Notes: generated by a model from the letters alone, not told the origin. Positions 1-64,000 are shown, counted from the stretch's first letter. The stretch: DNA of 64,000 nucleotides from Adlercreutzia sp. ZJ141 (GCF_011038965.1 NZ_JAAKEB010000003.1:1-64000); one strand, 5' to 3'. A program made the numbers and translations.

Positions 1-66
1 GGGGGCGGGGGTGGCCCTCGGGGTCGGTCGTTTTTGGCCCCCCGCGGGGGTAAAAATAACCTACGT

Positions 67-116
67 CCCCGATGTCCCACCCCGTCCCCGATGTCCCCGT
101 CCTTCCCCGATGTCCC
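67..116. repeat. Three exact copies of a 12-nt word, period 19
   Basis: The word CCCCGATGTCCC occurs at 67-78, 86-97 and 105-116, exactly 19 bases apart, in a very C-rich leader just before trmL. The unit loosely resembles the TGACCCCAATGTCAC words seen elsewhere in the window, but that relation is only a guess. No gene is visible in bases 1-156. Confidence 0.8.
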
Positions 117-156
117 ACGGCACGTTGTGTCGCACTCAGCACATAAAGGAGGATTC

Positions 157-633
157 ATGGTAAACATTGTGCTTGTGGAGCCAGAAATCCCGCAGAATGC
201 GGGCAACATTGCGCGCACGTGTGCTTGCATTGGCGCACGCCTGCACCTTGTGGAGCCCATGGGTTTTCGTCCTACTGAACGCAACCTGAAGCGCGCGGGA
301 TGCGACTACTGGAGTCAGGTTGACATCGTGCGTTGGCCCTGCGCTGAAGCGTTTTTCGAAGCACAGCGGTCAGGTGAGGCGGGGCCGGGTGCGCTGCATC
401 TGTTCACCGGTCAGGCACGGAGATCGTTTTCCCAAGTGACATATGGCCCCGATGATTTCCTGGTATTCGGGCGCGAGAGCAGCGGGCTTGCGCAATACAT
501 CATCGACACGCATGAGGGAAGCTGCGTGCGCATTCCCATGCGTGAGGGATTGCGCAGCTTAAACCTCAGCAACGCCGTAGCTGTGGCCGCTTACGAAGCG
601 CTTCGCCAGCAAGGGTGGCCGGGCTTGATATAG
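157..633 (+). CDS. trmL: tRNA (cytidine(34)-2'-O)-methyltransferase TrmL
   Basis: A SPOUT-family methyltransferase of 158 residues, the usual TrmL length. It is expected to 2'-O-methylate the wobble base of tRNA-Leu isoacceptors using S-adenosylmethionine. Family motifs are visible: the N-terminal strand followed by EPEIPQNAGNIAR, the middle FGRESSGL, and the C-terminal RSLNLSNAVAV that forms the SAM-binding knot. The ATG at 157 is chosen because AAAGGAGG lies just upstream and homology begins there; an in-frame start at 34 would add low-complexity residues. It stands alone before serC, 161 bases away. Confidence 0.9.
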   Translation: MVNIVLVEPEIPQNAGNIARTCACIGARLHLVEPMGFRPTERNLKRAGCDYWSQVDIVRWPCAEAFFEAQRSGEAGPGALHLFTGQARRSFSQVTYGPDDFLVFGRESSGLAQYIIDTHEGSCVRIPMREGLRSLNLSNAVAVAAYEALRQQGWPGLI

Positions 634-794
634 GTGATGCGGGGGCCTTCCGAAGTGTCATTCTGAAGTTTCATTCCAAAGGCTTCCGTCGGTACTTTGC
701 CGAAGTAAAGCGATCTTTTTCTTCTTTTTCGCGAATGCGTAACAATGCAGTCGTATACTCGCTGCGGCAAGCAAACCGAACAAGGAGGTCTTTT

Positions 795-1880
795 ATGGCT
801 CGTGTGTACAACTTCTCCGCCGGACCGGCGGTGTTGCCTGAAGAGGTGCTGCGCGAGGCAGCCGAAGAAATGCTCGACTACCGCGGAACGGGCATGTCGG
901 TCATGGAGATGAGCCATCGCTCTAAGGCGTTTAAGGCTATCATCGACGAAGCCGAGGCCGACCTGCGCGATCTCATGGGTATTCCCGACAACTACAAGGT
1001 GCTGTTCATGCAGGGCGGTGCTTCTACGCAGTTCGCTTCTATCCCGATGAACCTCATGACAGGTTCGGGTAAAGCCGACTATATTGTCAGCGGTTCGTGG
1101 TCGAAAAAGGCTTACAAAGAAGCTGCCATGCTGGGGGACGCCCGCCTGGTCGCTTCGAGCGAGGACGGCAACTTCTCCTACATTCCCAACGTCGACGAAC
1201 TTGAGTTCGACCCGCAGGCCGATTACGTGTACATCTGCGAGAACGAGACAATCTACGGCACGAAGTACCACAAGCTGCCCGAAACCGGTGACGTGCCGCT
1301 TGTGGCCGACGTGTCGTCGTGCTTCTTGTCTGAACCCATTGATGTTGCCCGCTATGGCGTCATCTATGGCGGCGTGCAGAAGAACGTTGGGCCGGCCGGT
1401 GTTGCTATTGTTATCATTCGTGAAGACCTCATCCGCGACGAGTGGCTGACCAACACGCCCACCATGTTGAAGTTCAAGACCGCCGCCGACAATGGCAGCA
1501 TGTACAACACCCCGCCGTGTTACACCATCTATATTTGCGGCAAAGTGTTCAAGTGGCTGAAGGCTCAGGGTGGTCTCAAGGGTATTCAGCGCCGTAACCA
1601 GCAGAAAGCCGCGCTGCTGTATGATTATCTTGATTCCACCGATTTCTACACCGCTACTGCCGCCAAGGAGGACCGCTCGATCATGAACGTGCCCTTCGTC
1701 ACGGGCGACGCCGATCTTGATGCGAAGTTCGTGGCTCAGGCGAAAGAGGCCGGTATCGAGAACATCAAGGGACATCGCAGTGTAGGTGGTATGCGTGCAA
1801 GCATCTACAACGCTATGCCCATCGAAGGCGTGCAGGCGCTCGTTGACTTCATGAAGAAGTTCGAGGTCGAAAACGCGTAA
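795..1880 (+). CDS. serC: phosphoserine aminotransferase SerC
   Basis: A PLP-dependent class-V aminotransferase of 361 residues. It converts 3-phosphohydroxypyruvate and glutamate to phosphoserine in serine synthesis. The start at 795 (MARVYNFSAGPAVLP) has AAGGAGG seven bases upstream and matches the family N-terminus; the upstream in-frame extension is not supported. The PLP lysine is in the GGVQKNVGPAG segment, and the FMQGGAST phosphate loop and the C-terminal GGMRASIYNA are present. No serA is adjacent, so serine genes are dispersed here. A TATACT box at about 754 may be its -10 element, without a good -35. Confidence 0.93.
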   Translation: MARVYNFSAGPAVLPEEVLREAAEEMLDYRGTGMSVMEMSHRSKAFKAIIDEAEADLRDLMGIPDNYKVLFMQGGASTQFASIPMNLMTGSGKADYIVSGSWSKKAYKEAAMLGDARLVASSEDGNFSYIPNVDELEFDPQADYVYICENETIYGTKYHKLPETGDVPLVADVSSCFLSEPIDVARYGVIYGGVQKNVGPAGVAIVIIREDLIRDEWLTNTPTMLKFKTAADNGSMYNTPPCYTIYICGKVFKWLKAQGGLKGIQRRNQQKAALLYDYLDSTDFYTATAAKEDRSIMNVPFVTGDADLDAKFVAQAKEAGIENIKGHRSVGGMRASIYNAMPIEGVQALVDFMKKFEVENA

Positions 1881-1884
1881 GCAA

Positions 1885-1979
1885 CAGGGTGTGTGAATAT
1901 CTGGCGTCATAGTTCGACAATGAGGCTCGCTGACTACTTCTCTAAACATCAGGGTGCATAAACATCAGGCGTCATAGTT
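1885..1979. repeat. 30-nt direct repeat behind serC
   Basis: Two 30-nt copies, 1885-1914 and 1950-1979, match at about 25 positions and share the ending GGCGTCATAGTT. They sit directly after serC and before its terminator, in the 333-base convergent gap (1881-2213). The gap holds this repeat, a terminator and a dispersed repeat element. I see no gene in it. Confidence 0.7.
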
Positions 1980-2001
1980 GGCAAAAGCTCAAGAGTGAAT
2001 A

Positions 2002-2030
2002 CGGCCCGGCATTTCTGCCGGGCCGCTTTG
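2002..2030 (+). terminator. Stem-loop terminator after serC
   Basis: CGGCCCGGC, a 6-base loop, then GCCGGGCCG form a perfect 9-bp GC stem followed by CTTTG. The stem would work for transcripts from either side of this convergent gap, although the T tract is short. Confidence 0.6.
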
Positions 2031-2072
2031 ATAAAGGATGACAAAGAGAGATCCTTTGATACAGGATTTCAC

Positions 2073-2197
2073 TTCTCTATCATCGTTACCATTGCTGCTA
2101 CAGTTACAAGCGTCTCCGTGGCCTTTGCAATGCGGCTAACTTTGCACAATCGCGCATTTCGTGGCTTTTCTGCCATGTTTGTCCGAACAGGTGTGTC
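2073..2197 (+). repeat. Internally deleted copy of the 7845-8218 repeat element
   Basis: Bases 2133-2197 match the reverse complement of 7845-7909 at 61 of 65 positions without gaps. Bases 2073-2132 match the reverse complement of 8159-8218 at roughly 44 of 60 positions, also without gaps. These are the two ends of the larger element, in the correct order and orientation, joined directly at AATG/CGGC. The central inverted-repeat arms and loop are missing. The simplest reading is a deletion derivative of a non-coding mobile or dispersed element. Confidence 0.75.
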
Positions 2198-2213
2198 TGA
2201 ATGTCGAGCTCGG

Positions 2214-3113
2214 CTACCTTTGTTCTCCCGCTTTTATGGCGGTGTGCAGGGCGGCTACTTCTTCAGGGAAAAGCTCGCACCAGGTGCTACGTGGTGTACG
2301 CACGGGATCAAGCGACACTGGGCCGAACGATTCGCGATGCAACGCCAACACCGGATGCCTCACGAACTGCAACATGCGCCTCACCTGGCGGTTTCTTCCC
2401 TCATGAATGGTTATGCGCACCACTGATCGCCGTGTTGCGCGCTGCCGACAGATGCGGGCATACTGCTTCGATGCCCCGGGAGGTACCGGACTTGGCGCAT
2501 CGAGCAGTGTAAGCGCCGATCGTTCACGCTCGCCATGTAGCAGCTCAACGCGCGCTGGTAACGTCATGCCGTCATCGAGCGGTACGCCATCGCGCAGCGC
2601 TTGTAGCTGGCCGGGCGATGGCACGCCATCGACAAGCGCGAGGTAGGTCTTATCCACATGTCCTCGCGGGCGCAAAAGCCCATGTCCCAATTCTCCATCG
2701 GTTGAGAACAGCAGCAGACCGGTTGTGTCCTGATCGAGCCTACCGACAGGGAAAAGCCCCGGGTAGTCATTCGTGGGAACGAGGCTGGCTACCGTGGGCC
2801 GCCCTTGCGGATCAGACATGGTAGTGAGCACGCCGAGCGGCTTGTGTAGCATAAGGGTAGTGGCCCCTTGTGCCAGCCGTACCGGCTTGTCGTCGACCGC
2901 AACCGTATCAACACGTGGGTCAACCTTGCTGCCTAGCTCGGTAACAACCTGCCCGTTTACCGTCACGCGTCCGGCGGTCATCAGGTTTTCCGATCCGCGG
3001 CGGCTGGCCACACCCGCGCGTGCTAAAAACTTCTGCAACCTCATAGGAACAAGGCGTTCGGATTCCTGCGGGTTATCAGAGCCCATGCCCGCTGTACCTG
3101 TCGGCTTACTCAT
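2214..3113 (-). CDS. rluB: 23S rRNA pseudouridine synthase, RluB/RsuA family
   Basis: A 299-residue pseudouridine synthase. An N-terminal S4 RNA-binding domain (MRLQKFLARAGVASRRGSE) is followed by a RsuA/RluB catalytic domain with the active-site aspartate in VGRLDQDTTGLLLFSTDGEL and the GRNRQVRRM motif. It probably modifies helix 89 of 23S rRNA. Its ATG at 3113 overlaps the scpB stop by 8 bases (ATGAGTAA), giving translational coupling in scpA-scpB-rluB, an order common in Gram-positive bacteria. About 20 unconserved residues precede the S4 domain. RluB versus another RsuA paralogue is not settled. Confidence 0.88.
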   Translation of the reverse strand: MSKPTGTAGMGSDNPQESERLVPMRLQKFLARAGVASRRGSENLMTAGRVTVNGQVVTELGSKVDPRVDTVAVDDKPVRLAQGATTLMLHKPLGVLTTMSDPQGRPTVASLVPTNDYPGLFPVGRLDQDTTGLLLFSTDGELGHGLLRPRGHVDKTYLALVDGVPSPGQLQALRDGVPLDDGMTLPARVELLHGERERSALTLLDAPSPVPPGASKQYARICRQRATRRSVVRITIHEGRNRQVRRMLQFVRHPVLALHRESFGPVSLDPVRTPRSTWCELFPEEVAALHTAIKAGEQR

Positions 3114-4026
3114 CGTCTGTCTCGAACGTGAGTGAATCGAAATCGATCTTATCAACCAAGCCGAACGCCTGCGCCATCGCATCGGCGAGCATATCCTGCG
3201 CCGCATCGCTTGCGGCTTCCTGTGCATCGAGCGAGTTTGTGGCTCCTTCTACCTTCCCGACACCTTCTTCACTCGCAGTATTCCCACTCACAGTACTTGC
3301 GCCGATTGAACCCAACGTATTATCGTCCGCTCCGTCGGCACCCGCAGCCGCCACGTCGCCACTCGCATCAACGCTTGCCCCCATCGGGCCCGCATCAACA
3401 CCCATACTTGTCGAATCAGCAGCAACCGAGCGCACGGCAGGCGCATCTTCTCGCATAACGCTAAGTCGCTCGCGGATGAGCGCGCGTGTGGTGTCATCGG
3501 GCGCAAACTCGGCAAGGTCGGGCAAGTCGGCCGGGCTTCGCAGCCCGAACTTTTCCAAAAATGCCCGCGTGGTGGCATAGAGCACCGGATTTCCCGGAGT
3601 GTCGGCCACGCCCGCCTCGCGAACCAACCCCTTTTCTACCAGCGAGTTAATGGAGCTGTCGGAATTCACACCGCGCACGCTGGCAACACCAGCTCGCGTG
3701 GTCGGCTGCGTATACGCGATAATAGCGAGCGTTTCCATGGCTGCCTGCGACAGGCGGCGTGTATCCCACGACAACACATACTTCTCAATAAGCTCGTGAT
3801 AAGCGGGATGCGTAAACAGCCGCCATCCACCAGCAACTTCACGCAGTTGGATGCCGCGATTTTCTTGCTCGAACCGCTCGCGCAAACAGATGAGCGCGTT
3901 TTCGACGGTGCGCACATCGGCTTTAAGCATCTCGGCCAATGTGAGCACGCCAACCGGTTCGTCAGTCACAAACAGCAGCGCCTCAATGGCGCCGGGCAAT
4001 TGCTCTTGCCCGATTTCCTGAGCCAC
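3106..4026 (-). CDS. scpB: segregation and condensation protein ScpB
   Basis: The winged-helix kleisin partner of the SMC-ScpA-ScpB condensin. The conserved core starts LPGAIEALLFV and contains the signature TLAIIAYTQPTTRAGVASVRG. The GTG at 4026 is preferred because AAGGAAGGAAAG lies about 5 bases upstream; ATG at 4047 lacks such a site. At 306 residues it is about 100 longer than usual. The extra part is a C-terminal tail rich in Ala, Gly, Asp and Ser that ends in an acidic patch. smc itself lies at 51.7 kb. Function is firm; the role of the tail is unknown. Confidence 0.88.
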   Translation of the reverse strand: MAQEIGQEQLPGAIEALLFVTDEPVGVLTLAEMLKADVRTVENALICLRERFEQENRGIQLREVAGGWRLFTHPAYHELIEKYVLSWDTRRLSQAAMETLAIIAYTQPTTRAGVASVRGVNSDSSINSLVEKGLVREAGVADTPGNPVLYATTRAFLEKFGLRSPADLPDLAEFAPDDTTRALIRERLSVMREDAPAVRSVAADSTSMGVDAGPMGASVDASGDVAAAGADGADDNTLGSIGASTVSGNTASEEGVGKVEGATNSLDAQEAASDAAQDMLADAMAQAFGLVDKIDFDSLTFETDDE

Positions 4027-4059
4027 GTCGCTTTCCTTCCTTCGCATCCATTGCGTTCT

Positions 4060-4118
4060 GCACGCCTTGGCGCCCTTGTGTGCTTTTGCTCTCCCTCGCA
4101 CACCTTGGCGCCCTTGTG
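4060..4118. repeat. 21-nt direct repeat between scpA and scpB
   Basis: Copies at 4060-4080 and 4098-4118 differ at one position (unit GCACRCCTTGGCGCCCTTGTG), 38 bases apart. They occupy the 152-base gap between scpA and the chosen scpB start. If scpB began further upstream, the repeat would be translated; the absence of homology there argues against that. Confidence 0.75.
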
Positions 4119-4178
4119 CTCTTACCTGCTGCTTTTTGCACATCTACTCGAGAGCACTTACCTGCTACCCACGGACAC

Positions 4179-4970
4179 CTATCCGTTCTCCAACGAAGTC
4201 AGTGCATCGTCGCCGGTAAGAACAAGCTCACCCGACCCTTCGATGTAATCGATGTCAATATCGCCGAACTCACACGACTGCTCGATATGAACCATGCCGC
4301 GCTTGTACAGCTCGAGCACTGCCAAAAACGTGACCACCACCAGCGGAGTGTTAGTGCGGCCGTCAATCAGCTCCGAGAACCGCATACGTCGCTTGTTCAC
4401 AATGCGCTGGTGGATGGCTCGCACGTGCGCTTCAACCGGAATGGGCTTGGCGGCAATATGCTCCGATTCCAGCAAAAACACCTCGCGGCGCGCCAACGCT
4501 TCCGCTGCAAGCAGGGCAAGTCCGTCAAGTGTGACGTTCTCCAGATAGTCGGGCATAAGACCCAAAAAACATGCATCAGGGCCAAACGGCCGCACATGCA
4601 TGCGTCCCTCGGCGGCAAGCCGCGCACCCAGCGCCTGCGCAGCGTTTTTGTACTGCTTGTATGCGATCAAGCGCTCCACCAGTACCTCGCGTGCTTCGCT
4701 GGGAGCAAGCTCTTCTAGCTCATCTTGTACGGCATCGCGCTCGTGTGGCAGCAAGCTTTCGGCCTTAATTTCAAGCAGCGTGCTGGCCACCAGCAAAAAA
4801 TCGCTCGCAACATCCAGGTCGAGGGTGCGCATACGCGACACCTCAGCTAAATACTGATCAGCTATCTGAGTTATGGAAATAGACCCAATGTCTACCTTCT
4901 GCCGACTCACCAAATACAGCAGCAGGTCAAAGGGTCCCTCAAAGCTGTCTATGCGAACGCGGTACGCCAT
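4179..4970 (-). CDS. scpA: segregation and condensation protein ScpA
   Basis: The kleisin subunit (263 residues) that bridges the SMC heads. The N-terminus (YRVRIDSFEGPFDLLLYLVSRQKVDI) is the family signature, and the C-terminal winged-helix part includes FLAVLELYKRGMV. The ATG at 4970 begins directly at the conserved region. It lies 15 bases after the site-2 protease gene and before scpB on the same strand, so protease-scpA-scpB-rluB probably form one transcript. Confidence 0.92.
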   Translation of the reverse strand: MAYRVRIDSFEGPFDLLLYLVSRQKVDIGSISITQIADQYLAEVSRMRTLDLDVASDFLLVASTLLEIKAESLLPHERDAVQDELEELAPSEAREVLVERLIAYKQYKNAAQALGARLAAEGRMHVRPFGPDACFLGLMPDYLENVTLDGLALLAAEALARREVFLLESEHIAAKPIPVEAHVRAIHQRIVNKRRMRFSELIDGRTNTPLVVVTFLAVLELYKRGMVHIEQSCEFGDIDIDYIEGSGELVLTGDDALTSLENG

Positions 4971-4985
4971 GCGGCCAGTGCCGCC

Positions 4986-5669
4986 TTACAGAAACGCGAG
5001 GCCTGAAAGCAGGCTGCCCAGCGTCCCCGCCGTCCAATCCAGATAGATGCCGATGGGGTTCACATGAAACACGTACGGCACAAGTATAACTACAACCAGG
5101 AAAATGGGCATGGCGTACTGCTGCACTTTGTAGTACTGGGGCAGGTACTTTCTCGGTAGGAAGAACAGCAGCAGCGACGAACCATCGAGTGGCGGCAACG
5201 GAATAAGGTTGAAGAACATGAGGTAGAGGTTCAGCATGATTGACAAATAGAAGAAATCGATCAGAACTGATATCACCGAAAAGCCTGTCGGAATACCCAG
5301 CGGCGCAAACTGCGCCACAATGAATAGCAGCAGCGCCGACACAAGCGCCATACACAGGTTCGCCACAGGGCCCGCCATGCCTACCAGCATGTCACCCTTG
5401 CGAATGTCTTTGAAATAACGTGGGTTATACGGCACGGGTTTCGCGTAGCCGAACACCGGGCCACCTATAGCCATAAGCATAAGCGGCATGATGATCGTTC
5501 CGAAGGGGTCGACGTGCTTCGCAGGGTTCAGCGACAACCTTCCAGCCGTCTTAGCGGTAGGATCCCCCAGCTTGTACGCTGCAAAACCGTGCGCCACCTC
5601 GTGAAATACGATGGCGGGAATAAAGCAGAGCACTTGAAGAACAACGATGTAAAGATAATTGTTTGACAT
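4986..5669 (-). CDS. site-2 protease-type membrane metalloprotease (M50B)
   Basis: A 227-residue integral membrane zinc protease of the short Rip/SpoIVFB-like group. HEVAH in the first membrane segment is the zinc-binding HExxH, and NLIPLPPLDG near residue 160 supplies the third ligand aspartate. Four to six hydrophobic segments are visible. It lacks PDZ and CBS domains, like the many small M50 proteins encoded beside scpA. The start at 5669 (MSNNYLY) is favoured over an in-frame upstream ATG that adds 15 non-hydrophobic residues. The substrate is unknown. Confidence 0.87.
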   Translation of the reverse strand: MSNNYLYIVVLQVLCFIPAIVFHEVAHGFAAYKLGDPTAKTAGRLSLNPAKHVDPFGTIIMPLMLMAIGGPVFGYAKPVPYNPRYFKDIRKGDMLVGMAGPVANLCMALVSALLLFIVAQFAPLGIPTGFSVISVLIDFFYLSIMLNLYLMFFNLIPLPPLDGSSLLLFFLPRKYLPQYYKVQQYAMPIFLVVVILVPYVFHVNPIGIYLDWTAGTLGSLLSGLAFL

Positions 5670-6128
5670 GGGACGAAGTGTAGCGCAACCCGATGCGCCA
5701 CCACGTGCCCGCAACCCGATTTACACAGATTCAGCTGCGAACCGCGTCACACCATAAGTCGATCCACCACAAGCCACGACACAAGCTACGCCACAAGCCA
5801 GCTCGCGAACTACACCAACGCAAAAGACCCACCACAAGCCACGCTGCAAGCCGACTCACGAGTCGAAGCGAAGCTTGTCGCTATGTTGTAAGGCATACTT
5901 TTGCCGCTCGTCTGGGATATTGAGTCAGAAAAGTTACAGCGTGTTACCAGGGTGTTGCCAGCCTACCCGCCACTCCCTGTCACGCGATATCCTGCGGTTC
6001 TGAAGATGTTGCGAGGTTTATGTTGGTATAATGCGCGGCGGTGCATGAAGCGCGCTCCCGCGCAACGCACGCGAATCCCCACTCCTTACAACAGTTGGGA
6101 TCGCCCTATACGAGCGAGAGAGGGCCCT
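5670..6128. other. Divergent gap with degenerate 12-nt repeats
   Basis: This 459-base gap separates two divergent membrane-protein genes. A degenerate 12-nt repeat runs as CCACAAGCCACG, ACACAAGCTACG, CCACAAGCCAGC at 5767-5802, with further units at 5832-5855. A 76-residue reading frame crosses it, but its His/Arg/Lys-rich composition only reflects the repeat. I see no convincing gene. Confidence 0.6.
6024..6032 (+). promoter_or_regulatory. Extended -10 promoter for the YjiH-like gene
   Basis: TGGTATAAT contains a perfect TATAAT at 6027-6032 with the TG extension one base before it. No good -35 is found at 17 bases, as is usual for extended -10 promoters. It would give a 5' leader of about 90 bases before the ATG at 6129. 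Confidence 0.5.
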
Positions 6129-7490
6129 ATGCGCAACTACGATACGAAGAAGCTCCTTGGATTCATCATACCTTCGGTCATTGGCGTCATCCTGTTTATG
6201 ATTCCGGTTAAATTCGACGGCAGCTGGACGATCATCGTCAAGATCATTGCTGACATGCTCGGCGGCGTACTGGCCGATTTCCTACCGCTGCTTTGTGTGC
6301 TTATCGTAACCGTATCAGCAGTGCTTGGAGTGGCGTCACTAAAAAAGCCGTCGTTTCTGACCACATATCCCATCATGAACGAAACGTTTTCGACTACACC
6401 CATCTGGGCGGTCATCCGTATCCTAGGCGCCGTATTCGCTTGGCTTACCTATCTGGGCGTGCAGGCTGACGGGTCGGGTCCTCTTCACATGATCACCGAA
6501 GCTGATGCGGGTGGCTTTGTGATGAACGACCTGCTCACCGTGCTTGTCATCATCTTTCTTCTGGCCGGTCTGTTGCTGCCGCTGTTGCTTGACTTCGGCC
6601 TTCTCGAATTCATTGGCGCGCTGCTAACGAAGTTCATGCGCCCGCTGTTCAAGATTCCCGGCCGTGCTGCGGTCGACTGCATCACCTCGTGGATCGGCGA
6701 CGGCACCTTGGGTGTTATGCTTACCAACAACCAGTACGAGAGCGGCTACTACTCAGCGCGCGAGGCCTCCATCGTGGCTACCACGTTCTCGGCGGTGTCA
6801 ATTACTTTTAGTATTGTCGTGCTCGCCCAGGTCGACCTGATGGACTACTTCGGATTGTATTACCTGCTCATTTGCTTGGTCGGCGTTGTATGTGCTCTTA
6901 TCGTGCCGCGCATTCCACCTCTGCGCTGGAAAAAGGATGAGTATCTGGTTGAAGGTAAGGCAATGGCCGAAACATTGCCCGAAGGCTACACGTCATCGGT
7001 TCAGTACGGTATTGATCTCGCCATTAAACGTGTGGAAGAACATCGCGGCATTACCCAATTCCTCGAGAACGGCCTAAAGAATGCCGCTGGCATGTGGTTT
7101 GGCGTCATGCCCGTGGTTATGTGTATTGGCACATTGGCTCTGCTGCTCTCGAACAACACCCAAATCTTCGAGATTCTGGGTCTGCCGTTCATGCCGCTGC
7201 TCGAACTGTTGCAGGTTCCCGAGGCGGCGGCGGCGTCCAAGACTATGATCATCGGGTTTACCGACATGTTCACTCCCTCGGTCATTGCTGCGGCCTCTAT
7301 CACCACTCCTATGACGAAGTTCATCGTGGCGGTAATATCGGTCACGCAGCTCATCTACCTGTCCGAGGTTGGCGGCCTGATCTTGGGTTCGAAGATTCCC
7401 GTGAACTTGCTCGAGTTGTTCATTATCTTCCTCGAGCGCACCATTATCAGCCTGCTCATTGTGGCCCCACTCGCACATCTGATCTTCTAA
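6129..7490 (+). CDS. YjiH-like membrane protein with nucleoside-recognition (Gate) domains
   Basis: A 453-residue integral membrane protein with roughly ten hydrophobic segments. The layout, with the duplicated Gate-type segments RAAVDCITSWIGDGTLGVMLTNN and KTMIIGFTDMFTPSVIAA, fits the YjiH family. A soluble stretch of about 60 residues near position 270 lies between the halves. The family is presumed to transport small molecules, but no substrate is established, so none is assigned. The ATG at 6129 is preferred: the frame upstream is Arg/Pro-rich and unlike a membrane protein. The gene is monocistronic, with its own promoter and a following hairpin. Confidence 0.82.
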   Translation: MRNYDTKKLLGFIIPSVIGVILFMIPVKFDGSWTIIVKIIADMLGGVLADFLPLLCVLIVTVSAVLGVASLKKPSFLTTYPIMNETFSTTPIWAVIRILGAVFAWLTYLGVQADGSGPLHMITEADAGGFVMNDLLTVLVIIFLLAGLLLPLLLDFGLLEFIGALLTKFMRPLFKIPGRAAVDCITSWIGDGTLGVMLTNNQYESGYYSAREASIVATTFSAVSITFSIVVLAQVDLMDYFGLYYLLICLVGVVCALIVPRIPPLRWKKDEYLVEGKAMAETLPEGYTSSVQYGIDLAIKRVEEHRGITQFLENGLKNAAGMWFGVMPVVMCIGTLALLLSNNTQIFEILGLPFMPLLELLQVPEAAAASKTMIIGFTDMFTPSVIAAASITTPMTKFIVAVISVTQLIYLSEVGGLILGSKIPVNLLELFIIFLERTIISLLIVAPLAHLIF

Positions 7491-7502
7491 CCGATCACCA
7501 AG

Positions 7503-7535
7503 GCCCTCGAACGGGATTGACTCCCGGTCGAGGGC
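7503..7535 (+). terminator. Hairpin after the YjiH-like gene
   Basis: GCCCTCGA...TCGAGGGC with inner CGGG/CCCG gives about 12 pairs, 12 bases past the stop codon. There is no T tract directly after it, so it may stabilise the 3' end rather than terminate alone. Confidence 0.5.
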
Positions 7536-7678
7536 GTCGTAGGGTTGGTTGTCAAGCTTAGTGCAGGTTCGGGGGTGCGGTCGTTTTTCTGGACTCTCTA
7601 GGGCCTATTCCCAGCACGGCGTGTAGTGCGGCCAAGGTGCATTCAAATACTTGGTATACATCTCCTTGGGATTTATAC

Positions 7679-7713
7679 TTACTATATTTGATATATTTAC
7701 TATACTTGATATA
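7679..7713 (+). promoter_or_regulatory. AT-rich 17-nt direct repeat, possible operator
   Basis: TTACTATATTTGATATA at 7679-7695 and TTACTATACTTGATATA at 7697-7713 differ at one base and are 18 bases apart. The AT-rich block stands out from its GC-rich surroundings and lies 24 bases before a small reading frame at 7738. It looks like a paired operator or a promoter region. No regulator gene is attached. Confidence 0.45.
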
Positions 7714-7737
7714 GTTCATTCGCGAGGGAATACTTCT

Positions 7738-7830
7738 ATGCGATTCAATGTCCCCTATTTGCGCGATTACGTGCTAAAACCTACCGAGGCAGAGGCGAAT
7801 CTCGAGCAGTTGGAGGCTTGGGGCGTCTGA
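7738..7830 (+). CDS. Possible 30-residue protein or gene remnant
   Basis: An ATG at 7738 opens a frame of 30 codons ending TGA at 7830, with a weak GAGGGAA site upstream. The composition is protein-like (PYLRDYVLKPTEAEANLEQL), but no family is recognised. It follows the AT-rich direct repeat and ends 14 bases before the 7845-8218 repeat element. It may be the start of a gene truncated by that element. Confidence 0.22.
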   Translation: MRFNVPYLRDYVLKPTEAEANLEQLEAWGV

Positions 7831-7844
7831 GTGTGTCGCCCTTT

Positions 7845-8218
7845 GACACGCCTGTTCGGACAAACGTGTCAGAAAATCCACGAAATGCGCGATTGTGCAA
7901 AGTTAGCCGTAGCTTCTGCCACTTTTTTCACGAAATGTACGATTTGATGGAGTCGGCAAAGCTCACCAATTTTTCAGGAAATAAGCGGTCGTCTCTGACC
8001 AGGGAAAATGTAAAGGTGCTCTTGAGAAATAAAGGGCGGTTTTCGTTCCCTGCCTATTTCTACTCATTTTTACCGCTTCAAATCGTACATTTCGTAAAAA
8101 AAGTGGCAGAAGCTACGGCTAACTTTGCACAATCGCGCATTTCGTGAGTTTTCTGACACATTACAGAGGAAACGGAATCGCTTGCAGCAATAGCAACCAT
8201 AGTAACGATGAAAGCGAT
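7845..8218 (-). mobile_element. 374-bp non-coding repeat element with 79-nt inverted arms
   Basis: Arms at 7867-7945 and 8080-8158 are reverse complements at about 76 of 79 positions around a 134-base loop. Each arm contains the word CACGAAATGYRCGATT twice. At the outer left, TGACACG and CGTGTCA form a 28-bp imperfect palindrome (7844-7871). Both ends recur together at 2073-2197, which defines the element limits. Strand is given relative to that copy. No transposase or conserved protein is present; the 109-residue frame crossing it is explained by the repeat. It could be a MITE-like element or a structured RNA gene. Confidence 0.65.
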
Positions 8219-8357
8219 AACACATTCGATCTTCGTTGTTCTGCCGAAGGGAAAATCTGCTGGCTTGTTGAATGATGTTCGCTTGCTTGCGGGGTGCGTT
8301 TACAATACAGGAACGCTCGAAGCGAGTTCAAATTACAAGCAAGAAAGCACTACCCTT

Positions 8358-9710
8358 ATGCAAGAGAACATGCAAGAATGCGCGGGCGCACCCACAGCGC
8401 ATGCGACGGGTGGCTCGGAACCTGTTGTGGATGCGGTTGCCTGTGCAGCAGCGGATTCCGTCGTGCCTGTATCTGAGAAAAGCGCACCCGCACCTGTGCC
8501 TATATCCGCACCTGCGCCTGTACCCACGTCCGCACCTGGGCCTGCGCCTGTGCCCGCGCCAACATCCGCACCTTTCTCCGCCATTGCGGTGGCGGGGTTG
8601 GGGCTTATCGGCGCGAGCTTTGCGGCTGCGATTAAGCTCGCCATGCCTCATGTGCGCATCGTGGGTGTTGACACCGACGCAGCCACACGCATTGCCGCTA
8701 TTGACAAACGCTGGGCTGACGCGGCCTATGCTCCCGATGACGATGCGTTGCGTGAGTTTGTGTGCAGCGACTGCGAGCTTATGGTGGTAGCAACACCGGT
8801 TGCTGCTGTCGACGATTACTTTTCCCGCTTAGGTGAATGGGGTTACGGCGGCGTGGTGACCGATGTGGTGTCCACGAAGGCTCACATTCTCGACGCTGCG
8901 GCGCGTCTGCTGCCTGAACCCAACAACTACATTCCCGGGCATCCCATGGCAGGTTCGGAAAAGTGCGGCATCGACGCCGCTCGGGCCGACCTGTTCGAAG
9001 GTATGAACTGGATTCTTTGTCCCGACGCAAACACGGTGCCGGAGCATTTTCAGGCCATGCACGAGCTTATCACCGGCATTGGTGCCCGCGTGATCTCGTT
9101 GCCGCGTGAAGACCACGATCGGGCTGTTGCCATAGTCAGTCACGTGCCACACATGGTGGCTTCGGCACTCATGCGGCTGGCGTGCCGCCATGCCGACGAT
9201 TCGCAAGCACTCATGCGACTGGCCGCTGGCGGGTTTAAAGACTCCACGCGTATTGCTGCCGGCTCGCCGAAGCTGTGGTGTGGCATCGCGCTCGACAATG
9301 CAGGTGCGCTTACGGCTGGCCTGCGCGAGATGCAGGACATCATCGGGTCATTCGCCGACGCAATCGATGCAGGCGACAAAGCGGCCCTCACCGGCTTGCT
9401 TACCGATTCTGCCGACGCGCGTCGCGCGCTTCCGGCTGCCTGGGTGCCCTCCACCGAAAAGCTGCTTGAAGTGCGCATTCCTATGACCGACCGCACTGGT
9501 GTGGTGGCCGAGGTGACCACCATCGCCAGCTCGGTGGGCTGCAACATCCAGTCGATCGAGATCGACCACGTGACCGAGGACAGCGCCGTGTTGTCGCTCG
9601 TGCTCACCGACGAGGGCGACATGGGCCAGCTCATGGGGCAGCTCATTATGGCGGGCTTTGCGGCGTCGTTTTCGCCGTTGTCTCCGAAGGAGCATGTGCA
9701 TGTCGACTGA
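8358..9710 (+). CDS. tyrA: prephenate dehydrogenase with C-terminal ACT domain
   Basis: A 450-residue NAD(P)-dependent enzyme that makes 4-hydroxyphenylpyruvate for tyrosine. The Rossmann motif GLGLIGASFAAA begins near residue 80. GHPMAGSEKCG and the helical dimerisation domain follow, and a C-terminal ACT domain (about 370-445) suggests feedback control by tyrosine. Residues 41-72 are a Pro/Ala repeat (units like SAPAPVPI) not expected in the family. The ATG at 8358 is the best guess; no strong ribosome site is visible and upstream in-frame codons have no homology. It heads the overlapping tyrA-aroA-cmk block. Confidence 0.88.
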   Translation: MQENMQECAGAPTAHATGGSEPVVDAVACAAADSVVPVSEKSAPAPVPISAPAPVPTSAPGPAPVPAPTSAPFSAIAVAGLGLIGASFAAAIKLAMPHVRIVGVDTDAATRIAAIDKRWADAAYAPDDDALREFVCSDCELMVVATPVAAVDDYFSRLGEWGYGGVVTDVVSTKAHILDAAARLLPEPNNYIPGHPMAGSEKCGIDAARADLFEGMNWILCPDANTVPEHFQAMHELITGIGARVISLPREDHDRAVAIVSHVPHMVASALMRLACRHADDSQALMRLAAGGFKDSTRIAAGSPKLWCGIALDNAGALTAGLREMQDIIGSFADAIDAGDKAALTGLLTDSADARRALPAAWVPSTEKLLEVRIPMTDRTGVVAEVTTIASSVGCNIQSIEIDHVTEDSAVLSLVLTDEGDMGQLMGQLIMAGFAASFSPLSPKEHVHVD

Positions 9711-11103
9711 TTGCGAACGAATTGCGAACGCCGCTGTACCGTCGGCCGCATCTTGCGCGACTCCGGTGTCTGAGTGTTCCGTAACCACCGTTAACCCGTT
9801 GCCTGCGCCCGTATGCGGTATTGCGCGCGTGCCGGGCGACAAGTCGATCTCGCACCGTGCTGTGCTGTTTTCCGCTATGGCTGAAGGCACCTCGAACGTG
9901 TCGGGTGTGCTCGATTCGGCTGACGTGCGCTCGTCGTTGTCGGCCGTTGCCGCGCTCGGTGCGCGAGTTTATGTGCGTGAACAGCCCGACGGCAGTTTGG
10001 CTGGAACTATCGAAGGGTGGGGAGCGTACGGTCCCTCGCAGCCTGCTGGCGCTATCGATTGCGGCAATTCGGGCACGACGGTGCGCCTGCTCATGGGTAT
10101 GCTCGCCCCGTGGAGCGTCGATGTCGAGCTGACAGGCGACGCGTCGCTTTCGCGCCGTCCGATGAAGCGCATTACCGGGCCGCTTTCGGTTATGGGTGCG
10201 CGCTTTCAGCCCGAAGACCGCGAAACGCTGCCGCTGGTGGTTGCGGGCAGTGGGCGGCAAAGGCCGCTTGTTGGCATATCGTACGATTCGCCGGTGGCAT
10301 CTGCCCAGCTCAAAACGGCATTGCTGCTGGCGGGCGTGTTCGCCGAGGGTGAAACCGAAGTGCGCGAGCCGGCACCGTCGCGCAACCATACCGAGCTCAT
10401 GCTTCCCGAATTCGGCGTGCAAGTGCGCGCGGGTGACTGCTATGCGGCGGTACGCGGCGGCCAGCGCATGCATGCGGCCGACGTGGCCGTTCCGGGCGAT
10501 CCATCTTCGGCGGCGTTTCCGGTGTGCGCGGCGGCGCTTGTGCCGGGAAGCGATCTGACGATCGAGCAGGTGAGCGTTGCTCCCGCGCGTATTGGGTTTG
10601 TTCACGTGCTTGAGCGCATGGGTGCGAATATAACCGCAGAAAACCTGGCTCCTGCTGGCCGCGAGCCTATCGGTTCCATTACTATTCGCTACACGCGCGG
10701 TCTTCATGGTTGCGACGTGCAGCCAGACGAGATTGCCTCGATGGTCGATGAGATTCCCGTGCTCGCCTTGGTTGCAGCGCATGCAAACGGCGTAACCAGA
10801 TTCAAAGGTGCCAGCGAGCTGCGCGTGAAGGAAACTGATCGTTTCGCCGCCATTGTCGAGGGACTGGCGAAGCTCGGCGTGCGCGCGTGGTGCGAAGGGT
10901 CGTGCGACCTATGCATCGAAGGCCGCTCTGGCATGAAGGTGCCGACGGGTCTTGAGTTTGATTCGCTGGGAGATCATCGCCTAGCTATGACGTGGGCACT
11001 TGTTGGCTTGACCGGAAATGAGTCGGTGCGCATCCGCGATTTCGAGGCGGTTTGCGTAAGCTATCCGCAATTCTTGAGCGATATGGAAAGGTTGGCGCGA
11101 TGA
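9700..11103 (+). CDS. aroA: 3-phosphoshikimate 1-carboxyvinyltransferase (EPSP synthase)
   Basis: The 467-residue shikimate-pathway enzyme that joins PEP and shikimate-3-phosphate. The substrate-binding motifs PGDKSISHRAV, DCGNSGTTVRL and, near the C-terminus, LRVKETDR and DHRLAM are intact. The ATG at 9700 has GAAGGAG 7 bases upstream and overlaps the end of tyrA by 11 bases. An N-terminal extension of about 40 residues precedes the conserved part. Its TGA overlaps the cmk ATG, so tyrA, aroA and cmk are translationally linked. Confidence 0.94.
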   Translation: MSTDCERIANAAVPSAASCATPVSECSVTTVNPLPAPVCGIARVPGDKSISHRAVLFSAMAEGTSNVSGVLDSADVRSSLSAVAALGARVYVREQPDGSLAGTIEGWGAYGPSQPAGAIDCGNSGTTVRLLMGMLAPWSVDVELTGDASLSRRPMKRITGPLSVMGARFQPEDRETLPLVVAGSGRQRPLVGISYDSPVASAQLKTALLLAGVFAEGETEVREPAPSRNHTELMLPEFGVQVRAGDCYAAVRGGQRMHAADVAVPGDPSSAAFPVCAAALVPGSDLTIEQVSVAPARIGFVHVLERMGANITAENLAPAGREPIGSITIRYTRGLHGCDVQPDEIASMVDEIPVLALVAAHANGVTRFKGASELRVKETDRFAAIVEGLAKLGVRAWCEGSCDLCIEGRSGMKVPTGLEFDSLGDHRLAMTWALVGLTGNESVRIRDFEAVCVSYPQFLSDMERLAR

Positions 11104-11780
11104 TCGTTGCTATCGATGGCCCCAGCGGAGCGGGGAAATCCACTGTTGCTAAGGCAGTGGCGAAGCGGCTTGGCTTCTCGTGTTTAGACACTGGCGCAAT
11201 GTATCGCGCCGTCGCTTGGCAGGCAGTGCACGATGATGTGCCGCTTGATGACGAGTGTGCGCTTGGACGCATTGCGCGCGACTACGACATCGAATTCGGT
11301 CACGAGGCAGGCGATCCGGTTCCTAAACGCGTGTTTATCGGTGGCGTGGAGGTGACGCAGGCCATCCGTACGGCCAATATTGATCGTGCGGTGAGCCCTG
11401 TGTCGGCGGTGCCTGCTGTGCGTGAGGCGCTGGTTGATCAGCAGCGCCGTATTGGGAGCGCGGGCGACTACGTAATCGAAGGGCGCGACATTGGAACGGT
11501 GGTGTTTCCCGATGCTGAAGTGAAAGTATTTCTTACTGCCTCCGATGAAGAACGTGCGCATCGTCGCGTGCGGCAAAATAGGGAACGCGGCGTGGGCAGC
11601 GTCGACTACGATGAGGTGTTAGCCGATTTGCGCCGTCGCGACAAAGCGGATTCTTCGCGTGCAACAAGTCCGCTTGCCCAAGCGGCCGATGCGGTGCTTA
11701 TCGACTCAACGGGACGCGGTATTGACGACGTTATCAATGACATCGTGCGCCGTGTTGAGACGAAACGTGCGACAAGGTAG
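11100..11780 (+). CDS. cmk: cytidylate kinase
   Basis: A 226-residue CMP/dCMP kinase. The N-terminal Walker A is GPSGAGKST, followed by LDTGAMYRAVAW; EGRDIGTVVFPDA and RRDKADSSR complete the nucleotide-binding and lid motifs. The ATG at 11100 overlaps the aroA stop by 4 bases (ATGA). The aroA-cmk pairing is common, and plsC and ispH follow as in many Gram-positive genomes. Confidence 0.94.
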   Translation: MIVAIDGPSGAGKSTVAKAVAKRLGFSCLDTGAMYRAVAWQAVHDDVPLDDECALGRIARDYDIEFGHEAGDPVPKRVFIGGVEVTQAIRTANIDRAVSPVSAVPAVREALVDQQRRIGSAGDYVIEGRDIGTVVFPDAEVKVFLTASDEERAHRRVRQNRERGVGSVDYDEVLADLRRRDKADSSRATSPLAQAADAVLIDSTGRGIDDVINDIVRRVETKRATR

Positions 11781-11885
11781 CACTCGTAGCGTGTTTACTC
11801 TCGGCTTCACCGCTTCTGTTTGCGTTGGGTGGGGCGCGCGTTCGCGAGAGTTTTCAGAGATGAATTCGATAGAAGGGGATTTGTA

Positions 11886-12731
11886 ATGGCGGCAGCTTAC
11901 GAGAAGCTTTGGGATATGCCTCTGGACAAGCGCGCCGCCCGCATTGCGGGTGAGCGGGGTATTCCGTTGTGGTTTGCCTATCTGGTGTGCGCGGTGGTAG
12001 GAACCGTGTTCCGCATTGCTTTCCGCATGCAGGTGACCGGACTAGAGCACATTCGCGGGTTCGAGGGTAAGCGCGGAGCTGTGGTCATTGGTAACCATGT
12101 GAGTTATCTCGACGTGGTGTTTATGTTCCTAGCGGTACGTCCCAAGCAGTGGTTGCGCATGGTTGCCCGCGATGACCTGTTCGTCAAAGGCGGCGGAGCG
12201 CTCGGGTGGGCCATGTCGCACGTGGGGGCATTTCCCGTTAAGCGTGATACGGCCGATCGCAGTGCGGTGAAGCGTGCCGCGCGCATGGTGAAATCCGGCG
12301 AGTTGGTAGGTATCATGCCTGAAGGAACCCGCCGCGGAAAGAGTGGTAAGACCCCCGAACTACACGCTGGCGTAGCACTGATTGCCAAGATGGGTCGTGC
12401 GCCAATTGTGCCCATGACGGTTCGTGACGTGGAGAATATCAAGCGCCACGGGCAGCACCTGCGCTTTCCGAAGGTGACCATCGAGTTTGGTAACCCCATT
12501 CTGGTGTCCGATTTCGACTTCCTACCGAAGGAAGACCGCCTGGATGCGTGTACGTGGTACGCCATGCGCGAGGTGTTTGCCCTGAATCGGCGCGTGGCAC
12601 CCGAAGAAGTTGATATGCGCGAGCTGTTTCCCGATGCTCGCGATTTCTCTGAGGTGTTCCTACAACATAGTGTGCCACGACACACCGCTTGTGAGCTTGC
12701 GAGTGGGCACGACGTATGGGCGGAGGCGTAA
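11886..12731 (+). CDS. plsC: 1-acyl-sn-glycerol-3-phosphate acyltransferase (PlsC family)
   Basis: A 281-residue membrane-associated acyltransferase for the second acylation in phosphatidic acid synthesis. The catalytic H(X4)D box is NHVSYLD near residue 72, and the glycerol-phosphate-binding EGTR lies in IMPEGTRRGKSG. A hydrophobic anchor covers about residues 30-48. The ATG at 11886 has GAAGGGG about 7 bases upstream; the upstream in-frame start is not conserved. Its neighbours cmk and ispH and the distant plsX and plsY agree with a lipid role. Confidence 0.9.
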   Translation: MAAAYEKLWDMPLDKRAARIAGERGIPLWFAYLVCAVVGTVFRIAFRMQVTGLEHIRGFEGKRGAVVIGNHVSYLDVVFMFLAVRPKQWLRMVARDDLFVKGGGALGWAMSHVGAFPVKRDTADRSAVKRAARMVKSGELVGIMPEGTRRGKSGKTPELHAGVALIAKMGRAPIVPMTVRDVENIKRHGQHLRFPKVTIEFGNPILVSDFDFLPKEDRLDACTWYAMREVFALNRRVAPEEVDMRELFPDARDFSEVFLQHSVPRHTACELASGHDVWAEA

Positions 12732-12737
12732 ACGACC

Positions 12738-13691
12738 ATGAAGGTACTTCGAGCTGATTGCGCGGGCGCTTGCTACGGCGTGCAACGTGCGCTTGACCTG
12801 GCGCTTCAGGCAGGCGAAGGGGACGCGATTGCATATACGCTTGGTCCGCTTATCCACAACCCGCAGGTGGTTGCTCAGCTTAGCGAGCGCGGTGTGCACG
12901 CGGTTGACGATCTGGGCGACATTCCGCTTCCGCAGGCGGCGGAAGCAGTGGTAGTGGCGGACATGGCGGCAGTGGCGGACGTGGCGGCAACGGTAGCAGC
13001 GCCGGACTTGCCGGGAGAGCAAGTTGCGCCTGTAGCTCGCCATGTGCCTACGGTGATCATTCGCAGCCATGGCGTAACGCCCCAGGTGAAACGCGATGCT
13101 CTGGCGCTCGGGTTGCCCGTGGTCGATGCGACGTGTCCGCATGTGTCGCGCGCCCAGAAGGCAGCCGAAGAGCTTGGATCGTGTGGCATGCACGTGATAG
13201 TGGTGGGCGAGGACGGTCATCCCGAGGTTGCTGCGCTCGTGGCGTGTGCTCGCGAAACTGGTGCGGAAGTGTCGGTCGTGGGTGACGCTAGCAGTATCCC
13301 AACGCGCATTACGCAGCCAGTTGGTATCGTAGTGCAGACCACGCAGAAGCGCGCCGTGCTCGATCGCGTGGTGGATGCGCTGCGAGAGCGGGGCATTGAG
13401 CCGGTGGTGAAGAACACTATCTGCTCGGCAACTACCAAGCGGCAAGATGCCGCCGAACAGCTGGCTCGCCAGGTTGATGCGATGGTGGTTATCGGTGGGC
13501 GTAATTCGTCAAACACGACGCGCTTAGCTGAGCTGTGTGCTGCTGCATGTGTTCGTGCGTTTCATATCGAGCGCGCTGACGAGATTGAGCCCGCATGGTT
13601 CGATGGTTGCGTGACGGTGGGCGTCACGGCGGGCGCGTCAACACCCGAAGACCAGATCGCATCGGTAATCGCACGGCTCGAGTCGCTGTAG
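12738..13691 (+). CDS. ispH: 4-hydroxy-3-methylbut-2-enyl diphosphate reductase
   Basis: A 317-residue iron-sulfur enzyme forming IPP and DMAPP in the last MEP-pathway step. The three cluster cysteines are C12 (GACYGV), C133 (DATCPHV) and C229 (NTICSATT); H40 (PLIHNP) is a substrate ligand. Residues about 64-103 form an Ala/Val-rich insertion before TVIIRSHGV that is absent from typical IspH. It is partly coded by an 18-nt tandem repeat at 12954-12989. The gene starts 6 bases after plsC. The next conserved neighbour, the DUF512 gene, is 9.3 kb away. Confidence 0.92.
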   Translation: MKVLRADCAGACYGVQRALDLALQAGEGDAIAYTLGPLIHNPQVVAQLSERGVHAVDDLGDIPLPQAAEAVVVADMAAVADVAATVAAPDLPGEQVAPVARHVPTVIIRSHGVTPQVKRDALALGLPVVDATCPHVSRAQKAAEELGSCGMHVIVVGEDGHPEVAALVACARETGAEVSVVGDASSIPTRITQPVGIVVQTTQKRAVLDRVVDALRERGIEPVVKNTICSATTKRQDAAEQLARQVDAMVVIGGRNSSNTTRLAELCAAACVRAFHIERADEIEPAWFDGCVTVGVTAGASTPEDQIASVIARLESL

Positions 13692-13879
13692 TCAGTCCGT
13701 CTTTGGTGTGGAGGGGGGTCACTTTCTGTCGTATTTCTTATTGTCTTCTTGCGTGTGGGTAACGAAACCCTTTCACGCCCAAAACAGGTTCCAAACGCTT
13801 GGCAGGTAGTGTTTGGGGCGAACTATGATCCTTGCTGTAACGAAGGGATTTCCCTACGACGGCAAGGAGCGAAGAAGAC

Positions 13880-15577
13880 ATGCGGAATCAAAGCGGCGGA
13901 AACCTGGCGCTCGCGCGGGCATGCACGGTGGTGAAGCTTCTGTTTATGTGTGCGATCGCTGTAACGGCAACGTATCGTCTCGATACCTACGTTTGCGCTG
14001 CTTCTGTGGTCGAGGCTGTTGTGATCTTTCTGTTGTCGGAGCTCGTGTGGCAGCACAGCCAGAAGGCCGGATGGCTGGTTAACTCGCTGCTGGCGTTGCT
14101 GTATAGCGCCCAGATGGCGGTGCTGCACTTTGGTGGAAGCTTCATTTCCGTTGTGATGCTATCGAATCTGTGCTTTGCAAGCTCTCTGTCGGGAAATGCC
14201 GTGCCGTATCTGATAGCCGCAGTGGTTGCAGTGGGTGCAAGCTTCTTGCCAGTACACTTTCCCGAAACGCTTTCGCATGCAACCCGTCGCGTAATATCAG
14301 GCATAACGCTTGTCTGTTCTGTGGTGCTGGTGGTTGCGTTCTCTCCGGTTTCTCCCATGCTTGCTTGGGTGAACTTGGGTGCCGATGCGATTGCGCTTGC
14401 TGAAGACGAGAGAGCGGTAAGCGACATCGCTGCTGATGGCGAACGTAGATTCCAGATGTCGCAGCGGTTTAAGAACGATTCGGTTGTCGATTTCCGGGAA
14501 AAAGACGCACGTCTCGCCGATCGGCCAAACGTCGTACTCATATTCATGGAAGGGCTCTCGCAGCACGTGATAGAAGACGAGCGCGACATCATGCCGAATG
14601 TCGATCGATTGCAAGCCTCTTCGCTCAGCTTTATGAACTACTACAACCACACGTTTGCTACAGGGCGCGGTCTTGCCGGGCAACTGTACAGTGGCTACCA
14701 GCTCGATAACCTTGGCGAAAACGGGCTCGTATCGCTGCAGGATTTGCTTGCTGCCGAAGGTTATTCCACGACGTTCATCAACACCGAGCCCCGCAACTCC
14801 GAGTTCAGTGATTATCTCAGTCGCTTAGGCTTCGCCGAGTTTGCAAGCGATGCGTCGCAGGGCGGCTGCGGCCCGACGGGAACTTTGTCCGATCGGGAAG
14901 CGTTTGAGCGACTCTACGACACCATGGAGCGTGCGCACGCCGATAGCGACCCGTTCTTTGTTTCGCTGTACACGTTTGGGACGCACGCCTCGCTCGATTC
15001 GCCCGACAAGCGTTTTGGCGACGGGTCGTCGGCCGAGCTGAACAAGTTCTACAACGCCGATTGGTGGCTTGGTGAGTTCATGAATCGTTTCCAACAAAGT
15101 GACCTCGCGCGCGACACCATTATCGTGTTCACCTCAGATCACTGCACGTACGCCGACGCCGCGTACCGTGAGGCATTTCCCGATGCGCACCGCGAAAGTG
15201 CTATGTGTGATCGCATTCCGCTGATCATCTACGCGCGCGGTATGGAGCCGGAAACTGTTGACGCATGTGGGCGAAACTCGCTCGATTTGGCTCCCACACT
15301 ATGCGACTACCTGGATGTTTCAGGCGAGAACTACTTTTTGGGTACGTCGCTATTTGCCGATGCAGAAGGTAGCGAAGGTGACGCAGGCGAAGGTGACGTG
15401 GAGAAAGACGATGTAGACGAAATCGCCGTGGGTGAAACCGTGCCAATCGACTGCCTCTTCACTGAGTCGGTGAACGTGATTAGCACGGAAGACGCGAATG
15501 TTCGCGAAGCGCCAGCGCATACGGAAGCCGCCCTGCGCAACCTTCTGCGAGGTTACTACGCAATCGCCGCAAGGTAG
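13880..15577 (+). CDS. LTA-synthase-like membrane sulfatase
   Basis: A 565-residue membrane enzyme of the alkaline-phosphatase superfamily. Five or six hydrophobic segments occupy residues 15-160, followed by an extracellular sulfatase domain. Candidate catalytic residues match lipoteichoic-acid synthase: E224 (FMEGLS), T261 (FATGRG, the nucleophile position), H369 (TFGTHA) and D420-H421 (TSDH). It may transfer phosphoglycerol to a cell-surface polymer; the actual substrate is inferred only by family. An acidic low-complexity stretch lies at about 492-515. It stands alone at the edge of the first accessory segment. Confidence 0.8.
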   Translation: MRNQSGGNLALARACTVVKLLFMCAIAVTATYRLDTYVCAASVVEAVVIFLLSELVWQHSQKAGWLVNSLLALLYSAQMAVLHFGGSFISVVMLSNLCFASSLSGNAVPYLIAAVVAVGASFLPVHFPETLSHATRRVISGITLVCSVVLVVAFSPVSPMLAWVNLGADAIALAEDERAVSDIAADGERRFQMSQRFKNDSVVDFREKDARLADRPNVVLIFMEGLSQHVIEDERDIMPNVDRLQASSLSFMNYYNHTFATGRGLAGQLYSGYQLDNLGENGLVSLQDLLAAEGYSTTFINTEPRNSEFSDYLSRLGFAEFASDASQGGCGPTGTLSDREAFERLYDTMERAHADSDPFFVSLYTFGTHASLDSPDKRFGDGSSAELNKFYNADWWLGEFMNRFQQSDLARDTIIVFTSDHCTYADAAYREAFPDAHRESAMCDRIPLIIYARGMEPETVDACGRNSLDLAPTLCDYLDVSGENYFLGTSLFADAEGSEGDAGEGDVEKDDVDEIAVGETVPIDCLFTESVNVISTEDANVREAPAHTEAALRNLLRGYYAIAAR

Positions 15578-15655
15578 CGGGTGACAATAGGGGCAGGGCA
15601 TTCGGATACTCTGTCATTCATTTGATGCAGGTTTCAAGATAACAGGGTAGACATG

Positions 15656-15685
15656 TTGGTAGCGCTCTATTATATTACTAATATA
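15656..15685 (+). promoter_or_regulatory. Promoter and palindromic operator of the HEPN/MNT pair
   Basis: TTGGTA (15656-15661) and TAATAT (15679-15684) are spaced by 17 bases. The -10 lies inside TATATTA-C-TAATATA (15671-15685), a perfect palindrome with 7-nt arms. A DNA-binding antitoxin bound here would block RNA polymerase, fitting autorepression by the downstream product. Confidence 0.6.
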
Positions 15686-15711
15686 TAGTCTCAAAGCACG
15701 GAGGCGAAGAC

Positions 15712-16173
15712 ATGGCGCAACCCATTTCAATCTATCTTTCCGATGATACTCTGGTAAAGCTTGATGAGCTGGTGCGCGAGCGGGCCGAGCAGGACCGCTG
15801 CCAGGGTCTTGAGGGTCGCCAGGTAACCAATCGGTCAAAGCTGATAGGGCGGCTCATTGACGAGCGGTTTGGTGAGAGACCTCGGCTTGCAACGGAGACT
15901 ATTCGGTATGCCGTGGTTGATCTTGCCCGGCAATATGGGGCGGCTAAGGTGAGCCTGTTCGGTTCATATGCGCGCGGAGAGGCGCGGCCGGACTCGGACG
16001 TAGACATTCTGCTGGAAAAAGGCGCAATCAAAGGCATGCAGGTTCTTGACTTCCAGGAGGATCTGTCGCGCGTTTTGGGCCGTCCTGTGGACGTGGTTAC
16101 CACGGCTGGCGCAAGTAAGCGCTTCCTCGAGAGAATTAAGCCAGATGCCATAGTCCTCTACGAAGCCGCGTGA
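15712..16173 (+). CDS. MNT-type nucleotidyltransferase antitoxin with RHH-like N-terminus
   Basis: A 153-residue protein in two parts. Residues 4-54 (SIYLSDDTLVKLDELVRE... SKLIGRLIDERF) look like a ribbon-helix-helix DNA-binding unit: a short strand then two helices. Residues about 63-150 are a minimal nucleotidyltransferase with the GSX10DXD motif (G84 S85, D96, D98). MntA antitoxins of this type AMPylate their HEPN partner. The stop codon lies 8 bases before the toxin ATG. The ribosome site GGAGG is upstream. The DNA-binding half is inferred from pattern only. Confidence 0.75.
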   Translation: MAQPISIYLSDDTLVKLDELVRERAEQDRCQGLEGRQVTNRSKLIGRLIDERFGERPRLATETIRYAVVDLARQYGAAKVSLFGSYARGEARPDSDVDILLEKGAIKGMQVLDFQEDLSRVLGRPVDVVTTAGASKRFLERIKPDAIVLYEAA

Positions 16174-16181
16174 GGTGTAAC

Positions 16182-16529
16182 ATGGATCAACACGAAAGAG
16201 ACATTGAGCAGTTGCACACAATCCTGCGCTACTGCGAAAGGCTAGAGGTGGCCAAGGCACACTTCGAAGATTCGTTCGATCGTTTTCAAGATACGGAGCC
16301 CTTCCAAGACAGCTGCAGCTTGTGCCTTATCCAAATCGGGGAGGCGGTCAATCGTCTTTCTGAGGCCTTCTGTGAATCTCATCCCGAAATACCCTGGTCA
16401 AAGATTTACGGAATGCGCTGCCATTTAGTTCATGGCTACGAGATGTTCGATGCGGAAATCGCCTGGGATGCCATTCAGAGCCACATCCCCCCGTTGCGTG
16501 CGTTTTGCGAAGAGCGCGTGTGCGAATAG
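16182..16529 (+). CDS. HEPN-domain toxin, HepT/DUF86 family
   Basis: A 115-residue all-helical HEPN protein. It carries the RX4HXY signature as R79, H84 and Y86 (RCHLVHGYE). In characterised HepT toxins R and H form the RNase site and Y is AMPylated by the MntA partner. The ATG at 16182 is preferred over an in-frame GTG at 16170 because GAGGTG sits 4-5 bases upstream. Antitoxin and toxin form one operon. It lies within the first accessory segment. Confidence 0.8.
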   Translation: MDQHERDIEQLHTILRYCERLEVAKAHFEDSFDRFQDTEPFQDSCSLCLIQIGEAVNRLSEAFCESHPEIPWSKIYGMRCHLVHGYEMFDAEIAWDAIQSHIPPLRAFCEERVCE

Positions 16530-16547
16530 CGTCGAAAGGCGCGCGAG

Positions 16548-16581
16548 TGACCCTATTGTCACACCCTGACCCTATTGTCAC
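16548..16581. repeat. Two copies of TGACCCTATTGTCAC
   Basis: Exact copies at 16548-16562 and 16567-16581, just after the toxin gene. Close variants occur at 39995-40047 and 48919-48933. The word itself is a weak palindrome (TGAC...GTCA). It belongs to a small dispersed family found only in accessory gaps of this window. Confidence 0.75.
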
Positions 16582-16585
16582 CTCA

Positions 16586-16617
16586 AACTTGCTCTTAACA
16601 TATGCTAAGAGCAAGTT
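16586..16617. terminator. Perfect 12-bp hairpin after the toxin-antitoxin pair
   Basis: AACTTGCTCTTA, an 8-base loop, then TAAGAGCAAGTT. It lies 57 bases past the toxin stop codon and next to the TGACCC repeats. There is no T tract; it may protect or end the toxin-antitoxin transcript. Confidence 0.45.
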
Positions 16618-16680
16618 AAGCATTGTTCGTCAAAAGGGGGAAGATTCAGAAAAGGTGGCCCTTATAAGTCCGGAGGTCCT

Positions 16681-16815
16681 GTGGAAGCTGCGCAACCTGA
16701 AGTTGATAGGATAGACGTTGTAGCTGAGGTCTCGCAACCCGAATCCGAAAATACGATACAGGTCATAGAAAGGGTAGACGGATATTATTTACGCGATGGA
16801 GCTCCGACAATCTGA
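16681..16815 (+). CDS. Possible 44-residue protein or gene fragment
   Basis: A GTG at 16681 with GGAGG 4 bases upstream opens a 44-codon acidic frame ending TGA at 16815 (part reads VIERVDGYYLRDGAPT). The same frame is open further upstream to about 16630 without an ATG. No family is recognised. It could be a small protein or the tail of a decayed gene. The rest of the 16530-16963 gap holds only repeats and hairpins. Confidence 0.25.
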   Translation: MEAAQPEVDRIDVVAEVSQPESENTIQVIERVDGYYLRDGAPTI

Positions 16816-16837
16816 ATAGGCTGAAGCAGCACATAAA

Positions 16838-16888
16838 ACAATAGACCGAATCCAATGAGCTTGCAGCAAGCTGGACTCGGTCTATTGT
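16838..16888. terminator. Long stem-loop
   Basis: ACAATAGACCGA pairs perfectly with TCGGTCTATTGT, with an inner CTTGC/GCAAG stem. On the plus strand it is followed by TG only. It is the outer of two long hairpins between the 44-codon frame and the minus-strand cytochrome operon. Confidence 0.5.
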
Positions 16889-16891
16889 TGT

Positions 16892-16938
16892 GATTGTCTT
16901 CCGCCGAAGAGAGAGGGGAAGGAAGGCGGAAGACAATC
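16892..16938 (-). terminator. Terminator of the cytochrome operon
   Basis: GATTGTCTTCCGCC pairs perfectly with GGCGGAAGACAATC over a 19-base loop, 26 bases past the end of the pentaheme cytochrome gene. The 14-bp GC-containing stem is strong; no clear T tract follows. Confidence 0.55.
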
Positions 16939-16963
16939 TTTAGGAAAGAAGTGGCATTACGAA

Positions 16964-17758
16964 TTAGCCTTGCTTGCCCTCGTTAGGGCTAAATTGGTTG
17001 TCGGAGCGCCAGTTGCGATACATCTCCTGATCGTATGCCCAATCGGTGTATGTTTCTTCGCCGTTATCGCCAGGCATTGCCCAAATGTGGCACTGAGAGC
17101 AGTAGAACGAGTCGGTTTTCTGGTGAATCTTGTGGCAGTCGCCGCAGGCAACGTTGGTACCGTGAGCCAAGTGCGGGTTGATGGGGTAAGAGGTGTACTC
17201 TTCCCAAGTCATCTGGCCTTCTGCTTGTTCGTCAGAAAGACGCCAATCCCACATCTCGGTTCCCTTGCCCCAATCGGCGGTCTGCTCGATCACATAGTCG
17301 TAGTCATCGTGGCAGCTCGCGCAGTACTCTTTAAACGTGATGTCCACCTCGAAATCACCCGCTTCGTTGACTCCAAGGGTGTGGCAGTTGGTGCAATTGC
17401 CCATGGTGTCTTCGGAGAAGTACTGCTTCATTTCGTCAGCGTGCTCACCCATAATGCGGTCAGTTTCTTCGGTGGTTTCGCCTGCATCGTACTTCGAGAG
17501 GATATCCATATGGGTTTGCATGAGATCACCGGTCATATTGAACTGTTCAGGCAGTGAGGCATGGCAGCTCTGGCAATTCTGATGGTCGGCTGTCACCGCC
17601 ATTGATGCCTGGTCGATATGATCGTCGGGGATAACAGCGGTGGTTTTGCTTCCAGAAGAGCAGGCTACTAGACACAATCCTGCAGTGAGGGCGGCAACCG
17701 CACAGGCAATAATCGCCTTCCCGCGCAGGCCACGCCGTTGTTTTGTCAGGTCTTTCAA
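16964..17758 (-). CDS. pentaheme c-type cytochrome lipoprotein (NrfB-like role)
   Basis: A 264-residue exported cytochrome. A charged start, a hydrophobic helix and the lipobox LVAC (C33) mark it as a lipoprotein. Five CxxCH heme sites are visible at residues 62, 122, 146, 205 and 220. It is the last gene of a four-gene operon after an NrfD-like and an NrfC-like subunit, so it probably carries electrons from the quinol-oxidising membrane unit to the flavoprotein encoded first. The NrfB comparison rests on heme number and context. The two wide heme gaps differ from compact NrfB. Confidence 0.85.
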   Translation of the reverse strand: MKDLTKQRRGLRGKAIIACAVAALTAGLCLVACSSGSKTTAVIPDDHIDQASMAVTADHQNCQSCHASLPEQFNMTGDLMQTHMDILSKYDAGETTEETDRIMGEHADEMKQYFSEDTMGNCTNCHTLGVNEAGDFEVDITFKEYCASCHDDYDYVIEQTADWGKGTEMWDWRLSDEQAEGQMTWEEYTSYPINPHLAHGTNVACGDCHKIHQKTDSFYCSQCHIWAMPGDNGEETYTDWAYDQEMYRNWRSDNQFSPNEGKQG

Positions 17759-17813
17759 TTGATGACACCTCCTAAGGTGCGTTGTTTCCAGCTGATGGTG
17801 CTTCTTTGTGGTT

Positions 17814-18776
17814 CTAGTACAGAAGCCGACTTACTGCGTCGGTGATGTAGTCGGCGTGAGTGCCGGCCAGAAGCACCAGGAAGCGAAGTGCGCAGCCACC
17901 TGCAAGTGCGCATACCGCGCCACCGATACTGGCCCACTTCGCACTGGCCTTTTCGCCCATGGCGATGCTGGCAAGAGCGGCGGCAAAGGGGACTGCAAGA
18001 CCGATACCAACAAAGAGAATCCAGAACCAGCCAGACAAATCGCCGCTTACCAGCAGTTGTGCCGAACTTGCCGCAGCAAGTGTGGCAGTGTCGTTGCCTA
18101 CGGTGGAAACTTCGCCGCCGGCAAGCATGGTGGACATAAATGCGAACACTATGATTGCCTCAACAGCAACTAAGATCAAAACCGCGATTTCCATAATTCT
18201 CGAGGTGCGATGTGCCTCTTCATCTTTGCGAAGCCACTGGAAGAGGATCATTGTCAAAGCTAGGCCGGTGTCGAGTGCTGAAACCGTGAATAAGCAGGGC
18301 AGTAGTGCGGTTCCCCAGAACGGAATGCCGTCGGCCAGCATCAAAAGAACACCGGTGTAAACTGCAACGCCAGCAGCACATACGATGCCAACTATCGAAA
18401 GAACTCGACATACAAGTGTAGCCTTCTCTTCGGCAACCTTCGCGATCTTCCCAGATAAGATAACAGCGTTTGCGAAAATAACTATCATGGTTGCCATGAG
18501 CAGCCATGCGCCGATGGCCATAAGGGAACCAAAGTTGCTGAAGCTTTGCCACACCATCAAACCGCGCAAGGGGCTGGTGAGCTCGGTCAGCAGGAGCAGC
18601 AGGCCAACTGCCAAGCACGCGATAGATGCAAGTGAGGAAATAAACGCAAGCTTCTTATTCTTTGCTGGATCAATTAAGTAGAGCACAGCGGCTGTAATAA
18701 ACGCGCCAGCACCCACGCCGCCGAGGAAAAGGTATAAGGCGGGCTGCCATCCCCATACCGTTTGAAACTCAATCAT
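17814..18776 (-). CDS. NrfD/PsrC-like membrane quinol oxidoreductase subunit
   Basis: A 320-residue protein with about eight hydrophobic segments and the N-terminal WGWQPALYLFLGGVGAGAF typical of the NrfD/PsrC family. The family oxidises or reduces menaquinone and passes electrons to a NrfC-type ferredoxin subunit. It starts 18 bases after that subunit gene. It probably anchors the complex and feeds electrons outward from menaquinol. Confidence 0.88.
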   Translation of the reverse strand: MIEFQTVWGWQPALYLFLGGVGAGAFITAAVLYLIDPAKNKKLAFISSLASIACLAVGLLLLLTELTSPLRGLMVWQSFSNFGSLMAIGAWLLMATMIVIFANAVILSGKIAKVAEEKATLVCRVLSIVGIVCAAGVAVYTGVLLMLADGIPFWGTALLPCLFTVSALDTGLALTMILFQWLRKDEEAHRTSRIMEIAVLILVAVEAIIVFAFMSTMLAGGEVSTVGNDTATLAAASSAQLLVSGDLSGWFWILFVGIGLAVPFAAALASIAMGEKASAKWASIGGAVCALAGGCALRFLVLLAGTHADYITDAVSRLLY

Positions 18777-18794
18777 CTTTACTCCTTAGGGTTT

Positions 18795-19439
18795 CTAGGA
18801 CAGCAGATACGAGGGGCTCGTTGGAGCGGTGATCTGCATGGCCCTTCCGCCGGACTCTTTGATAAGGTCGTCAATGGGTCCGAAATGCAGCGCTCCGTTA
18901 GCAACAGCCTCCACGCAAGCAGGTGCCTTTCCTTCGGTGCGGCCGGCAGATAGACACGCATCGCATTTGACCATTCCGGAAGCGTTGTAACGGGGTACAT
19001 CGAAGGGGCAGGCGGTGTTGCAGTATTTGCACCCTATGCACCGGTCGTGGTCTACTACTACAATGCCGTCTTCCTGTTGTTTGGAAATGGCGCTTGCTGG
19101 GCAGGCTTTCATGCAAGACGGGTCAGCGCAATGCATGCACGAGGTGAACACGTGGCGATAACGGCCGTACTTACTCAGGTAGTCGCGCACCTCGCAAAGT
19201 GCCTCTTCGTCGGCGGGAATATTATTGGCGGTGCGACAGGCTTCAACGCATTCCTTAAAATCGTTGTTGAACGAAGTGTCGCACCAGAAACCGTACTGAA
19301 CGGTTTCTCCTGTTTCTCCGGAATCGGCAACTGCTTGCCCTGTGGGGAACACCAGCTTGCCTCCCACAAGAAACGCGCATCCAAGGGCGGCGCCCCCAGC
19401 GACCAGGGATCGCCGGGAAATGTTTTGGGATTCTAACAT
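18795..19439 (-). CDS. Tat-exported four-cluster ferredoxin subunit (NrfC-like)
   Basis: A 214-residue iron-sulfur protein. It starts with a twin-arginine signal (SRRSLVAGGAALG) and has four cysteine groups, including CMHCADPSCMKACP and CIGCKYCNTACP, enough for four [4Fe-4S] clusters. Export by Tat places it outside the membrane, opposite to cytoplasmic partners but like NrfC. It lies between the flavoprotein gene (41-base gap) and the NrfD gene. It should link the quinol site to the pentaheme cytochrome. Confidence 0.9.
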   Translation of the reverse strand: MLESQNISRRSLVAGGAALGCAFLVGGKLVFPTGQAVADSGETGETVQYGFWCDTSFNNDFKECVEACRTANNIPADEEALCEVRDYLSKYGRYRHVFTSCMHCADPSCMKACPASAISKQQEDGIVVVDHDRCIGCKYCNTACPFDVPRYNASGMVKCDACLSAGRTEGKAPACVEAVANGALHFGPIDDLIKESGGRAMQITAPTSPSYLLS

Positions 19440-19480
19440 GATGGGTTACTCCTTTAGAACTCGATGGAGACAATGCAGGG

Positions 19481-21259
19481 TTAGGCTTCGAGACCTAAGA
19501 TGTAGGCGGCCGAGTTCTCGCCGCTGATGCGGCCCATGCCAAGCGCGTAGCCCTGAACTGAGCCGGGAATCTTGATGCCCGTAGTCTGACTCTGGAATCC
19601 GCCGCAATCCATGCCAGCAACGTAGAGACCTGGAATCGACTTTCCCTGTCGGGTTGTTACCTCGCCCTTGTTGTTGCAGTGGATGCCGCCTTTCTGGGAG
19701 ATGATCATGGCCTTCAGGCGAGCGCCGTAGAAGGGGGGTCTACGCACCGCTTCCAGATAGTCTTTGGGCTTGAAGAATTCGGTGTCTTCTCCTGCATCCA
19801 CCATGGCGTTGTAGTGCTCAATTGTTTCCATGGCTGTTTCAACAGGAAGTTGCATCTGCTCGAACATCTCTTCGAGGGAATCTGTCTTGAAGACATAGGG
19901 GTTGCCCTTGGCAATTTCCTCATCGCATTCCGCTTCGGCGTTTAGCAGCTGCTCACCGGGGTATGCATATTGTGCCCATCCGTTTACCACGCCTTTGGTC
20001 TTGTAGTAGTCCATAGCGTTCTGGTCGAACACCACGAAGGTGCGGTCTTGCGACTCTACCGCGTTGACCGGCGGATACACTTGCTTGTTCGCGGCCTCGT
20101 TGTAGAAGCGCAGGCCGTCTTGGTTCAGCCAAACGCCACGCGACTCCATGGCTGCGGCGATGTTGAGATGCGATTCCAACATGAGTGGCTCGATGCCAGC
20201 AGCAAAACCAGGGCCACCGAAGCGGAATGGCTTGCCCATGCCTGCCTCGACTGCCAGCATGATGCCGTCGCCGGTAACGGTGGGAATGCCATGCCAGAAC
20301 TGGTTGTCGGTGTTGCGTTCGCTCCATCGCTCGATTAGGTCTTTGTTGGCGCCGGCACCAGCTGTGGCGAGCACGGCAGCTTTGATGTGTATGTTGATAC
20401 ACTTACCATCGGATGTGAGGCATTGCATGCCGACCAAGGTGCCGTTGTCCATAAGCACGTGGATGGCACGTGTGTTCAGCAGAATTTGAGCGCCAGCCTT
20501 ACGACAGGCGTCAGCCAGAGCGTTGCACATCTCGTGCCCGCGGTTATGCTTGTAGAAGTGGTGCGTGGGTAATCCGTAGCGCCCACCGCCACAGCCAACA
20601 ATTGTGTCTGGTCCGCATGTGTCAATAAGCCACTGCAAATCGGTGGAATTGCGCTTGAAGACTGCGCGCCACAGCGTTGAATTGCAGATGTAGTGATGAT
20701 GGTCGTATTCCTGCTGTAAGATGAAGTCGACATTGATGTCTTCGCTGGAATAACCCAGTTCGTGTTGCCACTTGGTATCAATACCGGTGATGCCTTCAGC
20801 TTGTGCCGACTGGCCTCCCACATCGTCGGCGCGCTCAACGATAATCACGTTTTTCACGCCGTTTTGCATGGCTGTCAATGCAGCGGTCATGCCACCAAGA
20901 CCTGCGCCAACGCAGAGCAGATCGCAGGTCATTTCTTCGTCGGGTTCGTCTATGAACTCAGGCATCGCCCACGGGCTGTTCGCAGGTACCGCTTCCACGA
21001 TAGGCCCGATAGTGGGGTTTTTCGTGTTCACGATGGGAATGGTGGAATAGGTCTGGCCCGAGGCTCCGGTTGTTCCGGCGGCCTTTTCCATAACCGACAC
21101 GTTCGCCTGCTTGTCAATCGACTGCGCGCCTGGGGTACACCCGGCAAGGCCCAATGTTGCGGCCCCGGCGCCTGCCAAAGCAAGACCGCTTAGGAACTCG
21201 CGTCGACTTACGCCCCCCTTGTCGCGCTGATCGAAAGACGACAGCTTTTCCTTCGTCAT
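19481..21259 (-). CDS. Tat-exported FAD-dependent reductase, fumarate reductase family
   Basis: A 592-residue flavoprotein and probable terminal reductase. It has a twin-arginine signal with lipobox (SRREFLSGLAL...LAGC), then an FAD-binding domain with GAGLGGMTAA and an ADP-binding acidic residue in VIVERADD. The fumarate-reductase-type capping and active-site segments include RGVWLNQDGLRFYNE, and the C-terminal FAD loop is TTGIKIPGSVQGYALGMGR. It has no heme or FMN-carrier domain, so electrons must come from the partner proteins. GGAGAGGAAG precedes the ATG at 21259. The electron acceptor cannot be assigned from sequence. Confidence 0.88.
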   Translation of the reverse strand: MTKEKLSSFDQRDKGGVSRREFLSGLALAGAGAATLGLAGCTPGAQSIDKQANVSVMEKAAGTTGASGQTYSTIPIVNTKNPTIGPIVEAVPANSPWAMPEFIDEPDEEMTCDLLCVGAGLGGMTAALTAMQNGVKNVIIVERADDVGGQSAQAEGITGIDTKWQHELGYSSEDINVDFILQQEYDHHHYICNSTLWRAVFKRNSTDLQWLIDTCGPDTIVGCGGGRYGLPTHHFYKHNRGHEMCNALADACRKAGAQILLNTRAIHVLMDNGTLVGMQCLTSDGKCINIHIKAAVLATAGAGANKDLIERWSERNTDNQFWHGIPTVTGDGIMLAVEAGMGKPFRFGGPGFAAGIEPLMLESHLNIAAAMESRGVWLNQDGLRFYNEAANKQVYPPVNAVESQDRTFVVFDQNAMDYYKTKGVVNGWAQYAYPGEQLLNAEAECDEEIAKGNPYVFKTDSLEEMFEQMQLPVETAMETIEHYNAMVDAGEDTEFFKPKDYLEAVRRPPFYGARLKAMIISQKGGIHCNNKGEVTTRQGKSIPGLYVAGMDCGGFQSQTTGIKIPGSVQGYALGMGRISGENSAAYILGLEA

Positions 21260-21354
21260 CTTCCTCTCCTTCCGTACTGTGCTTCTTTTCTGGCTTTCCC
21301 AGAAATCCTTAGACACTGTACGGGGCAAGGCTTCTCTTATCTATTCGTTAGGGT

Positions 21355-21385
21355 GGTATATTCCTTCTCTACCCCCGGGTATATT
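21355..21385 (-). promoter_or_regulatory. Paired GGTATATT motif upstream of the reductase operon
   Basis: GGTATATT occurs at 21355-21362 and 21378-21385, 23 bases apart, about 100 bases before the flavoprotein start and right after the LuxR regulator gene. Two copies spaced by about two helical turns suit a dimeric activator such as the neighbouring LuxR protein. This is a guess from position. Confidence 0.35.
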
Positions 21386-21414
21386 TTTTCGATAAGGCTT
21401 GTTTACCAGGTGTT

Positions 21415-22779
21415 TTACCTAACTTGTTCCTGGAGCAGACGCATGAGATCGTCTTTGCTATGTACGTTGAACTTCTTGTAAATATGGGCGATATGGGTGT
21501 GTGCTGTGCCTTTTTCAACAACCAGCCGATCTGCGATTTCCTGTTCGGTTAATCCCTCAATCATAAGTCCGAGCACCTCTTGTTCACGGTTTGTTAGTCT
21601 ATGGGCTTCGGCAGCGGATCGTACCGTGGAAAGGTTCTTCTCAAGGCTGGGGGCTGCTTCGCTGTTGGAGAACCATTCGTTTGACATAACGAACAGAGAA
21701 ACAACCAGCACAAGTGCCAATAGGCACGCGTTCTGAACAAGAGGAAACGACGTCACTGGCACAACAGAGAGTGCTATAGGGGCGGCTATCATGGAAACCA
21801 GATGGGCGCCGTACACGATCACGGTTCCCGTGCCAAAGAGTAACCAGCGTACAGTTGGTTTGTCGTGAGCGAGTTTTATCGTGGCAAGCAGAAGAAACAT
21901 TCGCGTTAGGATGAGTGATGACCCCATCAAAAGGACGAAGATCTCTCCCATATCCAAGGGTACGATTTCGCTAAGGAGCAGGGCTCCCGCCGAAACGGGG
22001 AGCGTGATTCGGCACACTGACAATATGCCTACACGTTGACAGAACACAAACAGCACGATAAGGCATACAGCTCCGACCGCTTCTTCAGCAATCTCCATCC
22101 ATGGGGTGATGTAATAGGCAGCGAAGAACATGTTGCGAGAGAAGAAATGGATAAACGAAACAGTGAAAAGGAGCGCGAATATTCCTACGACAAGCCGTTT
22201 TGAATACTGCAAGGTGTTTGCTCCTAGCACCTCGAGACCTTCGTCGTTTTGGGGTGTTTCCTCTTCAAAATCGCCTACAAACAGCGTGAAGGCTGAAAAG
22301 ACCCCAGCGATGATTGCAACCAGTAGAGGGTTGGTTCCGATTGCAATAGTCATGGCGACAAGGGCCGAAGCGGCTCCCCATCCCACCAGCGCCATGAATA
22401 CCATATCTCGCTCATTTAAATGTGAAAGCTCGTCGTACCAGGCGATTATGAGGATTCCACCGGATAAGCCCAACAAGGCAGCTCCGAGAAATCTATTGTC
22501 GGTCAGAGCAATTACGCATGTTCCGATACAAAACAGAATTGCCGACGAGATAGCCAGTGGTGCTCGGTATCTCCTTTGCTCTATGGCTGGCATAGCCAAC
22601 GTGAGTACAACGGTGGCAAGCAAAACACCCACAAGGAAGACTGTCGGCGTACCATGACCGGCTCCTTGGATGTGACGAAGAAAGTACAGCGAGCCAATAA
22701 CGAAGAACCTACTGAACCCGAACCCAAGATAGCGCCATTTCTCTTTAAGTAGTCGGTGTTTCCCCCACGTTGCGTTCAT
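21415..22779 (-). CDS. LuxR-family regulator with polytopic membrane domain
   Basis: A 454-residue regulator. About twelve hydrophobic segments fill residues 1-370, then a linker and a LuxR-type helix-turn-helix at the C-terminus (LTNREQEVLGLMIEGLTEQEIADRL...HTHIAHIYKKF). It has no receiver domain. Such membrane LuxR proteins are frequent in Eggerthella relatives beside reductase operons and probably sense the substrate. The ATG at 22779 has GGAGGGG just upstream. It is transcribed in the same direction as the operon it probably controls, 156 bases upstream. Confidence 0.83.
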   Translation of the reverse strand: MNATWGKHRLLKEKWRYLGFGFSRFFVIGSLYFLRHIQGAGHGTPTVFLVGVLLATVVLTLAMPAIEQRRYRAPLAISSAILFCIGTCVIALTDNRFLGAALLGLSGGILIIAWYDELSHLNERDMVFMALVGWGAASALVAMTIAIGTNPLLVAIIAGVFSAFTLFVGDFEEETPQNDEGLEVLGANTLQYSKRLVVGIFALLFTVSFIHFFSRNMFFAAYYITPWMEIAEEAVGAVCLIVLFVFCQRVGILSVCRITLPVSAGALLLSEIVPLDMGEIFVLLMGSSLILTRMFLLLATIKLAHDKPTVRWLLFGTGTVIVYGAHLVSMIAAPIALSVVPVTSFPLVQNACLLALVLVVSLFVMSNEWFSNSEAAPSLEKNLSTVRSAAEAHRLTNREQEVLGLMIEGLTEQEIADRLVVEKGTAHTHIAHIYKKFNVHSKDDLMRLLQEQVR

Positions 22780-22935
22780 TTCCCCTCCAAAAGCAAGCAG
22801 TACAATTCCGGCTTGGGCGGATGAACCTGCGAGCCGGAGAATCAAGCCTTATCGGCCAAATATCTACGGAGAAAAACGGGGGCAATTGTAGCACATGTGC
22901 CGGTATTCATCATGTGTTGCGTCATCATGTATCAT

Positions 22936-22947
22936 GAGAGCGCTCTC
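22936..22947. promoter_or_regulatory. Perfect 12-bp palindrome GAGAGCGCTCTC
   Basis: This palindrome sits midway in the 241-base divergent gap between the LuxR gene and the DUF512 gene, after a run of ATCATG words (22908-22935). It could be an operator for either gene. No -10/-35 pair is convincing. Confidence 0.35.
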
Positions 22948-23020
22948 TGGCAAAGGCGCTTATCTGTTGCGCGCTTCAGGAGTGCGATGCTGGTTGACGA
23001 GGTAAGGAAAGTGGGCGCGT

Positions 23021-24544
23021 GTGGGCGTTTACCCTTCCAAGGATATAGTGCGGCAGGCGGGCGACGCTTGCGTGGCGGATGACGCTCGCGTATCGGGCGA
23101 CGCTTGCGTGGCAGGCAATGCCCAAACGGCGGGCAACGCCCGAGCTGAGGTCACAACTCAAACAACAGACGACACCCAAACAGCATGCGCAGGCGACGTT
23201 GCCGCGCAGCTTCCCTGCGCGGCGCGTATCGAGTATGTGGTGCCGGAAAGCCCAGCTGACGATGCAGGATTTGAGGCTGGCTGCTATCTCACGCATGTTG
23301 ACGGACATCCGCTGCGCGACATCATCGACTGGCGCTGGCATTCGTCGGGTTACGTTGTTGTGCTGGGGTATGTCGATCTTGATGGCGACGTGGGCACCGT
23401 CGAACTTGAGCGTGACGAAGGCGAAGACTGGGGCTTTGAATTTGATGGCGTTATCTTCGACCGCATTAAGCTGTGCCGCAACGCCTGCACGTTCTGTTTC
23501 ATGCGACAGCTACCCGATGACATGCGCAGCTCGCTTTCGCTGCGTGACGACGACTTCCGCCTCAGCTTTCTGTCGGGCACCTTCGTTACGCTAACGAACC
23601 TTTCGCCCGCTGACGAGGCGCGTATCATCGAACAGCGCATATCGCCGTTGCGCGTGTCGCTGCATGCATCGAATGAACAGGTGCGCCGCCGCATGATCGG
23701 AAAGCATGCAGCTCATGGCATCGCCGTGCTCGATCGGCTGTTGGCGGCGGGTATTGAGGTGCATGCGCAGATTGTGCTGGTTCCCGGCGACAACGACGGC
23801 GACGTGCTGCGCGAAACGCTTTTGTGGGCCTATAAGCGGCCGGGTATTGTGGGTGTAGGCATTGTGCCGCTGGGGTTCACCAAGCACCAAACGTGTTTCG
23901 CAGAAAGCTTCAACGATGAAGCGTCTGCGCGAGGGGTGGTGGAGGTTATTCATCCGTTTCAAGAGCGCGCTCTTGCCGAGCGGCAGACTCCGTGGGTGTT
24001 TGCGGCTGATGAGTTCTACAGCAACGCCTTTGGCGATGAGCTACTGGACAATTTGCCTCCCACCAGCCATTACGGTGATTTCAGCATGTTTGAAGACGGC
24101 ATTGGTATCATTCGGTCATATGTAGACGACTGGCAACGCGCCGAAGCATCGGGCGCAATGCTGCGGTGCGCCGAGGTACTGCACAGTCAGGGTATTGTGG
24201 CTCGCTACGTGGTGGGCGAGGCAATGCAGCCGTTTTTAAACCAGCTGGTTGCTAAAAGCCCCGTTGCCGGCGTATTCGAGCCGCTGACAGTGCGAAACGA
24301 GTATTTCGGCGGCAACGTGGATGTCACGGGGCTTCTGTGTGGATGCGACGTGTCGCGCGCAGTTGCGCATGCGACAGGAAACCTGTTCGCGCTGCCGCAA
24401 GTCATGTTCAACGACGATAGCATGACCTTAGATGATATGACTTTGCAGGATATGGAAAACGCTGCGGGCAAACCGATGGCCGTGGTATCCTGTAACGCGT
24501 CTGATTTTATGAGAGAGATCGCAGACCTTGCAGGACGTATGTAG
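23021..24544 (+). CDS. DUF512 radical-SAM-like protein with PDZ domain
   Basis: A 507-residue putative Fe-S oxidoreductase. After a low-complexity N-terminus (about residues 10-62, coded by 18/36-nt repeats), a PDZ-like segment (VPESPADDAGFEAG) leads into a radical-SAM-like core with the cluster motif CX3CX2C in CRNACTFCF, and then the DUF512 region with CGCD. Its reaction is unknown. The family is usually encoded just upstream of der, as here, which hints at a ribosome or GTPase link. The start is uncertain: GTG at 23021 has AAGGAAAG about 10 bases upstream. Confidence 0.83.
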   Translation: MGVYPSKDIVRQAGDACVADDARVSGDACVAGNAQTAGNARAEVTTQTTDDTQTACAGDVAAQLPCAARIEYVVPESPADDAGFEAGCYLTHVDGHPLRDIIDWRWHSSGYVVVLGYVDLDGDVGTVELERDEGEDWGFEFDGVIFDRIKLCRNACTFCFMRQLPDDMRSSLSLRDDDFRLSFLSGTFVTLTNLSPADEARIIEQRISPLRVSLHASNEQVRRRMIGKHAAHGIAVLDRLLAAGIEVHAQIVLVPGDNDGDVLRETLLWAYKRPGIVGVGIVPLGFTKHQTCFAESFNDEASARGVVEVIHPFQERALAERQTPWVFAADEFYSNAFGDELLDNLPPTSHYGDFSMFEDGIGIIRSYVDDWQRAEASGAMLRCAEVLHSQGIVARYVVGEAMQPFLNQLVAKSPVAGVFEPLTVRNEYFGGNVDVTGLLCGCDVSRAVAHATGNLFALPQVMFNDDSMTLDDMTLQDMENAAGKPMAVVSCNASDFMREIADLAGRM

Positions 24545-24643
24545 CGTCGCAGCTGATCGCCGCTTTGTTGCCGTGTCGTTTCCCGGCGTCGCTGGCTGTA
24601 TGCATGCAAGGCGCTGTCATCCGATATCGAAAAGGATCGAACC

Positions 24644-25963
24644 ATGGCATTGCCCCTTGTAGCAGTGGTTGGCCGCCCGAATGTTGGTAAGTCGACGCTC
24701 GTGAACCGCATAGCCCAGGCCGACGAGGCCATCGTTCACGAGATGCGCGGCGTCACGCGTGATAGGTCGTACCACGAAGCCGACTGGAACGGTGTGCATT
24801 TCAAGCTGGTGGACACCGGTGGCATCGAAATGGGAGATGACGACGCATTTCAGGGGTCCATTCGCAACCAAGCGTTCAATGCGACGCATGAATCCGACGT
24901 CATTTTGTTTGTCGTTGACGGCCGCACCGGCATCAACGCCGACGACGAAGAGGTCGCGCGCATTCTGCGCCGCAGCGACAAGCCGGTGTTCGTGGTGGTG
25001 AACAAGCTGGACACGCCTGGTCGCGAAGATGACATGTGGGAGTTTTGCCAGTTAGGGCTTGGTGATCTGTGGCCGGTTTCTGCCACTCACGGGCACGGTA
25101 CCGGTGACTTGCTCGACGCCGTGGTTGACGAGCTGCGCAAGCTCGATCTTGACGACGCCCACGAGGAAGAGGATTCCGGCATAAACGTGGCCATCATCGG
25201 ACGCCCGAACGCAGGGAAGTCGTCGCTGACGAACTGTATGACGTGCGGCAATCGCTCCATCGTAAGCGACGTTGCGGGCACCACGCGCGACGCCATAGAC
25301 ACGCTTGTTGAACATGACGGGCGTCGCTACACCATTGTTGACACGGCGGGACTACGCCGCAAGAGTCAGATCGACGAAGACGTGGAGTACTACGGCTTCG
25401 TGCGCGCCATGCGTGCCATCGATCGCGCTGACGTGACTATCCTGGTCATCGACGGCACACTGGGCCTTACCAACGAAGACCAGCGCGTTGCAGGTTATGC
25501 CGCCGAGCGCGGTTGCGCCATGGTTATCGCGTTGAACAAGTGGGATCTTGTTAAGGGACCCGAGGCGAAGGAGAAGGTTCGCGAACGCATTGACGATCGT
25601 CTCATGTTCGTGGGTTACGCGCCGGTAGTTTCTACGGTGGCGCTTACCGGCAAGCGCGTCGATCGCGTTTGGGAGGCAATTGATGTGGCCTACGCAAGCT
25701 ACAGCCAGACCATTCCCACGAGCAAGCTAAACGCATGGCTGCAGGAAATCCGCGAGACGGGGCATACTGTCAGCAAGGGCAAGACGATCCTGCGTATGAA
25801 ATACATCACGCAAACAGCCACCTGCCCACCCCAGTTCACGTTCTTCGTGAACCGCCCCGACGTCGTGGACGACAACTACCGGCGCTATCTGGAAAACCGC
25901 ATGCGTGAACACTTCGACTTAACCGGCACACCCATAATCATGAAGTTCAAGAAGAAGGATTAG
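24644..25963 (+). CDS. der: ribosome-assembly GTPase Der (EngA)
   Basis: A 439-residue tandem GTPase needed for 50S subunit assembly. Two G domains start with GRPNVGKST (residue 11) and GRPNAGKSS (residue 187), each with its own DTGG/DTAG and NKxD motifs (NKLD, NKWD). A KH-like domain closes the C-terminus. The ATG at 24644 is 8 bases after AAAGGA. plsY follows after 3 bases. Confidence 0.96.
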   Translation: MALPLVAVVGRPNVGKSTLVNRIAQADEAIVHEMRGVTRDRSYHEADWNGVHFKLVDTGGIEMGDDDAFQGSIRNQAFNATHESDVILFVVDGRTGINADDEEVARILRRSDKPVFVVVNKLDTPGREDDMWEFCQLGLGDLWPVSATHGHGTGDLLDAVVDELRKLDLDDAHEEEDSGINVAIIGRPNAGKSSLTNCMTCGNRSIVSDVAGTTRDAIDTLVEHDGRRYTIVDTAGLRRKSQIDEDVEYYGFVRAMRAIDRADVTILVIDGTLGLTNEDQRVAGYAAERGCAMVIALNKWDLVKGPEAKEKVRERIDDRLMFVGYAPVVSTVALTGKRVDRVWEAIDVAYASYSQTIPTSKLNAWLQEIRETGHTVSKGKTILRMKYITQTATCPPQFTFFVNRPDVVDDNYRRYLENRMREHFDLTGTPIIMKFKKKD

Positions 25964-25966
25964 TCC

Positions 25967-26677
25967 ATGCTCTCCTTTGATGCTGTGGTGCTGTTGGTGG
26001 CGCTGTTCGCGGTGACGTTCTTGTTGGGATCGATTCCCTGGGGCGTTGTGGTGTCGAGGTTGTTCTTCCATAAAGACCTTCGCAACGAAGGTTCGGGAAA
26101 CATCGGAACCACTAACGCCATGCGCTCGATGGGCAAAGTTGGCGGCAGTGCGGTGTTCGTGCTCGACTTCGGCAAGGGTCTGCTTTCGGGTGCGCTTGCG
26201 ACGTTTGTAGCACCGCATGTGCAGGCGGCCAGCGCCGCCGGTGCCGACGTTGCCTGTGCGCTGTGTTTGGGTACGGCCGTGCTTGGTTGTGTGTGGGGAC
26301 ATATCTTCAGTCCGTGGCTCAAGTTTAAGGGCGGAAAGGGTATCGCGGTGGCCATCGGCTGCTTGTTCTTCGTGTTCGGTCCTGTGGGTGCGATCATTGA
26401 GCTTTTGGTGTTCGCGGTATTGGTGCTAGCCACACGCTACGTGTCGGCGGGATCGCTGGCAGCCGCCGTTATTTGTCCGTTTTTGGCGTGCTGGTTTTTG
26501 TCGGGGCAGTGGGTTGCTATCGCGTTGGTAACACTTGCGGCTGTTACCGTGGTGTGGGCGCATCGCGGAAACATTGCCCGCCTGCGAGCCGGCACCGAGC
26601 GTAAGGTGGGGGCGAAAAAGCCGCAAGGCCCGAACGGGGGAACTTCGACAGGCAGCTCGAACGGGAGCGCCGCGTAA
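25967..26677 (+). CDS. plsY: glycerol-3-phosphate acyltransferase PlsY
   Basis: A 236-residue membrane protein that acylates glycerol-3-phosphate from acyl-phosphate, the product of PlsX (gene at 49.7 kb). Signature motifs are GSIPWG near the start, GSGNIGTTNAMR and FKGGKGIAV. About six membrane segments are visible. The last 30 residues are a Gly/Ser-rich tail absent from shorter homologues. It is placed 3 bases after der and 67 before gpsA, whose product supplies its substrate. Confidence 0.94.
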   Translation: MLSFDAVVLLVALFAVTFLLGSIPWGVVVSRLFFHKDLRNEGSGNIGTTNAMRSMGKVGGSAVFVLDFGKGLLSGALATFVAPHVQAASAAGADVACALCLGTAVLGCVWGHIFSPWLKFKGGKGIAVAIGCLFFVFGPVGAIIELLVFAVLVLATRYVSAGSLAAAVICPFLACWFLSGQWVAIALVTLAAVTVVWAHRGNIARLRAGTERKVGAKKPQGPNGGTSTGSSNGSAA

Positions 26678-26744
26678 ACTGGGTTCAACAGCAACGTTGG
26701 CAGATAGGCAAGCCGTAGGTGGCGGGCCGTTGGGAAGGTGAGAG

Positions 26745-27746
26745 ATGAAAGTCGCAGTCATCGGAGCCGGATCGTGGGGGACGGCACTCTCGCAGCTTCT
26801 GGCACAGAATGGGAACAACGTGGGACTGTGGGCGCGCAAGCCCGAAGTTGTGCATACGATCAACACCGAGCATCGCAACCCGCGCTATTTAACCGATGCG
26901 TGCTTGAGCGACAACATTGTTGCCACGCTGTCGTATCGCGACGCACTGCTGCGTGCGCGGGCGGTGGTAGTGGTCACGCCGTCGAACTTGATGCGCGGCG
27001 TCGCCCGGGTACTTTCCGACGTGATTGATGACGAGTTTCCGGTTGTCATCTGCTCGAAAGGTGTTGAGGACGGCAGCGGCATGCTACCTGTTGAGGTGTT
27101 TGAGTCGGAAATGGGTAACGCCGCTCGCTTGGCGGTGCTGTCTGGTCCGAACCACGCCGAAGAGGTAGTGCGTGGTATTCCGTCGGGCACGGTTATTGCC
27201 AGCGAATCGGAGCAGACTGCGCAGCTATTCCAGCAGCTGTTCGCACGCGATGCATTCCGCACCTACGTAAGCGACGATGTGTGTGGCGTTGAGTTGTGCG
27301 CTGCGTTCAAGAACGTCATCGCTATTGCCGTGGGTGTGTCGTACGGCCTGGGCTTTGGCGACAACACGGCCGCAATGCTCATGACGCGCGGTCAGGCCGA
27401 AATGAGCCGACTGGTAGTGAAAGCTGGCGGGCAGGCGCTTACCTGCATGGGGCTGGCGGGCACGGGCGACCTTATTGCCACGTGTACGTCGGAGCATTCG
27501 CGCAACCGTCGATTCGGCAAACTGCTTGCCGAAGGAGGCACACTTGACGACTTCACGGCGCAAACACACATGGTTGCCGAAGGGGCGCTGGCATGTAAGA
27601 CGCTTGAGGTGCTGTCGAAGCGATACGATGTCGAGCTTCCCATTACCGACGTTGTACGCAAGGTTATTTGGGAGAAAGCCGACGCTCGCGAGATATCCCG
27701 TGCGCTCATGGCGCGTCCTTTGACAACCGAGTTCTGCGGGCTGTAG
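26745..27746 (+). CDS. gpsA: glycerol-3-phosphate dehydrogenase [NAD(P)+]
   Basis: A 333-residue enzyme that makes sn-glycerol-3-phosphate from dihydroxyacetone phosphate for phospholipids. Visible are the N-terminal Rossmann motif GAGSWGTALS, VLSGPNHAEEV, the active-site lysine segment AAFKNVIAIAVG and AGTGDLIATC. The ATG at 26745 follows GGAAGGTGAG. It completes the plsY-gpsA lipid pair. Confidence 0.95.
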   Translation: MKVAVIGAGSWGTALSQLLAQNGNNVGLWARKPEVVHTINTEHRNPRYLTDACLSDNIVATLSYRDALLRARAVVVVTPSNLMRGVARVLSDVIDDEFPVVICSKGVEDGSGMLPVEVFESEMGNAARLAVLSGPNHAEEVVRGIPSGTVIASESEQTAQLFQQLFARDAFRTYVSDDVCGVELCAAFKNVIAIAVGVSYGLGFGDNTAAMLMTRGQAEMSRLVVKAGGQALTCMGLAGTGDLIATCTSEHSRNRRFGKLLAEGGTLDDFTAQTHMVAEGALACKTLEVLSKRYDVELPITDVVRKVIWEKADAREISRALMARPLTTEFCGL

Positions 27747-27762
27747 GTTGGCTGGGGCCTTA

Positions 27763-27823
27763 AAGAAACCGTCTTAGAAAAATGTCTTAGGAAACCGTCT
27801 CAAGAAACTGCCTGAAGAAACCC
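27763..27823 (+). repeat. Degenerate 13-nt tandem repeat, 4.7 units
   Basis: Units such as AAGAAACCGTCTT, AGAAAAATGTCTT, AGGAAACCGTCTC and AAGAAACTGCCTG follow each other at exact 13-base steps. They fill the leader between gpsA and rpe, ending 13 bases before the rpe ribosome site. Function is unknown. Confidence 0.7.
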
Positions 27824-27840
27824 AAGGAAAGGTTTACGCT

Positions 27841-28557
27841 ATGTTCGAACCGGTGAGAATTGCACCGTCTATCTTATCTGCCGACTTCATGAACTTAGGC
27901 CGCGATATTGCGCTCATTGAAGACGCTGGAGCGGGCTTTGTGCACGTTGATGTGATGGACGGCCATTTCGTGCCGAATCTCACGATTGGCGTGCCGGTGC
28001 TCAAGCAACTTGCAAAACTGGCGCACATTCCGCTCGATGTTCATCTGATGATCGATAACCCCCTACGCGAATTGCCTTGGTTTCTGGATGCGTTGCAGGG
28101 TGCCGCTGATCCAGGTTCGTGTATTGTCACCGTGCACGCCGAGGCACTCTACGGCTCGCAGCTAAAAGAGGCAACAGACACCATTCACGCTGCGGGGTGC
28201 AAGGCGGCCGTAGCGCTGAAGCCGTGCACCCCGCCGGCTGTGCTCGCGCCGATTATTTCCGATCTCGACATGGTGCTCGTCATGAGTGTCGAACCTGGTT
28301 TTTCGGGGCAAAGCTACATTGAGGGCTCCGATGCTAAGGTGGCTGAAGTCGTTGCGCTTGCGTGCGAGGCGGGGGTGCGTCCGCTGATTCAGGTTGATGG
28401 TGGCATTGGTGTGCGTACGGCACCGCTCGTCGCCTCTTCTGGTGCTGACGTGCTGGTATGTGGCAATGCGGTGTTTGCAGCCGACGACCCAGCAATGGCG
28501 TTGCAGGAGGTGTGTCGCGTGGCCGACAGGGCCCGCATGGCAGCGCTGGAAGGGTAG
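27841..28557 (+). CDS. rpe: ribulose-phosphate 3-epimerase
   Basis: A 238-residue TIM-barrel enzyme interconverting ribulose- and xylulose-5-phosphate. Metal and acid-base residues are in APSILSADF, HVDVMDGHFVPN, DVHLM and QVDGGI; the phosphate site is near the C-terminal GNAVF. The ribosome site AAGGAAAGG is 6 bases upstream of the ATG. It stands alone between a repeat leader and a hairpin. Confidence 0.95.
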   Translation: MFEPVRIAPSILSADFMNLGRDIALIEDAGAGFVHVDVMDGHFVPNLTIGVPVLKQLAKLAHIPLDVHLMIDNPLRELPWFLDALQGAADPGSCIVTVHAEALYGSQLKEATDTIHAAGCKAAVALKPCTPPAVLAPIISDLDMVLVMSVEPGFSGQSYIEGSDAKVAEVVALACEAGVRPLIQVDGGIGVRTAPLVASSGADVLVCGNAVFAADDPAMALQEVCRVADRARMAALEG

Positions 28558-28623
28558 CGCTCACGGGAGCATCGCCTTCGTTTACGGGTCATTGCTGCGC
28601 AGCAGAAAACGAGGGCGGAAAAC

Positions 28624-28660
28624 GGGGGGTGGCGAGCGCAGGTGGCGCCTGCCACCCCCC
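28624..28660 (+). terminator. GC hairpin after rpe
   Basis: GGGGGGTGGC pairs perfectly with GCCACCCCCC, with an additional AGG/CCT stem inside the loop. There is no T tract. It ends 33 bases before the next start codon. Confidence 0.5.
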
Positions 28661-28693
28661 CGACGATTGGGAAGAAAGAGGTTTGCATTTCGC

Positions 28694-29908
28694 ATGACCG
28701 GTTCAACGAGCGATTTGACCACCGACGATTACGCGTATTTCGACTACGCGGCCACTGCGCCGTTGTGTGACGAGGCTGCCTGTGCTATGGCAGCCTACCA
28801 GGTGCCTGGCCGAGCCAACTTGATCGTGGGTGCCAATGCCAATTCACTCCATTCGCCGGGGCGCGCGGCGTTTGAGGCGATGGAACGTGCACGCAAGAGC
28901 GTAGCTGCCGACATCGGCGCGCGCCGTCCCGACGAAGTGGTGTTTACGTCGGGGGCAACCGAGGCCGATGTTGCCGCGCTTGTGGGAATAGCGCACGGTG
29001 CCGCACACGCGCGTCATATCGACCCCGCGCGCGGCGAGGCCCCGCACATCGTGACCACCGCTATCGAACACGACGCGGTGCTGCAGCCTGCCAAGCGGCT
29101 TGAGACGCAGGGCTTCCGTGTAACCTACGTTCGCCCCGATCGGCAAGGGTTCGTGAGTGCGCAGGCTGTGCGCGATGCGGTTGGCCCGCAGACAGTGCTC
29201 GTGTCAGTGCAGGCTGCGAACAGTGAGCTTGGTAGTGTGCAGCCGCTGTGTGACATTGCGCGTGCGGCGCACGATGGCGGCGCTCTCTTCCACACCGATG
29301 CGGTGCAGGCGGTAGGAAAGTTGCCCTTAAGCATGCAGGACATCGGTGCCGATGCTGCGTCGTTTTCGGCACACAAGGTGGGCGGTCCGAAGGGTGTAGG
29401 TGCGCTGTACCTGAAGACACGTACGCCCTTTGAAGCGCAGCTGCTTGGCGGCGGGCAGGAATCGGCTCGTCGTAGTGGTACGCAAAACGTCGCTGGCATT
29501 GTTGGGTTCGCTGCGGCGTTGCGAGCGTCGGTGAACATGCAAGTGAGTGAATCTGCTCGTCTGTGTGCGCTGCGCGACCGCCTGTATGCGGAGCTTGCGG
29601 CTATGGACGGCGTTATGCCTACTGTTGAGGTTCCCTTGCAAAGCGAGCGCTTCTTGCCAAATATCGTGCACGTGTTGGTTCGCGGCATGGAAAGCGAGAC
29701 ACTTATCTTGCGGCTCGACGCGCTGGGGTTTGGGGTGTCGGGCGGCTCGGCGTGCTCGTCGCATTCGCTTGCGCCCAGCCACGTGCTCACCAGCTGCGGC
29801 GTTTCCGCCGATGCCGCGCAGGGGGCGCTTCGTATCTCGCTAGGGCGCTATACCACCGAGCGCGACGTAGAGGCCCTGATAGCGGCATTGCCACGTGTAA
29901 TCAGGTGA
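28694..29908 (+). CDS. cysteine desulfurase, NifS/IscS family
   Basis: A 404-residue PLP enzyme that takes sulfur from cysteine. YFDYAATAPL starts the fold, HTDAVQAVGK and SFSAHKVGGPKG carry the PLP-binding residues and lysine, and GGSACSSHSLAPSHVL holds the catalytic cysteine on its mobile loop. It is not next to iscU, mnmA or thiI, so the sulfur acceptor is open. The ATG at 28694 is preferred, with AAGAGG 12 bases upstream; the long upstream frame is not conserved. Confidence 0.9.
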   Translation: MTGSTSDLTTDDYAYFDYAATAPLCDEAACAMAAYQVPGRANLIVGANANSLHSPGRAAFEAMERARKSVAADIGARRPDEVVFTSGATEADVAALVGIAHGAAHARHIDPARGEAPHIVTTAIEHDAVLQPAKRLETQGFRVTYVRPDRQGFVSAQAVRDAVGPQTVLVSVQAANSELGSVQPLCDIARAAHDGGALFHTDAVQAVGKLPLSMQDIGADAASFSAHKVGGPKGVGALYLKTRTPFEAQLLGGGQESARRSGTQNVAGIVGFAAALRASVNMQVSESARLCALRDRLYAELAAMDGVMPTVEVPLQSERFLPNIVHVLVRGMESETLILRLDALGFGVSGGSACSSHSLAPSHVLTSCGVSADAAQGALRISLGRYTTERDVEALIAALPRVIR

Positions 29909-29974
29909 CCCTTTGGCAAACTTTGGCATACTCACACATGACATCATCGAAACAAAGGGAAGGAGAAAGCGAGC

Positions 29975-30787
29975 ATGGAACTGATCAACATGCATTGCCA
30001 TAGCAAGTACTGTGGTCACGGCGAAGGTGAGGTGGAAGAATACGCCGTTGCGGCCGAGGCAGCAGGTATGAGTGCGCTGGCATTCACCGAGCATTTCCCG
30101 CTGACGTCGGCCTTCGATCCCGACCGCTACTTGTCAGTGCCGGCCGAGCGCATGCCTGACTACCTGCGAGCGGTTGAAGAAGCACGGGCGGCACATCCTT
30201 CTCTTGAGATCATCACCGGCTGCGAGCTTGACTGGCTGGGAACGGATGACGATCGCAACCTCGTGTCAGCCGACTTCGATCCGTTTGTGCATGTGTTGCT
30301 GTCGGTTCACTTCGTGGACCGGTGGGCGTTTGATGATCCTGCTCAGCGCGATGCGTGGGAGCAACCAGGCGCGCCCGAGCGCATCTGGCGGCGCTATGTT
30401 GAGCTGTGGTGTGAAGCAGTGTCGTCGGATGTGCCTTTTACCGCTATGTCTCATCCCGATCTGGCCAAGAAATTCGCCTATTACCCATCCTTTGATCTGA
30501 CGCCACTCTATCAGCAAATGGCCGAAGCGTGCGCGGCGGCGGGCAAGATGGTTGAGGTGAACACGTCGGGGTCGTATTACGCCTGCGCGCAGATGTTCCC
30601 CGCGCCCGAACTGCTGCGCGAGTTTTGCCGCGCGGGCGTTCCGTGTACGGTGGGAACCGATGCGCACAAACCCGAGAATGTTGCGCGCGATATCGAGCAT
30701 GCGTATGCCTATATGTACGAGGCAGGTTACCGTGTTGTTACCGTTCCGACGGCTACAGGCGACCGCCGAACCATTACCATCGAGTAA
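29975..30787 (+). CDS. PHP-domain phosphatase, histidinol-phosphatase HisK/HisJ type
   Basis: A 270-residue PHP-fold metal phosphatase. Metal-binding motifs are MHCHSKYCGHGEG at the start, FTEHFPL, GCELDW, LSVHFV, SHPDL and the C-terminal GTDAHKPENV. The closest named activity is histidinol-phosphate hydrolysis in histidine synthesis, but no his genes are nearby, so the substrate is provisional. GGAAGGAG precedes the ATG. Confidence 0.82.
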   Translation: MELINMHCHSKYCGHGEGEVEEYAVAAEAAGMSALAFTEHFPLTSAFDPDRYLSVPAERMPDYLRAVEEARAAHPSLEIITGCELDWLGTDDDRNLVSADFDPFVHVLLSVHFVDRWAFDDPAQRDAWEQPGAPERIWRRYVELWCEAVSSDVPFTAMSHPDLAKKFAYYPSFDLTPLYQQMAEACAAAGKMVEVNTSGSYYACAQMFPAPELLREFCRAGVPCTVGTDAHKPENVARDIEHAYAYMYEAGYRVVTVPTATGDRRTITIE

Positions 30788-30843
30788 ATACGAAGTGGGC
30801 GCATCATGCGTAGTTTGCGGTTTTGGGAAAGGGGCTGGTGAGT

Positions 30844-31830
30844 ATGACGTTGCACGGCAAGCGAGACGAAGAGAATCCGAAGAGTAGTGAGAATGCGCGC
30901 GATGACGCATCGCACCTCGACGATGCCACGCGGGGGACGGATGTCACCACAGAACCCACGGCTCTCACAAAGCGGCCGGCACACGCTATGGCGCGAACTG
31001 TCCGTGCACATACAGTGGGTACGCTTGCGGCCGAGCTGCTGAGGGTGTTTCCTGCTGCCGACGCAGAGGAATGGGACCGCACAGGGCTTGTGGTGGGTGA
31101 GTCTGCGCTGCCTGTCTCGCGTGTGGCGGTGGCGCTCGACCCAACAGTCGATGCCATTCGCGAAGCGTCGGTCAGTGGTGCGAACGTGCTCGTCACGCAT
31201 CATCCGCCGTTTCTTTCCGCACCTGACTCGTTTGCCCCCGAGCGCTCGGTGGCGGCAAGCTCTGGTGCTGGTGTGTGGGCGGCTATTCAAAACCAGGTTG
31301 CGCTCATGTGTTTCCATACCTCGCTCGACGTGAGCCCGCGTGCTGCGCGCGTGCTGCCCGGCATGCTCGGCTTGGCGTTTTCGGGCCGTGTTGTCGAGCC
31401 GTCGCGTTCGTCGCGAGTGCGAGGTTATGGCCAGCTGTGTGACGTTCCCTTGGTAGACGACGCTCCCGAAACGCTTGGCCGCTTGGCTTCGCGCTGCGTT
31501 GCGGTGTTCGGCCGGCCACCTCGCGTGTGGGGCGATCTTTCCTCCCCAGTGCGCACTGCGGTAACAACAACAGGTTCGGCGGGCACTGTGGGTCGCGCGG
31601 CGCGGGCGGCAGGGGCTGACTGCCTTATCTGCGGTGAGATAAAATATCACGAGGCGCTCGACTTATCGGGTGCTGGCTTGAGTATCATTGAGCTCGGCCA
31701 CGATGTGAGCGAACTTCCGCTTACGGCGGTGCTCGCTGATGCGGTGGCGAACGCGGGCGTTCCCGAACGCGACATCATTATGATCGACCAGTCGCACAAC
31801 TGGACGACCCCTGAAGCTGTTCGCGTGTAA
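30844..31830 (+). CDS. NIF3-family dinuclear metal protein
   Basis: A 328-residue member of the NIF3/YqfO family, annotated elsewhere as GTP cyclohydrolase I type 2-like. Metal ligands appear in VTHHPPF, HTSLD and GEIKYHEALD. The first 55 residues are charged and unconserved. The ATG at 30844 has AAAGGGG 9 bases upstream; a GTG at 30838 is possible. The gene is followed by a zinc-ribbon protein gene, a frequent pairing in Actinobacteria. The function is unsettled in the family. Confidence 0.82.
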   Translation: MTLHGKRDEENPKSSENARDDASHLDDATRGTDVTTEPTALTKRPAHAMARTVRAHTVGTLAAELLRVFPAADAEEWDRTGLVVGESALPVSRVAVALDPTVDAIREASVSGANVLVTHHPPFLSAPDSFAPERSVAASSGAGVWAAIQNQVALMCFHTSLDVSPRAARVLPGMLGLAFSGRVVEPSRSSRVRGYGQLCDVPLVDDAPETLGRLASRCVAVFGRPPRVWGDLSSPVRTAVTTTGSAGTVGRAARAAGADCLICGEIKYHEALDLSGAGLSIIELGHDVSELPLTAVLADAVANAGVPERDIIMIDQSHNWTTPEAVRV

Positions 31831-31897
31831 GCTCGCCTGTATTCGCCTTCGTTTGTCGTATAGTTGACCAAACCACCGCGTCGAAAGGAATGTCTCC

Positions 31898-32614
31898 ATG
31901 CGCGTAGCCACTGACGATTTGGCGAAGCTGCTGATTCTTCAGCAGGTTGATCTTGGCGGGCTTGCCGCCCAAAAGCAGCTTGACGAGCTTCCCCAGCGGG
32001 CAATCATTGCCGACTGCCGGAAGAAAAAACAGGTGCTTAACGCGAAACTAGACAAGCTCGCGGAACTTGCGAGCGCATCCGAGGATGAGATATCGCGTAT
32101 CGGCGAAGAAGACGCCAAGCTTGCGCAGAAGCAACAGCGCCTGCAACAGGAAATCGATGCCGTGAAAGGGGATTTCCGCAGTGTCGGCGCGCGTACGAAG
32201 GAGCTCAACGGCGCGGCGAAGCGCCGAGCTACGCTTGATGAGAAGCTCACGCAGGCGTATGCCGAACTTGAGAAGATAGACGCCGTGATAACACAAGCGC
32301 GCGAGATGATGCAGGATGTTGTCGCGAAGGAAGAGGCTGCAACAGCTGAGTTCGTGGAAAAAGGGAGCGCACTGAAGGAGAAATGCGCGAAAGCTCGGGC
32401 CGAGCGTGCTGCTATCGTCACTCAGCTTCCTGCTGAACTAGTGCGCGAATACGAGAAGGTTGCTGCGCGGTCGGGAGGCGTTGCGGTTGGTCGCCTGAAT
32501 GGCAGCTCGTGTGGTGTGTGCCGCAACTCCATCGATGCAGGCCGCTTGGTTGCCATGAAGGCTGAGGGTAATGTGGCGGCATGCCCGCATTGCAAACGAT
32601 TGCTTGTCTTATAG
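31898..32614 (+). CDS. Coiled-coil protein with C4 zinc ribbon
   Basis: A 238-residue protein of the C4-type zinc-ribbon family (COG1579). Residues 20-185 are strongly charged and heptad-like (long coiled coil); the C-terminus holds two cysteine pairs, CGVC and CPHC, forming the ribbon. AAAGGAA precedes the ATG. Its constant neighbour is NIF3. The role is unknown; nucleic-acid binding is plausible. Confidence 0.85.
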   Translation: MRVATDDLAKLLILQQVDLGGLAAQKQLDELPQRAIIADCRKKKQVLNAKLDKLAELASASEDEISRIGEEDAKLAQKQQRLQQEIDAVKGDFRSVGARTKELNGAAKRRATLDEKLTQAYAELEKIDAVITQAREMMQDVVAKEEAATAEFVEKGSALKEKCAKARAERAAIVTQLPAELVREYEKVAARSGGVAVGRLNGSSCGVCRNSIDAGRLVAMKAEGNVAACPHCKRLLVL

Positions 32615-32700
32615 CTTTCGCTATTGGTGTCAGTAGCAAGCGACCGGGCTTTGTTGATGACAGGTTTTCGGTACTTCTGGGGAAGGATCAGGGCAGCAAG

Positions 32701-32756
32701 AAGCGCCCAAGTATTTGAAATCATCCAATGTGGTGACGTCAAATGCTTGGGCGCTT
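32701..32756. terminator. Bidirectional terminator
   Basis: AAGCGCCCAAG and CTTGGGCGCTT pair, with a further ATTTGA/TCAAAT stem inside and T-rich ends on both strands. It separates the zinc-ribbon gene from the convergent rpmB. Confidence 0.75.
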
Positions 32757-32811
32757 TGCAACCTTAAAGATAAGGCGCTGCCTCATGGCAGCGGGCCAGG
32801 CGTGTTGCGAT

Positions 32812-33003
32812 TTACGCGCGCTCCACCTTGCCGGCCTTCATGCAGCTGGTGCACACGTTGGCCTTGCGAACGTGACCCTTTTCGTCCCTGATCGTGACCT
32901 TCTGCACGTTCGGACGGAACACGCGGTTGGACACGCGGTGCGAGTGGCTGATGCTGCGCCCAGCAGCGGGGGCCTTGCCGCAAACTTCACAAACCTTCGA
33001 CAT
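32812..33003 (-). CDS. rpmB: 50S ribosomal protein L28
   Basis: A 63-residue ribosomal protein. The start MSKVCEVCGKAP and the later CTSCMKAGKV form the four-cysteine zinc-binding version of L28; HSHRVSNRVFRPN is the family core. The ATG at 33003 has GGAGTGAG upstream. It is divergent from the Asp23-fakA pair, as in Firmicutes. Confidence 0.95.
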   Translation of the reverse strand: MSKVCEVCGKAPAAGRSISHSHRVSNRVFRPNVQKVTIRDEKGHVRKANVCTSCMKAGKVERA

Positions 33004-33068
33004 CGTTCTCACTCCATCTACGTTCATACGCACGGCTACGCAAGCCGTTAGTGACACAAAGCCTTTGC

Positions 33069-33098
33069 ACTATAGCACGTCTGGCAAACGAAGTGCAA
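33069..33098 (-). promoter_or_regulatory. Promoter of rpmB
   Basis: On the minus strand, TTGCAC (33098-33093) and TATAGT (33074-33069) are spaced by 18 bases, about 66 bases before the rpmB start. Confidence 0.55.
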
Positions 33099-33231
33099 GA
33101 TTTTTTCGTGGAGGATACCTTCTCTTCGCGTAGAAATATGCGAAACGAAGCGGATACTACGGCGGTGCGGTATACTTTCCGCAAGTTTTCCGTTGCGCGC
33201 CTTCGTGCGCCTGCATCGCGAAAGGATTGCA

Positions 33232-33579
33232 ATGATTCAAACAATTGCCGGCGATCTCCATATCGCCAATGACGTTCTTGCTGACATGGTGGGCAACGCC
33301 GCACTGGAATGCTACGGCGTGGTGGGTATGTCCGCTCCGTCCGCAGCTGACGGTATCGCGAAGCTTTTGCCTGCTTCCCGTTTGCGCCGTGGCGTGACGG
33401 TGGCTTCCACCGACGCAGGTGTGCACGTTGATCTGTACGTAATCATCGAATATGGCACGAACATCGCGACAGTTTCTCAGAATCTTGTCGAGCAGGTTTC
33501 GTTCGCGTTGAACGAGTACGCTCGCGTTCCTATCGACGGCATCGACGTTCACGTACAGGGCGTCAAGGTGCGTAAGTAA
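33232..33579 (+). CDS. Asp23/Gls24 family protein
   Basis: A 115-residue member of the Asp23 (DUF322) family, found at the inner face of the envelope in Gram-positives. The core reads GDLHIANDVLADMVGNAALECYGVVGM and later VDLYVIIEYGTNI. The ATG at 33232 follows AAAGGA. It is paired with the DAK-domain kinase gene, as yloU-yloV in Bacillus. Its exact job is unknown. Confidence 0.9.
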   Translation: MIQTIAGDLHIANDVLADMVGNAALECYGVVGMSAPSAADGIAKLLPASRLRRGVTVASTDAGVHVDLYVIIEYGTNIATVSQNLVEQVSFALNEYARVPIDGIDVHVQGVKVRK

Positions 33580-33592
33580 ACGTTTTTCGAGT

Positions 33593-33635
33593 GCATCCAA
33601 GCGCGCTGCCCTGCATGGGCGGCGCGCTTGGATGC
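33593..33635 (+). other. Strong hairpin between Asp23 and fakA-like genes
   Basis: GCATCCAAGCGCGC pairs perfectly with GCGCGCTTGGATGC over a 15-base loop. There is no T tract, and the next gene starts 29 bases later, so it may set the ratio of the two products or be an RNA-processing site rather than a full terminator. Confidence 0.55.
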
Positions 33636-33663
33636 GACCCAATACCAAGGAGAATCGACCGAC

Positions 33664-35301
33664 ATGCCAGACATCTATACTGCGAACGAGGTTCTTAACT
33701 CCATCGCGGCCGCAAGCAAGGTGCTTTCCGAACGCAAGGACGAAATAAACCGGCTGAACGTGTTTCCCGTGCCCGACGGCGATACGGGTACTAACATGTC
33801 GCTCACGTTGGAAAGTGTTGTAGCCAACCTGTCGAAGCTGCCCATTGGCGCGAGTAATGCTGAAGTTCGCCGCGCTATTACCACCGGCGCGCTCATGGGT
33901 GCGCGTGGTAATTCCGGCGTTATCACCTCGCAGATTTTGCGCGGGTTGTGCGAAGGAGCCGCCAACGCAACTGAGCTGAGTACCGAAACCGTTGACGAGG
34001 CGTTTTCTCAGGCGGTTGAGGTGGCGTTCCAGGCGGTTCGCAAGCCCGTTGAGGGCACTATCCTTACGGTGCTGCGCGATGCAGCTGCAGCAGCTAAGCG
34101 CGCTCGCAAGAAGAAGATGTCCACACCTGAAGCGCTCGACTATCTGGTCGCTGAAGCGTACGCGTCGGTGCAGCGCACGCCCGATCTTCTTCCCGTGTTG
34201 AAGGAGAACGGCGTGGTTGATGCCGGCGGTTTTGGTTTGGCTATCCTTATCGATGGCTTTGTTGCGGCGATTACCGGCAAGGAAGGCCCACTTTCTGACG
34301 AGCTGGCGCTTGCGCGTGCTGGCGTGGCTCCCAAGGTCGAGATCGAGCAGATCAACGACTGGGAGGGTAGTGCGTATCGCTATTGCAACGAGTTTTTGGT
34401 TGATTCCGACACGCTCGATAAAGACGAAGCGCTTGAGTTTTTGGCAACCATGGGCGATTGTGAGCTGTGTGTGGGCGACAACCCCAAGTTCAAGGTGCAC
34501 GTTCATTCCAACACGCCGGACAAGGTGCTCGCGTACTTCTTAGAGCGCGGTCAGATTTCCGAGGTGTTCATTCATAACATGCAGCTGCAAAGTGCCGAGC
34601 GTGCGGACAAGCTTGCCGCCGAGCAGGCCGACGAGCCTTCGAAACCTTTTGGGTTTGTGGCGGTTGCCGCCGGCGAGGGCAACGCGCGCATTCTGAAGAG
34701 CTTAGGTGTGGACGTTGTGGTGTCGGGCGGGCAGACTATGAATCCGTCAACGAAGGATCTGCTTGATGCGGTGTCGAAGGTAAACGCCGACGCTGTCATT
34801 ATCATGCCGAACAATTCCAATATTGTTATGGCTGCTCAGAGCGCGTGCGGCCTGTCCGAGGTTCCCTGCGCGGTGGTTCCTACGAAGAGTGTCCCGCAGT
34901 CGTTCGCCGCGCTGTTCGGCTTCGATGAAACTGCGACGCTTGAGGAAAACGTTGCTGCTATGACGCAGTCTTACGCCGAGGTGAGAACTGGCGAGGTGAC
35001 TACCGCCATCAAGGACTCGAAGGACGCTCACGACAACCCCATCAAAAACGGCGACGTTATCGGTATCGCTGACGGTTCTATTGAAGCTGTGGGTGCGTCT
35101 ATCGAGGACGTTGTGATGGATTTGCTGAGTTCGATGGAGGCCGATGACGCCGACACGCTCACGCTGCTGGCTGGTGCCGATTATTCCGATGACGCACTTG
35201 ACGCGCTGATTGAGCGCATTGAGGGCGTTTACGACGATATCGAGATCGATTCCCACCGCGGCGAGCAGCCGTTGTATCCGATCATCTTCTCGGTCGAGTA
35301 A
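33664..35301 (+). CDS. fakA: DAK-domain fatty acid kinase subunit FakA-like (YloV)
   Basis: A 545-residue protein. Residues about 1-200 form a DhaL-type ATP-binding domain with FPVPDGDTGTNMSLT and ARGNSGVITSQILRG, followed by a middle and a C-terminal DAK/YloV domain. With a DegV-type partner the family phosphorylates fatty acids; no partner gene is in the window. The ATG at 33664 has AAGGAG about 10 bases upstream and begins at the conserved region. recG follows after 15 bases. Confidence 0.87.
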   Translation: MPDIYTANEVLNSIAAASKVLSERKDEINRLNVFPVPDGDTGTNMSLTLESVVANLSKLPIGASNAEVRRAITTGALMGARGNSGVITSQILRGLCEGAANATELSTETVDEAFSQAVEVAFQAVRKPVEGTILTVLRDAAAAAKRARKKKMSTPEALDYLVAEAYASVQRTPDLLPVLKENGVVDAGGFGLAILIDGFVAAITGKEGPLSDELALARAGVAPKVEIEQINDWEGSAYRYCNEFLVDSDTLDKDEALEFLATMGDCELCVGDNPKFKVHVHSNTPDKVLAYFLERGQISEVFIHNMQLQSAERADKLAAEQADEPSKPFGFVAVAAGEGNARILKSLGVDVVVSGGQTMNPSTKDLLDAVSKVNADAVIIMPNNSNIVMAAQSACGLSEVPCAVVPTKSVPQSFAALFGFDETATLEENVAAMTQSYAEVRTGEVTTAIKDSKDAHDNPIKNGDVIGIADGSIEAVGASIEDVVMDLLSSMEADDADTLTLLAGADYSDDALDALIERIEGVYDDIEIDSHRGEQPLYPIIFSVE

Positions 35302-35316
35302 ACGCGTGCAGCGGGG

Positions 35317-37545
35317 TTGCCGGGCTCGGTGAACAGATCGTTTGATGCGGGCGGGGCTGCAACCCCGCCCGATCGCTTGGCGGCCACAATCACACTCGAT
35401 GAACCAGTAACGCGTGTTCGGCTGGTGAGTCCCACCCGCGCTCACGCGCTAGAAAAACTGGGTATATACACGATTCGCCACTTGGTTACGCATTTCCCTC
35501 GGCGCTATGTTGATCTGTCTTCGAAAGAAACCATCGCTTCAGCGGTTGTTGGACAGCAGTGCACTATCGAGGGCCAGGTGTATGCTATCAAGCTGAAGCG
35601 TCCGAAGCCGCGTCTGCAACTTGTTGAGGTCACTGTTGTTGACGGTACGGGTACGCTTATAGTTACGGCATTTCGCCAACCATGGCTCATGGATCAGGTG
35701 TCAGCGGGTGACCGCATCGCCATAGCAGGAGAGCTCGAATTTGGCTATGGCTTCAAGCGAATGACGAACCCATACCTTGAAGTGCTTGCTGGTTCCGATC
35801 AGGCTCAAGGCAAGATCATTCCCGTGCATCCTGCATGTGAGAAGGTGTCTGCAGCGTGGATGCGGCGCCTTGTTGGCAACGCGCTCGCCGCGACGGCAGG
35901 TGCGTACGATCCGCTGCCGCTCGATCTTCGGGTTCGCTATCGGCTCATGGGCAGACAAGCAGCGCTGCGGTCGATCCACTTCCCTCATACGATGGACGAG
36001 GTCGCTCAAGCGCGTCGGCGGCTCGTCTACGAAGAGCTGCTGTTGCTGGAGATTATGCTCATGTCGCAGGAGCGCGAGCGTGAACAGGGGCGTACGGCCA
36101 CATCGCATGTTGTTGACGGGGTGCACGTGGCGCGCCTTGCCGACGCGCTGCCGTTTCACCTTACCGATGAGCAGCGCCAAGCGAAAGACGATATTCTTGC
36201 GCGCATGGCTGCCCCTCGCGCGGCGAGTCACCTGTTGTTAGGCGACGTGGGTACTGGTAAAACCGTAGTGGCTGCCTTCGCTTTAGCCGCCGTTGCCGAC
36301 ACGGGGACACAAGCCATGCTCATGGCCCCCACCGAAGTGCTTGCCCGTCAGCATGCCGCAAGTTTGGCGCCGCTGTTTGATGCGGCGGGTGTCACGTGGG
36401 AGCTCTTGTGTGGTTCGACGTCAGCAGCCGAGCGTGCTGCCGTACTGCAGCGTTTCGCGGCTGGTACCGTCGACGTGCTGGTGGGCACGCACGCGCTGCT
36501 CGAAGACGACGTTGTGCCGAAGTCGCTTAGCCTGGTGGTCATCGATGAGCAGCAGCGTTTCGGCGTCGACCAACGACGGACGCTGCTGGAAAAAGGTGAG
36601 CTTCCCGACGCGCTGTACTTAACGGCAACACCCATTCCGCGTTCACTGGCGCTGGCGTTGTACGGCAACTTAACGCTTTCCTACATCAGAAATCGTCCGC
36701 ACACTTCAGCGGTGCGCACTACGAGCGTGCATAAAAAAGCAGACCGAGGGCGCGCTTACGACGCCGCGCGCGAGGCACTGTCCCGCGGTGAGCAGGTGTT
36801 TGTGGTGTGTCCACTCATCGGGCAAGATGCGTCTGTACGTGATGAGAAGGCGTCTCGCGCGCCCGCCCGTACCATCGACGAGGAAGCCTACGAGTACGCC
36901 TCTATCAGCATCGAAGATGACGCCGACTTCGACGGCGACAACGTGTCGGCTGCCGTACAAGAGGCGTCGTACTTGAGTTCGACGGTGTTTGTCGACTACG
37001 AGGTGGCGCTGTTGCACGGGCGCATGCCAGCAGCCGAGAAACAGCAGGTTATGGAAGGCTTTTCCCAAGGTCGCATTCAGGTGCTTGTGGCAACCACGGT
37101 TATCGAAGTTGGCGTGGATGTGCCCAACGCCACGGTGATGATTGTTGAAGACGCCGATCGTTTCGGTCTAGCACAGCTGCATCAGCTGCGGGGACGCGTG
37201 GGTCGCGGGAGCTTGCCTGCTCAGGTGCACTTGATTTCGGCATCGAAAAGCGACGCGGCGTTGCAGAGGCTTTCGGCCATGGAGCGCACCGATGACGGGT
37301 TCGAGCTGGCGGCTTTCGACTTGTCGCTGCGTCGAGAAGGTGACATTTTAGGCAATCGTCAGCATGGCGCGTCGGGATTGAAGCTGGTGAATGTCGTTCG
37401 TGACGGCAAGGTTATCGAAGCGGCCCATGCTGATGCTGCGGCCATTCTGGAGGCGGATCCGACGCTGGAGTTGCCCGAGAACCGGGTACTCGCCCGCGAG
37501 GCACGTATGGCGTTTTCGGGCGGTGTAACGGTGCAAGGAGGTTGA
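35317..37545 (+). CDS. recG: ATP-dependent DNA helicase RecG
   Basis: A 742-residue branch-migrating helicase for stalled forks. An N-terminal wedge/OB region (about 40-180) precedes helicase motifs GDVGTGKT, MAPTEVLARQHA, VVIDEQQRFGVDQR, TATPIPRSLAL and the QLHQLRGRVGRG box. The usual DEQH is DEQQ here. Start is uncertain: TTG at 35317 and GTG at 35329 are both possible and the ribosome site is weak. It links fakA and rsmD. Confidence 0.94.
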   Translation: MPGSVNRSFDAGGAATPPDRLAATITLDEPVTRVRLVSPTRAHALEKLGIYTIRHLVTHFPRRYVDLSSKETIASAVVGQQCTIEGQVYAIKLKRPKPRLQLVEVTVVDGTGTLIVTAFRQPWLMDQVSAGDRIAIAGELEFGYGFKRMTNPYLEVLAGSDQAQGKIIPVHPACEKVSAAWMRRLVGNALAATAGAYDPLPLDLRVRYRLMGRQAALRSIHFPHTMDEVAQARRRLVYEELLLLEIMLMSQEREREQGRTATSHVVDGVHVARLADALPFHLTDEQRQAKDDILARMAAPRAASHLLLGDVGTGKTVVAAFALAAVADTGTQAMLMAPTEVLARQHAASLAPLFDAAGVTWELLCGSTSAAERAAVLQRFAAGTVDVLVGTHALLEDDVVPKSLSLVVIDEQQRFGVDQRRTLLEKGELPDALYLTATPIPRSLALALYGNLTLSYIRNRPHTSAVRTTSVHKKADRGRAYDAAREALSRGEQVFVVCPLIGQDASVRDEKASRAPARTIDEEAYEYASISIEDDADFDGDNVSAAVQEASYLSSTVFVDYEVALLHGRMPAAEKQQVMEGFSQGRIQVLVATTVIEVGVDVPNATVMIVEDADRFGLAQLHQLRGRVGRGSLPAQVHLISASKSDAALQRLSAMERTDDGFELAAFDLSLRREGDILGNRQHGASGLKLVNVVRDGKVIEAAHADAAAILEADPTLELPENRVLAREARMAFSGGVTVQGG

Positions 37546-37548
37546 TCG

Positions 37549-38139
37549 ATGCGCATCATAGCAGGTGAATTCAGGGGGTTTCCGCTGTGCGCACCCAAAG
37601 GTGAGGGCACGCGCCCAACCATTGATCGTGTGCGGGAATCGATGATGAGCTCAGTCAACAGTGCACTGGGCGGTTTTGAGGGTGAGGTCGTGCTCGACGC
37701 GTTTGCTGGCTCGGGTGCGCTGGGGCTCGAGGCGGTGTCTCGCGGCGCGCAGACGGCGTACTTCTACGACACCTCGCCCGAGGCGGTGCGAGTTGTAACG
37801 GCTAACGCCGAGAAGCTGGGGCTTGACGCCCGCCGGGTGCGCATCGTGCGGGGTGATGTGATGAAGAACCCTCCCAAGTACGCACACCTGCCGTTTTCCC
37901 TGATCTTGCTCGATCCGCCCTATGCGTTTGAGCCGCGTGAGGTTTTGCAGATGGTGTCGGGCTTGCGTGAGCGAGGCGTTGCAACTGCTGGGGCGCTTGT
38001 GGTATACGAGCATGCAGCGGCGAGTGCTGCTGCTGTCGACGAAGCGCTTGCTGTGTTGGGGATGCAACGCGCGCAGCGCAAGAAGTATGGTGCTACCATG
38101 GTTGACATGATACGGTTTGATGGAGAGACACAAGAATGA
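37549..38139 (+). CDS. rsmD: 16S rRNA (guanine(966)-N2)-methyltransferase
   Basis: A 196-residue SAM-dependent methyltransferase. Early motif MRIIAGEFRGFPL, the SAM loop DAFAGSGALGLEA and catalytic LLDPPYAFEP are present. AGGAGG is 7 bases before the ATG. Its stop overlaps the coaD start (ATGA), the usual rsmD-coaD pair. Confidence 0.94.
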   Translation: MRIIAGEFRGFPLCAPKGEGTRPTIDRVRESMMSSVNSALGGFEGEVVLDAFAGSGALGLEAVSRGAQTAYFYDTSPEAVRVVTANAEKLGLDARRVRIVRGDVMKNPPKYAHLPFSLILLDPPYAFEPREVLQMVSGLRERGVATAGALVVYEHAAASAAAVDEALAVLGMQRAQRKKYGATMVDMIRFDGETQE

Positions 38140-38621
38140 AACGAGCTTTAGTTCCCGGAACGTTTGACCCGATAACCAACGGGCATCTGGATGTCATAAC
38201 GCGCGCAGCGCAGCTGATGGACGAAGTGGTGGTAGGTGTGGCAGCTTCCAAGCGGAAAGGGCCGCTGTTTACGCTTGCCGAGCGCGCCGAGCTTGTGCGC
38301 TGCTCAACCGCACACCTTCCCAACGTGCGAGTTGTACCCTTTGAGGGCATGCTCGCCGATGTGGCCCGCGAGCTTGAGGTTGATGTGGTGGTGAAGGGTT
38401 TGCGCGCTGTTACCGACTTCGAATATGAGTTTCAGATGGCGGCACTTAACTACCAGATGGATAGTTCACTAGAAACGATGTTCATCATGTCGCCGCCGGA
38501 GTACATGTACCTTTCGTCATCCATCGTGCGTGAGATAGCCAGCCTACACGGAGAGTTTGCTCAGTTCGTACCCACCTGCGTGCACGAAGCGCTCATCGCC
38601 CGCTTCGCCGATATGCACTAA
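38136..38621 (+). CDS. coaD: phosphopantetheine adenylyltransferase
   Basis: A 161-residue nucleotidyltransferase for the fourth coenzyme-A step. PGTFDPITNGHLD holds the (T/H)xGH motif, KGLRAVTDFEYEFQMA binds the substrate, and YLSSSIVREIA is the C-terminal ISSS-like motif. It overlaps rsmD by 4 bases. A 310-base gap follows before the DivIVA-like gene. Confidence 0.96.
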   Translation: MKRALVPGTFDPITNGHLDVITRAAQLMDEVVVGVAASKRKGPLFTLAERAELVRCSTAHLPNVRVVPFEGMLADVARELEVDVVVKGLRAVTDFEYEFQMAALNYQMDSSLETMFIMSPPEYMYLSSSIVREIASLHGEFAQFVPTCVHEALIARFADMH

Positions 38622-38696
38622 GGGGTGCTTCGGTGCTCTGTAAGAGAAGATTTCTTCTTGAAGCATCTTCGCTGTTTTTAACATATTCTCACCTCT

Positions 38697-38717
38697 AAGT
38701 TGCATTAGACGCAACTT
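38697..38717 (+). terminator. Small hairpin after coaD
   Basis: AAGTTGC pairs perfectly with GCAACTT over 7 bases, within the 38622-38931 gap. A second possible stem-loop (GAAGAT/ATCTTC, 38646-38670) ends in TTTTT. Together they probably end the coaD transcript. No gene is visible in the gap. Confidence 0.4.
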
Positions 38718-38823
38718 TCTGGAGAAAAGCGCTGTTGTCATCTGTTGATCAGCTGGGCAAGTCTGCAAGACTACGTTGAGATTGCGGCCAGTTTGCGAGG
38801 AATTCACGAGCTGAACATAATTT

Positions 38824-38852
38824 TTGCCTGCTTTTTGGAGATCGTGTTATCA
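38824..38852 (+). promoter_or_regulatory. Promoter for DivIVA-like-DUF177
   Basis: TTGCCT (38824-38829) and TTATCA (38847-38852) are spaced by 17 bases, 80 bases upstream of the DivIVA-like start. Confidence 0.45.
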
Positions 38853-38931
38853 TGTCGGATTGAATATGCGCGCTTTGCGGCTTTGCCATGACTTGGAAGA
38901 TGCGCACTGCATACCGGACGGAAGGAAGACG

Positions 38932-39402
38932 ATGGACGAAACAGGAGTGTTGGGGCTGCTTGAAGAGCTCTCCATTCTGCTCGAGGACTCGAAGCCGGTG
39001 TTCGGCAAGAACAACTTGCGCCAAGTCGATATTGCTGCCGCATTCGAGATCATGGATGAAATCCGCGACACGTTCCCTAGCGAATTCGCGCAGTCACGCC
39101 AAATTGTTCGCGAGCGTCAGAGCTTGCTTGATGACGCCGAGGCCGAAGCGAACCGCCTGATTGAAGATGCTCAGAGTCAGGCGATGACCATCGCCAGCGA
39201 GCAGGAGATCGTGCGCATCTCGCAGCAACAGGCCGACCAGGTGCTGGCCGATGCCCGCGAACTCGAGCGTCAGACGCGTGCTGGCGCTGAAGATTACGCC
39301 GATGAGGTATTTGGGCACGTGGAGCAGAGTCTCGATACGCTGCTCAACAACGTTCGCCGTTGTCGCGACCGCTTGAACGCGAATTCCCTTGTGGGGCGCT
39401 AA
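38932..39402 (+). CDS. DivIVA/SepIVA-like coiled-coil protein
   Basis: A 156-residue, mostly helical protein with heptad patterns over residues 50-150 and an N-terminal segment (DETGVLGLLEELSILLEDSKPVFGKN) like the small DivIVA-type proteins of Actinobacteria. SepIVA of mycobacteria, encoded in the same place before DUF177 and rnc, takes part in septation and envelope growth. GGAAGGAAG precedes the ATG. The name rests on context and coiled-coil pattern, so the role is inferred. Confidence 0.72.
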   Translation: MDETGVLGLLEELSILLEDSKPVFGKNNLRQVDIAAAFEIMDEIRDTFPSEFAQSRQIVRERQSLLDDAEAEANRLIEDAQSQAMTIASEQEIVRISQQQADQVLADARELERQTRAGAEDYADEVFGHVEQSLDTLLNNVRRCRDRLNANSLVGR

Positions 39403-39941
39403 TGGCCGCGCAGGGAAACGTTGTTATACAGGTTTCCTCTGAGCTCTTCGCCCTTGCGGAGAGCTCTCATTTTGAGGGAGAGTGGCCTGTTGACGTCATC
39501 GAAGCCGGTCCGGATTCTTACCGCTTTGACAAACCAGTGGCGTGGAGCATCGACCTGACGAACACCGGTGATGCCCTGCTGGCAACCGGTTCGGCGCGAG
39601 GTGTAGCCACCACCAGCTGCGCGCGTTGTCTCGATCCGGTGGTAATCGAGCTTGATGGCGAAATTGAGGGATACTTCGTCATCGGTGACGCTGAGGCGCC
39701 CGACGATATGGATGACGATGAGTTTGATCACTTGCCGGAAGATGGCAAGATTGATGCCGTACCGCTTATCGAAGCGGCGCTGCTGATGGATATGCCGCTT
39801 TTGCCCCTGTGTTCTGAAGACTGCGCGGGCCTGTGCAGCACGTGCGGGGCGAACCTCAACGAGGGCCCCTGCGAATGTGATGCCGACGACATGGATCCCT
39901 TGCATCCTTTCGCCGCACTGAAGGGGTTAACGTTCGAGTAA
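39402..39941 (+). CDS. DUF177/YceD family protein
   Basis: A 179-residue protein implicated in 23S rRNA or ribosome metabolism. It carries the family cysteine array: CARC near residue 78 and, after an acidic stretch, CSEDCAGLCSTCGANLNEGPCEC. The start overlaps the stop of the previous gene (TAATG). yceD is normally followed directly by rpmF, but here rpmF is 9.45 kb away across an accessory segment. Confidence 0.87.
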   Translation: MAAQGNVVIQVSSELFALAESSHFEGEWPVDVIEAGPDSYRFDKPVAWSIDLTNTGDALLATGSARGVATTSCARCLDPVVIELDGEIEGYFVIGDAEAPDDMDDDEFDHLPEDGKIDAVPLIEAALLMDMPLLPLCSEDCAGLCSTCGANLNEGPCECDADDMDPLHPFAALKGLTFE

Positions 39942-39994
39942 GCACCGCAGCCCGTACGCAAGGCGACTTGTCTTAACGTGCGTATTGGTGACAC

Positions 39995-40047
39995 GTGACA
40001 TTGGGGTCAGTATGCCACATACTGTCACATACTGACCCCAATGTCAC
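39995..40047. repeat. Perfect 20-nt inverted repeat containing TGACCCCAATGTCAC
   Basis: Arms 39995-40014 and 40028-40047 are exact reverse complements around 13 bases, and the outer 15 bases are the dispersed word. The loop repeats CATACTG, so two alternative hairpins are possible. It separates DUF177 from the convergent LysR gene and could also terminate both. It marks the left edge of the second accessory segment. Confidence 0.8.
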
Positions 40048-40068
40048 GATCGTCCCCGTTCGGTGCTG

Positions 40069-41004
40069 TTAGGGGTGCTTGTGGCCAGCATTTTCTTCGG
40101 TACGGTGCGTTATTTCGCTACTCTCTTCCGCCTCGGCGCATACCTCGCGCAATACATCAAGAAACACCTGGGCCTGGCGAGTGGGTAAGGTTTTGCGCCA
40201 GATGAGGCCCTGGGTTGACGTCAATGCAGGCGATAGCGGTACGAAGGCGAAGTCAGTCAGCTCATTGGTTTCGAATAGATCTTGGTAGGTAAATGCGCTT
40301 CCCACGCCTTCGCGCACGAGAAACTTGACGTTGTGTGGCAGGTTGTAGACGGCGCGGATGTCCATACGATCGGCCAGCTCTCCCAGCCATTGTCCCAGCG
40401 CTGTTTTCGCGCCCTGGCGCGAGCTAATAAGCGGTTGACCCACCAGATTATTCGGAGTGACGTAGGGAAGGCGTGCAAGCGGGTTGTCGCGTCGTGTGAG
40501 AATTCCCCACACGTCCTTATGAGGAAGCACCATGACGTTCATGTCAACGTGGCTTCTGATCTCGCATTCTTGGAAGAAGTCGTAGAAGCCGCGCACGAAG
40601 TTGTCCATGAGGTCAGACGAATTACCGCTGTAAATCTCGAATTGAATGCCCGGATAAGTGGCCTGTACACGCCGCATTGCCTCGGCGAGTACTTCTACGG
40701 CACGCGTCTCGCCAACGGCGATGTGTACTTTGCCTGCGATGGAGCGGGCGGGAAGTGCGATTTCCTCTTCGGCTTTGTCGGCAAGGGCCAGAATTGATTC
40801 AGCGTAACGGCGTAGGATGACACCTTGTTCGGTAAGCTCGATACCCCCGTGACTGCGCTGGTAGAGCGCGTGTCCCAATTCGTCTTCCAAAGCGGCCAAC
40901 TGACGTGACAACGTGGGCTGGGTGACATGGAGCGACTTGGCAGCTGCTGTGATGGAGCCCTCCTGCACGACGGCGATAAAGTAACGCAGCGTTCTTAACT
41001 CCAT
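40069..41004 (-). CDS. LysR-family transcription regulator
   Basis: A 311-residue regulator. The N-terminal winged helix (MELRTLRYFIAVVQEGSITAAAKSLHVTQPTLSRQL) is classic LysR, and a two-lobe substrate domain follows. The ATG at 41004 has GAGGGGAA upstream. It is divergent from the molybdoenzyme operon and probably controls it through the T-N11-A palindrome in the shared gap. The inducer is unknown. Confidence 0.9.
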   Translation of the reverse strand: MELRTLRYFIAVVQEGSITAAAKSLHVTQPTLSRQLAALEDELGHALYQRSHGGIELTEQGVILRRYAESILALADKAEEEIALPARSIAGKVHIAVGETRAVEVLAEAMRRVQATYPGIQFEIYSGNSSDLMDNFVRGFYDFFQECEIRSHVDMNVMVLPHKDVWGILTRRDNPLARLPYVTPNNLVGQPLISSRQGAKTALGQWLGELADRMDIRAVYNLPHNVKFLVREGVGSAFTYQDLFETNELTDFAFVPLSPALTSTQGLIWRKTLPTRQAQVFLDVLREVCAEAEESSEITHRTEENAGHKHP

Positions 41005-41160
41005 AGTTTCCCCTCGTTTCTCCCCTGTTTTTGGCGGTTCGGCCAAGTTGTGTTTGGCCGGATTGCTTCCTCGGCCTGTGAGAAATAAACCCACGAACTC
41101 GTTATTTCCGGCTGTCCTCTTGTTGCGTACATGCCTTTCAAGCATATGCAAGATTACATT

Positions 41161-41175
41161 ATAGGTATTACCTAT
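41161..41175. promoter_or_regulatory. LysR-type operator palindrome
   Basis: ATAGGTA-T-TACCTAT is a perfect palindrome that contains T-N11-A, the LysR box. It lies in the divergent gap, 157 bases from lysR and 87 from the molybdoenzyme start. Confidence 0.6.
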
Positions 41176-41261
41176 GTGCGCGTCATCCTTCGTATGATGC
41201 GGGATGTTGAGGGAGGACAGGAAGAATAGGACGAGGAAGAGAAAAAAGGAGGGTGATGTTC

Positions 41262-44141
41262 ATGTCTCTGTTGGATAAGAGCTTGAAGCGTCGCGATTTC
41301 TTGAAGGCGAGCGCCGCTGCTGCGGCCGCCACCGCCGCTTTGGGAGTCGCCGGGTGCGCGCCCGATAGTAAGGGTGCCTCGGGGGCGGGGTCAGGCGCGG
41401 CCACGCATGAGGTGGCCTCCGATACCGCCATCATCGAGGGAACAGGCGAGTGGATGCCCATTCACTGCCACCAGAACTGTAACCAGATGTGCTTGAACAT
41501 GGGATATGTGGTTGATGGTGTAGTTATCCGTCAGAAGACCGACGACTCGCATGCCGACAGCTTCGACTGCCCTCAGCAGCGCAGCTGCCTGCGCGGCCAT
41601 TCGCTGCGTCAGCAGGTGTACAACGCCGACCGCATCAAGTACCCTATGAAGCGCAAGAACTGGCAGCCCGGCGGCGGCGAGAACGCTCACGGCGAACTGC
41701 GCGGCAAGGACGAGTGGGAGCGCATCAGCTGGGACGAGGCACTTACCTACGTGGTTGACGAGATGAAGCGCGTGTATGCTGAATACGGCGAGAAGGGCGT
41801 TATCTGCAACGCATGGCGTTGGGTGCCGGGTGCGGCGATGTTCCCTGTTCTCGGCGGCGCAATCTACGACTCCGAGGTTGAATCGTTCGGCACGTGGGCT
41901 TTTCAAACCGAGGCTTTAGGTATGTATTCGTGGGGCGACCACCCCGACATTATGATGGCACCCGACAAGTATGACCTGCCGAATGCCGATACCATCGTGC
42001 TGTACGGATGCAATCCTGCATGGTGCCACCATTCCTCTATGTATTGGCTGCACAACGCCAAGAAGTCCGGCACGCAATTTGTGTACGTGGGGCCGAACTA
42101 CAACGAGTCGGCTTCGTCGTTGGACGCTCGCTGGATTCGGGTGCGTCCTGGTACCGACACGGCATTTTTGCTGGCGGTTATCTATGAGATGATTCGCCTC
42201 GACGAAGAGCGCGGCGATATTATCGATTGGGAATTCGTGAACGAGCGCACGGTAGGATTCACGCCTGAGACGATGCCGGCCGACGCGAAACTCGACGAAA
42301 ACTTCCGCGACTATGTGCTGGGTGCCTACGACGATACGCCGAAGACCCCCGAATGGGCCACCGAGATTTGCGGCACGCCAGTAGAAGACATCACCTGGTA
42401 CGCAGAAATGGCCGGTAAGAACAACGCCGTCACGTTCCTACACAGCTATGCATCTTCGCGTTATCTGGGCGCCGAGAACCTGCCTCAGGCGTTCATGACC
42501 GTGTCGGCGCTGGGTGGCCACTACGGCAAATCGGGCCACGGCTCAGCGGCCATTTACACGTGGGATGCGGGCGATTCGGGTTACCGTCTCATTCAGCACG
42601 CTGGCGGCGACTACGGCTACATTGATAACCTGGTAGGTTCGCCTGCGGTGACTGGCCCCGGCAAGAATATCGAAGGCCCCGCTTGGTGGCGCTGCATGCT
42701 GGACGGCAAGTATATCACCACGTCAGATGGCCCCTTTGACCTGGGTTCTTCCGATGCGGTGAACGATCCGACGAAGCTGCGCGCTAACACGCCCACCTAT
42801 CACGAAGCGCAGGAGATGGAAGTCAATCCGCGTCTGCTGATTGCCACCAACTCGAACTTCATGCAAACACGCGGTGACCTGCCCACAGCCATTAAGGTAA
42901 TGCGTCAGGCCGACACGTGCGTGTCCTTCGAGATCAAAATGTCGCTTACGGCTCAGTTCGCCGACATCCTTCTGCCGGTTATCACCCATTGGGAAGGCAA
43001 CGACGATGAGTCGTGGGGTGAGCTTGCGTGGCCGAGCCCCTTTGGCGACGGCAACGGCCAGAAGCAGCGCAAGGACGCGCTTTTGGCGTGGAAGCCGCTC
43101 ATCAAGCCGCTGTACGAGGCTCGAGACGAGAAGCAGGTGTTCCGCGAGATCATCGAGCGCATGGGTGCAAACCCCGACGATGCTTATCCGAAGAGTAACT
43201 ACGACCAGTGGCTTGGCTATTTCTTGGGTATGCGCGAGCTGGCACCCGACTTGTCGAAGTGGGAGCCGGTCATTACCTGGACCGATGCGGACAACGAGAA
43301 GTACCATGCGGATTTCCCGACCCAGGAAGGCAAAGTGGCCTTCGACGACTTCATGGCGCAAGGTTGCTATGTGTGCACGCGCTCCGAAGACGACAAGCGC
43401 AACTATGTGGGGTATCGCGACGACAAGCTGGGTATTGGGAAAGACGGTGAGTCGGTGGTCGTAGCCGATACGGCCTGGCCGCGTCCGTCGGTTTCCGGCA
43501 AGCTGGAAATCTATTGCCAGTTCAAGGCCGACAATGTGAACCGCACGGGTTTGAACCCCGAACCCATCAAGCCTTATGCGAACTACTTCGTGCCGCGGCG
43601 TGGCTATCAAGAAACGTTCGCGAATTGGGAAACCAAGGAGAAGGGTAAGTTCCCCTTGCAGGCGTTCACCCCGCATTACCTGCGTCGTGCACATACATGC
43701 TACGACAACATGGTCTGGACGCAGGAGGCCTTCCGCAACCCGGTGTTCATGAACGCCGACGATGCTGCCGAGCGCGGTATTAAGGCTGGCGACACCGTTA
43801 TGTGCTACAACGACTTCGGCCGTATGCTGCGCATTGCTCAGCCCATGCAGTCGATGATGCCGGGCACGGTTGGTATCCCACACGGACCGCATTCGGTGTT
43901 CGATGAAAGCGACCCCGACAACATCATCGACTGCGGCGGCAGCGAGCAGATGCTTTCTGACCATCAGCTGTCCAATTACTTCCCGCACTTGAACGGCTAC
44001 AACAGCCTGCTTATTGAGATCGAGAAATACGACGGCGAGCCGCTTGTAGAAGACTTCGAGCGTGGGCCGTTCTTGGCTACGGGTGTAGATGATGCCGGTT
44101 TGGCCGCGTATGTGGTGCCGACCGAGACGAAGGAGGCGTAA
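41262..44141 (+). CDS. Tat-exported molybdopterin oxidoreductase, DMSO reductase family
   Basis: A 959-residue DmsA-like catalytic subunit. It has a twin-arginine signal (KRRDFLKASAAAA) with a cysteine after it (GVAGC), then a [4Fe-4S] site CHQNCNQMC...C, the family segment ERISWDEAL, and the C-terminal molybdopterin-binding domain (about 820-950). The ATG at 41262 has AAGGAGG about 9 bases upstream. A ferredoxin subunit and a TorD-type chaperone gene follow. The natural substrate cannot be told from sequence; DMSO, TMAO, catechols and others are all possible. Confidence 0.88.
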   Translation: MSLLDKSLKRRDFLKASAAAAAATAALGVAGCAPDSKGASGAGSGAATHEVASDTAIIEGTGEWMPIHCHQNCNQMCLNMGYVVDGVVIRQKTDDSHADSFDCPQQRSCLRGHSLRQQVYNADRIKYPMKRKNWQPGGGENAHGELRGKDEWERISWDEALTYVVDEMKRVYAEYGEKGVICNAWRWVPGAAMFPVLGGAIYDSEVESFGTWAFQTEALGMYSWGDHPDIMMAPDKYDLPNADTIVLYGCNPAWCHHSSMYWLHNAKKSGTQFVYVGPNYNESASSLDARWIRVRPGTDTAFLLAVIYEMIRLDEERGDIIDWEFVNERTVGFTPETMPADAKLDENFRDYVLGAYDDTPKTPEWATEICGTPVEDITWYAEMAGKNNAVTFLHSYASSRYLGAENLPQAFMTVSALGGHYGKSGHGSAAIYTWDAGDSGYRLIQHAGGDYGYIDNLVGSPAVTGPGKNIEGPAWWRCMLDGKYITTSDGPFDLGSSDAVNDPTKLRANTPTYHEAQEMEVNPRLLIATNSNFMQTRGDLPTAIKVMRQADTCVSFEIKMSLTAQFADILLPVITHWEGNDDESWGELAWPSPFGDGNGQKQRKDALLAWKPLIKPLYEARDEKQVFREIIERMGANPDDAYPKSNYDQWLGYFLGMRELAPDLSKWEPVITWTDADNEKYHADFPTQEGKVAFDDFMAQGCYVCTRSEDDKRNYVGYRDDKLGIGKDGESVVVADTAWPRPSVSGKLEIYCQFKADNVNRTGLNPEPIKPYANYFVPRRGYQETFANWETKEKGKFPLQAFTPHYLRRAHTCYDNMVWTQEAFRNPVFMNADDAAERGIKAGDTVMCYNDFGRMLRIAQPMQSMMPGTVGIPHGPHSVFDESDPDNIIDCGGSEQMLSDHQLSNYFPHLNGYNSLLIEIEKYDGEPLVEDFERGPFLATGVDDAGLAAYVVPTETKEA

Positions 44142-44144
44142 ATC

Positions 44145-44720
44145 ATGAGCCTGGGATTTTATGTTGACCTGGCCAGCTGCATCGGTTGCCGTACCTGCCA
44201 GGTTGCTTGCAAGGATCGTCGCGACATTCAGGTGGCGGGTCCGCGCCTGCGCCGCGTGGACAGCTTCGAGTGCGGAACGTATCCGGATGTAACGATGTTC
44301 CATTTAAACATCTCGTGCAATCACTGCGAAAGCCCGGCGTGCGTGGCAAATTGTCCGACCGGTGCTATGTATAAGGACGAAGACGGTACTGTTCAGCATG
44401 ACGATGAGGCCTGTATCGGGTGTCAGACCTGCGTGAACAGCTGCCCGTATGGTGCACCGCAGTTCATCGAGGAAGATGAAATCGTGCAGAAGTGCGATAC
44501 CTGCCGCGCCTTGCGTGAAGCCGGCTTTGATCCGGTATGTGTGGCAAGCTGCCCCATGCGCGCCATCGAGTTTGGCGAAATGGACGACTTGCGCGCTGCT
44601 CATCCAGATGCCGTGAGCGAACTGCCGTGCACGGAGCCTGCTGCCACTACGACTCCGAACATTCTGTGGGAGCCCACCCGCGGCGCCCAGATGGACGACT
44701 TCGCGGCCGTCACGCTGTAA
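44145..44720 (+). CDS. Four-cluster ferredoxin subunit (DmsB-like)
   Basis: A 191-residue protein with four cysteine groups, including CIGCRTCQVACKD, CNHCESPACVANCP and CIGCQTCVNSCP, for four [4Fe-4S] clusters. It has no signal peptide and probably leaves the cell with the Tat-bearing catalytic subunit. It starts 3 bases after that gene. No membrane anchor gene (DmsC or NrfD) follows, so how it meets the quinone pool is unclear. Confidence 0.92.
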   Translation: MSLGFYVDLASCIGCRTCQVACKDRRDIQVAGPRLRRVDSFECGTYPDVTMFHLNISCNHCESPACVANCPTGAMYKDEDGTVQHDDEACIGCQTCVNSCPYGAPQFIEEDEIVQKCDTCRALREAGFDPVCVASCPMRAIEFGEMDDLRAAHPDAVSELPCTEPAATTTPNILWEPTRGAQMDDFAAVTL

Positions 44721-44727
44721 GCAATAT

Positions 44728-44754
44728 CGGGCGGCCTTCGGGTCGCCCGTTTTT
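44728..44754 (+). terminator. Rho-independent terminator
   Basis: CGGGCGGCC-TTC-GGGTCGCCCG is followed at once by TTTTT. It lies between the ferredoxin subunit and the first TorD-like gene, so it should lower chaperone expression relative to the enzyme. Confidence 0.8.
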
Positions 44755-44769
44755 CAAAGGAGGGGAACT

Positions 44770-45663
44770 ATGACCAGCTTTGCAATTGAGAATGTAACCG
44801 ATTCCGCATCCGGCCTTGCAATCCTGTGCCGCGAGTCTATCGACCTGGAAGCGTTGCTACTCTCGCGTGCTTATTTGTATACGCTGTTCCATAAGCTGTT
44901 GGGCGGTACGCCGGATGCGGCCATGCTGACGGTGCTGCTCTCGGCTGATACGGCCGATGCGGTGGAGGAATTCACTGGTGATAATATTTCCATGCAGGGC
45001 CTCGGTCGTTTCTTGTGCGACCTGCGCGAATGTGTGGACGCGCAAGTGCTGCTTGATGCGGCACGTGACGAGTACACTCGCCTGTTTATCGGTCCGGAAG
45101 CGTTGCCTTGCCAGCCCATCGAGTCGCCCTATCTTACCCATGAGTTGGCCGACTTCCAGGAAAACACCATCGTCGTGCGCCGTATCTATCGTGATCATGG
45201 TTTTGAGTTGGCGCGTCTCATGCGCATTCCCGATGATCACATTGCTACCATGTGTGACTTCATGGCGCGCTTGTCCGAAAGCTCGCTGGATAGTTTGCGC
45301 GAAGGCAGTTTGGAAAAACTTGCGGAATCGTTGCGCGACCAGGAGACGTTTGTGCGCGGACATATGCTTACCTGGGTGAATGACTTTGCTGTGTGTGCTC
45401 GCCGCTCAAAGACGTCGGTGCTCTATCCGCAGATGATCGAGGCGTTGGCAGCATTTGCCACCAACGACGCCACATTGCTATCGGAAGCGGCGCTGTGGGC
45501 CGAAAACACTGCGGCCACCCATGGCTTTGAGGTGGCTATTCCTCTTGGTGTCTCCGCCGATAGTCCCGAGGCTGCTGCGTTTGCTGAACTCCAGGCAACG
45601 TGGGACTGCTTGCGCAAGGTGCACCCCTATGGGATCGAAGATCACGAGTTGGTGATTGTTTAA
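44770..45663 (+). CDS. TorD/DmsD-like molybdoenzyme chaperone
   Basis: A 297-residue all-helical protein of the TorD/NarJ class. The family motif segment is EYTRLFIGPEALPCQPIESPYL. Such chaperones bind the Tat signal and help insert the cofactor. AAGGAGGGG precedes the ATG. It is longer than TorD (about 200) with an extra C-terminal region. Its stop overlaps that of the convergent broken DUF4143 gene by 4 bases. Confidence 0.82.
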   Translation: MTSFAIENVTDSASGLAILCRESIDLEALLLSRAYLYTLFHKLLGGTPDAAMLTVLLSADTADAVEEFTGDNISMQGLGRFLCDLRECVDAQVLLDAARDEYTRLFIGPEALPCQPIESPYLTHELADFQENTIVVRRIYRDHGFELARLMRIPDDHIATMCDFMARLSESSLDSLREGSLEKLAESLRDQETFVRGHMLTWVNDFAVCARRSKTSVLYPQMIEALAAFATNDATLLSEAALWAENTAATHGFEVAIPLGVSADSPEAAAFAELQATWDCLRKVHPYGIEDHELVIV

Positions 45664-46592
45664 GCCGTGAGCGCTCGAATGGGGATAACGTAGATGCCTT
45701 CTTCGGCAACGCGTACGTATTTCCCTATGCCGACGATTACGGCCATAAATTCGGGTGGCTTTGTTCGTGCACGAGGGCTCTCGCAGAGCTTCTTACGAAG
45801 TCGTTTGAGGTTTTCAACGGCGGCGTCGACTTTACTTTCGCTCGTTTTTACCTCGAAGGCCGCCCAGCGTCCATCTACCAATTCGACAATTGCATCCACT
45901 TCAAGTCCGGAGTCGTCGCGATAGTATCGGACGGGGATGGGTCGAGCGAGTTCGTGGGCTCGAGCGTATACAACAAGATCGCGCAGGCACAGGTTCTCAA
46001 AGACCAGGCCAAACGTCTGCCAGTCCTCCATAAGAGCTTGTGGAGACATGCCGAGTGCGGCTATCGCTAGAGAGGGGTCAACAAGGTATCGCTTGGGTTT
46101 AATCTGAAGACGCTTCTTCGAGCGAGAGGGCGGTTCCCATCCAGGTATTTCCATCGTGAGGTAGATTCGACGGAGAAAACTGAGGTAATCGCCAATCTGC
46201 CGATCAGTGAGGTCAGCTCCCGTCGATCCTAGGGTATCCTTCCTGATCGCGACATAGGTGGCGGCTTGCCCCAGGTTGCGTGCTAAGGAAACAAAAATAC
46301 GTTCGGTTGTGAAGGGGTCAAGTCCATAATACGGAGCGCTTTCGTGGTACACTGCGGCAAGATAGTCGCGGGCAACCACTTGTGCATCCATGGGAGCAAG
46401 GTCAATCGCTTCAGGCCAACCCCCTCGGCAAGCGGTTTTGATAAGCTGCTCGGTGTCGTTTTCAACGATGCTGGTGACAGGTGGTTCCTTGAAGAGCTGA
46501 GCGAGCGAAACGGTCTTGCTTGACTCTCCTGACTCAGAAAGCGACATGGGAGACATTTTGATTCGATCGATTCTTCCTGCACCGCTGTGTCG
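45660..46592 (-). pseudogene. 5'-truncated AAA/DUF4143 ATPase gene
   Basis: The frame from ATG 46556 codes for 298 residues matching the DUF4143 C-terminal half (KPKRYLVDPSLAIAALG, GLVFENLCLRDL, DSGLEVDAIVE). Upstream of that ATG the same frame still reads RHSGAGRIDRIK, the family sequence between the ATPase and DUF4143 domains, so the ATG is internal. The N-terminal P-loop ATPase domain is missing; the space is taken by the start of the divergent TorD-like gene. It is probably a remnant, though a short protein could still be made. Confidence 0.75.
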
Positions 46593-46736
46593 TTTACTCG
46601 CTTCGTTGTCAGTATCTTTGCGACTCGTTTTGTGTGCAAAGGTACGTTGGTCTGTAGTAGAAGTGACGATAGAGGGGGCCTGGCCAGTGCACGTCGTGCT
46701 CTGCTGTCGCAGACCAGTTTTCCAAAGGAGACTTCA

Positions 46737-47471
46737 ATGACCATTTCTGCAGATACTTGGCAGGCCCGTGCTGCCATGTGTGAGCTTTTGGCGCTCTCGC
46801 TGCGCTATCCGCAGGATTCGGTGCTCTCCGAAGCGGTGGCATCGGGTGAGTGGTACGAGGCAGCTGACGAGATTGCCGGTGCGTTGGGGCTTGCGTGGTC
46901 GACCGATGAGGTGGCCGCAGATGCACCGGCCGAAAGCGTCTTAGCGCTGCCCGACCCGGCTGAACTACAGAAGAAGCTGCGTGCCGAGGCAACGCGTTTG
47001 TTTGTGGGTGCACCGAAGCCCGAGGTGAGTCCCTATGAGGGCGTGTGGCGTGCGGCTGACGACGGCGTGCAGGCGCTTTTGTTCGTAAACCCGCACTCCA
47101 TGGAAGTCGAGCGCTTCTGCAAGGCGTGCGGTTTGGGCCGCCCTGAAGGTACTAACGAGCCACTCGATGCGGTGGCGACCGAACTTGAGCTTTTGGAATA
47201 TTTGGCTCTGCGAGCTGCTGTAGATGCCGCCGAGACAGAGGGTGACACGCTTTATAAAGACGAAGGTGAAGGCGAAGATACCGATGAAGAGCCCGGCGAT
47301 GTAGTGACTTCGGCCGATTTGCCTGGCGGAAGCCCCGAAGCGGCGTGGAATCAGTTCATGGCCGATCACGCAAAGGTCTGGATGCCGCGCTTTGCCGAAG
47401 CCGTAGTCGAACAATCACGCGTGCTCTTCTACCGTCAGGCTGCTAACCTTTTGGGGGCGTTCATCGGCTAG
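46737..47471 (+). CDS. Second TorD-like chaperone
   Basis: A 244-residue helical protein with the motif EATRLFVGAPKPEVSPYEGVWRA. AAAGGAG precedes the ATG at 46737. It differs clearly from the first TorD-like protein and contains an acidic insertion (about residues 165-188). Two chaperones for one molybdoenzyme suggests that one serves the ferredoxin subunit or another enzyme. The broken DUF4143 gene separates the two. Confidence 0.8.
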   Translation: MTISADTWQARAAMCELLALSLRYPQDSVLSEAVASGEWYEAADEIAGALGLAWSTDEVAADAPAESVLALPDPAELQKKLRAEATRLFVGAPKPEVSPYEGVWRAADDGVQALLFVNPHSMEVERFCKACGLGRPEGTNEPLDAVATELELLEYLALRAAVDAAETEGDTLYKDEGEGEDTDEEPGDVVTSADLPGGSPEAAWNQFMADHAKVWMPRFAEAVVEQSRVLFYRQAANLLGAFIG

Positions 47472-47665
47472 ACATATAAGCTTTCTCACGCCGAGATGCC
47501 CGTTTCGCCATGTGAGACGCTTTGTGGCAACAGGATGTTTCTCATGGTGCGTCGGTGTTGTGAGTCGTAGGGTGGCACGAAGCAATCGTTCATGATGCCG
47601 CTTTGGTGCTATCGAAATGATGCGCTTAGTTTACGCGATACGTGCTCCAAAAAGCTGTTTCTGCT

Positions 47666-48766
47666 CTATTTATTGGTGCCTCTCAAATACTCTGCCAGGT
47701 ACGGAACAGTGATAACAAGCTCTCCGTTGCGCGGAGACGCGATAACGCCGGACGCTAAAAGCCTTGCGCGATACTGTTGAAAGTAGCTATTGGTAAGCTG
47801 GGAATCCTCAAGCACGTCTTTTACCAATACGGCCCCATCGCCTTGACGGGCGATAGTTGTTAGCACGTCGATGTCCTTACGAGAGAGCTCATGGAGTGTT
47901 GGCTGGAAAACATCGGCCTCCAGCTCTGCTTGCGCCGCATAGATGGCGCTTTCGATGCCTTCATCGGTTAGTGCTTCCCCTTTGGCACTCAGTTCCATAA
48001 CGTAGTAGCCAATAAGCTGCAGAAGATAAGGAAAGCCACGAGTGGCCTCGGTAAGCCGCTTGATCTGGTCTTCTGTAATCAGTCGGTTCCCTCTTCGGAA
48101 GGCATCCGAGTAGTACGCGATGATGTCACTTAAAGACAATGGGGAAAGATGGAGTTTCCTTGCCCGATTGAGGAACGTAAGCACCCGATCGTTCAATACA
48201 TCTGATACAGCATGAGGTAGGCCTGCCATGACGATGGCGATATTCTTTCCTTCTCCGGCTAGGTGTTGATAGGTGGAGGAAAGGGTTCGCATGACATCGG
48301 AGTTGGGCTGAACCTCGTCTACAAGCAGAATAACCCCCTTCCCGTTTTCTGCGAGCCGGTCGCATAAGAGGGTGAGCTTTGTTCGGAATCCGTAGTTTTC
48401 GCGAACTTCCTCAGAGAAGGTAAGCCCAAGGGAAAAACCAAGAGCTCCAGCTGAAAACCCCTTTATCTTTGTTTGCTTCTTTGAGATATATTCTGACCCA
48501 GCAAGTTGAATCGACTCAATGATCTCTTCAAGCATGTCTTCGCCTGAAGTTACGCGCGCTGCTACGAAGCCTCGAGCTTTCGCTTCATCGGCGAGCTGGA
48601 GAAGCAAGGCTGTTTTGCCTGTTCCGCGTTGTCCAAGGATAAGAGTTGCCCTATCGCGATGACCGGGCTCACGCTTGATGCCTTCGATGAATTGCTCAAT
48701 GGCATCGTCTCTGCCCACAATACGATCGGGGCGGCTTCCGAAGCTGGGGTGAAAGAGGTTATCCAT
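47666..48766 (-). CDS. AAA-type P-loop ATPase of unknown role
   Basis: A 366-residue ATPase with Walker A GQRGTGKT (about residue 45), Walker B VILLVDEVQ and a C-terminal winged-helix-like region. It resembles the stand-alone ATPases of accessory regions in Actinobacteria. The ATG at 48766 has AGGAGA 4 bases upstream; an in-frame ATG at 48784 lies within the 10-nt repeat. It stands alone, facing the TorD-like gene across a 194-base gap in which nothing is recognised. Function is unknown. Confidence 0.78.
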   Translation of the reverse strand: MDNLFHPSFGSRPDRIVGRDDAIEQFIEGIKREPGHRDRATLILGQRGTGKTALLLQLADEAKARGFVAARVTSGEDMLEEIIESIQLAGSEYISKKQTKIKGFSAGALGFSLGLTFSEEVRENYGFRTKLTLLCDRLAENGKGVILLVDEVQPNSDVMRTLSSTYQHLAGEGKNIAIVMAGLPHAVSDVLNDRVLTFLNRARKLHLSPLSLSDIIAYYSDAFRRGNRLITEDQIKRLTEATRGFPYLLQLIGYYVMELSAKGEALTDEGIESAIYAAQAELEADVFQPTLHELSRKDIDVLTTIARQGDGAVLVKDVLEDSQLTNSYFQQYRARLLASGVIASPRNGELVITVPYLAEYLRGTNK

Positions 48767-48783
48767 GGGCTCTCCTGTCTTCA

Positions 48784-48820
48784 TTTATCATGTTTTATCA
48801 TGGTTTATCATGTTTTATCA
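48784..48820 (-). promoter_or_regulatory. Four 10-nt phased repeats upstream of the ATPase gene
   Basis: TTTATCA recurs with ends at 48790, 48800, 48810 and 48820, exactly one helical turn apart (on the gene strand TGATAAAACA, TGATAAACCA, TGATAAAACA, TGATAAATGA). The last unit ends 18 bases before the start codon. Phased sites would let one protein line up along one DNA face, probably as an autorepressor or filament. Confidence 0.6.
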
Positions 48821-48886
48821 AGGAAGATGTTCCTAGCGCCAAAAAATGAGCGCTATTCCGTTAATTACTAAACACCGGTTGATTGT

Positions 48887-48933
48887 CATTTTGTCCGCAC
48901 CCCCGTGACAAAATGCCCTGACCCTAATGTCAC
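48887..48933. repeat. Inverted repeat plus TGACCCTAATGTCAC word
   Basis: CATTTTGTC (48887-48895) pairs with GACAAAATG (48907-48915), and TGACCCTAATGTCAC follows at 48919-48933. The word is one base from the copies at 16.5 kb and from the arm word at 40.0 kb. It marks the right edge of the second accessory segment. Confidence 0.7.
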
Positions 48934-49010
48934 ACCTGTTCATCGACAAGACGTGGAAGATAGCCTTGGGGCTTGACTGACGGTTGGGTCACTTGGAACT
49001 CCTTTAGCGT

Positions 49011-49047
49011 TTACCAAAATCCGAATTGGGAATTACCAAAATCCGAA
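49011..49047. repeat. Exact 15-nt direct repeat TTACCAAAATCCGAA
   Basis: Copies at 49011-49025 and 49033-49047, 22 bases apart, followed by several GTCGGATG words (49053-49092). On the minus strand an 87-codon frame (49033-49296) crosses the area with protein-like composition but no recognised family; it may be the tail of a lost gene. Apart from the separately listed repeats and the rpmF promoter, the 48767-49393 gap shows no convincing gene. Confidence 0.65.
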
Positions 49048-49288
49048 CGGTATGTCGGATGGCTTGATTGTCGGATGGGTCGGATGTCGGATGTTTTCTA
49101 CGAGTAGTTCGAACAGACCGACACGGCGTATGTGTACACGCTCGTTTTCCAGCGGCAAGCGCGATAGTTCTCCGGATAATAGAGCTTCCTCGCGAACAAG
49201 TTGCATGCTTGACTTGGGGGGAACAACAGGGAGCAACAGGGAGCAACAATTTGCAGTTGCTGTGATGTTTGGGAAAGTTGCGTGTAGT

Positions 49289-49328
49289 ACTTGCACCGTT
49301 TCGCGGCCTTTGTTAATATACCGTTTCG
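49289..49328 (+). promoter_or_regulatory. rpmF promoter flanked by ACCGTTTCGCG repeats
   Basis: TTGCAC (49289-49294) and TAATAT (49312-49317) are spaced by 17 bases. ACCGTTTCGCG occurs exactly at 49293-49303 and 49318-49328, 25 bases apart, bracketing the -10. The repeats may bind a regulator of rpmF-plsX. Confidence 0.6.
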
Positions 49329-49393
49329 CGTGTTTACAGGAGTATCAGCGGAGCGCAGTTTGGGCTGCTCCGGTGTGGAGAAGGAGATAGACC

Positions 49394-49573
49394 ATGGCAG
49401 TACCTAAGCAACGACAGGGCCGCGCCCGTACCCATGCGCGCCGTAGCATCCACGACCGCATCTCGGCTCCCTCGCGTTCCGTGTGCCCGCAGTGTGGTGA
49501 GATGAAGCTTCCGCATCGCGTGTGCCCGAATTGCGGCTTCTACAAGAATCGTGAAGTGATCGAGACTGAGTAA
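49394..49573 (+). CDS. rpmF: 50S ribosomal protein L32
   Basis: A 59-residue ribosomal protein starting AVPKQRQGRARTHARR, with the four-cysteine zinc site in VCPQCGEMKLPHRVCPNCGFY. AAGGAG is 8 bases before the ATG. In most relatives it directly follows yceD (DUF177) and precedes plsX; the plsX link is kept, the yceD link is broken here. Confidence 0.96.
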   Translation: MAVPKQRQGRARTHARRSIHDRISAPSRSVCPQCGEMKLPHRVCPNCGFYKNREVIETE

Positions 49574-49602
49574 ACGCTTCACGAGCAGATTGTCTGCGTA
49601 GC

Positions 49603-49650
49603 AACCTCCCGGACAGATGGATGTGCTCCACCTTCCGGGAGGTTTTCTGT
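49603..49650 (+). terminator. Attenuating terminator between rpmF and plsX
   Basis: AACCTCCCGG pairs perfectly with CCGGGAGGTT, followed by TTCTGTTT. It should leave more L32 than PlsX message. Confidence 0.75.
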
Positions 49651-49721
49651 TTGCTCCGGCTGCTAAGAATCTTACCAGCGTTCGTTTGCGCGCGGCTTGC
49701 GCGGTGAGGAAGTGGATTGAG

Positions 49722-50714
49722 ATGGCTAACATGGTTGTGATATCTGTCGATGCTATGGGTGGCGATAATGCACCTGGCGTCGTACTGGACGGCGTGGCTC
49801 AGGCGCTTGCCGCCGATGAGGCGTTAAGCGTTGTGCTCTGTGGTCCGGCCGAGGTAGTTGAACCCTTTGCGCGCTCGCATGAGCGTTGCGAAGCGCGCGC
49901 GACGACCGAAGTTATCGACATGGTAGAGCATCCGGCAAACGCCGTTCGACGCAAGAAGGATTCTTCGATCGTGGTTGGATGCCGCTTGGTAAAGGAAGGT
50001 ACTGCGCACGGCTTTTTCTCCGCTGGGTCAACGGGTGCCTGCCTTGCGGCCGGCACGCTCGTCATCGGGCGAATCAGGGGTGTGGCGCGTCCGGCGCTTG
50101 CTACGGTTTTGCCGTCACCAGCAAAACCGGTGGTCATGTGTGACGTTGGTGCCAACTCCGACTGCAAGCCCGAGTATTTGGTGCAGTTTGCGAACATGGC
50201 AACGGTGTATGCTGAAAAGGTTTTAGGCGTGCGCGATCCGAAGGCTGCGCTGCTCAACATTGGAGCGGAAGAAACGAAAGGGTCGCAGTTTGCTCAAGAG
50301 GCACACCGCCTACTTGCCGAATGCGTACCGAACTTTGCAGGTAACGCCGAAGGGGGCGACTTGCTCGCTGGTACCTACGACGTAATTGTGGCTGACGGGT
50401 TTACTGGCAACGCCTGCTTGAAATCCATCGAAGGAACGGCAAAAGTGCTGTTCAAGGAAATCAAAGGCGTTCTATACGCAAGCTTAGCAACCAAGCTTGC
50501 GGCGTTGGCTATTAAGGGCGGACTTTCCGATCTGAAGGCCCGTGTGAGCCCCGACACGTATGGTGGCGCACCGCTGCTTGGCGTGAAAGGTGCGTGCATT
50601 GTGGGGCACGGTTCGTCAAACGCTACCGCCATCAAAAATGGCGTGCTCACGTCGGCTGCCGTCGTGCGTGCGGACGTTTCTGGAATAATCGAGCAAATGG
50701 TACGAGGCGACTAG
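49722..50714 (+). CDS. plsX: phosphate acyltransferase PlsX
   Basis: A 330-residue enzyme that turns acyl-ACP into acyl-phosphate, used by PlsY (gene at 26.0 kb). ISVDAMGGDNAPGVVLDG starts the family core; GSTGACLAAG and ADGFTGNACLKSIEG follow. The ATG at 49722 begins at the conserved part; the upstream frame reads through the terminator. The rpmF-plsX-rnc-smc-ftsY-ffh order is standard for Gram-positives. Confidence 0.94.
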   Translation: MANMVVISVDAMGGDNAPGVVLDGVAQALAADEALSVVLCGPAEVVEPFARSHERCEARATTEVIDMVEHPANAVRRKKDSSIVVGCRLVKEGTAHGFFSAGSTGACLAAGTLVIGRIRGVARPALATVLPSPAKPVVMCDVGANSDCKPEYLVQFANMATVYAEKVLGVRDPKAALLNIGAEETKGSQFAQEAHRLLAECVPNFAGNAEGGDLLAGTYDVIVADGFTGNACLKSIEGTAKVLFKEIKGVLYASLATKLAALAIKGGLSDLKARVSPDTYGGAPLLGVKGACIVGHGSSNATAIKNGVLTSAAVVRADVSGIIEQMVRGD

Positions 50715-50755
50715 CCCACCATGTACAATGGTATGTACGTGCAAAGACGATACGA

Positions 50756-50785
50756 GGGGGCTTTTTCTTGAAGGAGAAAGCCCCC
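50756..50785 (+). terminator. Hairpin between plsX and rnc
   Basis: GGGGGCTTTTTC and GAGAAAGCCCCC pair with one mismatch over a 6-base loop. No T tract follows the stem on the plus strand; the gap to rnc is short. Confidence 0.5.
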
Positions 50786-50830
50786 TATGACAATGAAGCC
50801 CCCCAATGACGACGAAAGCCCGTGTGCGAG

Positions 50831-51697
50831 ATGAATCTGACTGACGAGCAAATCGGAAAACTGAACAGCGCTCAAGACGTTTTGGAATACCACTTTCACG
50901 ACGAGAGCTTGCTGCTTTCGGCGATCACGCACCCGTCGGCTGTTGAAGGTAAGCCAGTGAAGTACTCCTATGAACGCTTGGAGTTTCTTGGCGATAGCAT
51001 TTTGGGCGCTATTGTTGCCATGGTTGCGTTCGACCGCTTCCACGATCTCGACGAGGGAGGGCTGACGCGTATCAAAGTGGCGCTCGTTTCGGGTGCGAGC
51101 TTGGCTGACGTCGCTGCGGGGCTGGGATTCGCTGACATCATTGTGTTCGGCTCGTCGGAAACTGGCACAGGCAAGCGCGGCCTGCATTCAGCGCTCGAGA
51201 ACGTGTACGAAGCTGTGGTTGCCGCCTTGTACCTAGACGGTGGGATGGATGCCGCCCTTGCGTTCGTGGAGCGTACGCTGATTCCTCGCATGTCGGTTGA
51301 TATGGCCAAAGAGCCCGAAAATCCCAAGAGTGCGCTGCAGGAAAAGCTGCAGGAAGACGGCATTACTCCCACGTACAAACTGGTTGAGACGCAGGGGCCG
51401 CCGCACGATCGCACATTTGTGGCGCAAGTGTTCGCCGGCTCACAGGGGCTCGCGCGTGGTACGGGCCGCACGAAGAAAGAGGCTGAAAGCCAAGCCGCCA
51501 AAAGTACGCTGGCTCAGCTATCCGAGTTCTTCGGTTTCTACGTGAGCGAAGAGGAAAAGGCGGCCGCTAAGGCGAAAAAGAATGCAGTTAAGGCCGAAAA
51601 GGCTGCCGCAAAGGCGGCGGCTGCTGCCGCAAAGGCCGAGGAAAAGGCGCGCCGCAAACAGGAGCAATCTCAGGCGAAGCAGCGCTCTCAGGAGTAG
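50831..51697 (+). CDS. rnc: ribonuclease III
   Basis: A 288-residue double-strand RNA endonuclease for rRNA and mRNA processing. The catalytic signature is ERLEFLGDSILG and the second metal site ENVYEAVVAALYLDGG; a dsRNA-binding domain (about 155-225) follows. The last 55 residues are a Lys/Ala/Glu tail, longer than usual. The ATG at 50831 is likely; GTG at 50822 is possible. smc starts 2 bases later. Confidence 0.93.
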   Translation: MNLTDEQIGKLNSAQDVLEYHFHDESLLLSAITHPSAVEGKPVKYSYERLEFLGDSILGAIVAMVAFDRFHDLDEGGLTRIKVALVSGASLADVAAGLGFADIIVFGSSETGTGKRGLHSALENVYEAVVAALYLDGGMDAALAFVERTLIPRMSVDMAKEPENPKSALQEKLQEDGITPTYKLVETQGPPHDRTFVAQVFAGSQGLARGTGRTKKEAESQAAKSTLAQLSEFFGFYVSEEEKAAAKAKKNAVKAEKAAAKAAAAAAKAEEKARRKQEQSQAKQRSQE

Positions 51698-51699
51698 CC

Positions 51700-54600
51700 G
51701 TGTACCTGAAATCACTGGTTCTCAAAGGCTTCAAGTCGTTTGCCGACCGCAGCGTGCTCACGCTCGAGCCGGGCATCACTGCTGTAGTAGGACCGAATGG
51801 GTCGGGCAAATCGAACATATCCGATGCTGTGCTGTGGGTGCTTGGCGAACGCAACGCGAAGCATCTGCGCGGCCAAGCCATGGAAGATGTCATCTTTGCG
51901 GGCTCGTCGGCGCGCAAGGTAACAGGCTTGGCAGAGGTCGACCTGGTGCTCGACAACTCCGACGGGACACTTCCTGTCGAGTTCGACGAGGTTGCAATAA
52001 CGCGCCGCATGTACCGCAGCGGCGAAAGCGAGTACTTGATCAACGGTTGCCAAGCCCGGCGCATGGATGTGCTCGACATCCTGCACGATTCGGGTTTGGG
52101 TACTGGCACCCATTCCATCATCAGTCAAGGAAGCCTCGACTCTATTCTGCAGTCGAAACCCGAAGACCGCCGGGCTCTTATTGAAGAGGCCGCTGGCGTG
52201 TTGAAGCACAAGCAGCGCAAGGCGAAAAGCGAACGAAAACTTCAGCAGATGGATATCCATTTGACTCGTGCGAAAGATGTGGTGCGCGAAGTCGAGCGGC
52301 AGTTGGGCCCGCTCGAGCGCAAGGCGAAGCGTGCGAAGGCCTACGAGTCGGCTTCAGCCGAGCTGGCGGAGTTAACGCTTGCGCTTGCTGTCGACGATTT
52401 GCGGGCGCTCAAGCGAGCCTGGGAGGCAGCGTGTGCGACCGAGCGCGGCATTGAGCAGGAGCTTGAGCGTCATCGCGTGGCCATTGCTGATGCCGATGAG
52501 CGCATGCGCGCGCTGCAGGAGCAGGTGCGCCTTGATGCTGCCAGTGCCGGTGAGCTGGAACGTGCAGGCGGTCGCGCGAATACGGCGGTTGAGCGGCTTG
52601 ACGGCGCGATGCTGCTTTTGCACGAGAAGCGCCGTGCGGCGCAACGGGCCGAAGCCGATGTGCGGGTGCAATTGGAGTCGGACAAGGCGAAACGGATCGA
52701 GGCCGATGCCGAGCTTAGCCGCGCGCTCGAACAACTCGCCCGAGTTTCCGCTGAGCGCGTTGAAGCCGATGCTTCGGTAGCCAAGCTTTTGCAGGACCAA
52801 GCGGCAAACGCCGAGCAGCGTCGTGCGCTCGAGAAGCGCTCCGACGAGGCCGAACGCGAGCGAAAGGAAGCCGAACGCGATCGCGAGAGCATTCGCAAGC
52901 AGCTTGCCGAAACCCAAGAGACGCTTTCCAGTGGCATCGCTCACATGAAGCTCGTTGAAACGCGAGGGAAAGAACTCGAGCTGCAGCTTAAACGTGCTCA
53001 GGAAGACGCCGACCGTGCAGCGCAAAGGCGTGCTGCAGCCGATCGTGACCGAGAGCAGGCCGACTCACGCGATGCTCAGCTGCGGAGCGCGGTTGCGAGC
53101 GCTCTTGCCGCCCGCAACAAGGCGCAGGTCGCAGCCGACGACGCCCGCAACGCCGCTGCGGCGGTGGCAGCCGAAGTGCGGGGAATCGAGGAAGTTGAGC
53201 GAGCAAGTGTTGCTGGCAACCCTGCGCATGCATGGGTGCGTGAACGCTTGCGCGACCTGCCGGGGTCAATGCAGCCGCTCTCGCATGCTGTTCGCGCTTC
53301 GGAAGGGACAGAAGCGCTGGTAGAAACGCTGCTGGGCCCCGATGTGGCGGCGCTGTTTGTGGATGATTCAGTATCGGCGCTTGACGTTGCGCACAGCGTT
53401 TTGGCAAGCGAACAGCAAGGCGAGGTCTCTGTGGTGCCGCGTGCCGATAGCGCGCGAACCGTGCGTGATGCACGTGCGGCTGCTGCAGCATGCGGCGGAT
53501 GGGCTCTCACTGACAAGGTATCGTGTTCGCAAGAGTTGCGGCAGGCGCTCGATGCGCTTCTGGGTGATGTAGTGGTGTGTGACAGCGTAGACGCAGCGCT
53601 TGCGGCACATGAACGCAGAGAGTGCGCCGGGTTGCGCATTGCGACCCTTGACGGCTGTGTTGTATGGCCAAACGGGAAGGTGAGCATCTGTTCGGCAGCA
53701 TTATCAGATGCAGAGGGTGCGCTTTCTCGGGCGCGGGCGCTCGACCAGGCACGGGCTGCGTGTGCCGAGGCCGAAAAGACGCGCGACAAGGCCGCTGCTG
53801 CGCTGTCGGAGGCAGAAGAGGCGCTTCGCCGCGTACAAGTTGAAAGCTTACAGGCCGCACAAGAGCTTGCCGAGCGGCGTGGTGCCGCCGAGTCGGCACG
53901 CAATGAAGCACGCCGTGCTGAAGAGCAGCTCGGTGCCGTCAGGCGCGAATTCGAAAGCGTGCAACACCAGCGCAAAGATGCGGAAAAGACCGTATCTCAG
54001 GCTCGGCCGTCGGTGGAGTCGCTCGAAGCTCGGCTTGCCCATGCAACGAAACGCGCCGAAGATGGTGCACGCGCAAGCGAACGAGCGCAAGCCGAGGTCG
54101 TGCCGTTGCGTAAAGCGGCCGCGCGAGTGCGGGACGCATTGGGCGAGGCGAAGTTGCGCGCGGCGACGCTTGCCGAGCGAGAAACCTATACCTCGCGTTT
54201 GGTTGATGCGCGGAGCAACGATATTGCGCGGATTGACGAAGCCGAAGTTGCTGCGCGCGCAACGTGTGCGCGCAAGGCGACGGCCCAGGTGCGCATCGAG
54301 CCGCTTTTGGCCACACTTGAAGAGCTTGCCGCTGCTATGAGAGCTCGGGCGAGTCGCGCCGCCGAAGCGGCCGAAGCTGCTCAAAACGTCTCGTCGGGGT
54401 TGCACGGGCAAGTTGATACGGCTCGTGCTCAGGCGAAAGCCGCGCACGATGCGTTTGACGCTTGTAACGCGCGGCTATCCGAGGCGAAGGTGAGCAAGGG
54501 TCGTCTTGAGGTGCAGGTTGATACGGCGGTCAACGTCGTAGTAGTAGAGTGTGGCACGCCGCTCGATCACGCGCTGGTAACCCCTGAACTTACCGACCGT

Positions 54601-55266
54601 GGTAGCGCGGAAGAAGCGGCGTTCAAGCTACGTCGGCGCATTGCCAACATGGGAACCATCAACCCCGATGCGGCCAAAGAATACGAGCAGGTGCGTCAGC
54701 GCTACGACTATCTTGCTGCGCAGCTTGCCGACCTGGAGGGCGCGCGCCGAACACTCGCGAAGATCGTTCGGGTTATCGATGAACGCATGAAAGACGACTT
54801 CATGCGCACCTATGAAGCGGTAAACCAGAACTTCCAAGAAATATTCGCGGTGTTGTTCCCCGGTGGATCGGCGCATTTGTCGCTTGTTGGCGACACTTCC
54901 GACGGCGAGCCTGCAGGCGTTGAAGTAAGCGCCCAGCCCCGCGGCAAGCGCATCACTAAGATGATGCTCATGTCGGGCGGCGAGAAGTCGCTTACGGCGC
55001 TGGCGCTGCTGTTTGCGGTGTATCGCATCCGCGCCACGCCGTTTTATATTCTCGATGAGGTTGAGGCGGCGCTTGACGATTCCAACCTGCGGCGATTGAC
55101 AGCGTATCTGGAAAACCTGCGCGATTCGACGCAGCTTATTATGATCACGCATCAGCGCCGCACCATGGAGATGGCAGATGTACTGTTCGGCGTGTCCATG
55201 CAGGCCGACGGTGTGACGAAGGTGATTAGTCAGAAGCTCGATCAAGCACTGCGTAGCGCGCAATAA
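51700..55266 (+). CDS. smc: chromosome partition protein SMC
   Basis: A 1188-residue condensin ATPase. Walker A GPNGSGKSN lies near residue 32. Two long coiled coils flank a hinge (about 500-640), and the C-terminal signature LMSGGEKSLTALALLFA and Walker B FYILDEVEAALDD complete the head. GTG at 51700 begins directly at the conserved YLKSLVLKGFKSF. Its partners ScpA and ScpB are encoded at 3.1-5.0 kb. Confidence 0.96.
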   Translation: MYLKSLVLKGFKSFADRSVLTLEPGITAVVGPNGSGKSNISDAVLWVLGERNAKHLRGQAMEDVIFAGSSARKVTGLAEVDLVLDNSDGTLPVEFDEVAITRRMYRSGESEYLINGCQARRMDVLDILHDSGLGTGTHSIISQGSLDSILQSKPEDRRALIEEAAGVLKHKQRKAKSERKLQQMDIHLTRAKDVVREVERQLGPLERKAKRAKAYESASAELAELTLALAVDDLRALKRAWEAACATERGIEQELERHRVAIADADERMRALQEQVRLDAASAGELERAGGRANTAVERLDGAMLLLHEKRRAAQRAEADVRVQLESDKAKRIEADAELSRALEQLARVSAERVEADASVAKLLQDQAANAEQRRALEKRSDEAERERKEAERDRESIRKQLAETQETLSSGIAHMKLVETRGKELELQLKRAQEDADRAAQRRAAADRDREQADSRDAQLRSAVASALAARNKAQVAADDARNAAAAVAAEVRGIEEVERASVAGNPAHAWVRERLRDLPGSMQPLSHAVRASEGTEALVETLLGPDVAALFVDDSVSALDVAHSVLASEQQGEVSVVPRADSARTVRDARAAAAACGGWALTDKVSCSQELRQALDALLGDVVVCDSVDAALAAHERRECAGLRIATLDGCVVWPNGKVSICSAALSDAEGALSRARALDQARAACAEAEKTRDKAAAALSEAEEALRRVQVESLQAAQELAERRGAAESARNEARRAEEQLGAVRREFESVQHQRKDAEKTVSQARPSVESLEARLAHATKRAEDGARASERAQAEVVPLRKAAARVRDALGEAKLRAATLAERETYTSRLVDARSNDIARIDEAEVAARATCARKATAQVRIEPLLATLEELAAAMRARASRAAEAAEAAQNVSSGLHGQVDTARAQAKAAHDAFDACNARLSEAKVSKGRLEVQVDTAVNVVVVECGTPLDHALVTPELTDRGSAEEAAFKLRRRIANMGTINPDAAKEYEQVRQRYDYLAAQLADLEGARRTLAKIVRVIDERMKDDFMRTYEAVNQNFQEIFAVLFPGGSAHLSLVGDTSDGEPAGVEVSAQPRGKRITKMMLMSGGEKSLTALALLFAVYRIRATPFYILDEVEAALDDSNLRRLTAYLENLRDSTQLIMITHQRRTMEMADVLFGVSMQADGVTKVISQKLDQALRSAQ

Positions 55267-55442
55267 ACCGCCCATAATCGAGATCGCTCATTCCGTAGAA
55301 TAATTGCCGTGCTTGCCGCAGGCATAAGACTCGCTCTGTTTGCGCTACACTATCGGCGTTGAAAGACAAAGGTTTGCCTGTGCGCTTCGCTGTTTGTACG
55401 AATGGGTTAGCGCGCGGTAAACGTGCATGATAGGAGCTTTCC

Positions 55443-56366
55443 ATGGGTTTTTTTGATCGTATCAGCGAAGGTTTGGCCCGCTCGCGCGAACGCTTCACCG
55501 AGCAAATGAACGTGCTGCTCGACCGTGGACCCAACGTTGACGACGAATTCTGGGATGGGCTCGAGGAAACGCTCATTTTGGCCGACATCGGTTGCGCGGC
55601 GGCAAGTGAGGCGGTAGAAAACCTGCGCGATCAGGCAACGCGTAAGGCGCTGCCTGATGCCTATGCGGTACTCGATCTACTGAACGACCAGATTGCCTCG
55701 CGGTTCTGCGAGGGCGGTGAGCAAATATTCGGTGGAGAGCCGGCACTTGTGCTGTTTGTGGGAATCAACGGCACGGGTAAAACCACTACGGTGGGCAAGT
55801 TGGCAAAGGAAGCCACTGATGCGGGGCGCAACGTAATTCTCGGTAGTGCCGATACATTCCGCGCTGCAGCTATCGAGCAACTTGAGGTGTGGGCCCGCCG
55901 AGCTCAGGTGGAAATGGTCACGCGCGAGCGGGGAAGCGATCCAGCGAGTGTATGTTACGCCACCATTGAACGCGCGGAAGAAACAGGTGCCGACCTGGTG
56001 CTCATCGACACGGCTGGGCGCTTGCATACCTCAGCTGACCTCATGCGTGAGTTGGGCAAGGTGGTAAACGTTGTTCGCAAGCGTTCGAAGCTGCCGGTTT
56101 ACACGGTGCTGGTCATCGACGCCACCACGGGCCAGAATGGCCTTGCGCAGGCGCGCGAGTTCAATCGCGAGCTCGACTTGGATGCGCTTATCGTCACGAA
56201 GCTCGATGGGACAGCAAAAGGTGGCATCGCACTTGCCATCAGCCACGAGTTGCAGCTTCCTATCGTGAAGATCGGCGTGGGTGAGGGCTTGTCCGACCTG
56301 CGCGATTTCGACGCGCACGATTTCGCCCGTGCGCTCATCGGCAATTTCGACGCTCGCCAAAACTAG
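55443..56366 (+). CDS. ftsY: signal recognition particle receptor FtsY
   Basis: A 307-residue SRP receptor GTPase with a short N-terminal part and the NG domain. G motifs are GINGTGKTTTVGKLA, DTFRAAAIEQL, DTAGRLHTS and TKLDGTAKGG. It lacks the long acidic A domain. It begins 176 bases after smc and is followed by ffh, its partner. Confidence 0.95.
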   Translation: MGFFDRISEGLARSRERFTEQMNVLLDRGPNVDDEFWDGLEETLILADIGCAAASEAVENLRDQATRKALPDAYAVLDLLNDQIASRFCEGGEQIFGGEPALVLFVGINGTGKTTTVGKLAKEATDAGRNVILGSADTFRAAAIEQLEVWARRAQVEMVTRERGSDPASVCYATIERAEETGADLVLIDTAGRLHTSADLMRELGKVVNVVRKRSKLPVYTVLVIDATTGQNGLAQAREFNRELDLDALIVTKLDGTAKGGIALAISHELQLPIVKIGVGEGLSDLRDFDAHDFARALIGNFDARQN

Positions 56367-56391
56367 GCAGCGAGACAAGGAGTCGTATTCC

Positions 56392-57810
56392 ATGCTAGAA
56401 AACCTATCCGAACGACTACAAGGCATCTTCTCCGGCCTGCGAGGCAAAGGTCGTTTGACCGAGGACGACATTAACGCCGCCATGCGCGAGATCCGTATGG
56501 CTCTGCTTGAAGCCGACGTCAACTTCAAGGTGGTCAAGAACTTCGTTGCGCGCACGAAAGAGCGCTGCCTTACGGCCGAAGTGCTCGAATCGCTCACGCC
56601 CACGCAGAATGTGGTAAAGATCGTGCTCGACGAGCTTACCGAGTTGCTCGGTCGCACCGATTCGCGGCTCGTACTGTCAAGTCGCATTCCGAATGTCATC
56701 ATGCTGGTAGGTTTGCAGGGTTCCGGTAAAACCACTGCGGCGGCGAAACTGGCTTACCTGCTCAAACAGCAGAATCACTCGCCTTTGCTGGTGGCGTGCG
56801 ACGTATATCGCCCTGCTGCGGCCGATCAGCTGCAAACGCTCGGTCAGGAAATCGGCGTGCGTGTGTACCGTGGCGATGGGGCCGATCCGGTGCGTATCGC
56901 ACAAGAGGGTGTGCGTGATGCTATCGACAGCCTGCGCGACGTGGTCATCGTGGACACGGCGGGTCGCCTGCATGTGGACGAGCAGATGATGGAAGAAGCA
57001 CAGGCTATCAAACATGCTGTGAAGCCCGACCAGGTACTCATGGTGGTTGACGCCATGACCGGCCAAGACGTGGTGAACGTAGCGGCCGCCTTCGCTGAAC
57101 GAGTTGACTTCGATGGCGTGATCATGTCGAAGATGGACGGCGACGCTCGAGGCGGTGGTGCGCTGTCGGTGCGCCAGGTAACCGGCAAGCCGATCAAGTT
57201 CATATCCTCGGGTGAGAAGCCCGATTCGCTGGAGGAATTCCATCCCGATCGCATGGCCAAGCGCATTCTCGGCATGGGTGATATGATAAGCCTTATCGAG
57301 AGCGCCGTGAAAGTCCAGCAAGACCAAGAAGAACTGGAAGTTGCCGAGCGTCTGGCAAAATCGCAAATCACGCTCAACGATTTCATTGACATGAATCGTC
57401 AGATCCGCAAAATGGGCGGCATTTCGAAACTGATCAGTGCGCTTCCCGGTGGTGACAAGGCATACGCGTCGGGTCAGGTTGACGAAGGCGCTCTCGATCG
57501 CATGGAGGTTATTATCAATTCCATGACAAAGGAAGAGCGCACCCGCCCCGAAGTGCTCAATGGCAGCCGCCGCGCGCGCATTGCTGCAGGCGCGGGCGTT
57601 ACCGTAACTGACGTGAATCAGGTTATCAAGAAGTTCAACGAAACCAAGAAGATGATGAAGAAGATGATGCCTGCCATGGAGGACTATCAAGGCGGCAAGA
57701 AGGGCAAGAAGGGAAAGCGTGGTCGCGGCCACAGGCGCATGGGTATTCCTGGCATGGGAGGCATGAGTATGTCTGACCTGCGCAAACTTCAAGACATGAT
57801 GAGCGAATAG
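56392..57810 (+). CDS. ffh: signal recognition particle protein Ffh
   Basis: A 472-residue GTPase binding 4.5S RNA and signal peptides. The NG domain shows GLQGSGKTTAAAKLA, DVYRPAAADQL, DTAGRLHVD and the SKMDGDARGG loop; the methionine-rich M domain with a Gly/Lys-rich end follows (GRGHRRMGIPGMGGM). AAGGAG is upstream of the ATG at 56392. The usual rpsP follows after a GNAT gene. Confidence 0.96.
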   Translation: MLENLSERLQGIFSGLRGKGRLTEDDINAAMREIRMALLEADVNFKVVKNFVARTKERCLTAEVLESLTPTQNVVKIVLDELTELLGRTDSRLVLSSRIPNVIMLVGLQGSGKTTAAAKLAYLLKQQNHSPLLVACDVYRPAAADQLQTLGQEIGVRVYRGDGADPVRIAQEGVRDAIDSLRDVVIVDTAGRLHVDEQMMEEAQAIKHAVKPDQVLMVVDAMTGQDVVNVAAAFAERVDFDGVIMSKMDGDARGGGALSVRQVTGKPIKFISSGEKPDSLEEFHPDRMAKRILGMGDMISLIESAVKVQQDQEELEVAERLAKSQITLNDFIDMNRQIRKMGGISKLISALPGGDKAYASGQVDEGALDRMEVIINSMTKEERTRPEVLNGSRRARIAAGAGVTVTDVNQVIKKFNETKKMMKKMMPAMEDYQGGKKGKKGKRGRGHRRMGIPGMGGMSMSDLRKLQDMMSE

Positions 57811-57822
57811 GAGCAAAACAAC

Positions 57823-58638
57823 ATGGCGATCGTATATAGGGCATTTCGGGAGGAAGACCTTCCGGCAATTTGTAAGATATGGAATGAAGTGGTTGAGGCG
57901 GGCGACGCTTTCCCGCAAACAAGTCCGCTTGACGTCGATACGGCACGTGAGTTCTTTGGCGGGCAAACGCTAACACAGGTGGCCGATGTAAACGGCGTCA
58001 TCTTCGGCATGTACATTCTGCACCCGAACAATGTCGGGCGCTGCGCACACATTGCTAATGCGAGCTACGCGGTGGCATCTCCCTCGCGCGGACTCGGCTT
58101 AGGCCGCGAACTTGTGAAGGACTCGCTCGAACAGGCGAGAAAAGCGGGCTTTCGCGGATTGCAATTCAACGCCGTGGTGTCGAGCAATGTTGTAGCCATT
58201 CACTTGTATGAAGATCTCGGATTCGTTCGCGTTGGCACTATTCCCGGTGGTTACGTGAACGGCGTGGGTGCTTATGAGCCCGTGTATATCTTCTATCGGC
58301 ACTGTGTGGAAGCACCTGACGCCATGCATCCCAACCTTATGGACACGTCGGACGTGGAGCAAATAGCTACACCGGATGTACCGGACGCATCGGCCGCGCC
58401 GGATGAGCCGGATGTGCCGAGCGAGGCGTCATGCGCAAAGGGCGAAGCACAGCAGCAGGAAGAAGCCTCGGATAATGACAGCTTTGAGAAAGCGGATGTC
58501 GACGAGAGTGTGGCCGAGGGTAAAAAGCCTAAGAAAGAGTCCGGGAAGAATTCTGGGAAGAAAAAGGATTCCAAGGGTAAGAAGCAAAAGAAGGAAAAGA
58601 AAGCGAAGAAGGAAAAGAAGGAAAAACACAGCAAGTAG
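57823..58638 (+). CDS. GNAT acetyltransferase with lysine-rich tail
   Basis: A 271-residue protein. Residues 1-165 are a GNAT domain with the acetyl-CoA loop in SRGLGLGRELV and the C-terminal HLYEDLGFVRVG. Then come an acidic linker (about 180-232) and a tail of about 38 residues, half of them lysine. It starts 12 bases after ffh, in the place where rpsP usually follows. The tail suggests binding to RNA, ribosomes or acidic surfaces. The substrate is unknown. Confidence 0.83.
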   Translation: MAIVYRAFREEDLPAICKIWNEVVEAGDAFPQTSPLDVDTAREFFGGQTLTQVADVNGVIFGMYILHPNNVGRCAHIANASYAVASPSRGLGLGRELVKDSLEQARKAGFRGLQFNAVVSSNVVAIHLYEDLGFVRVGTIPGGYVNGVGAYEPVYIFYRHCVEAPDAMHPNLMDTSDVEQIATPDVPDASAAPDEPDVPSEASCAKGEAQQQEEASDNDSFEKADVDESVAEGKKPKKESGKNSGKKKDSKGKKQKKEKKAKKEKKEKHSK

Positions 58639-58745
58639 CTTATGGATGCACTACACCGTAGGACATCGTCGTAGGGGTCTGTCATCGGATGGGTCATCGG
58701 ATGTCGCAGGCGGAGTGTGTTTTTTCGAGGTAGATGCGGCAGCGC

Positions 58746-58774
58746 TTGCCAAACCGCCGTCGGAGCCGTATCAT
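58746..58774 (+). promoter_or_regulatory. Promoter of the rpsP operon
   Basis: TTGCCA (58746-58751) and TATCAT (58769-58774) are spaced by 17 bases, about 100 bases before rpsP. The gap upstream also holds TCATCGGATG words (58685-58705). Confidence 0.6.
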
Positions 58775-58872
58775 AAGCAACTGCTGTTTTCGCTGCGCTG
58801 CTACATGCTTGCGCATGTACTCCTGCGTACGCAATTGGTTTGATCATACAGAAGTAAAAGGAGTTTTTCTTC

Positions 58873-59118
58873 ATGGCCGTTAAGATTCGTCTCGCCCGTC
58901 ACGGTGCTAAGAAGCGTCCGTACTACCGCATTGTTGTTGCCGACTCTCGCGCTCCGCGCGATGGTCGTTTCATCGAGCAGATTGGCCGCTACAACCCCTG
59001 TGTCAATCCTGCGCTCGTTGAGTTCGACGCTGAAAAGCTGGACAAGTGGCTTGGTAACGGTGCGCAGCCCACTGATACGGTCGCTTCGCTGATTAAGCAA
59101 GCTCGCGAGAACGCGTAG
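58873..59118 (+). CDS. rpsP: 30S ribosomal protein S16
   Basis: An 81-residue ribosomal protein ([33 protein letters not shown]). AAAAGGAG precedes the ATG. It leads the conserved rpsP-khpA-rimM-trmD-lepB order. Confidence 0.97.
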
Positions 59119-59122
59119 TCAT

Positions 59123-59377
59123 ATGGCTGAGCTGACGGATGATATCGTCGGCCTGGTAGATGTGGTCGTGCGTCCGCTCGTCGAGTTTCCTGATGATCTG
59201 AAACTTGAGGGCAGCGAGAGCGCTGATGGTTCCATTTTGGTGGAAATTCGCGTAAACGAAGAGGATGCAGGCAAGGTTATCGGGCGCCAGGGGCGCGTAA
59301 TCAAGGCTATACGTACCCTTGCGCGCGCGGCGGCTTCCCGCGAGGGAGTCCATGTCGAAGTGGAGCTTATCGATTAA
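59123..59377 (+). CDS. khpA: RNA-binding KH-domain protein KhpA
   Basis: An 84-residue KH protein; the RNA-binding loop is GRQG within DAGKVIGRQGRVIKAIR. It begins 4 bases after rpsP and ends at the base before the rimM ATG. In Gram-positives it acts with KhpB on RNA and cell growth. Confidence 0.93.
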   Translation: MAELTDDIVGLVDVVVRPLVEFPDDLKLEGSESADGSILVEIRVNEEDAGKVIGRQGRVIKAIRTLARAAASREGVHVEVELID

Positions 59378-59896
59378 ATGCATGCATGGGCCAACGTCGC
59401 CGAGTTGACGAAAACGAAAACGCTGACGGGAGGGCTCGTTGCGCGAAGCGCATCGGGTCTTCCTTTTTTGCTGCATGAGGGCCTGCTTGTTGCGTTTGTT
59501 CCACCGCAGCTAGATGCTCCTCGTCGCGCGCGCGTTTCGCACGTACGCGATGAGGGTCGAGGGGCCTATGTGGTCACGTTCGAGGGCATTTCGAGTATCG
59601 ACGTTGCCGAGCGGTTGGTGGGGTGCCATTGCCTGGTGCGCCGCGCTGATCTGCCTGGTGATGCGCTGATGCTTGAAGGAGAGGACCTCGTGGGTTTTCA
59701 CCTGATCGATTGCACGTTGGGGCCGGTGGGAACCATCACGGACGTTATAAGCAGCCCCGGTCAGTTACTGCTCGAGGTTGATTGTGGGCGCGCGGACGTG
59801 GTGTTAGTTCCGTTGGTTGATGATCTTCTGGTTGAATGGGACGAGGACGCTTGTACGGTGCTGATGGATTTGCCGGCAGGCTTGCTTGACGTGTAA
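59378..59896 (+). CDS. rimM: 16S rRNA processing protein RimM
   Basis: A 172-residue two-domain assembly factor of the 30S head. The C-terminal PRC-barrel part (LVGFHLIDC...GTITDV, VPLVDDLLVEWDED) is clear, while the N-terminal domain is more divergent. The ATG directly follows the khpA stop. It is placed between khpA and trmD as in most genomes. Confidence 0.92.
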   Translation: MHAWANVAELTKTKTLTGGLVARSASGLPFLLHEGLLVAFVPPQLDAPRRARVSHVRDEGRGAYVVTFEGISSIDVAERLVGCHCLVRRADLPGDALMLEGEDLVGFHLIDCTLGPVGTITDVISSPGQLLLEVDCGRADVVLVPLVDDLLVEWDEDACTVLMDLPAGLLDV

Positions 59897-59905
59897 GGGA
59901 CTTCC

Positions 59906-60805
59906 ATGATCATAGAAACGCTGTCGACCTTTCCCGGCATGTACGAATCGGTGATGGGTTCTTCGATGATGCGCATTGCCCAAGAGAAGGGTATTATCGA
60001 TTTTTTCGCGCACGACTTGCGCGATTGGACGCATGATAAGCATCGCACCACCGATGATGAGCCGTATGGCGGTGGTGCTGGGCTGGTGATGAAGTGCGAG
60101 CCAATCTTCGAAGCTGTCGATGATATTGCTGGCAACTCTACTCTCGTCACCCCGCTTCTCGGGCAAAGGAACGCTCTGTCGCTCAGACAGTCCTGTTCGT
60201 ACAAAAGTGCCGCTGGCGCTTTTGACTCGTGCGGAACTCGCTTAGTGAGCACACCTTCACCTGAGGAACGGGGTGATGTCAACGCTCCCAAGCCCACCAT
60301 CATTTTCCTTGCGCCGCAAGGCCAGCGTTTCGATGATGCGTTGGCGTGCGAGCTGGCGCGTGAAGAGCGCCTGTTGTTCGTGTGCGGGCATTACGAGGGC
60401 ATTGACGAGCGAGCGTATGCGCTGGCTGATCGAGTGATATCGCTTGGTGACTATGTGCTTACCTCAGGTGAGCTTGCCAGCATGGTGATTATCGACGCCG
60501 TGGTACGCAAGCTGCCTGGGGTGCTGGGGGCTCAAGGAGGGGCAGAAACTGAAAGCTTCGCCGACGGCTTGCTGGAATACCCTCAGTACACTCGCCCAGC
60601 GGTGTTTCGGGGTATGGAAGTGCCGCCTGTTCTGCTATCGGGAGATCACGGGAAGGTCGATCGGTGGCGCCGCGAGCAAAGCCTTGAACGTACGGCGCGC
60701 ATGCGACCCGATTTGCTTGAAGGTATGTCTTTGCCCAACGCCGACCTCGAATTTCTGCAATCTTTGTCAATCGGGGAGCGGTGCGCATCCGACGCGCTAT
60801 CATAA
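59906..60805 (+). CDS. trmD: tRNA (guanine(37)-N1)-methyltransferase with in-frame insertion
   Basis: A 299-residue SPOUT methyltransferase making m1G37. Family motifs are DDEPYGGGAGLVMK, LAPQGQRFDD, CGHYEGIDER and GDYVLTSGELASMVIIDAV. Residues about 81-124 are extra compared with the usual 245-255 residues and are coded by an imperfect palindrome of 130 bases. The insertion lies before the strand leading to LAPQG, at a surface loop position, and keeps the frame open. All motifs around it are intact, so the enzyme is probably active. Confidence 0.94.
   Translation: MIIETLSTFPGMYESVMGSSMMRIAQEKGIIDFFAHDLRDWTHDKHRTTDDEPYGGGAGLVMKCEPIFEAVDDIAGNSTLVTPLLGQRNALSLRQSCSYKSAAGAFDSCGTRLVSTPSPEERGDVNAPKPTIIFLAPQGQRFDDALACELAREERLLFVCGHYEGIDERAYALADRVISLGDYVLTSGELASMVIIDAVVRKLPGVLGAQGGAETESFADGLLEYPQYTRPAVFRGMEVPPVLLSGDHGKVDRWRREQSLERTARMRPDLLEGMSLPNADLEFLQSLSIGERCASDALS
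60147..60276. repeat. Palindromic element inserted in trmD
   Basis: Arms 60147-60211 and 60215-60276 are imperfect reverse complements around a GCT centre. Clear paired blocks are TCACCCCG/CGGGGTGA at the ends and AAAAGTGCC/GGCGCTTTT at the centre. Roughly two thirds of positions pair. The arms coincide with the extra 44 residues of TrmD. No second copy was noticed in this window. Confidence 0.7.
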
Positions 60806-60822
60806 ACAGCCACGTCAATTTC

Positions 60823-60852
60823 CGCACCGAATTTGTCTTCGGCGCGTTTTTT
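60823..60852 (+). terminator. Terminator between trmD and lepB
   Basis: CGCACCGAA and TTCGGCGCG pair with one mismatch, followed by TTTTTT. Confidence 0.7.
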
Positions 60853-60873
60853 ATGTGAAAGGATGTTTGGGGT

Positions 60874-61440
60874 ATGGATTCCGGCAGGCACGCCGATCGC
60901 CCACGTGGCGGCATCATCAGGTCGTTCTTTAGCCTGATCATTATGGTCGCCTTTGTGGTGGCTTGCTCGTGGGCGCTTCGGACGTTCGTGTTCCAGCCCT
61001 ACGAAATTCCTTCGGGGTCGATGGAGACTACCATCATGCCTGGTGACATGGTGTTTGCCGAGAAAATCAGCTACTACCTGCGTGACCCTGAACCAGGTGA
61101 CATCGTAACGTTTAATGATCCGCAAATTCCCGGCCGCATTCTCATCAAGCGATGCATTGCGACCGCGGGGCAAACCATCAACATCAATGACGCCGACGGG
61201 TTAGTCTACGTTGATGGCGTGCCACTTAATGAGCCGTACGTGAACGGTGAGCCGTCTTATACGCTTTCGGGGGGCGTGTCGTTCCCGTATACCGTACCTG
61301 TTGGGTGCATCTGGGTCATGGGTGACAACCGCACGAACTCCCAAGATTCCCGCTATTTCGGCGCAGTTCCCATCTCGTCGGTGACGGGCAAGGCTGCGCT
61401 GGTATATTGGCCCATTACGAGCTTTGGCCTGCTGGAATAG
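60874..61440 (+). CDS. lepB: signal peptidase I
   Basis: A 188-residue membrane serine protease that removes signal peptides. One N-terminal membrane helix (about 16-36) is followed by the catalytic serine in PSGSMETTIMPGD, the lysine in RILIKRCIA and MGDNRTNSQDSRYFG. It ends the ribosome-linked rpsP cluster after a terminator. Confidence 0.95.
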   Translation: MDSGRHADRPRGGIIRSFFSLIIMVAFVVACSWALRTFVFQPYEIPSGSMETTIMPGDMVFAEKISYYLRDPEPGDIVTFNDPQIPGRILIKRCIATAGQTININDADGLVYVDGVPLNEPYVNGEPSYTLSGGVSFPYTVPVGCIWVMGDNRTNSQDSRYFGAVPISSVTGKAALVYWPITSFGLLE

Positions 61441-61482
61441 TGAGCAGTAGGGTTTACGCATACGGAGAAGGAGGGGACATCG

Positions 61483-62454
61483 ATGTCCACCATAGGTGAT
61501 CGTCTCGCATGCGCTGCGTGCGAGCAGCCGCCGACGTTCCAAGACGTCATCATGAATTTGCAGCGCTACTGGGGCGACCAGGGCTGCGTGGTGCTGCAGC
61601 CGTACGACAACGAGGTGGGTGCCGGCACGAACGCGCCTGCCACCACGCTGCGCTCGCTGGGGCCCGACACGTGGCGCACCTGCTACGTGCAGGGCAGTCG
61701 CCGTCCCACCGACGGCCGTTACGGCGAAAACCCCAACCGCACCCAGCACTACTTCCAGTTTCAGGTGCTTATGAAGCCCTCGCCCGACAATATTCAGGAT
61801 CTGTATCTGGGAAGCTTGCGCGCCATCGGCGTCGATGTCGACGCGCATGACGTGCGTTTCGTGGAAGACGACTGGGAGTCGCCGACGCTCGGTGCCTGGG
61901 GTCTTGGCTGGGAAGTGTGGATCGACGGCATGGAAGTAACTCAGTTCACGTACTTCCAGCAGGTAGGCGGTTTCGAATGCGCGCCCGTGCCGGTTGAGAT
62001 TGCCTACGGTTTGGAGCGCCTGACTATGTTCGTGCAGGGTGTGGACAGCATGTTCGATATCGTGTGGAGCCGCGGTGCCGACGGCGTGGAATTCACTTAC
62101 GGCGATGTGTATTTGGAAAACGAGCGCCAGTACTCGACGTTTAACTTCGAGGTTGCTGACACTGACTTTTTGTTCCAGGAGTTCAACGACCGCGAGGCCG
62201 AGTGCATGCGCACGCTTGAGGCGGGGCTGCCGCTGCCGGCTTACGACAGCGTGTTGAAGTGCTGCCACACGTTCAACCTGCTGGATGCGCGTGGTGTGAT
62301 TTCTGCCACCGAGCGCATGGCCTACATCCTGCGCGTGCGCACGTTAGCTAAGGCGGTGTGTGCGTCGTACATGAAGCACGTGGTGGGTATCGAGGTTGAA
62401 GACGATACGCCTGCATCTGCAACCGCTGAAGGGAAGGAGGCCGCTCGTGGCTAA
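61483..62454 (+). CDS. glyQ: glycyl-tRNA synthetase alpha subunit
   Basis: A 323-residue catalytic subunit of the alpha2beta2 enzyme. [25 protein letters not shown] and [23 protein letters not shown] are family signatures. AAGGAGGGG lies upstream of the ATG. Its stop overlaps the glyS start by 8 bases. Confidence 0.97.
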
Positions 62455-64000
62455 TCTGCATACGCTTGCCTTCGAGATAGGTACCGAAGAAATTCCCGCA
62501 TTTGACCTGCATAGCGCCACAGGGCAGCTCGAGAAGCTGGTGCCCGCAGCACTTGATGCCGTACGTATCCCGCATGGCGATGTTTCTATCTACACTACTC
62601 CGCGTCGCTTGATTGCGATCGTGGCCGATGTTGCAGATACTACAGAAGCCCTCGAAGAGGTGTTTCGCGGCCCGTCGGCAAAGATTGCGTTCGACGAGGC
62701 GGGTAACCCCACAAAGGCCGCCATTGGTTTCGCGCGCGGCAAAGGTGTCGACGTTGCCGATTTGGTGCGTCGCGAGGAAAACGGTACAGATTACGTATTC
62801 GCTACCCGCACGGTGGCGGCGAGTGATGTGGCTGAGCTTCTGCCCAGCGTGCTGCGCGGCGTTATCGAGGATATCTCGTGGCCGAAGTCGTGCCGCTGGG
62901 GTGCTACGCGCGAGTACTTTTCGCGTCCGGTGCGCTGGCTGGTGGCGATGCTTGACGAGCGTGTGATCCCGGTGGAGTTCGCCGGCCTTACTGCGGGCAA
63001 CCTTACCTATGGTCATCGCTTCTTGGCACCTGGCCCGCACGAGGTAAAAACTGCTTCTGACCTGCTGTCTGTGGTGGAAGCGGCGCACGTGGTTACTAGC
63101 GAAGCGGCGCGTGAGGCTGCCATTCGTGCTGGCGTGGCGCTTGCGGAGCGTGCAACCGGCGCTCGTGCCGAGCTGCCGGCAAAGACGTTGCTTGAAGTGG
63201 TGAACCTCTGCGAGCAGCCTACTGTTTTGGTAGGCACTTTCGACGAGGAATTCCTGCGCGTGCCAGAAGAGATTATCGTTGACGCCATGCTCATGCATCA
63301 ACGTTACTTCCCGCTGTATAACGAGGCGGGCAAGCTTACGAATAACTTCATCGTGGTGAGCAACGGCAATCCGGAATGCGCTGCTACTATCACACAAGGC
63401 AACGAGCGTGTGGTGCGCGCTCGCTTGTCAGACGCCAAGTTCTTCTATGAGGAAGACCTGAAACGTCCGCTTGAAGCGTACGTCGACCGGCTTGACGAAG
63501 TGGTGTTCCAGGAGAGCTTGGGCACCATGAAAGCGAAGACTGAGCGCACAGAGCGTGTGGTGAAAAAGTTAGCGGAAGCCGCCGAGCTGCCCGCCGATGA
63601 AGCGGCAGATGCGGTGCGTGCGGCGCATCTTGCCAAGGCTGACCTGGTAACCAATGCTGTGGTGGAGTTTACGAGCGTGCAGGGCATCATGGGTTCGTAC
63701 TACGCGCTCGCTTCGAACGAGCACGCGCGCGTGGCTCAGGCTATCGCCGACCACTACCGCCCGCGCTTCGCCGGCGACGAGCTGCCCGCTACCACGGTAG
63801 GCCGTCTGGTGGCGACTGCCGACAAACTTGACACCATCTGTGGTTTGTTCGCGGTGGGGCAAGGTCCCACGGGTTCATCCGATCCGTTTGCTTTACGCCG
63901 CAGCGCTATTGGCATCGTGAACATGCTGCAGGCGGGGCTTCCGGTGTCACTCGTGCAGGCAGTGGATGCTTCGCTTGCCACCTACCAAGACGCTGGAGTT
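62447..64000 (+). CDS. glyS: glycyl-tRNA synthetase beta subunit (partial)
   Basis: The open frame from GTG 62447 runs to the end of the window (518 codons) without a stop; the full protein should be about 690 residues. GGGAAGGAGG is 6 bases upstream. The start ([16 protein letters not shown]) and [21 protein letters not shown] and LRRSAIGIV are GlyS hallmarks. It overlaps glyQ by 8 bases. Confidence 0.96.

Follow-up and report, generated by a model that had tools for sequence, protein, structure and literature searches.

The 64,000-nucleotide stretch of Adlercreutzia sp. ZJ141 DNA analysed here (the window), carried on contig C24 of the 2.29-Mb genome, contains a minus-strand operon at 16964-21259 that probably encodes an inducible, extracytoplasmic menaquinol:organic-acceptor reductase for anaerobic respiration, the substrate side being predicted. 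Menaquinol would be oxidised by an NrfD-like protein on the outer side of the membrane, and the electrons would pass through an NrfC-like ferredoxin with three clusters to a lipid-anchored pentaheme cytochrome. The cytochrome would deliver them to the FAD of a Tat-exported, lipid-anchored flavoprotein, which in turn may reduce a polarised C=C bond (or a similar group) of the organic acceptor. A neighbouring transmembrane LuxR-type regulator (TM-LuxR) probably induces the operon when this acceptor is present. We infer the partnership of the four proteins, the direction of electron flow, the reductase chemistry and the inducer. A chain from quinol through hemes to a flavoprotein, as proposed in the first-pass annotation, is still the best reading of these genes. 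It is supported by the export signals, the lack of an internal donor domain in the flavoprotein, the quinol-site residues of the NrfD-like protein, and the recurrence of the same components in four other loci.

ORF calls agree with the gene positions and order originally reported. The flavoprotein gene (19481-21259, 592 aa, ATG start) is followed by the genes for an NrfC/DmsB-like Tat-exported ferredoxin (18795-19439, 214 aa), an NrfD/PsrC-like quinol subunit (17814-18776, 320 aa), and a pentaheme c3-type cytochrome lipoprotein (16964-17758, TTG start with AGGAGG), all on the minus strand. The intergenic gaps measure 41, 18, and 55 bp, and each gene is preceded by a purine-rich ribosome-binding site (RBS). 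On the same strand, 3' of the cytochrome gene, RNA folding predicted two strong stem-loops (16938-16892 and 16889-16837) that likely represent the terminator, with a folding energy of -57.5 kcal/mol for 16824-16964 (z -9.3) and UUUUA following the second hairpin. They are absent from the list of a consensus terminator scan, which permits short loops only. Because of the tight gaps, the RBSs, and the strong terminal hairpins, the order of the four genes is no chance arrangement. The GC content over 16-23 kb is 0.530, compared with a mean of 0.571, and is the lowest among 114 stretches of 7 kb in the window. This dip may point to acquisition but is no proof of it.

The flavoprotein carries a twin-arginine (Tat) motif, SRREFL, and a lipobox, LAGC. 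Because of such Tat and lipobox signals, both the flavoprotein and the cytochrome are placed outside the cytoplasm. PF00890 (FAD_binding_2) matches residues 113-555 of the flavoprotein with 116.7 bits, and the dinucleotide motifs GAGLGG, GDG, and GLYVAG are present. The FAD motifs are also intact on alignment, which disposes of the objection, raised with the original proposal, that contacts to FAD might be missing. A Pfam scan detected neither a heme domain nor a flavinylated FMN_bind domain, in line with the earlier description of a flavoprotein without hemes of its own. Among 59 curated models the best match is VprA (NF053717) with 267.3 bits, which lies far below the cut-off of 600 bits and does not make the protein a member of this group. 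Within the family, only three further genomes contain homologs, with 37-42% identity, and the three homologs tested likewise score best on VprA (323-381 bits). When named genomes were scanned with the flavoprotein alignment, the only match was in Raoultibacter timonensis; this organism is a member of the Eggerthellaceae. In the flavoprotein tree the window protein groups with the proteins of loci L029-L032 (100/99). No multiheme or NrfD gene was found beside these closest relatives in the regions read, and this counts against a chain of the proposed kind. An AlphaFold model of the flavoprotein, computed with one relative (L122) in the alignment, had a pLDDT of 34, too low for the model to be usable.

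The direction of electron flow is not fixed by sequence, which also counts against the proposed chain. The main rival is a reversal, in which the flavoprotein would dehydrogenate an organic donor and the cytochrome and NrfCD pair would pass the electrons to menaquinone in a Qrc-like manner. Such a role would be compatible with the breadth of PF00890, which takes in dehydrogenases, with the occurrence of the KstD and TcuA models among the flavoprotein matches, and with the precedent of Qrc, a cytochrome c3:menaquinone oxidoreductase containing an NrfCD-type module (PMC6303296). However, those exported PF00890 proteins of this family whose functions are known are reductases (PMC8238504; Cgr2, PMC5953540), and so is VprA, the best model for the flavoprotein. 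Reverse flow thus appears unlikely, although it fares best among the alternatives.

The closest relatives of the flavoprotein in the PDB are Ifc3, Fcc3, and UrdA, which could suggest a carboxylate reductase of the usual fumarate or urocanate type. The comparison with these characterised enzymes does not extend to the active site, for which residue roles were taken from PMC7921117. The catalytic arginine (R402 in Fcc3, R411 in UrdA), which four relatives of the window protein keep, is replaced by K392, and the carboxylate-binding His504 is replaced by S521. No arginine is found at the position of Arg544, where the window protein has T560 (K563 by pairwise alignment) and its relatives have tyrosine. 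Hence, of the initial assignment to Tat-exported FAD proteins of the fumarate reductase family, the Tat motif and the PF00890 domain stand, but by alignment the flavoprotein lacks the carboxylate pocket of fumarate and urocanate reductases. Because this carboxylate clamp is absent, the acceptor is unlikely to bind in the manner of fumarate and would probably not be held by a clamp of the fumarate/urocanate type. With neither the catalytic arginine nor the two carboxylate-binding residues conserved, a conventional carboxylate reductase is very unlikely. The exchange of the relatives' conserved Arg and Tyr for Lys and Thr also counts against the preferred reading of the operon as a working menaquinol:organic-acceptor reductase.

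The ferredoxin, with its RR motif for Tat export and a Fer4_11 domain, was first described as a four-cluster protein, but only 13 of the 16 cluster cysteines are kept; N58, F61, and V179 occupy the places of the others. In an alignment of 44 distinct NrfC-like proteins encoded beside NrfD genes, including that of the window, cysteines 58, 61, and 179 are present in all 43 other sequences and lost in the window protein alone. The first two of these positions are the first two cysteines of motif I, and the third is the last cysteine of motif IV. In proteins of this fold, one cluster is bound by cysteines one to three of motif I together with the final cysteine of motif IV. One cluster has thus been deprived of three of its four ligands, and on this alignment the protein is a ferredoxin with three canonical [4Fe-4S] clusters and a fourth one lost. 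The loss in this protein only, together with the two active-site changes of the flavoprotein relative to its kin and the location of the operon in the lowest-GC 7-kb stretch of the window, might suggest that the operon is a decaying copy and has ceased to function. This explanation is highly improbable, because all frames, export signals, RBSs, heme sites, and FAD motifs of the operon are intact and the lost cysteines are coherent, being three ligands of one cluster instead of scattered damage.

The NrfD-like protein matches PF03916 with 120.3 bits and has eight hydrophobic segments. Its residues E65, S84, and R298 are invariant across ten aligned homologs and would correspond to the acid of the quinol site, the serine of the pocket, and the arginine of TMH8 described for NrfD complexes (PMC8076601), the residues being equated by spacing and helix only. 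With PF03916, eight transmembrane helices, an acid in TMH2, a pocket serine, and an arginine in TMH8, the protein has the features of the NrfD/PsrC superfamily. Sequence searches of the PDB with the protein and with a ten-row profile gave no matches. The cytochrome (P0004) is a lipoprotein with five CxxCH sites whose matches are of the cytochrome c3 type, and no NrfB model was among them. Its last two hemes show weak similarity to the Ifc3 heme domain (E 0.03), and an order-wide search retrieved no relative at E <= 1e-20. Proteins for cytochrome c assembly are encoded on contig C56. The likeness to the Nrf system noted in the first-pass annotation consequently holds for the PF03916 protein, the NrfC-like ferredoxin, and the five CxxCH sites, but it does not extend to NrfB or to the equivalogs of the other two subunits: the ferredoxin scores 101.6 bits on TIGR03149 (NrfC; cut-off 377.6) and the NrfD-like protein 75.1 bits on TIGR03148 (NrfD; cut-off 347.6).

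The genome does encode one NrfA, with a CxxCK heme, on contig C37. No nrfH adjoins this gene, and no PF03264 protein was found in the genome. It might thus be argued that the NrfB-, NrfC-, and NrfD-like proteins feed this NrfA and that the flavoprotein gene is merely an unrelated first gene. However, contig C56, which also carries the cytochrome c assembly genes, encodes an NrfH-like multiheme protein, which has a single hydrophobic segment at its N terminus and is 34-67% identical to the product of the gene adjoining nrfA in 23 of 29 related loci. Because of this association NrfA likely has a donor of its own, and the module in the window is unlikely to serve it. Moreover, NrfA occurs in 34 of 40 genomes of the family, mostly without a cytochrome-NrfCD set among the loci examined, and in four other loci such a set likewise begins with a flavoprotein. 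NrfA was set aside as the partner of the operon on the grounds of the C56 donor candidate and its own wider spread, and its service by these genes can be considered most improbable.

Across the order, 39 of 397 genomes carry NrfD homologs of about 50% identity. Neighbourhoods were counted for 44 annotated NrfD genes, including that of the window: 27 lie beside a triheme PF00174 protein, seven beside DMSOR-type molybdenum enzymes, five (the window among them) beside a PF00890 flavoprotein and a cytochrome with 5-6 CxxCH sites, and one beside such a cytochrome alone, the remaining four having other contents. The notion that the arrangement arose by replacement of NrfA is not borne out, as the NrfCD pair in the family mostly sits with the triheme PF00174 proteins and the molybdenum enzymes. 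The four other flavoprotein-linked loci, all from Eggerthellaceae (L088, L091, L092, and L094), contain the same components on one strand, but not in the gene order of the window: their order is flavoprotein-cytochrome-NrfC-NrfD, whereas that of the window is flavoprotein-NrfC-NrfD-cytochrome. Their flavoproteins form a clade of their own (100/100), apart from the window protein, and are not its orthologs. Their cytochromes are 37-63% alike and match the window cytochrome only locally, and their ferredoxins keep all 16 cluster cysteines. In the NrfD tree, the window protein forms a long, unplaced branch. The most economical reading is that the NrfCD pair was recruited to exported flavoproteins at least twice. 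What speaks for separate origins is the flavoprotein tree together with the cytochromes and the gene order, and not the NrfD tree. A single origin of the flavoprotein-NrfCD sets, followed by exchange of their remaining parts, is compatible with that tree, in which one clade of all flavoprotein-linked NrfD proteins is not rejected (AU p 0.164).

The TM-LuxR gene (21415-22779, minus strand), which lies upstream of the flavoprotein gene, was not listed in the first-pass annotation. Its ATG at 22779 is preceded by the RBS GGAGGGG, and a TTG that would extend the gene to 22845 is also open. The protein has a C-terminal GerE helix-turn-helix domain (PF00196, 54.5 bits) and, by simple hydropathy, about 11-12 hydrophobic segments in its N-terminal part. 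This combination of an N-terminal transmembrane domain and a C-terminal GerE domain is the architecture of the 10-12-TM LuxR family of the Coriobacteriia (PMC9734109). The gene probably belongs to the flavoprotein unit, and its product is a candidate substrate-responsive activator. Between the two genes lies a 12-bp palindrome (21370-21381; TACCC-NN-GGGTA), a possible operator on weak evidence, as the pattern was picked post hoc; it is the sole copy in the window, where 0.01 would be expected. An operator shared among such loci was dismissed, as the palindrome is found before none of the other LuxR/flavoprotein loci.

Flavoproteins without hemes of their own that rely on a separate cytochrome are already known. 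The methacrylate redox system Mrd/Mcc of Geobacter sulfurreducens AM-1 combines, in one operon, a Tat-exported heme-free PF00890-type flavoprotein with a separate, Sec-exported multiheme donor (PMC4427408), and PMC8238504 contains 147 split flavoprotein/cytochrome clusters. In Mrd/Mcc, the electrons come from menaquinone and reach Mcc through a carrier that the authors state to be unknown; unlike in the window, no NrfC or NrfD genes are described and the substrate, methacrylate, is known (PMC4427408). The Cgr1/Cgr2 digoxin reductase of Eggerthella lenta, a member of the same bacterial family, shares with the operon a Tat-exported flavoprotein that lacks the fumarate reductase active-site residues, a separate cytochrome donor, and an adjoining TM-LuxR, but it uses one NapC/NrfH-type membrane cytochrome as donor and no NrfCD, and Cgr2 has a [4Fe-4S] cluster of its own (PMC5953540). 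VprA of Lactiplantibacillus plantarum, whose model best fits the window flavoprotein and its relatives, has a LysR regulator and was described without cytochromes (PMC10295242). On the quinone side, Escherichia coli-type NrfABCD also has an NrfD-like subunit, an NrfC-like ferredoxin, and a pentaheme cytochrome as successive carriers; the window operon differs in having no NrfA, besides the distance of its other subunits from the Nrf models. In QrcABCD and related NrfD complexes, too, a multiheme cytochrome is wired to a ferredoxin-NrfD quinone module (PMC6303296, PMC8076601). Qrc runs to menaquinone (PMC6303296), however, opposite to the direction presumed here, and the NrfD complexes listed in PMC8076601 have no flavoprotein partner. 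The literature searched, the coverage of which is incomplete, contained no instance of NrfCD serving such a flavoprotein as its dedicated quinol donor, so that a published case may exist.

Gut Eggerthellaceae possess many exported flavin and molybdenum reductases that act on drugs, dietary components, and host compounds, and it is often unclear how electrons reach these enzymes from the quinone pool. For one of them, the operon suggests a full path from quinol to an organic acceptor. The resident TM-LuxR offers a practical handle, as a compound induction screen could find this acceptor. More tentatively, and with the odds somewhat against so broad a view, Eggerthellaceae may on more than one occasion have joined NrfCD to exported flavoproteins that are unrelated to each other, with likewise unrelated multiheme cytochromes as the link. 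This would amount to a way of respiring organic acceptors that differs from the NapC/CymA-linked and FMN-linked routes, and the version in the window, with its three-cluster NrfC and a flavoprotein carrying Lys in place of the catalytic Arg, might reduce a compound whose binding does not depend on a carboxylate.

Directly downstream of the operon, on the opposite (plus) strand, lies a pair of genes for an MNT-like nucleotidyltransferase and a HepT-like protein (window 15712-16529), which likely constitutes a toxin-antitoxin module. The G+C content at window 16000-23000 is 0.530, compared to a mean of 0.571, and is the minimum among the 7-kb stretches of the window. Elsewhere in the source genome, nrfA (contig C37, 18687-19826; locus L028) and a gene for an NrfH-like protein (contig C56, 43826; locus L049) are separated, whereas they are located side by side in most relatives. 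The NrfH-like protein was not matched by the PF03264 model.

Among the examined NrfD loci of Eggerthellaceae, the most frequent partner of the NrfC-like ferredoxin and NrfD-like quinol subunit (NrfCD) is a sulfite-oxidase-type PF00174 protein with three CxxCH motifs, encoded with NrfCD at L083 (3149-7819) and at 26 more NrfD loci (for example L086, L089, L102, L109, L112, and L117), and adjoined by a second, smaller PF00174 protein. Behind NrfCD operons of this PF00174 type, a PF00890 flavoprotein is located at L083 (8386-10819) and L095 (4603-6792), and also at L082, L084, and L096. This flavoprotein is apparently divided between two ORFs, the second of which starts with a zinc ribbon and ends with an FMN_bind domain. 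A further flavin partner for an NrfCD pair is found at L103 (3791-8430), where the gene after those for the ferredoxin and NrfD codes for a protein of 893 aa that has an RR motif and contains old-yellow-enzyme, Pyr_redox_2, and FMN_bind domains.
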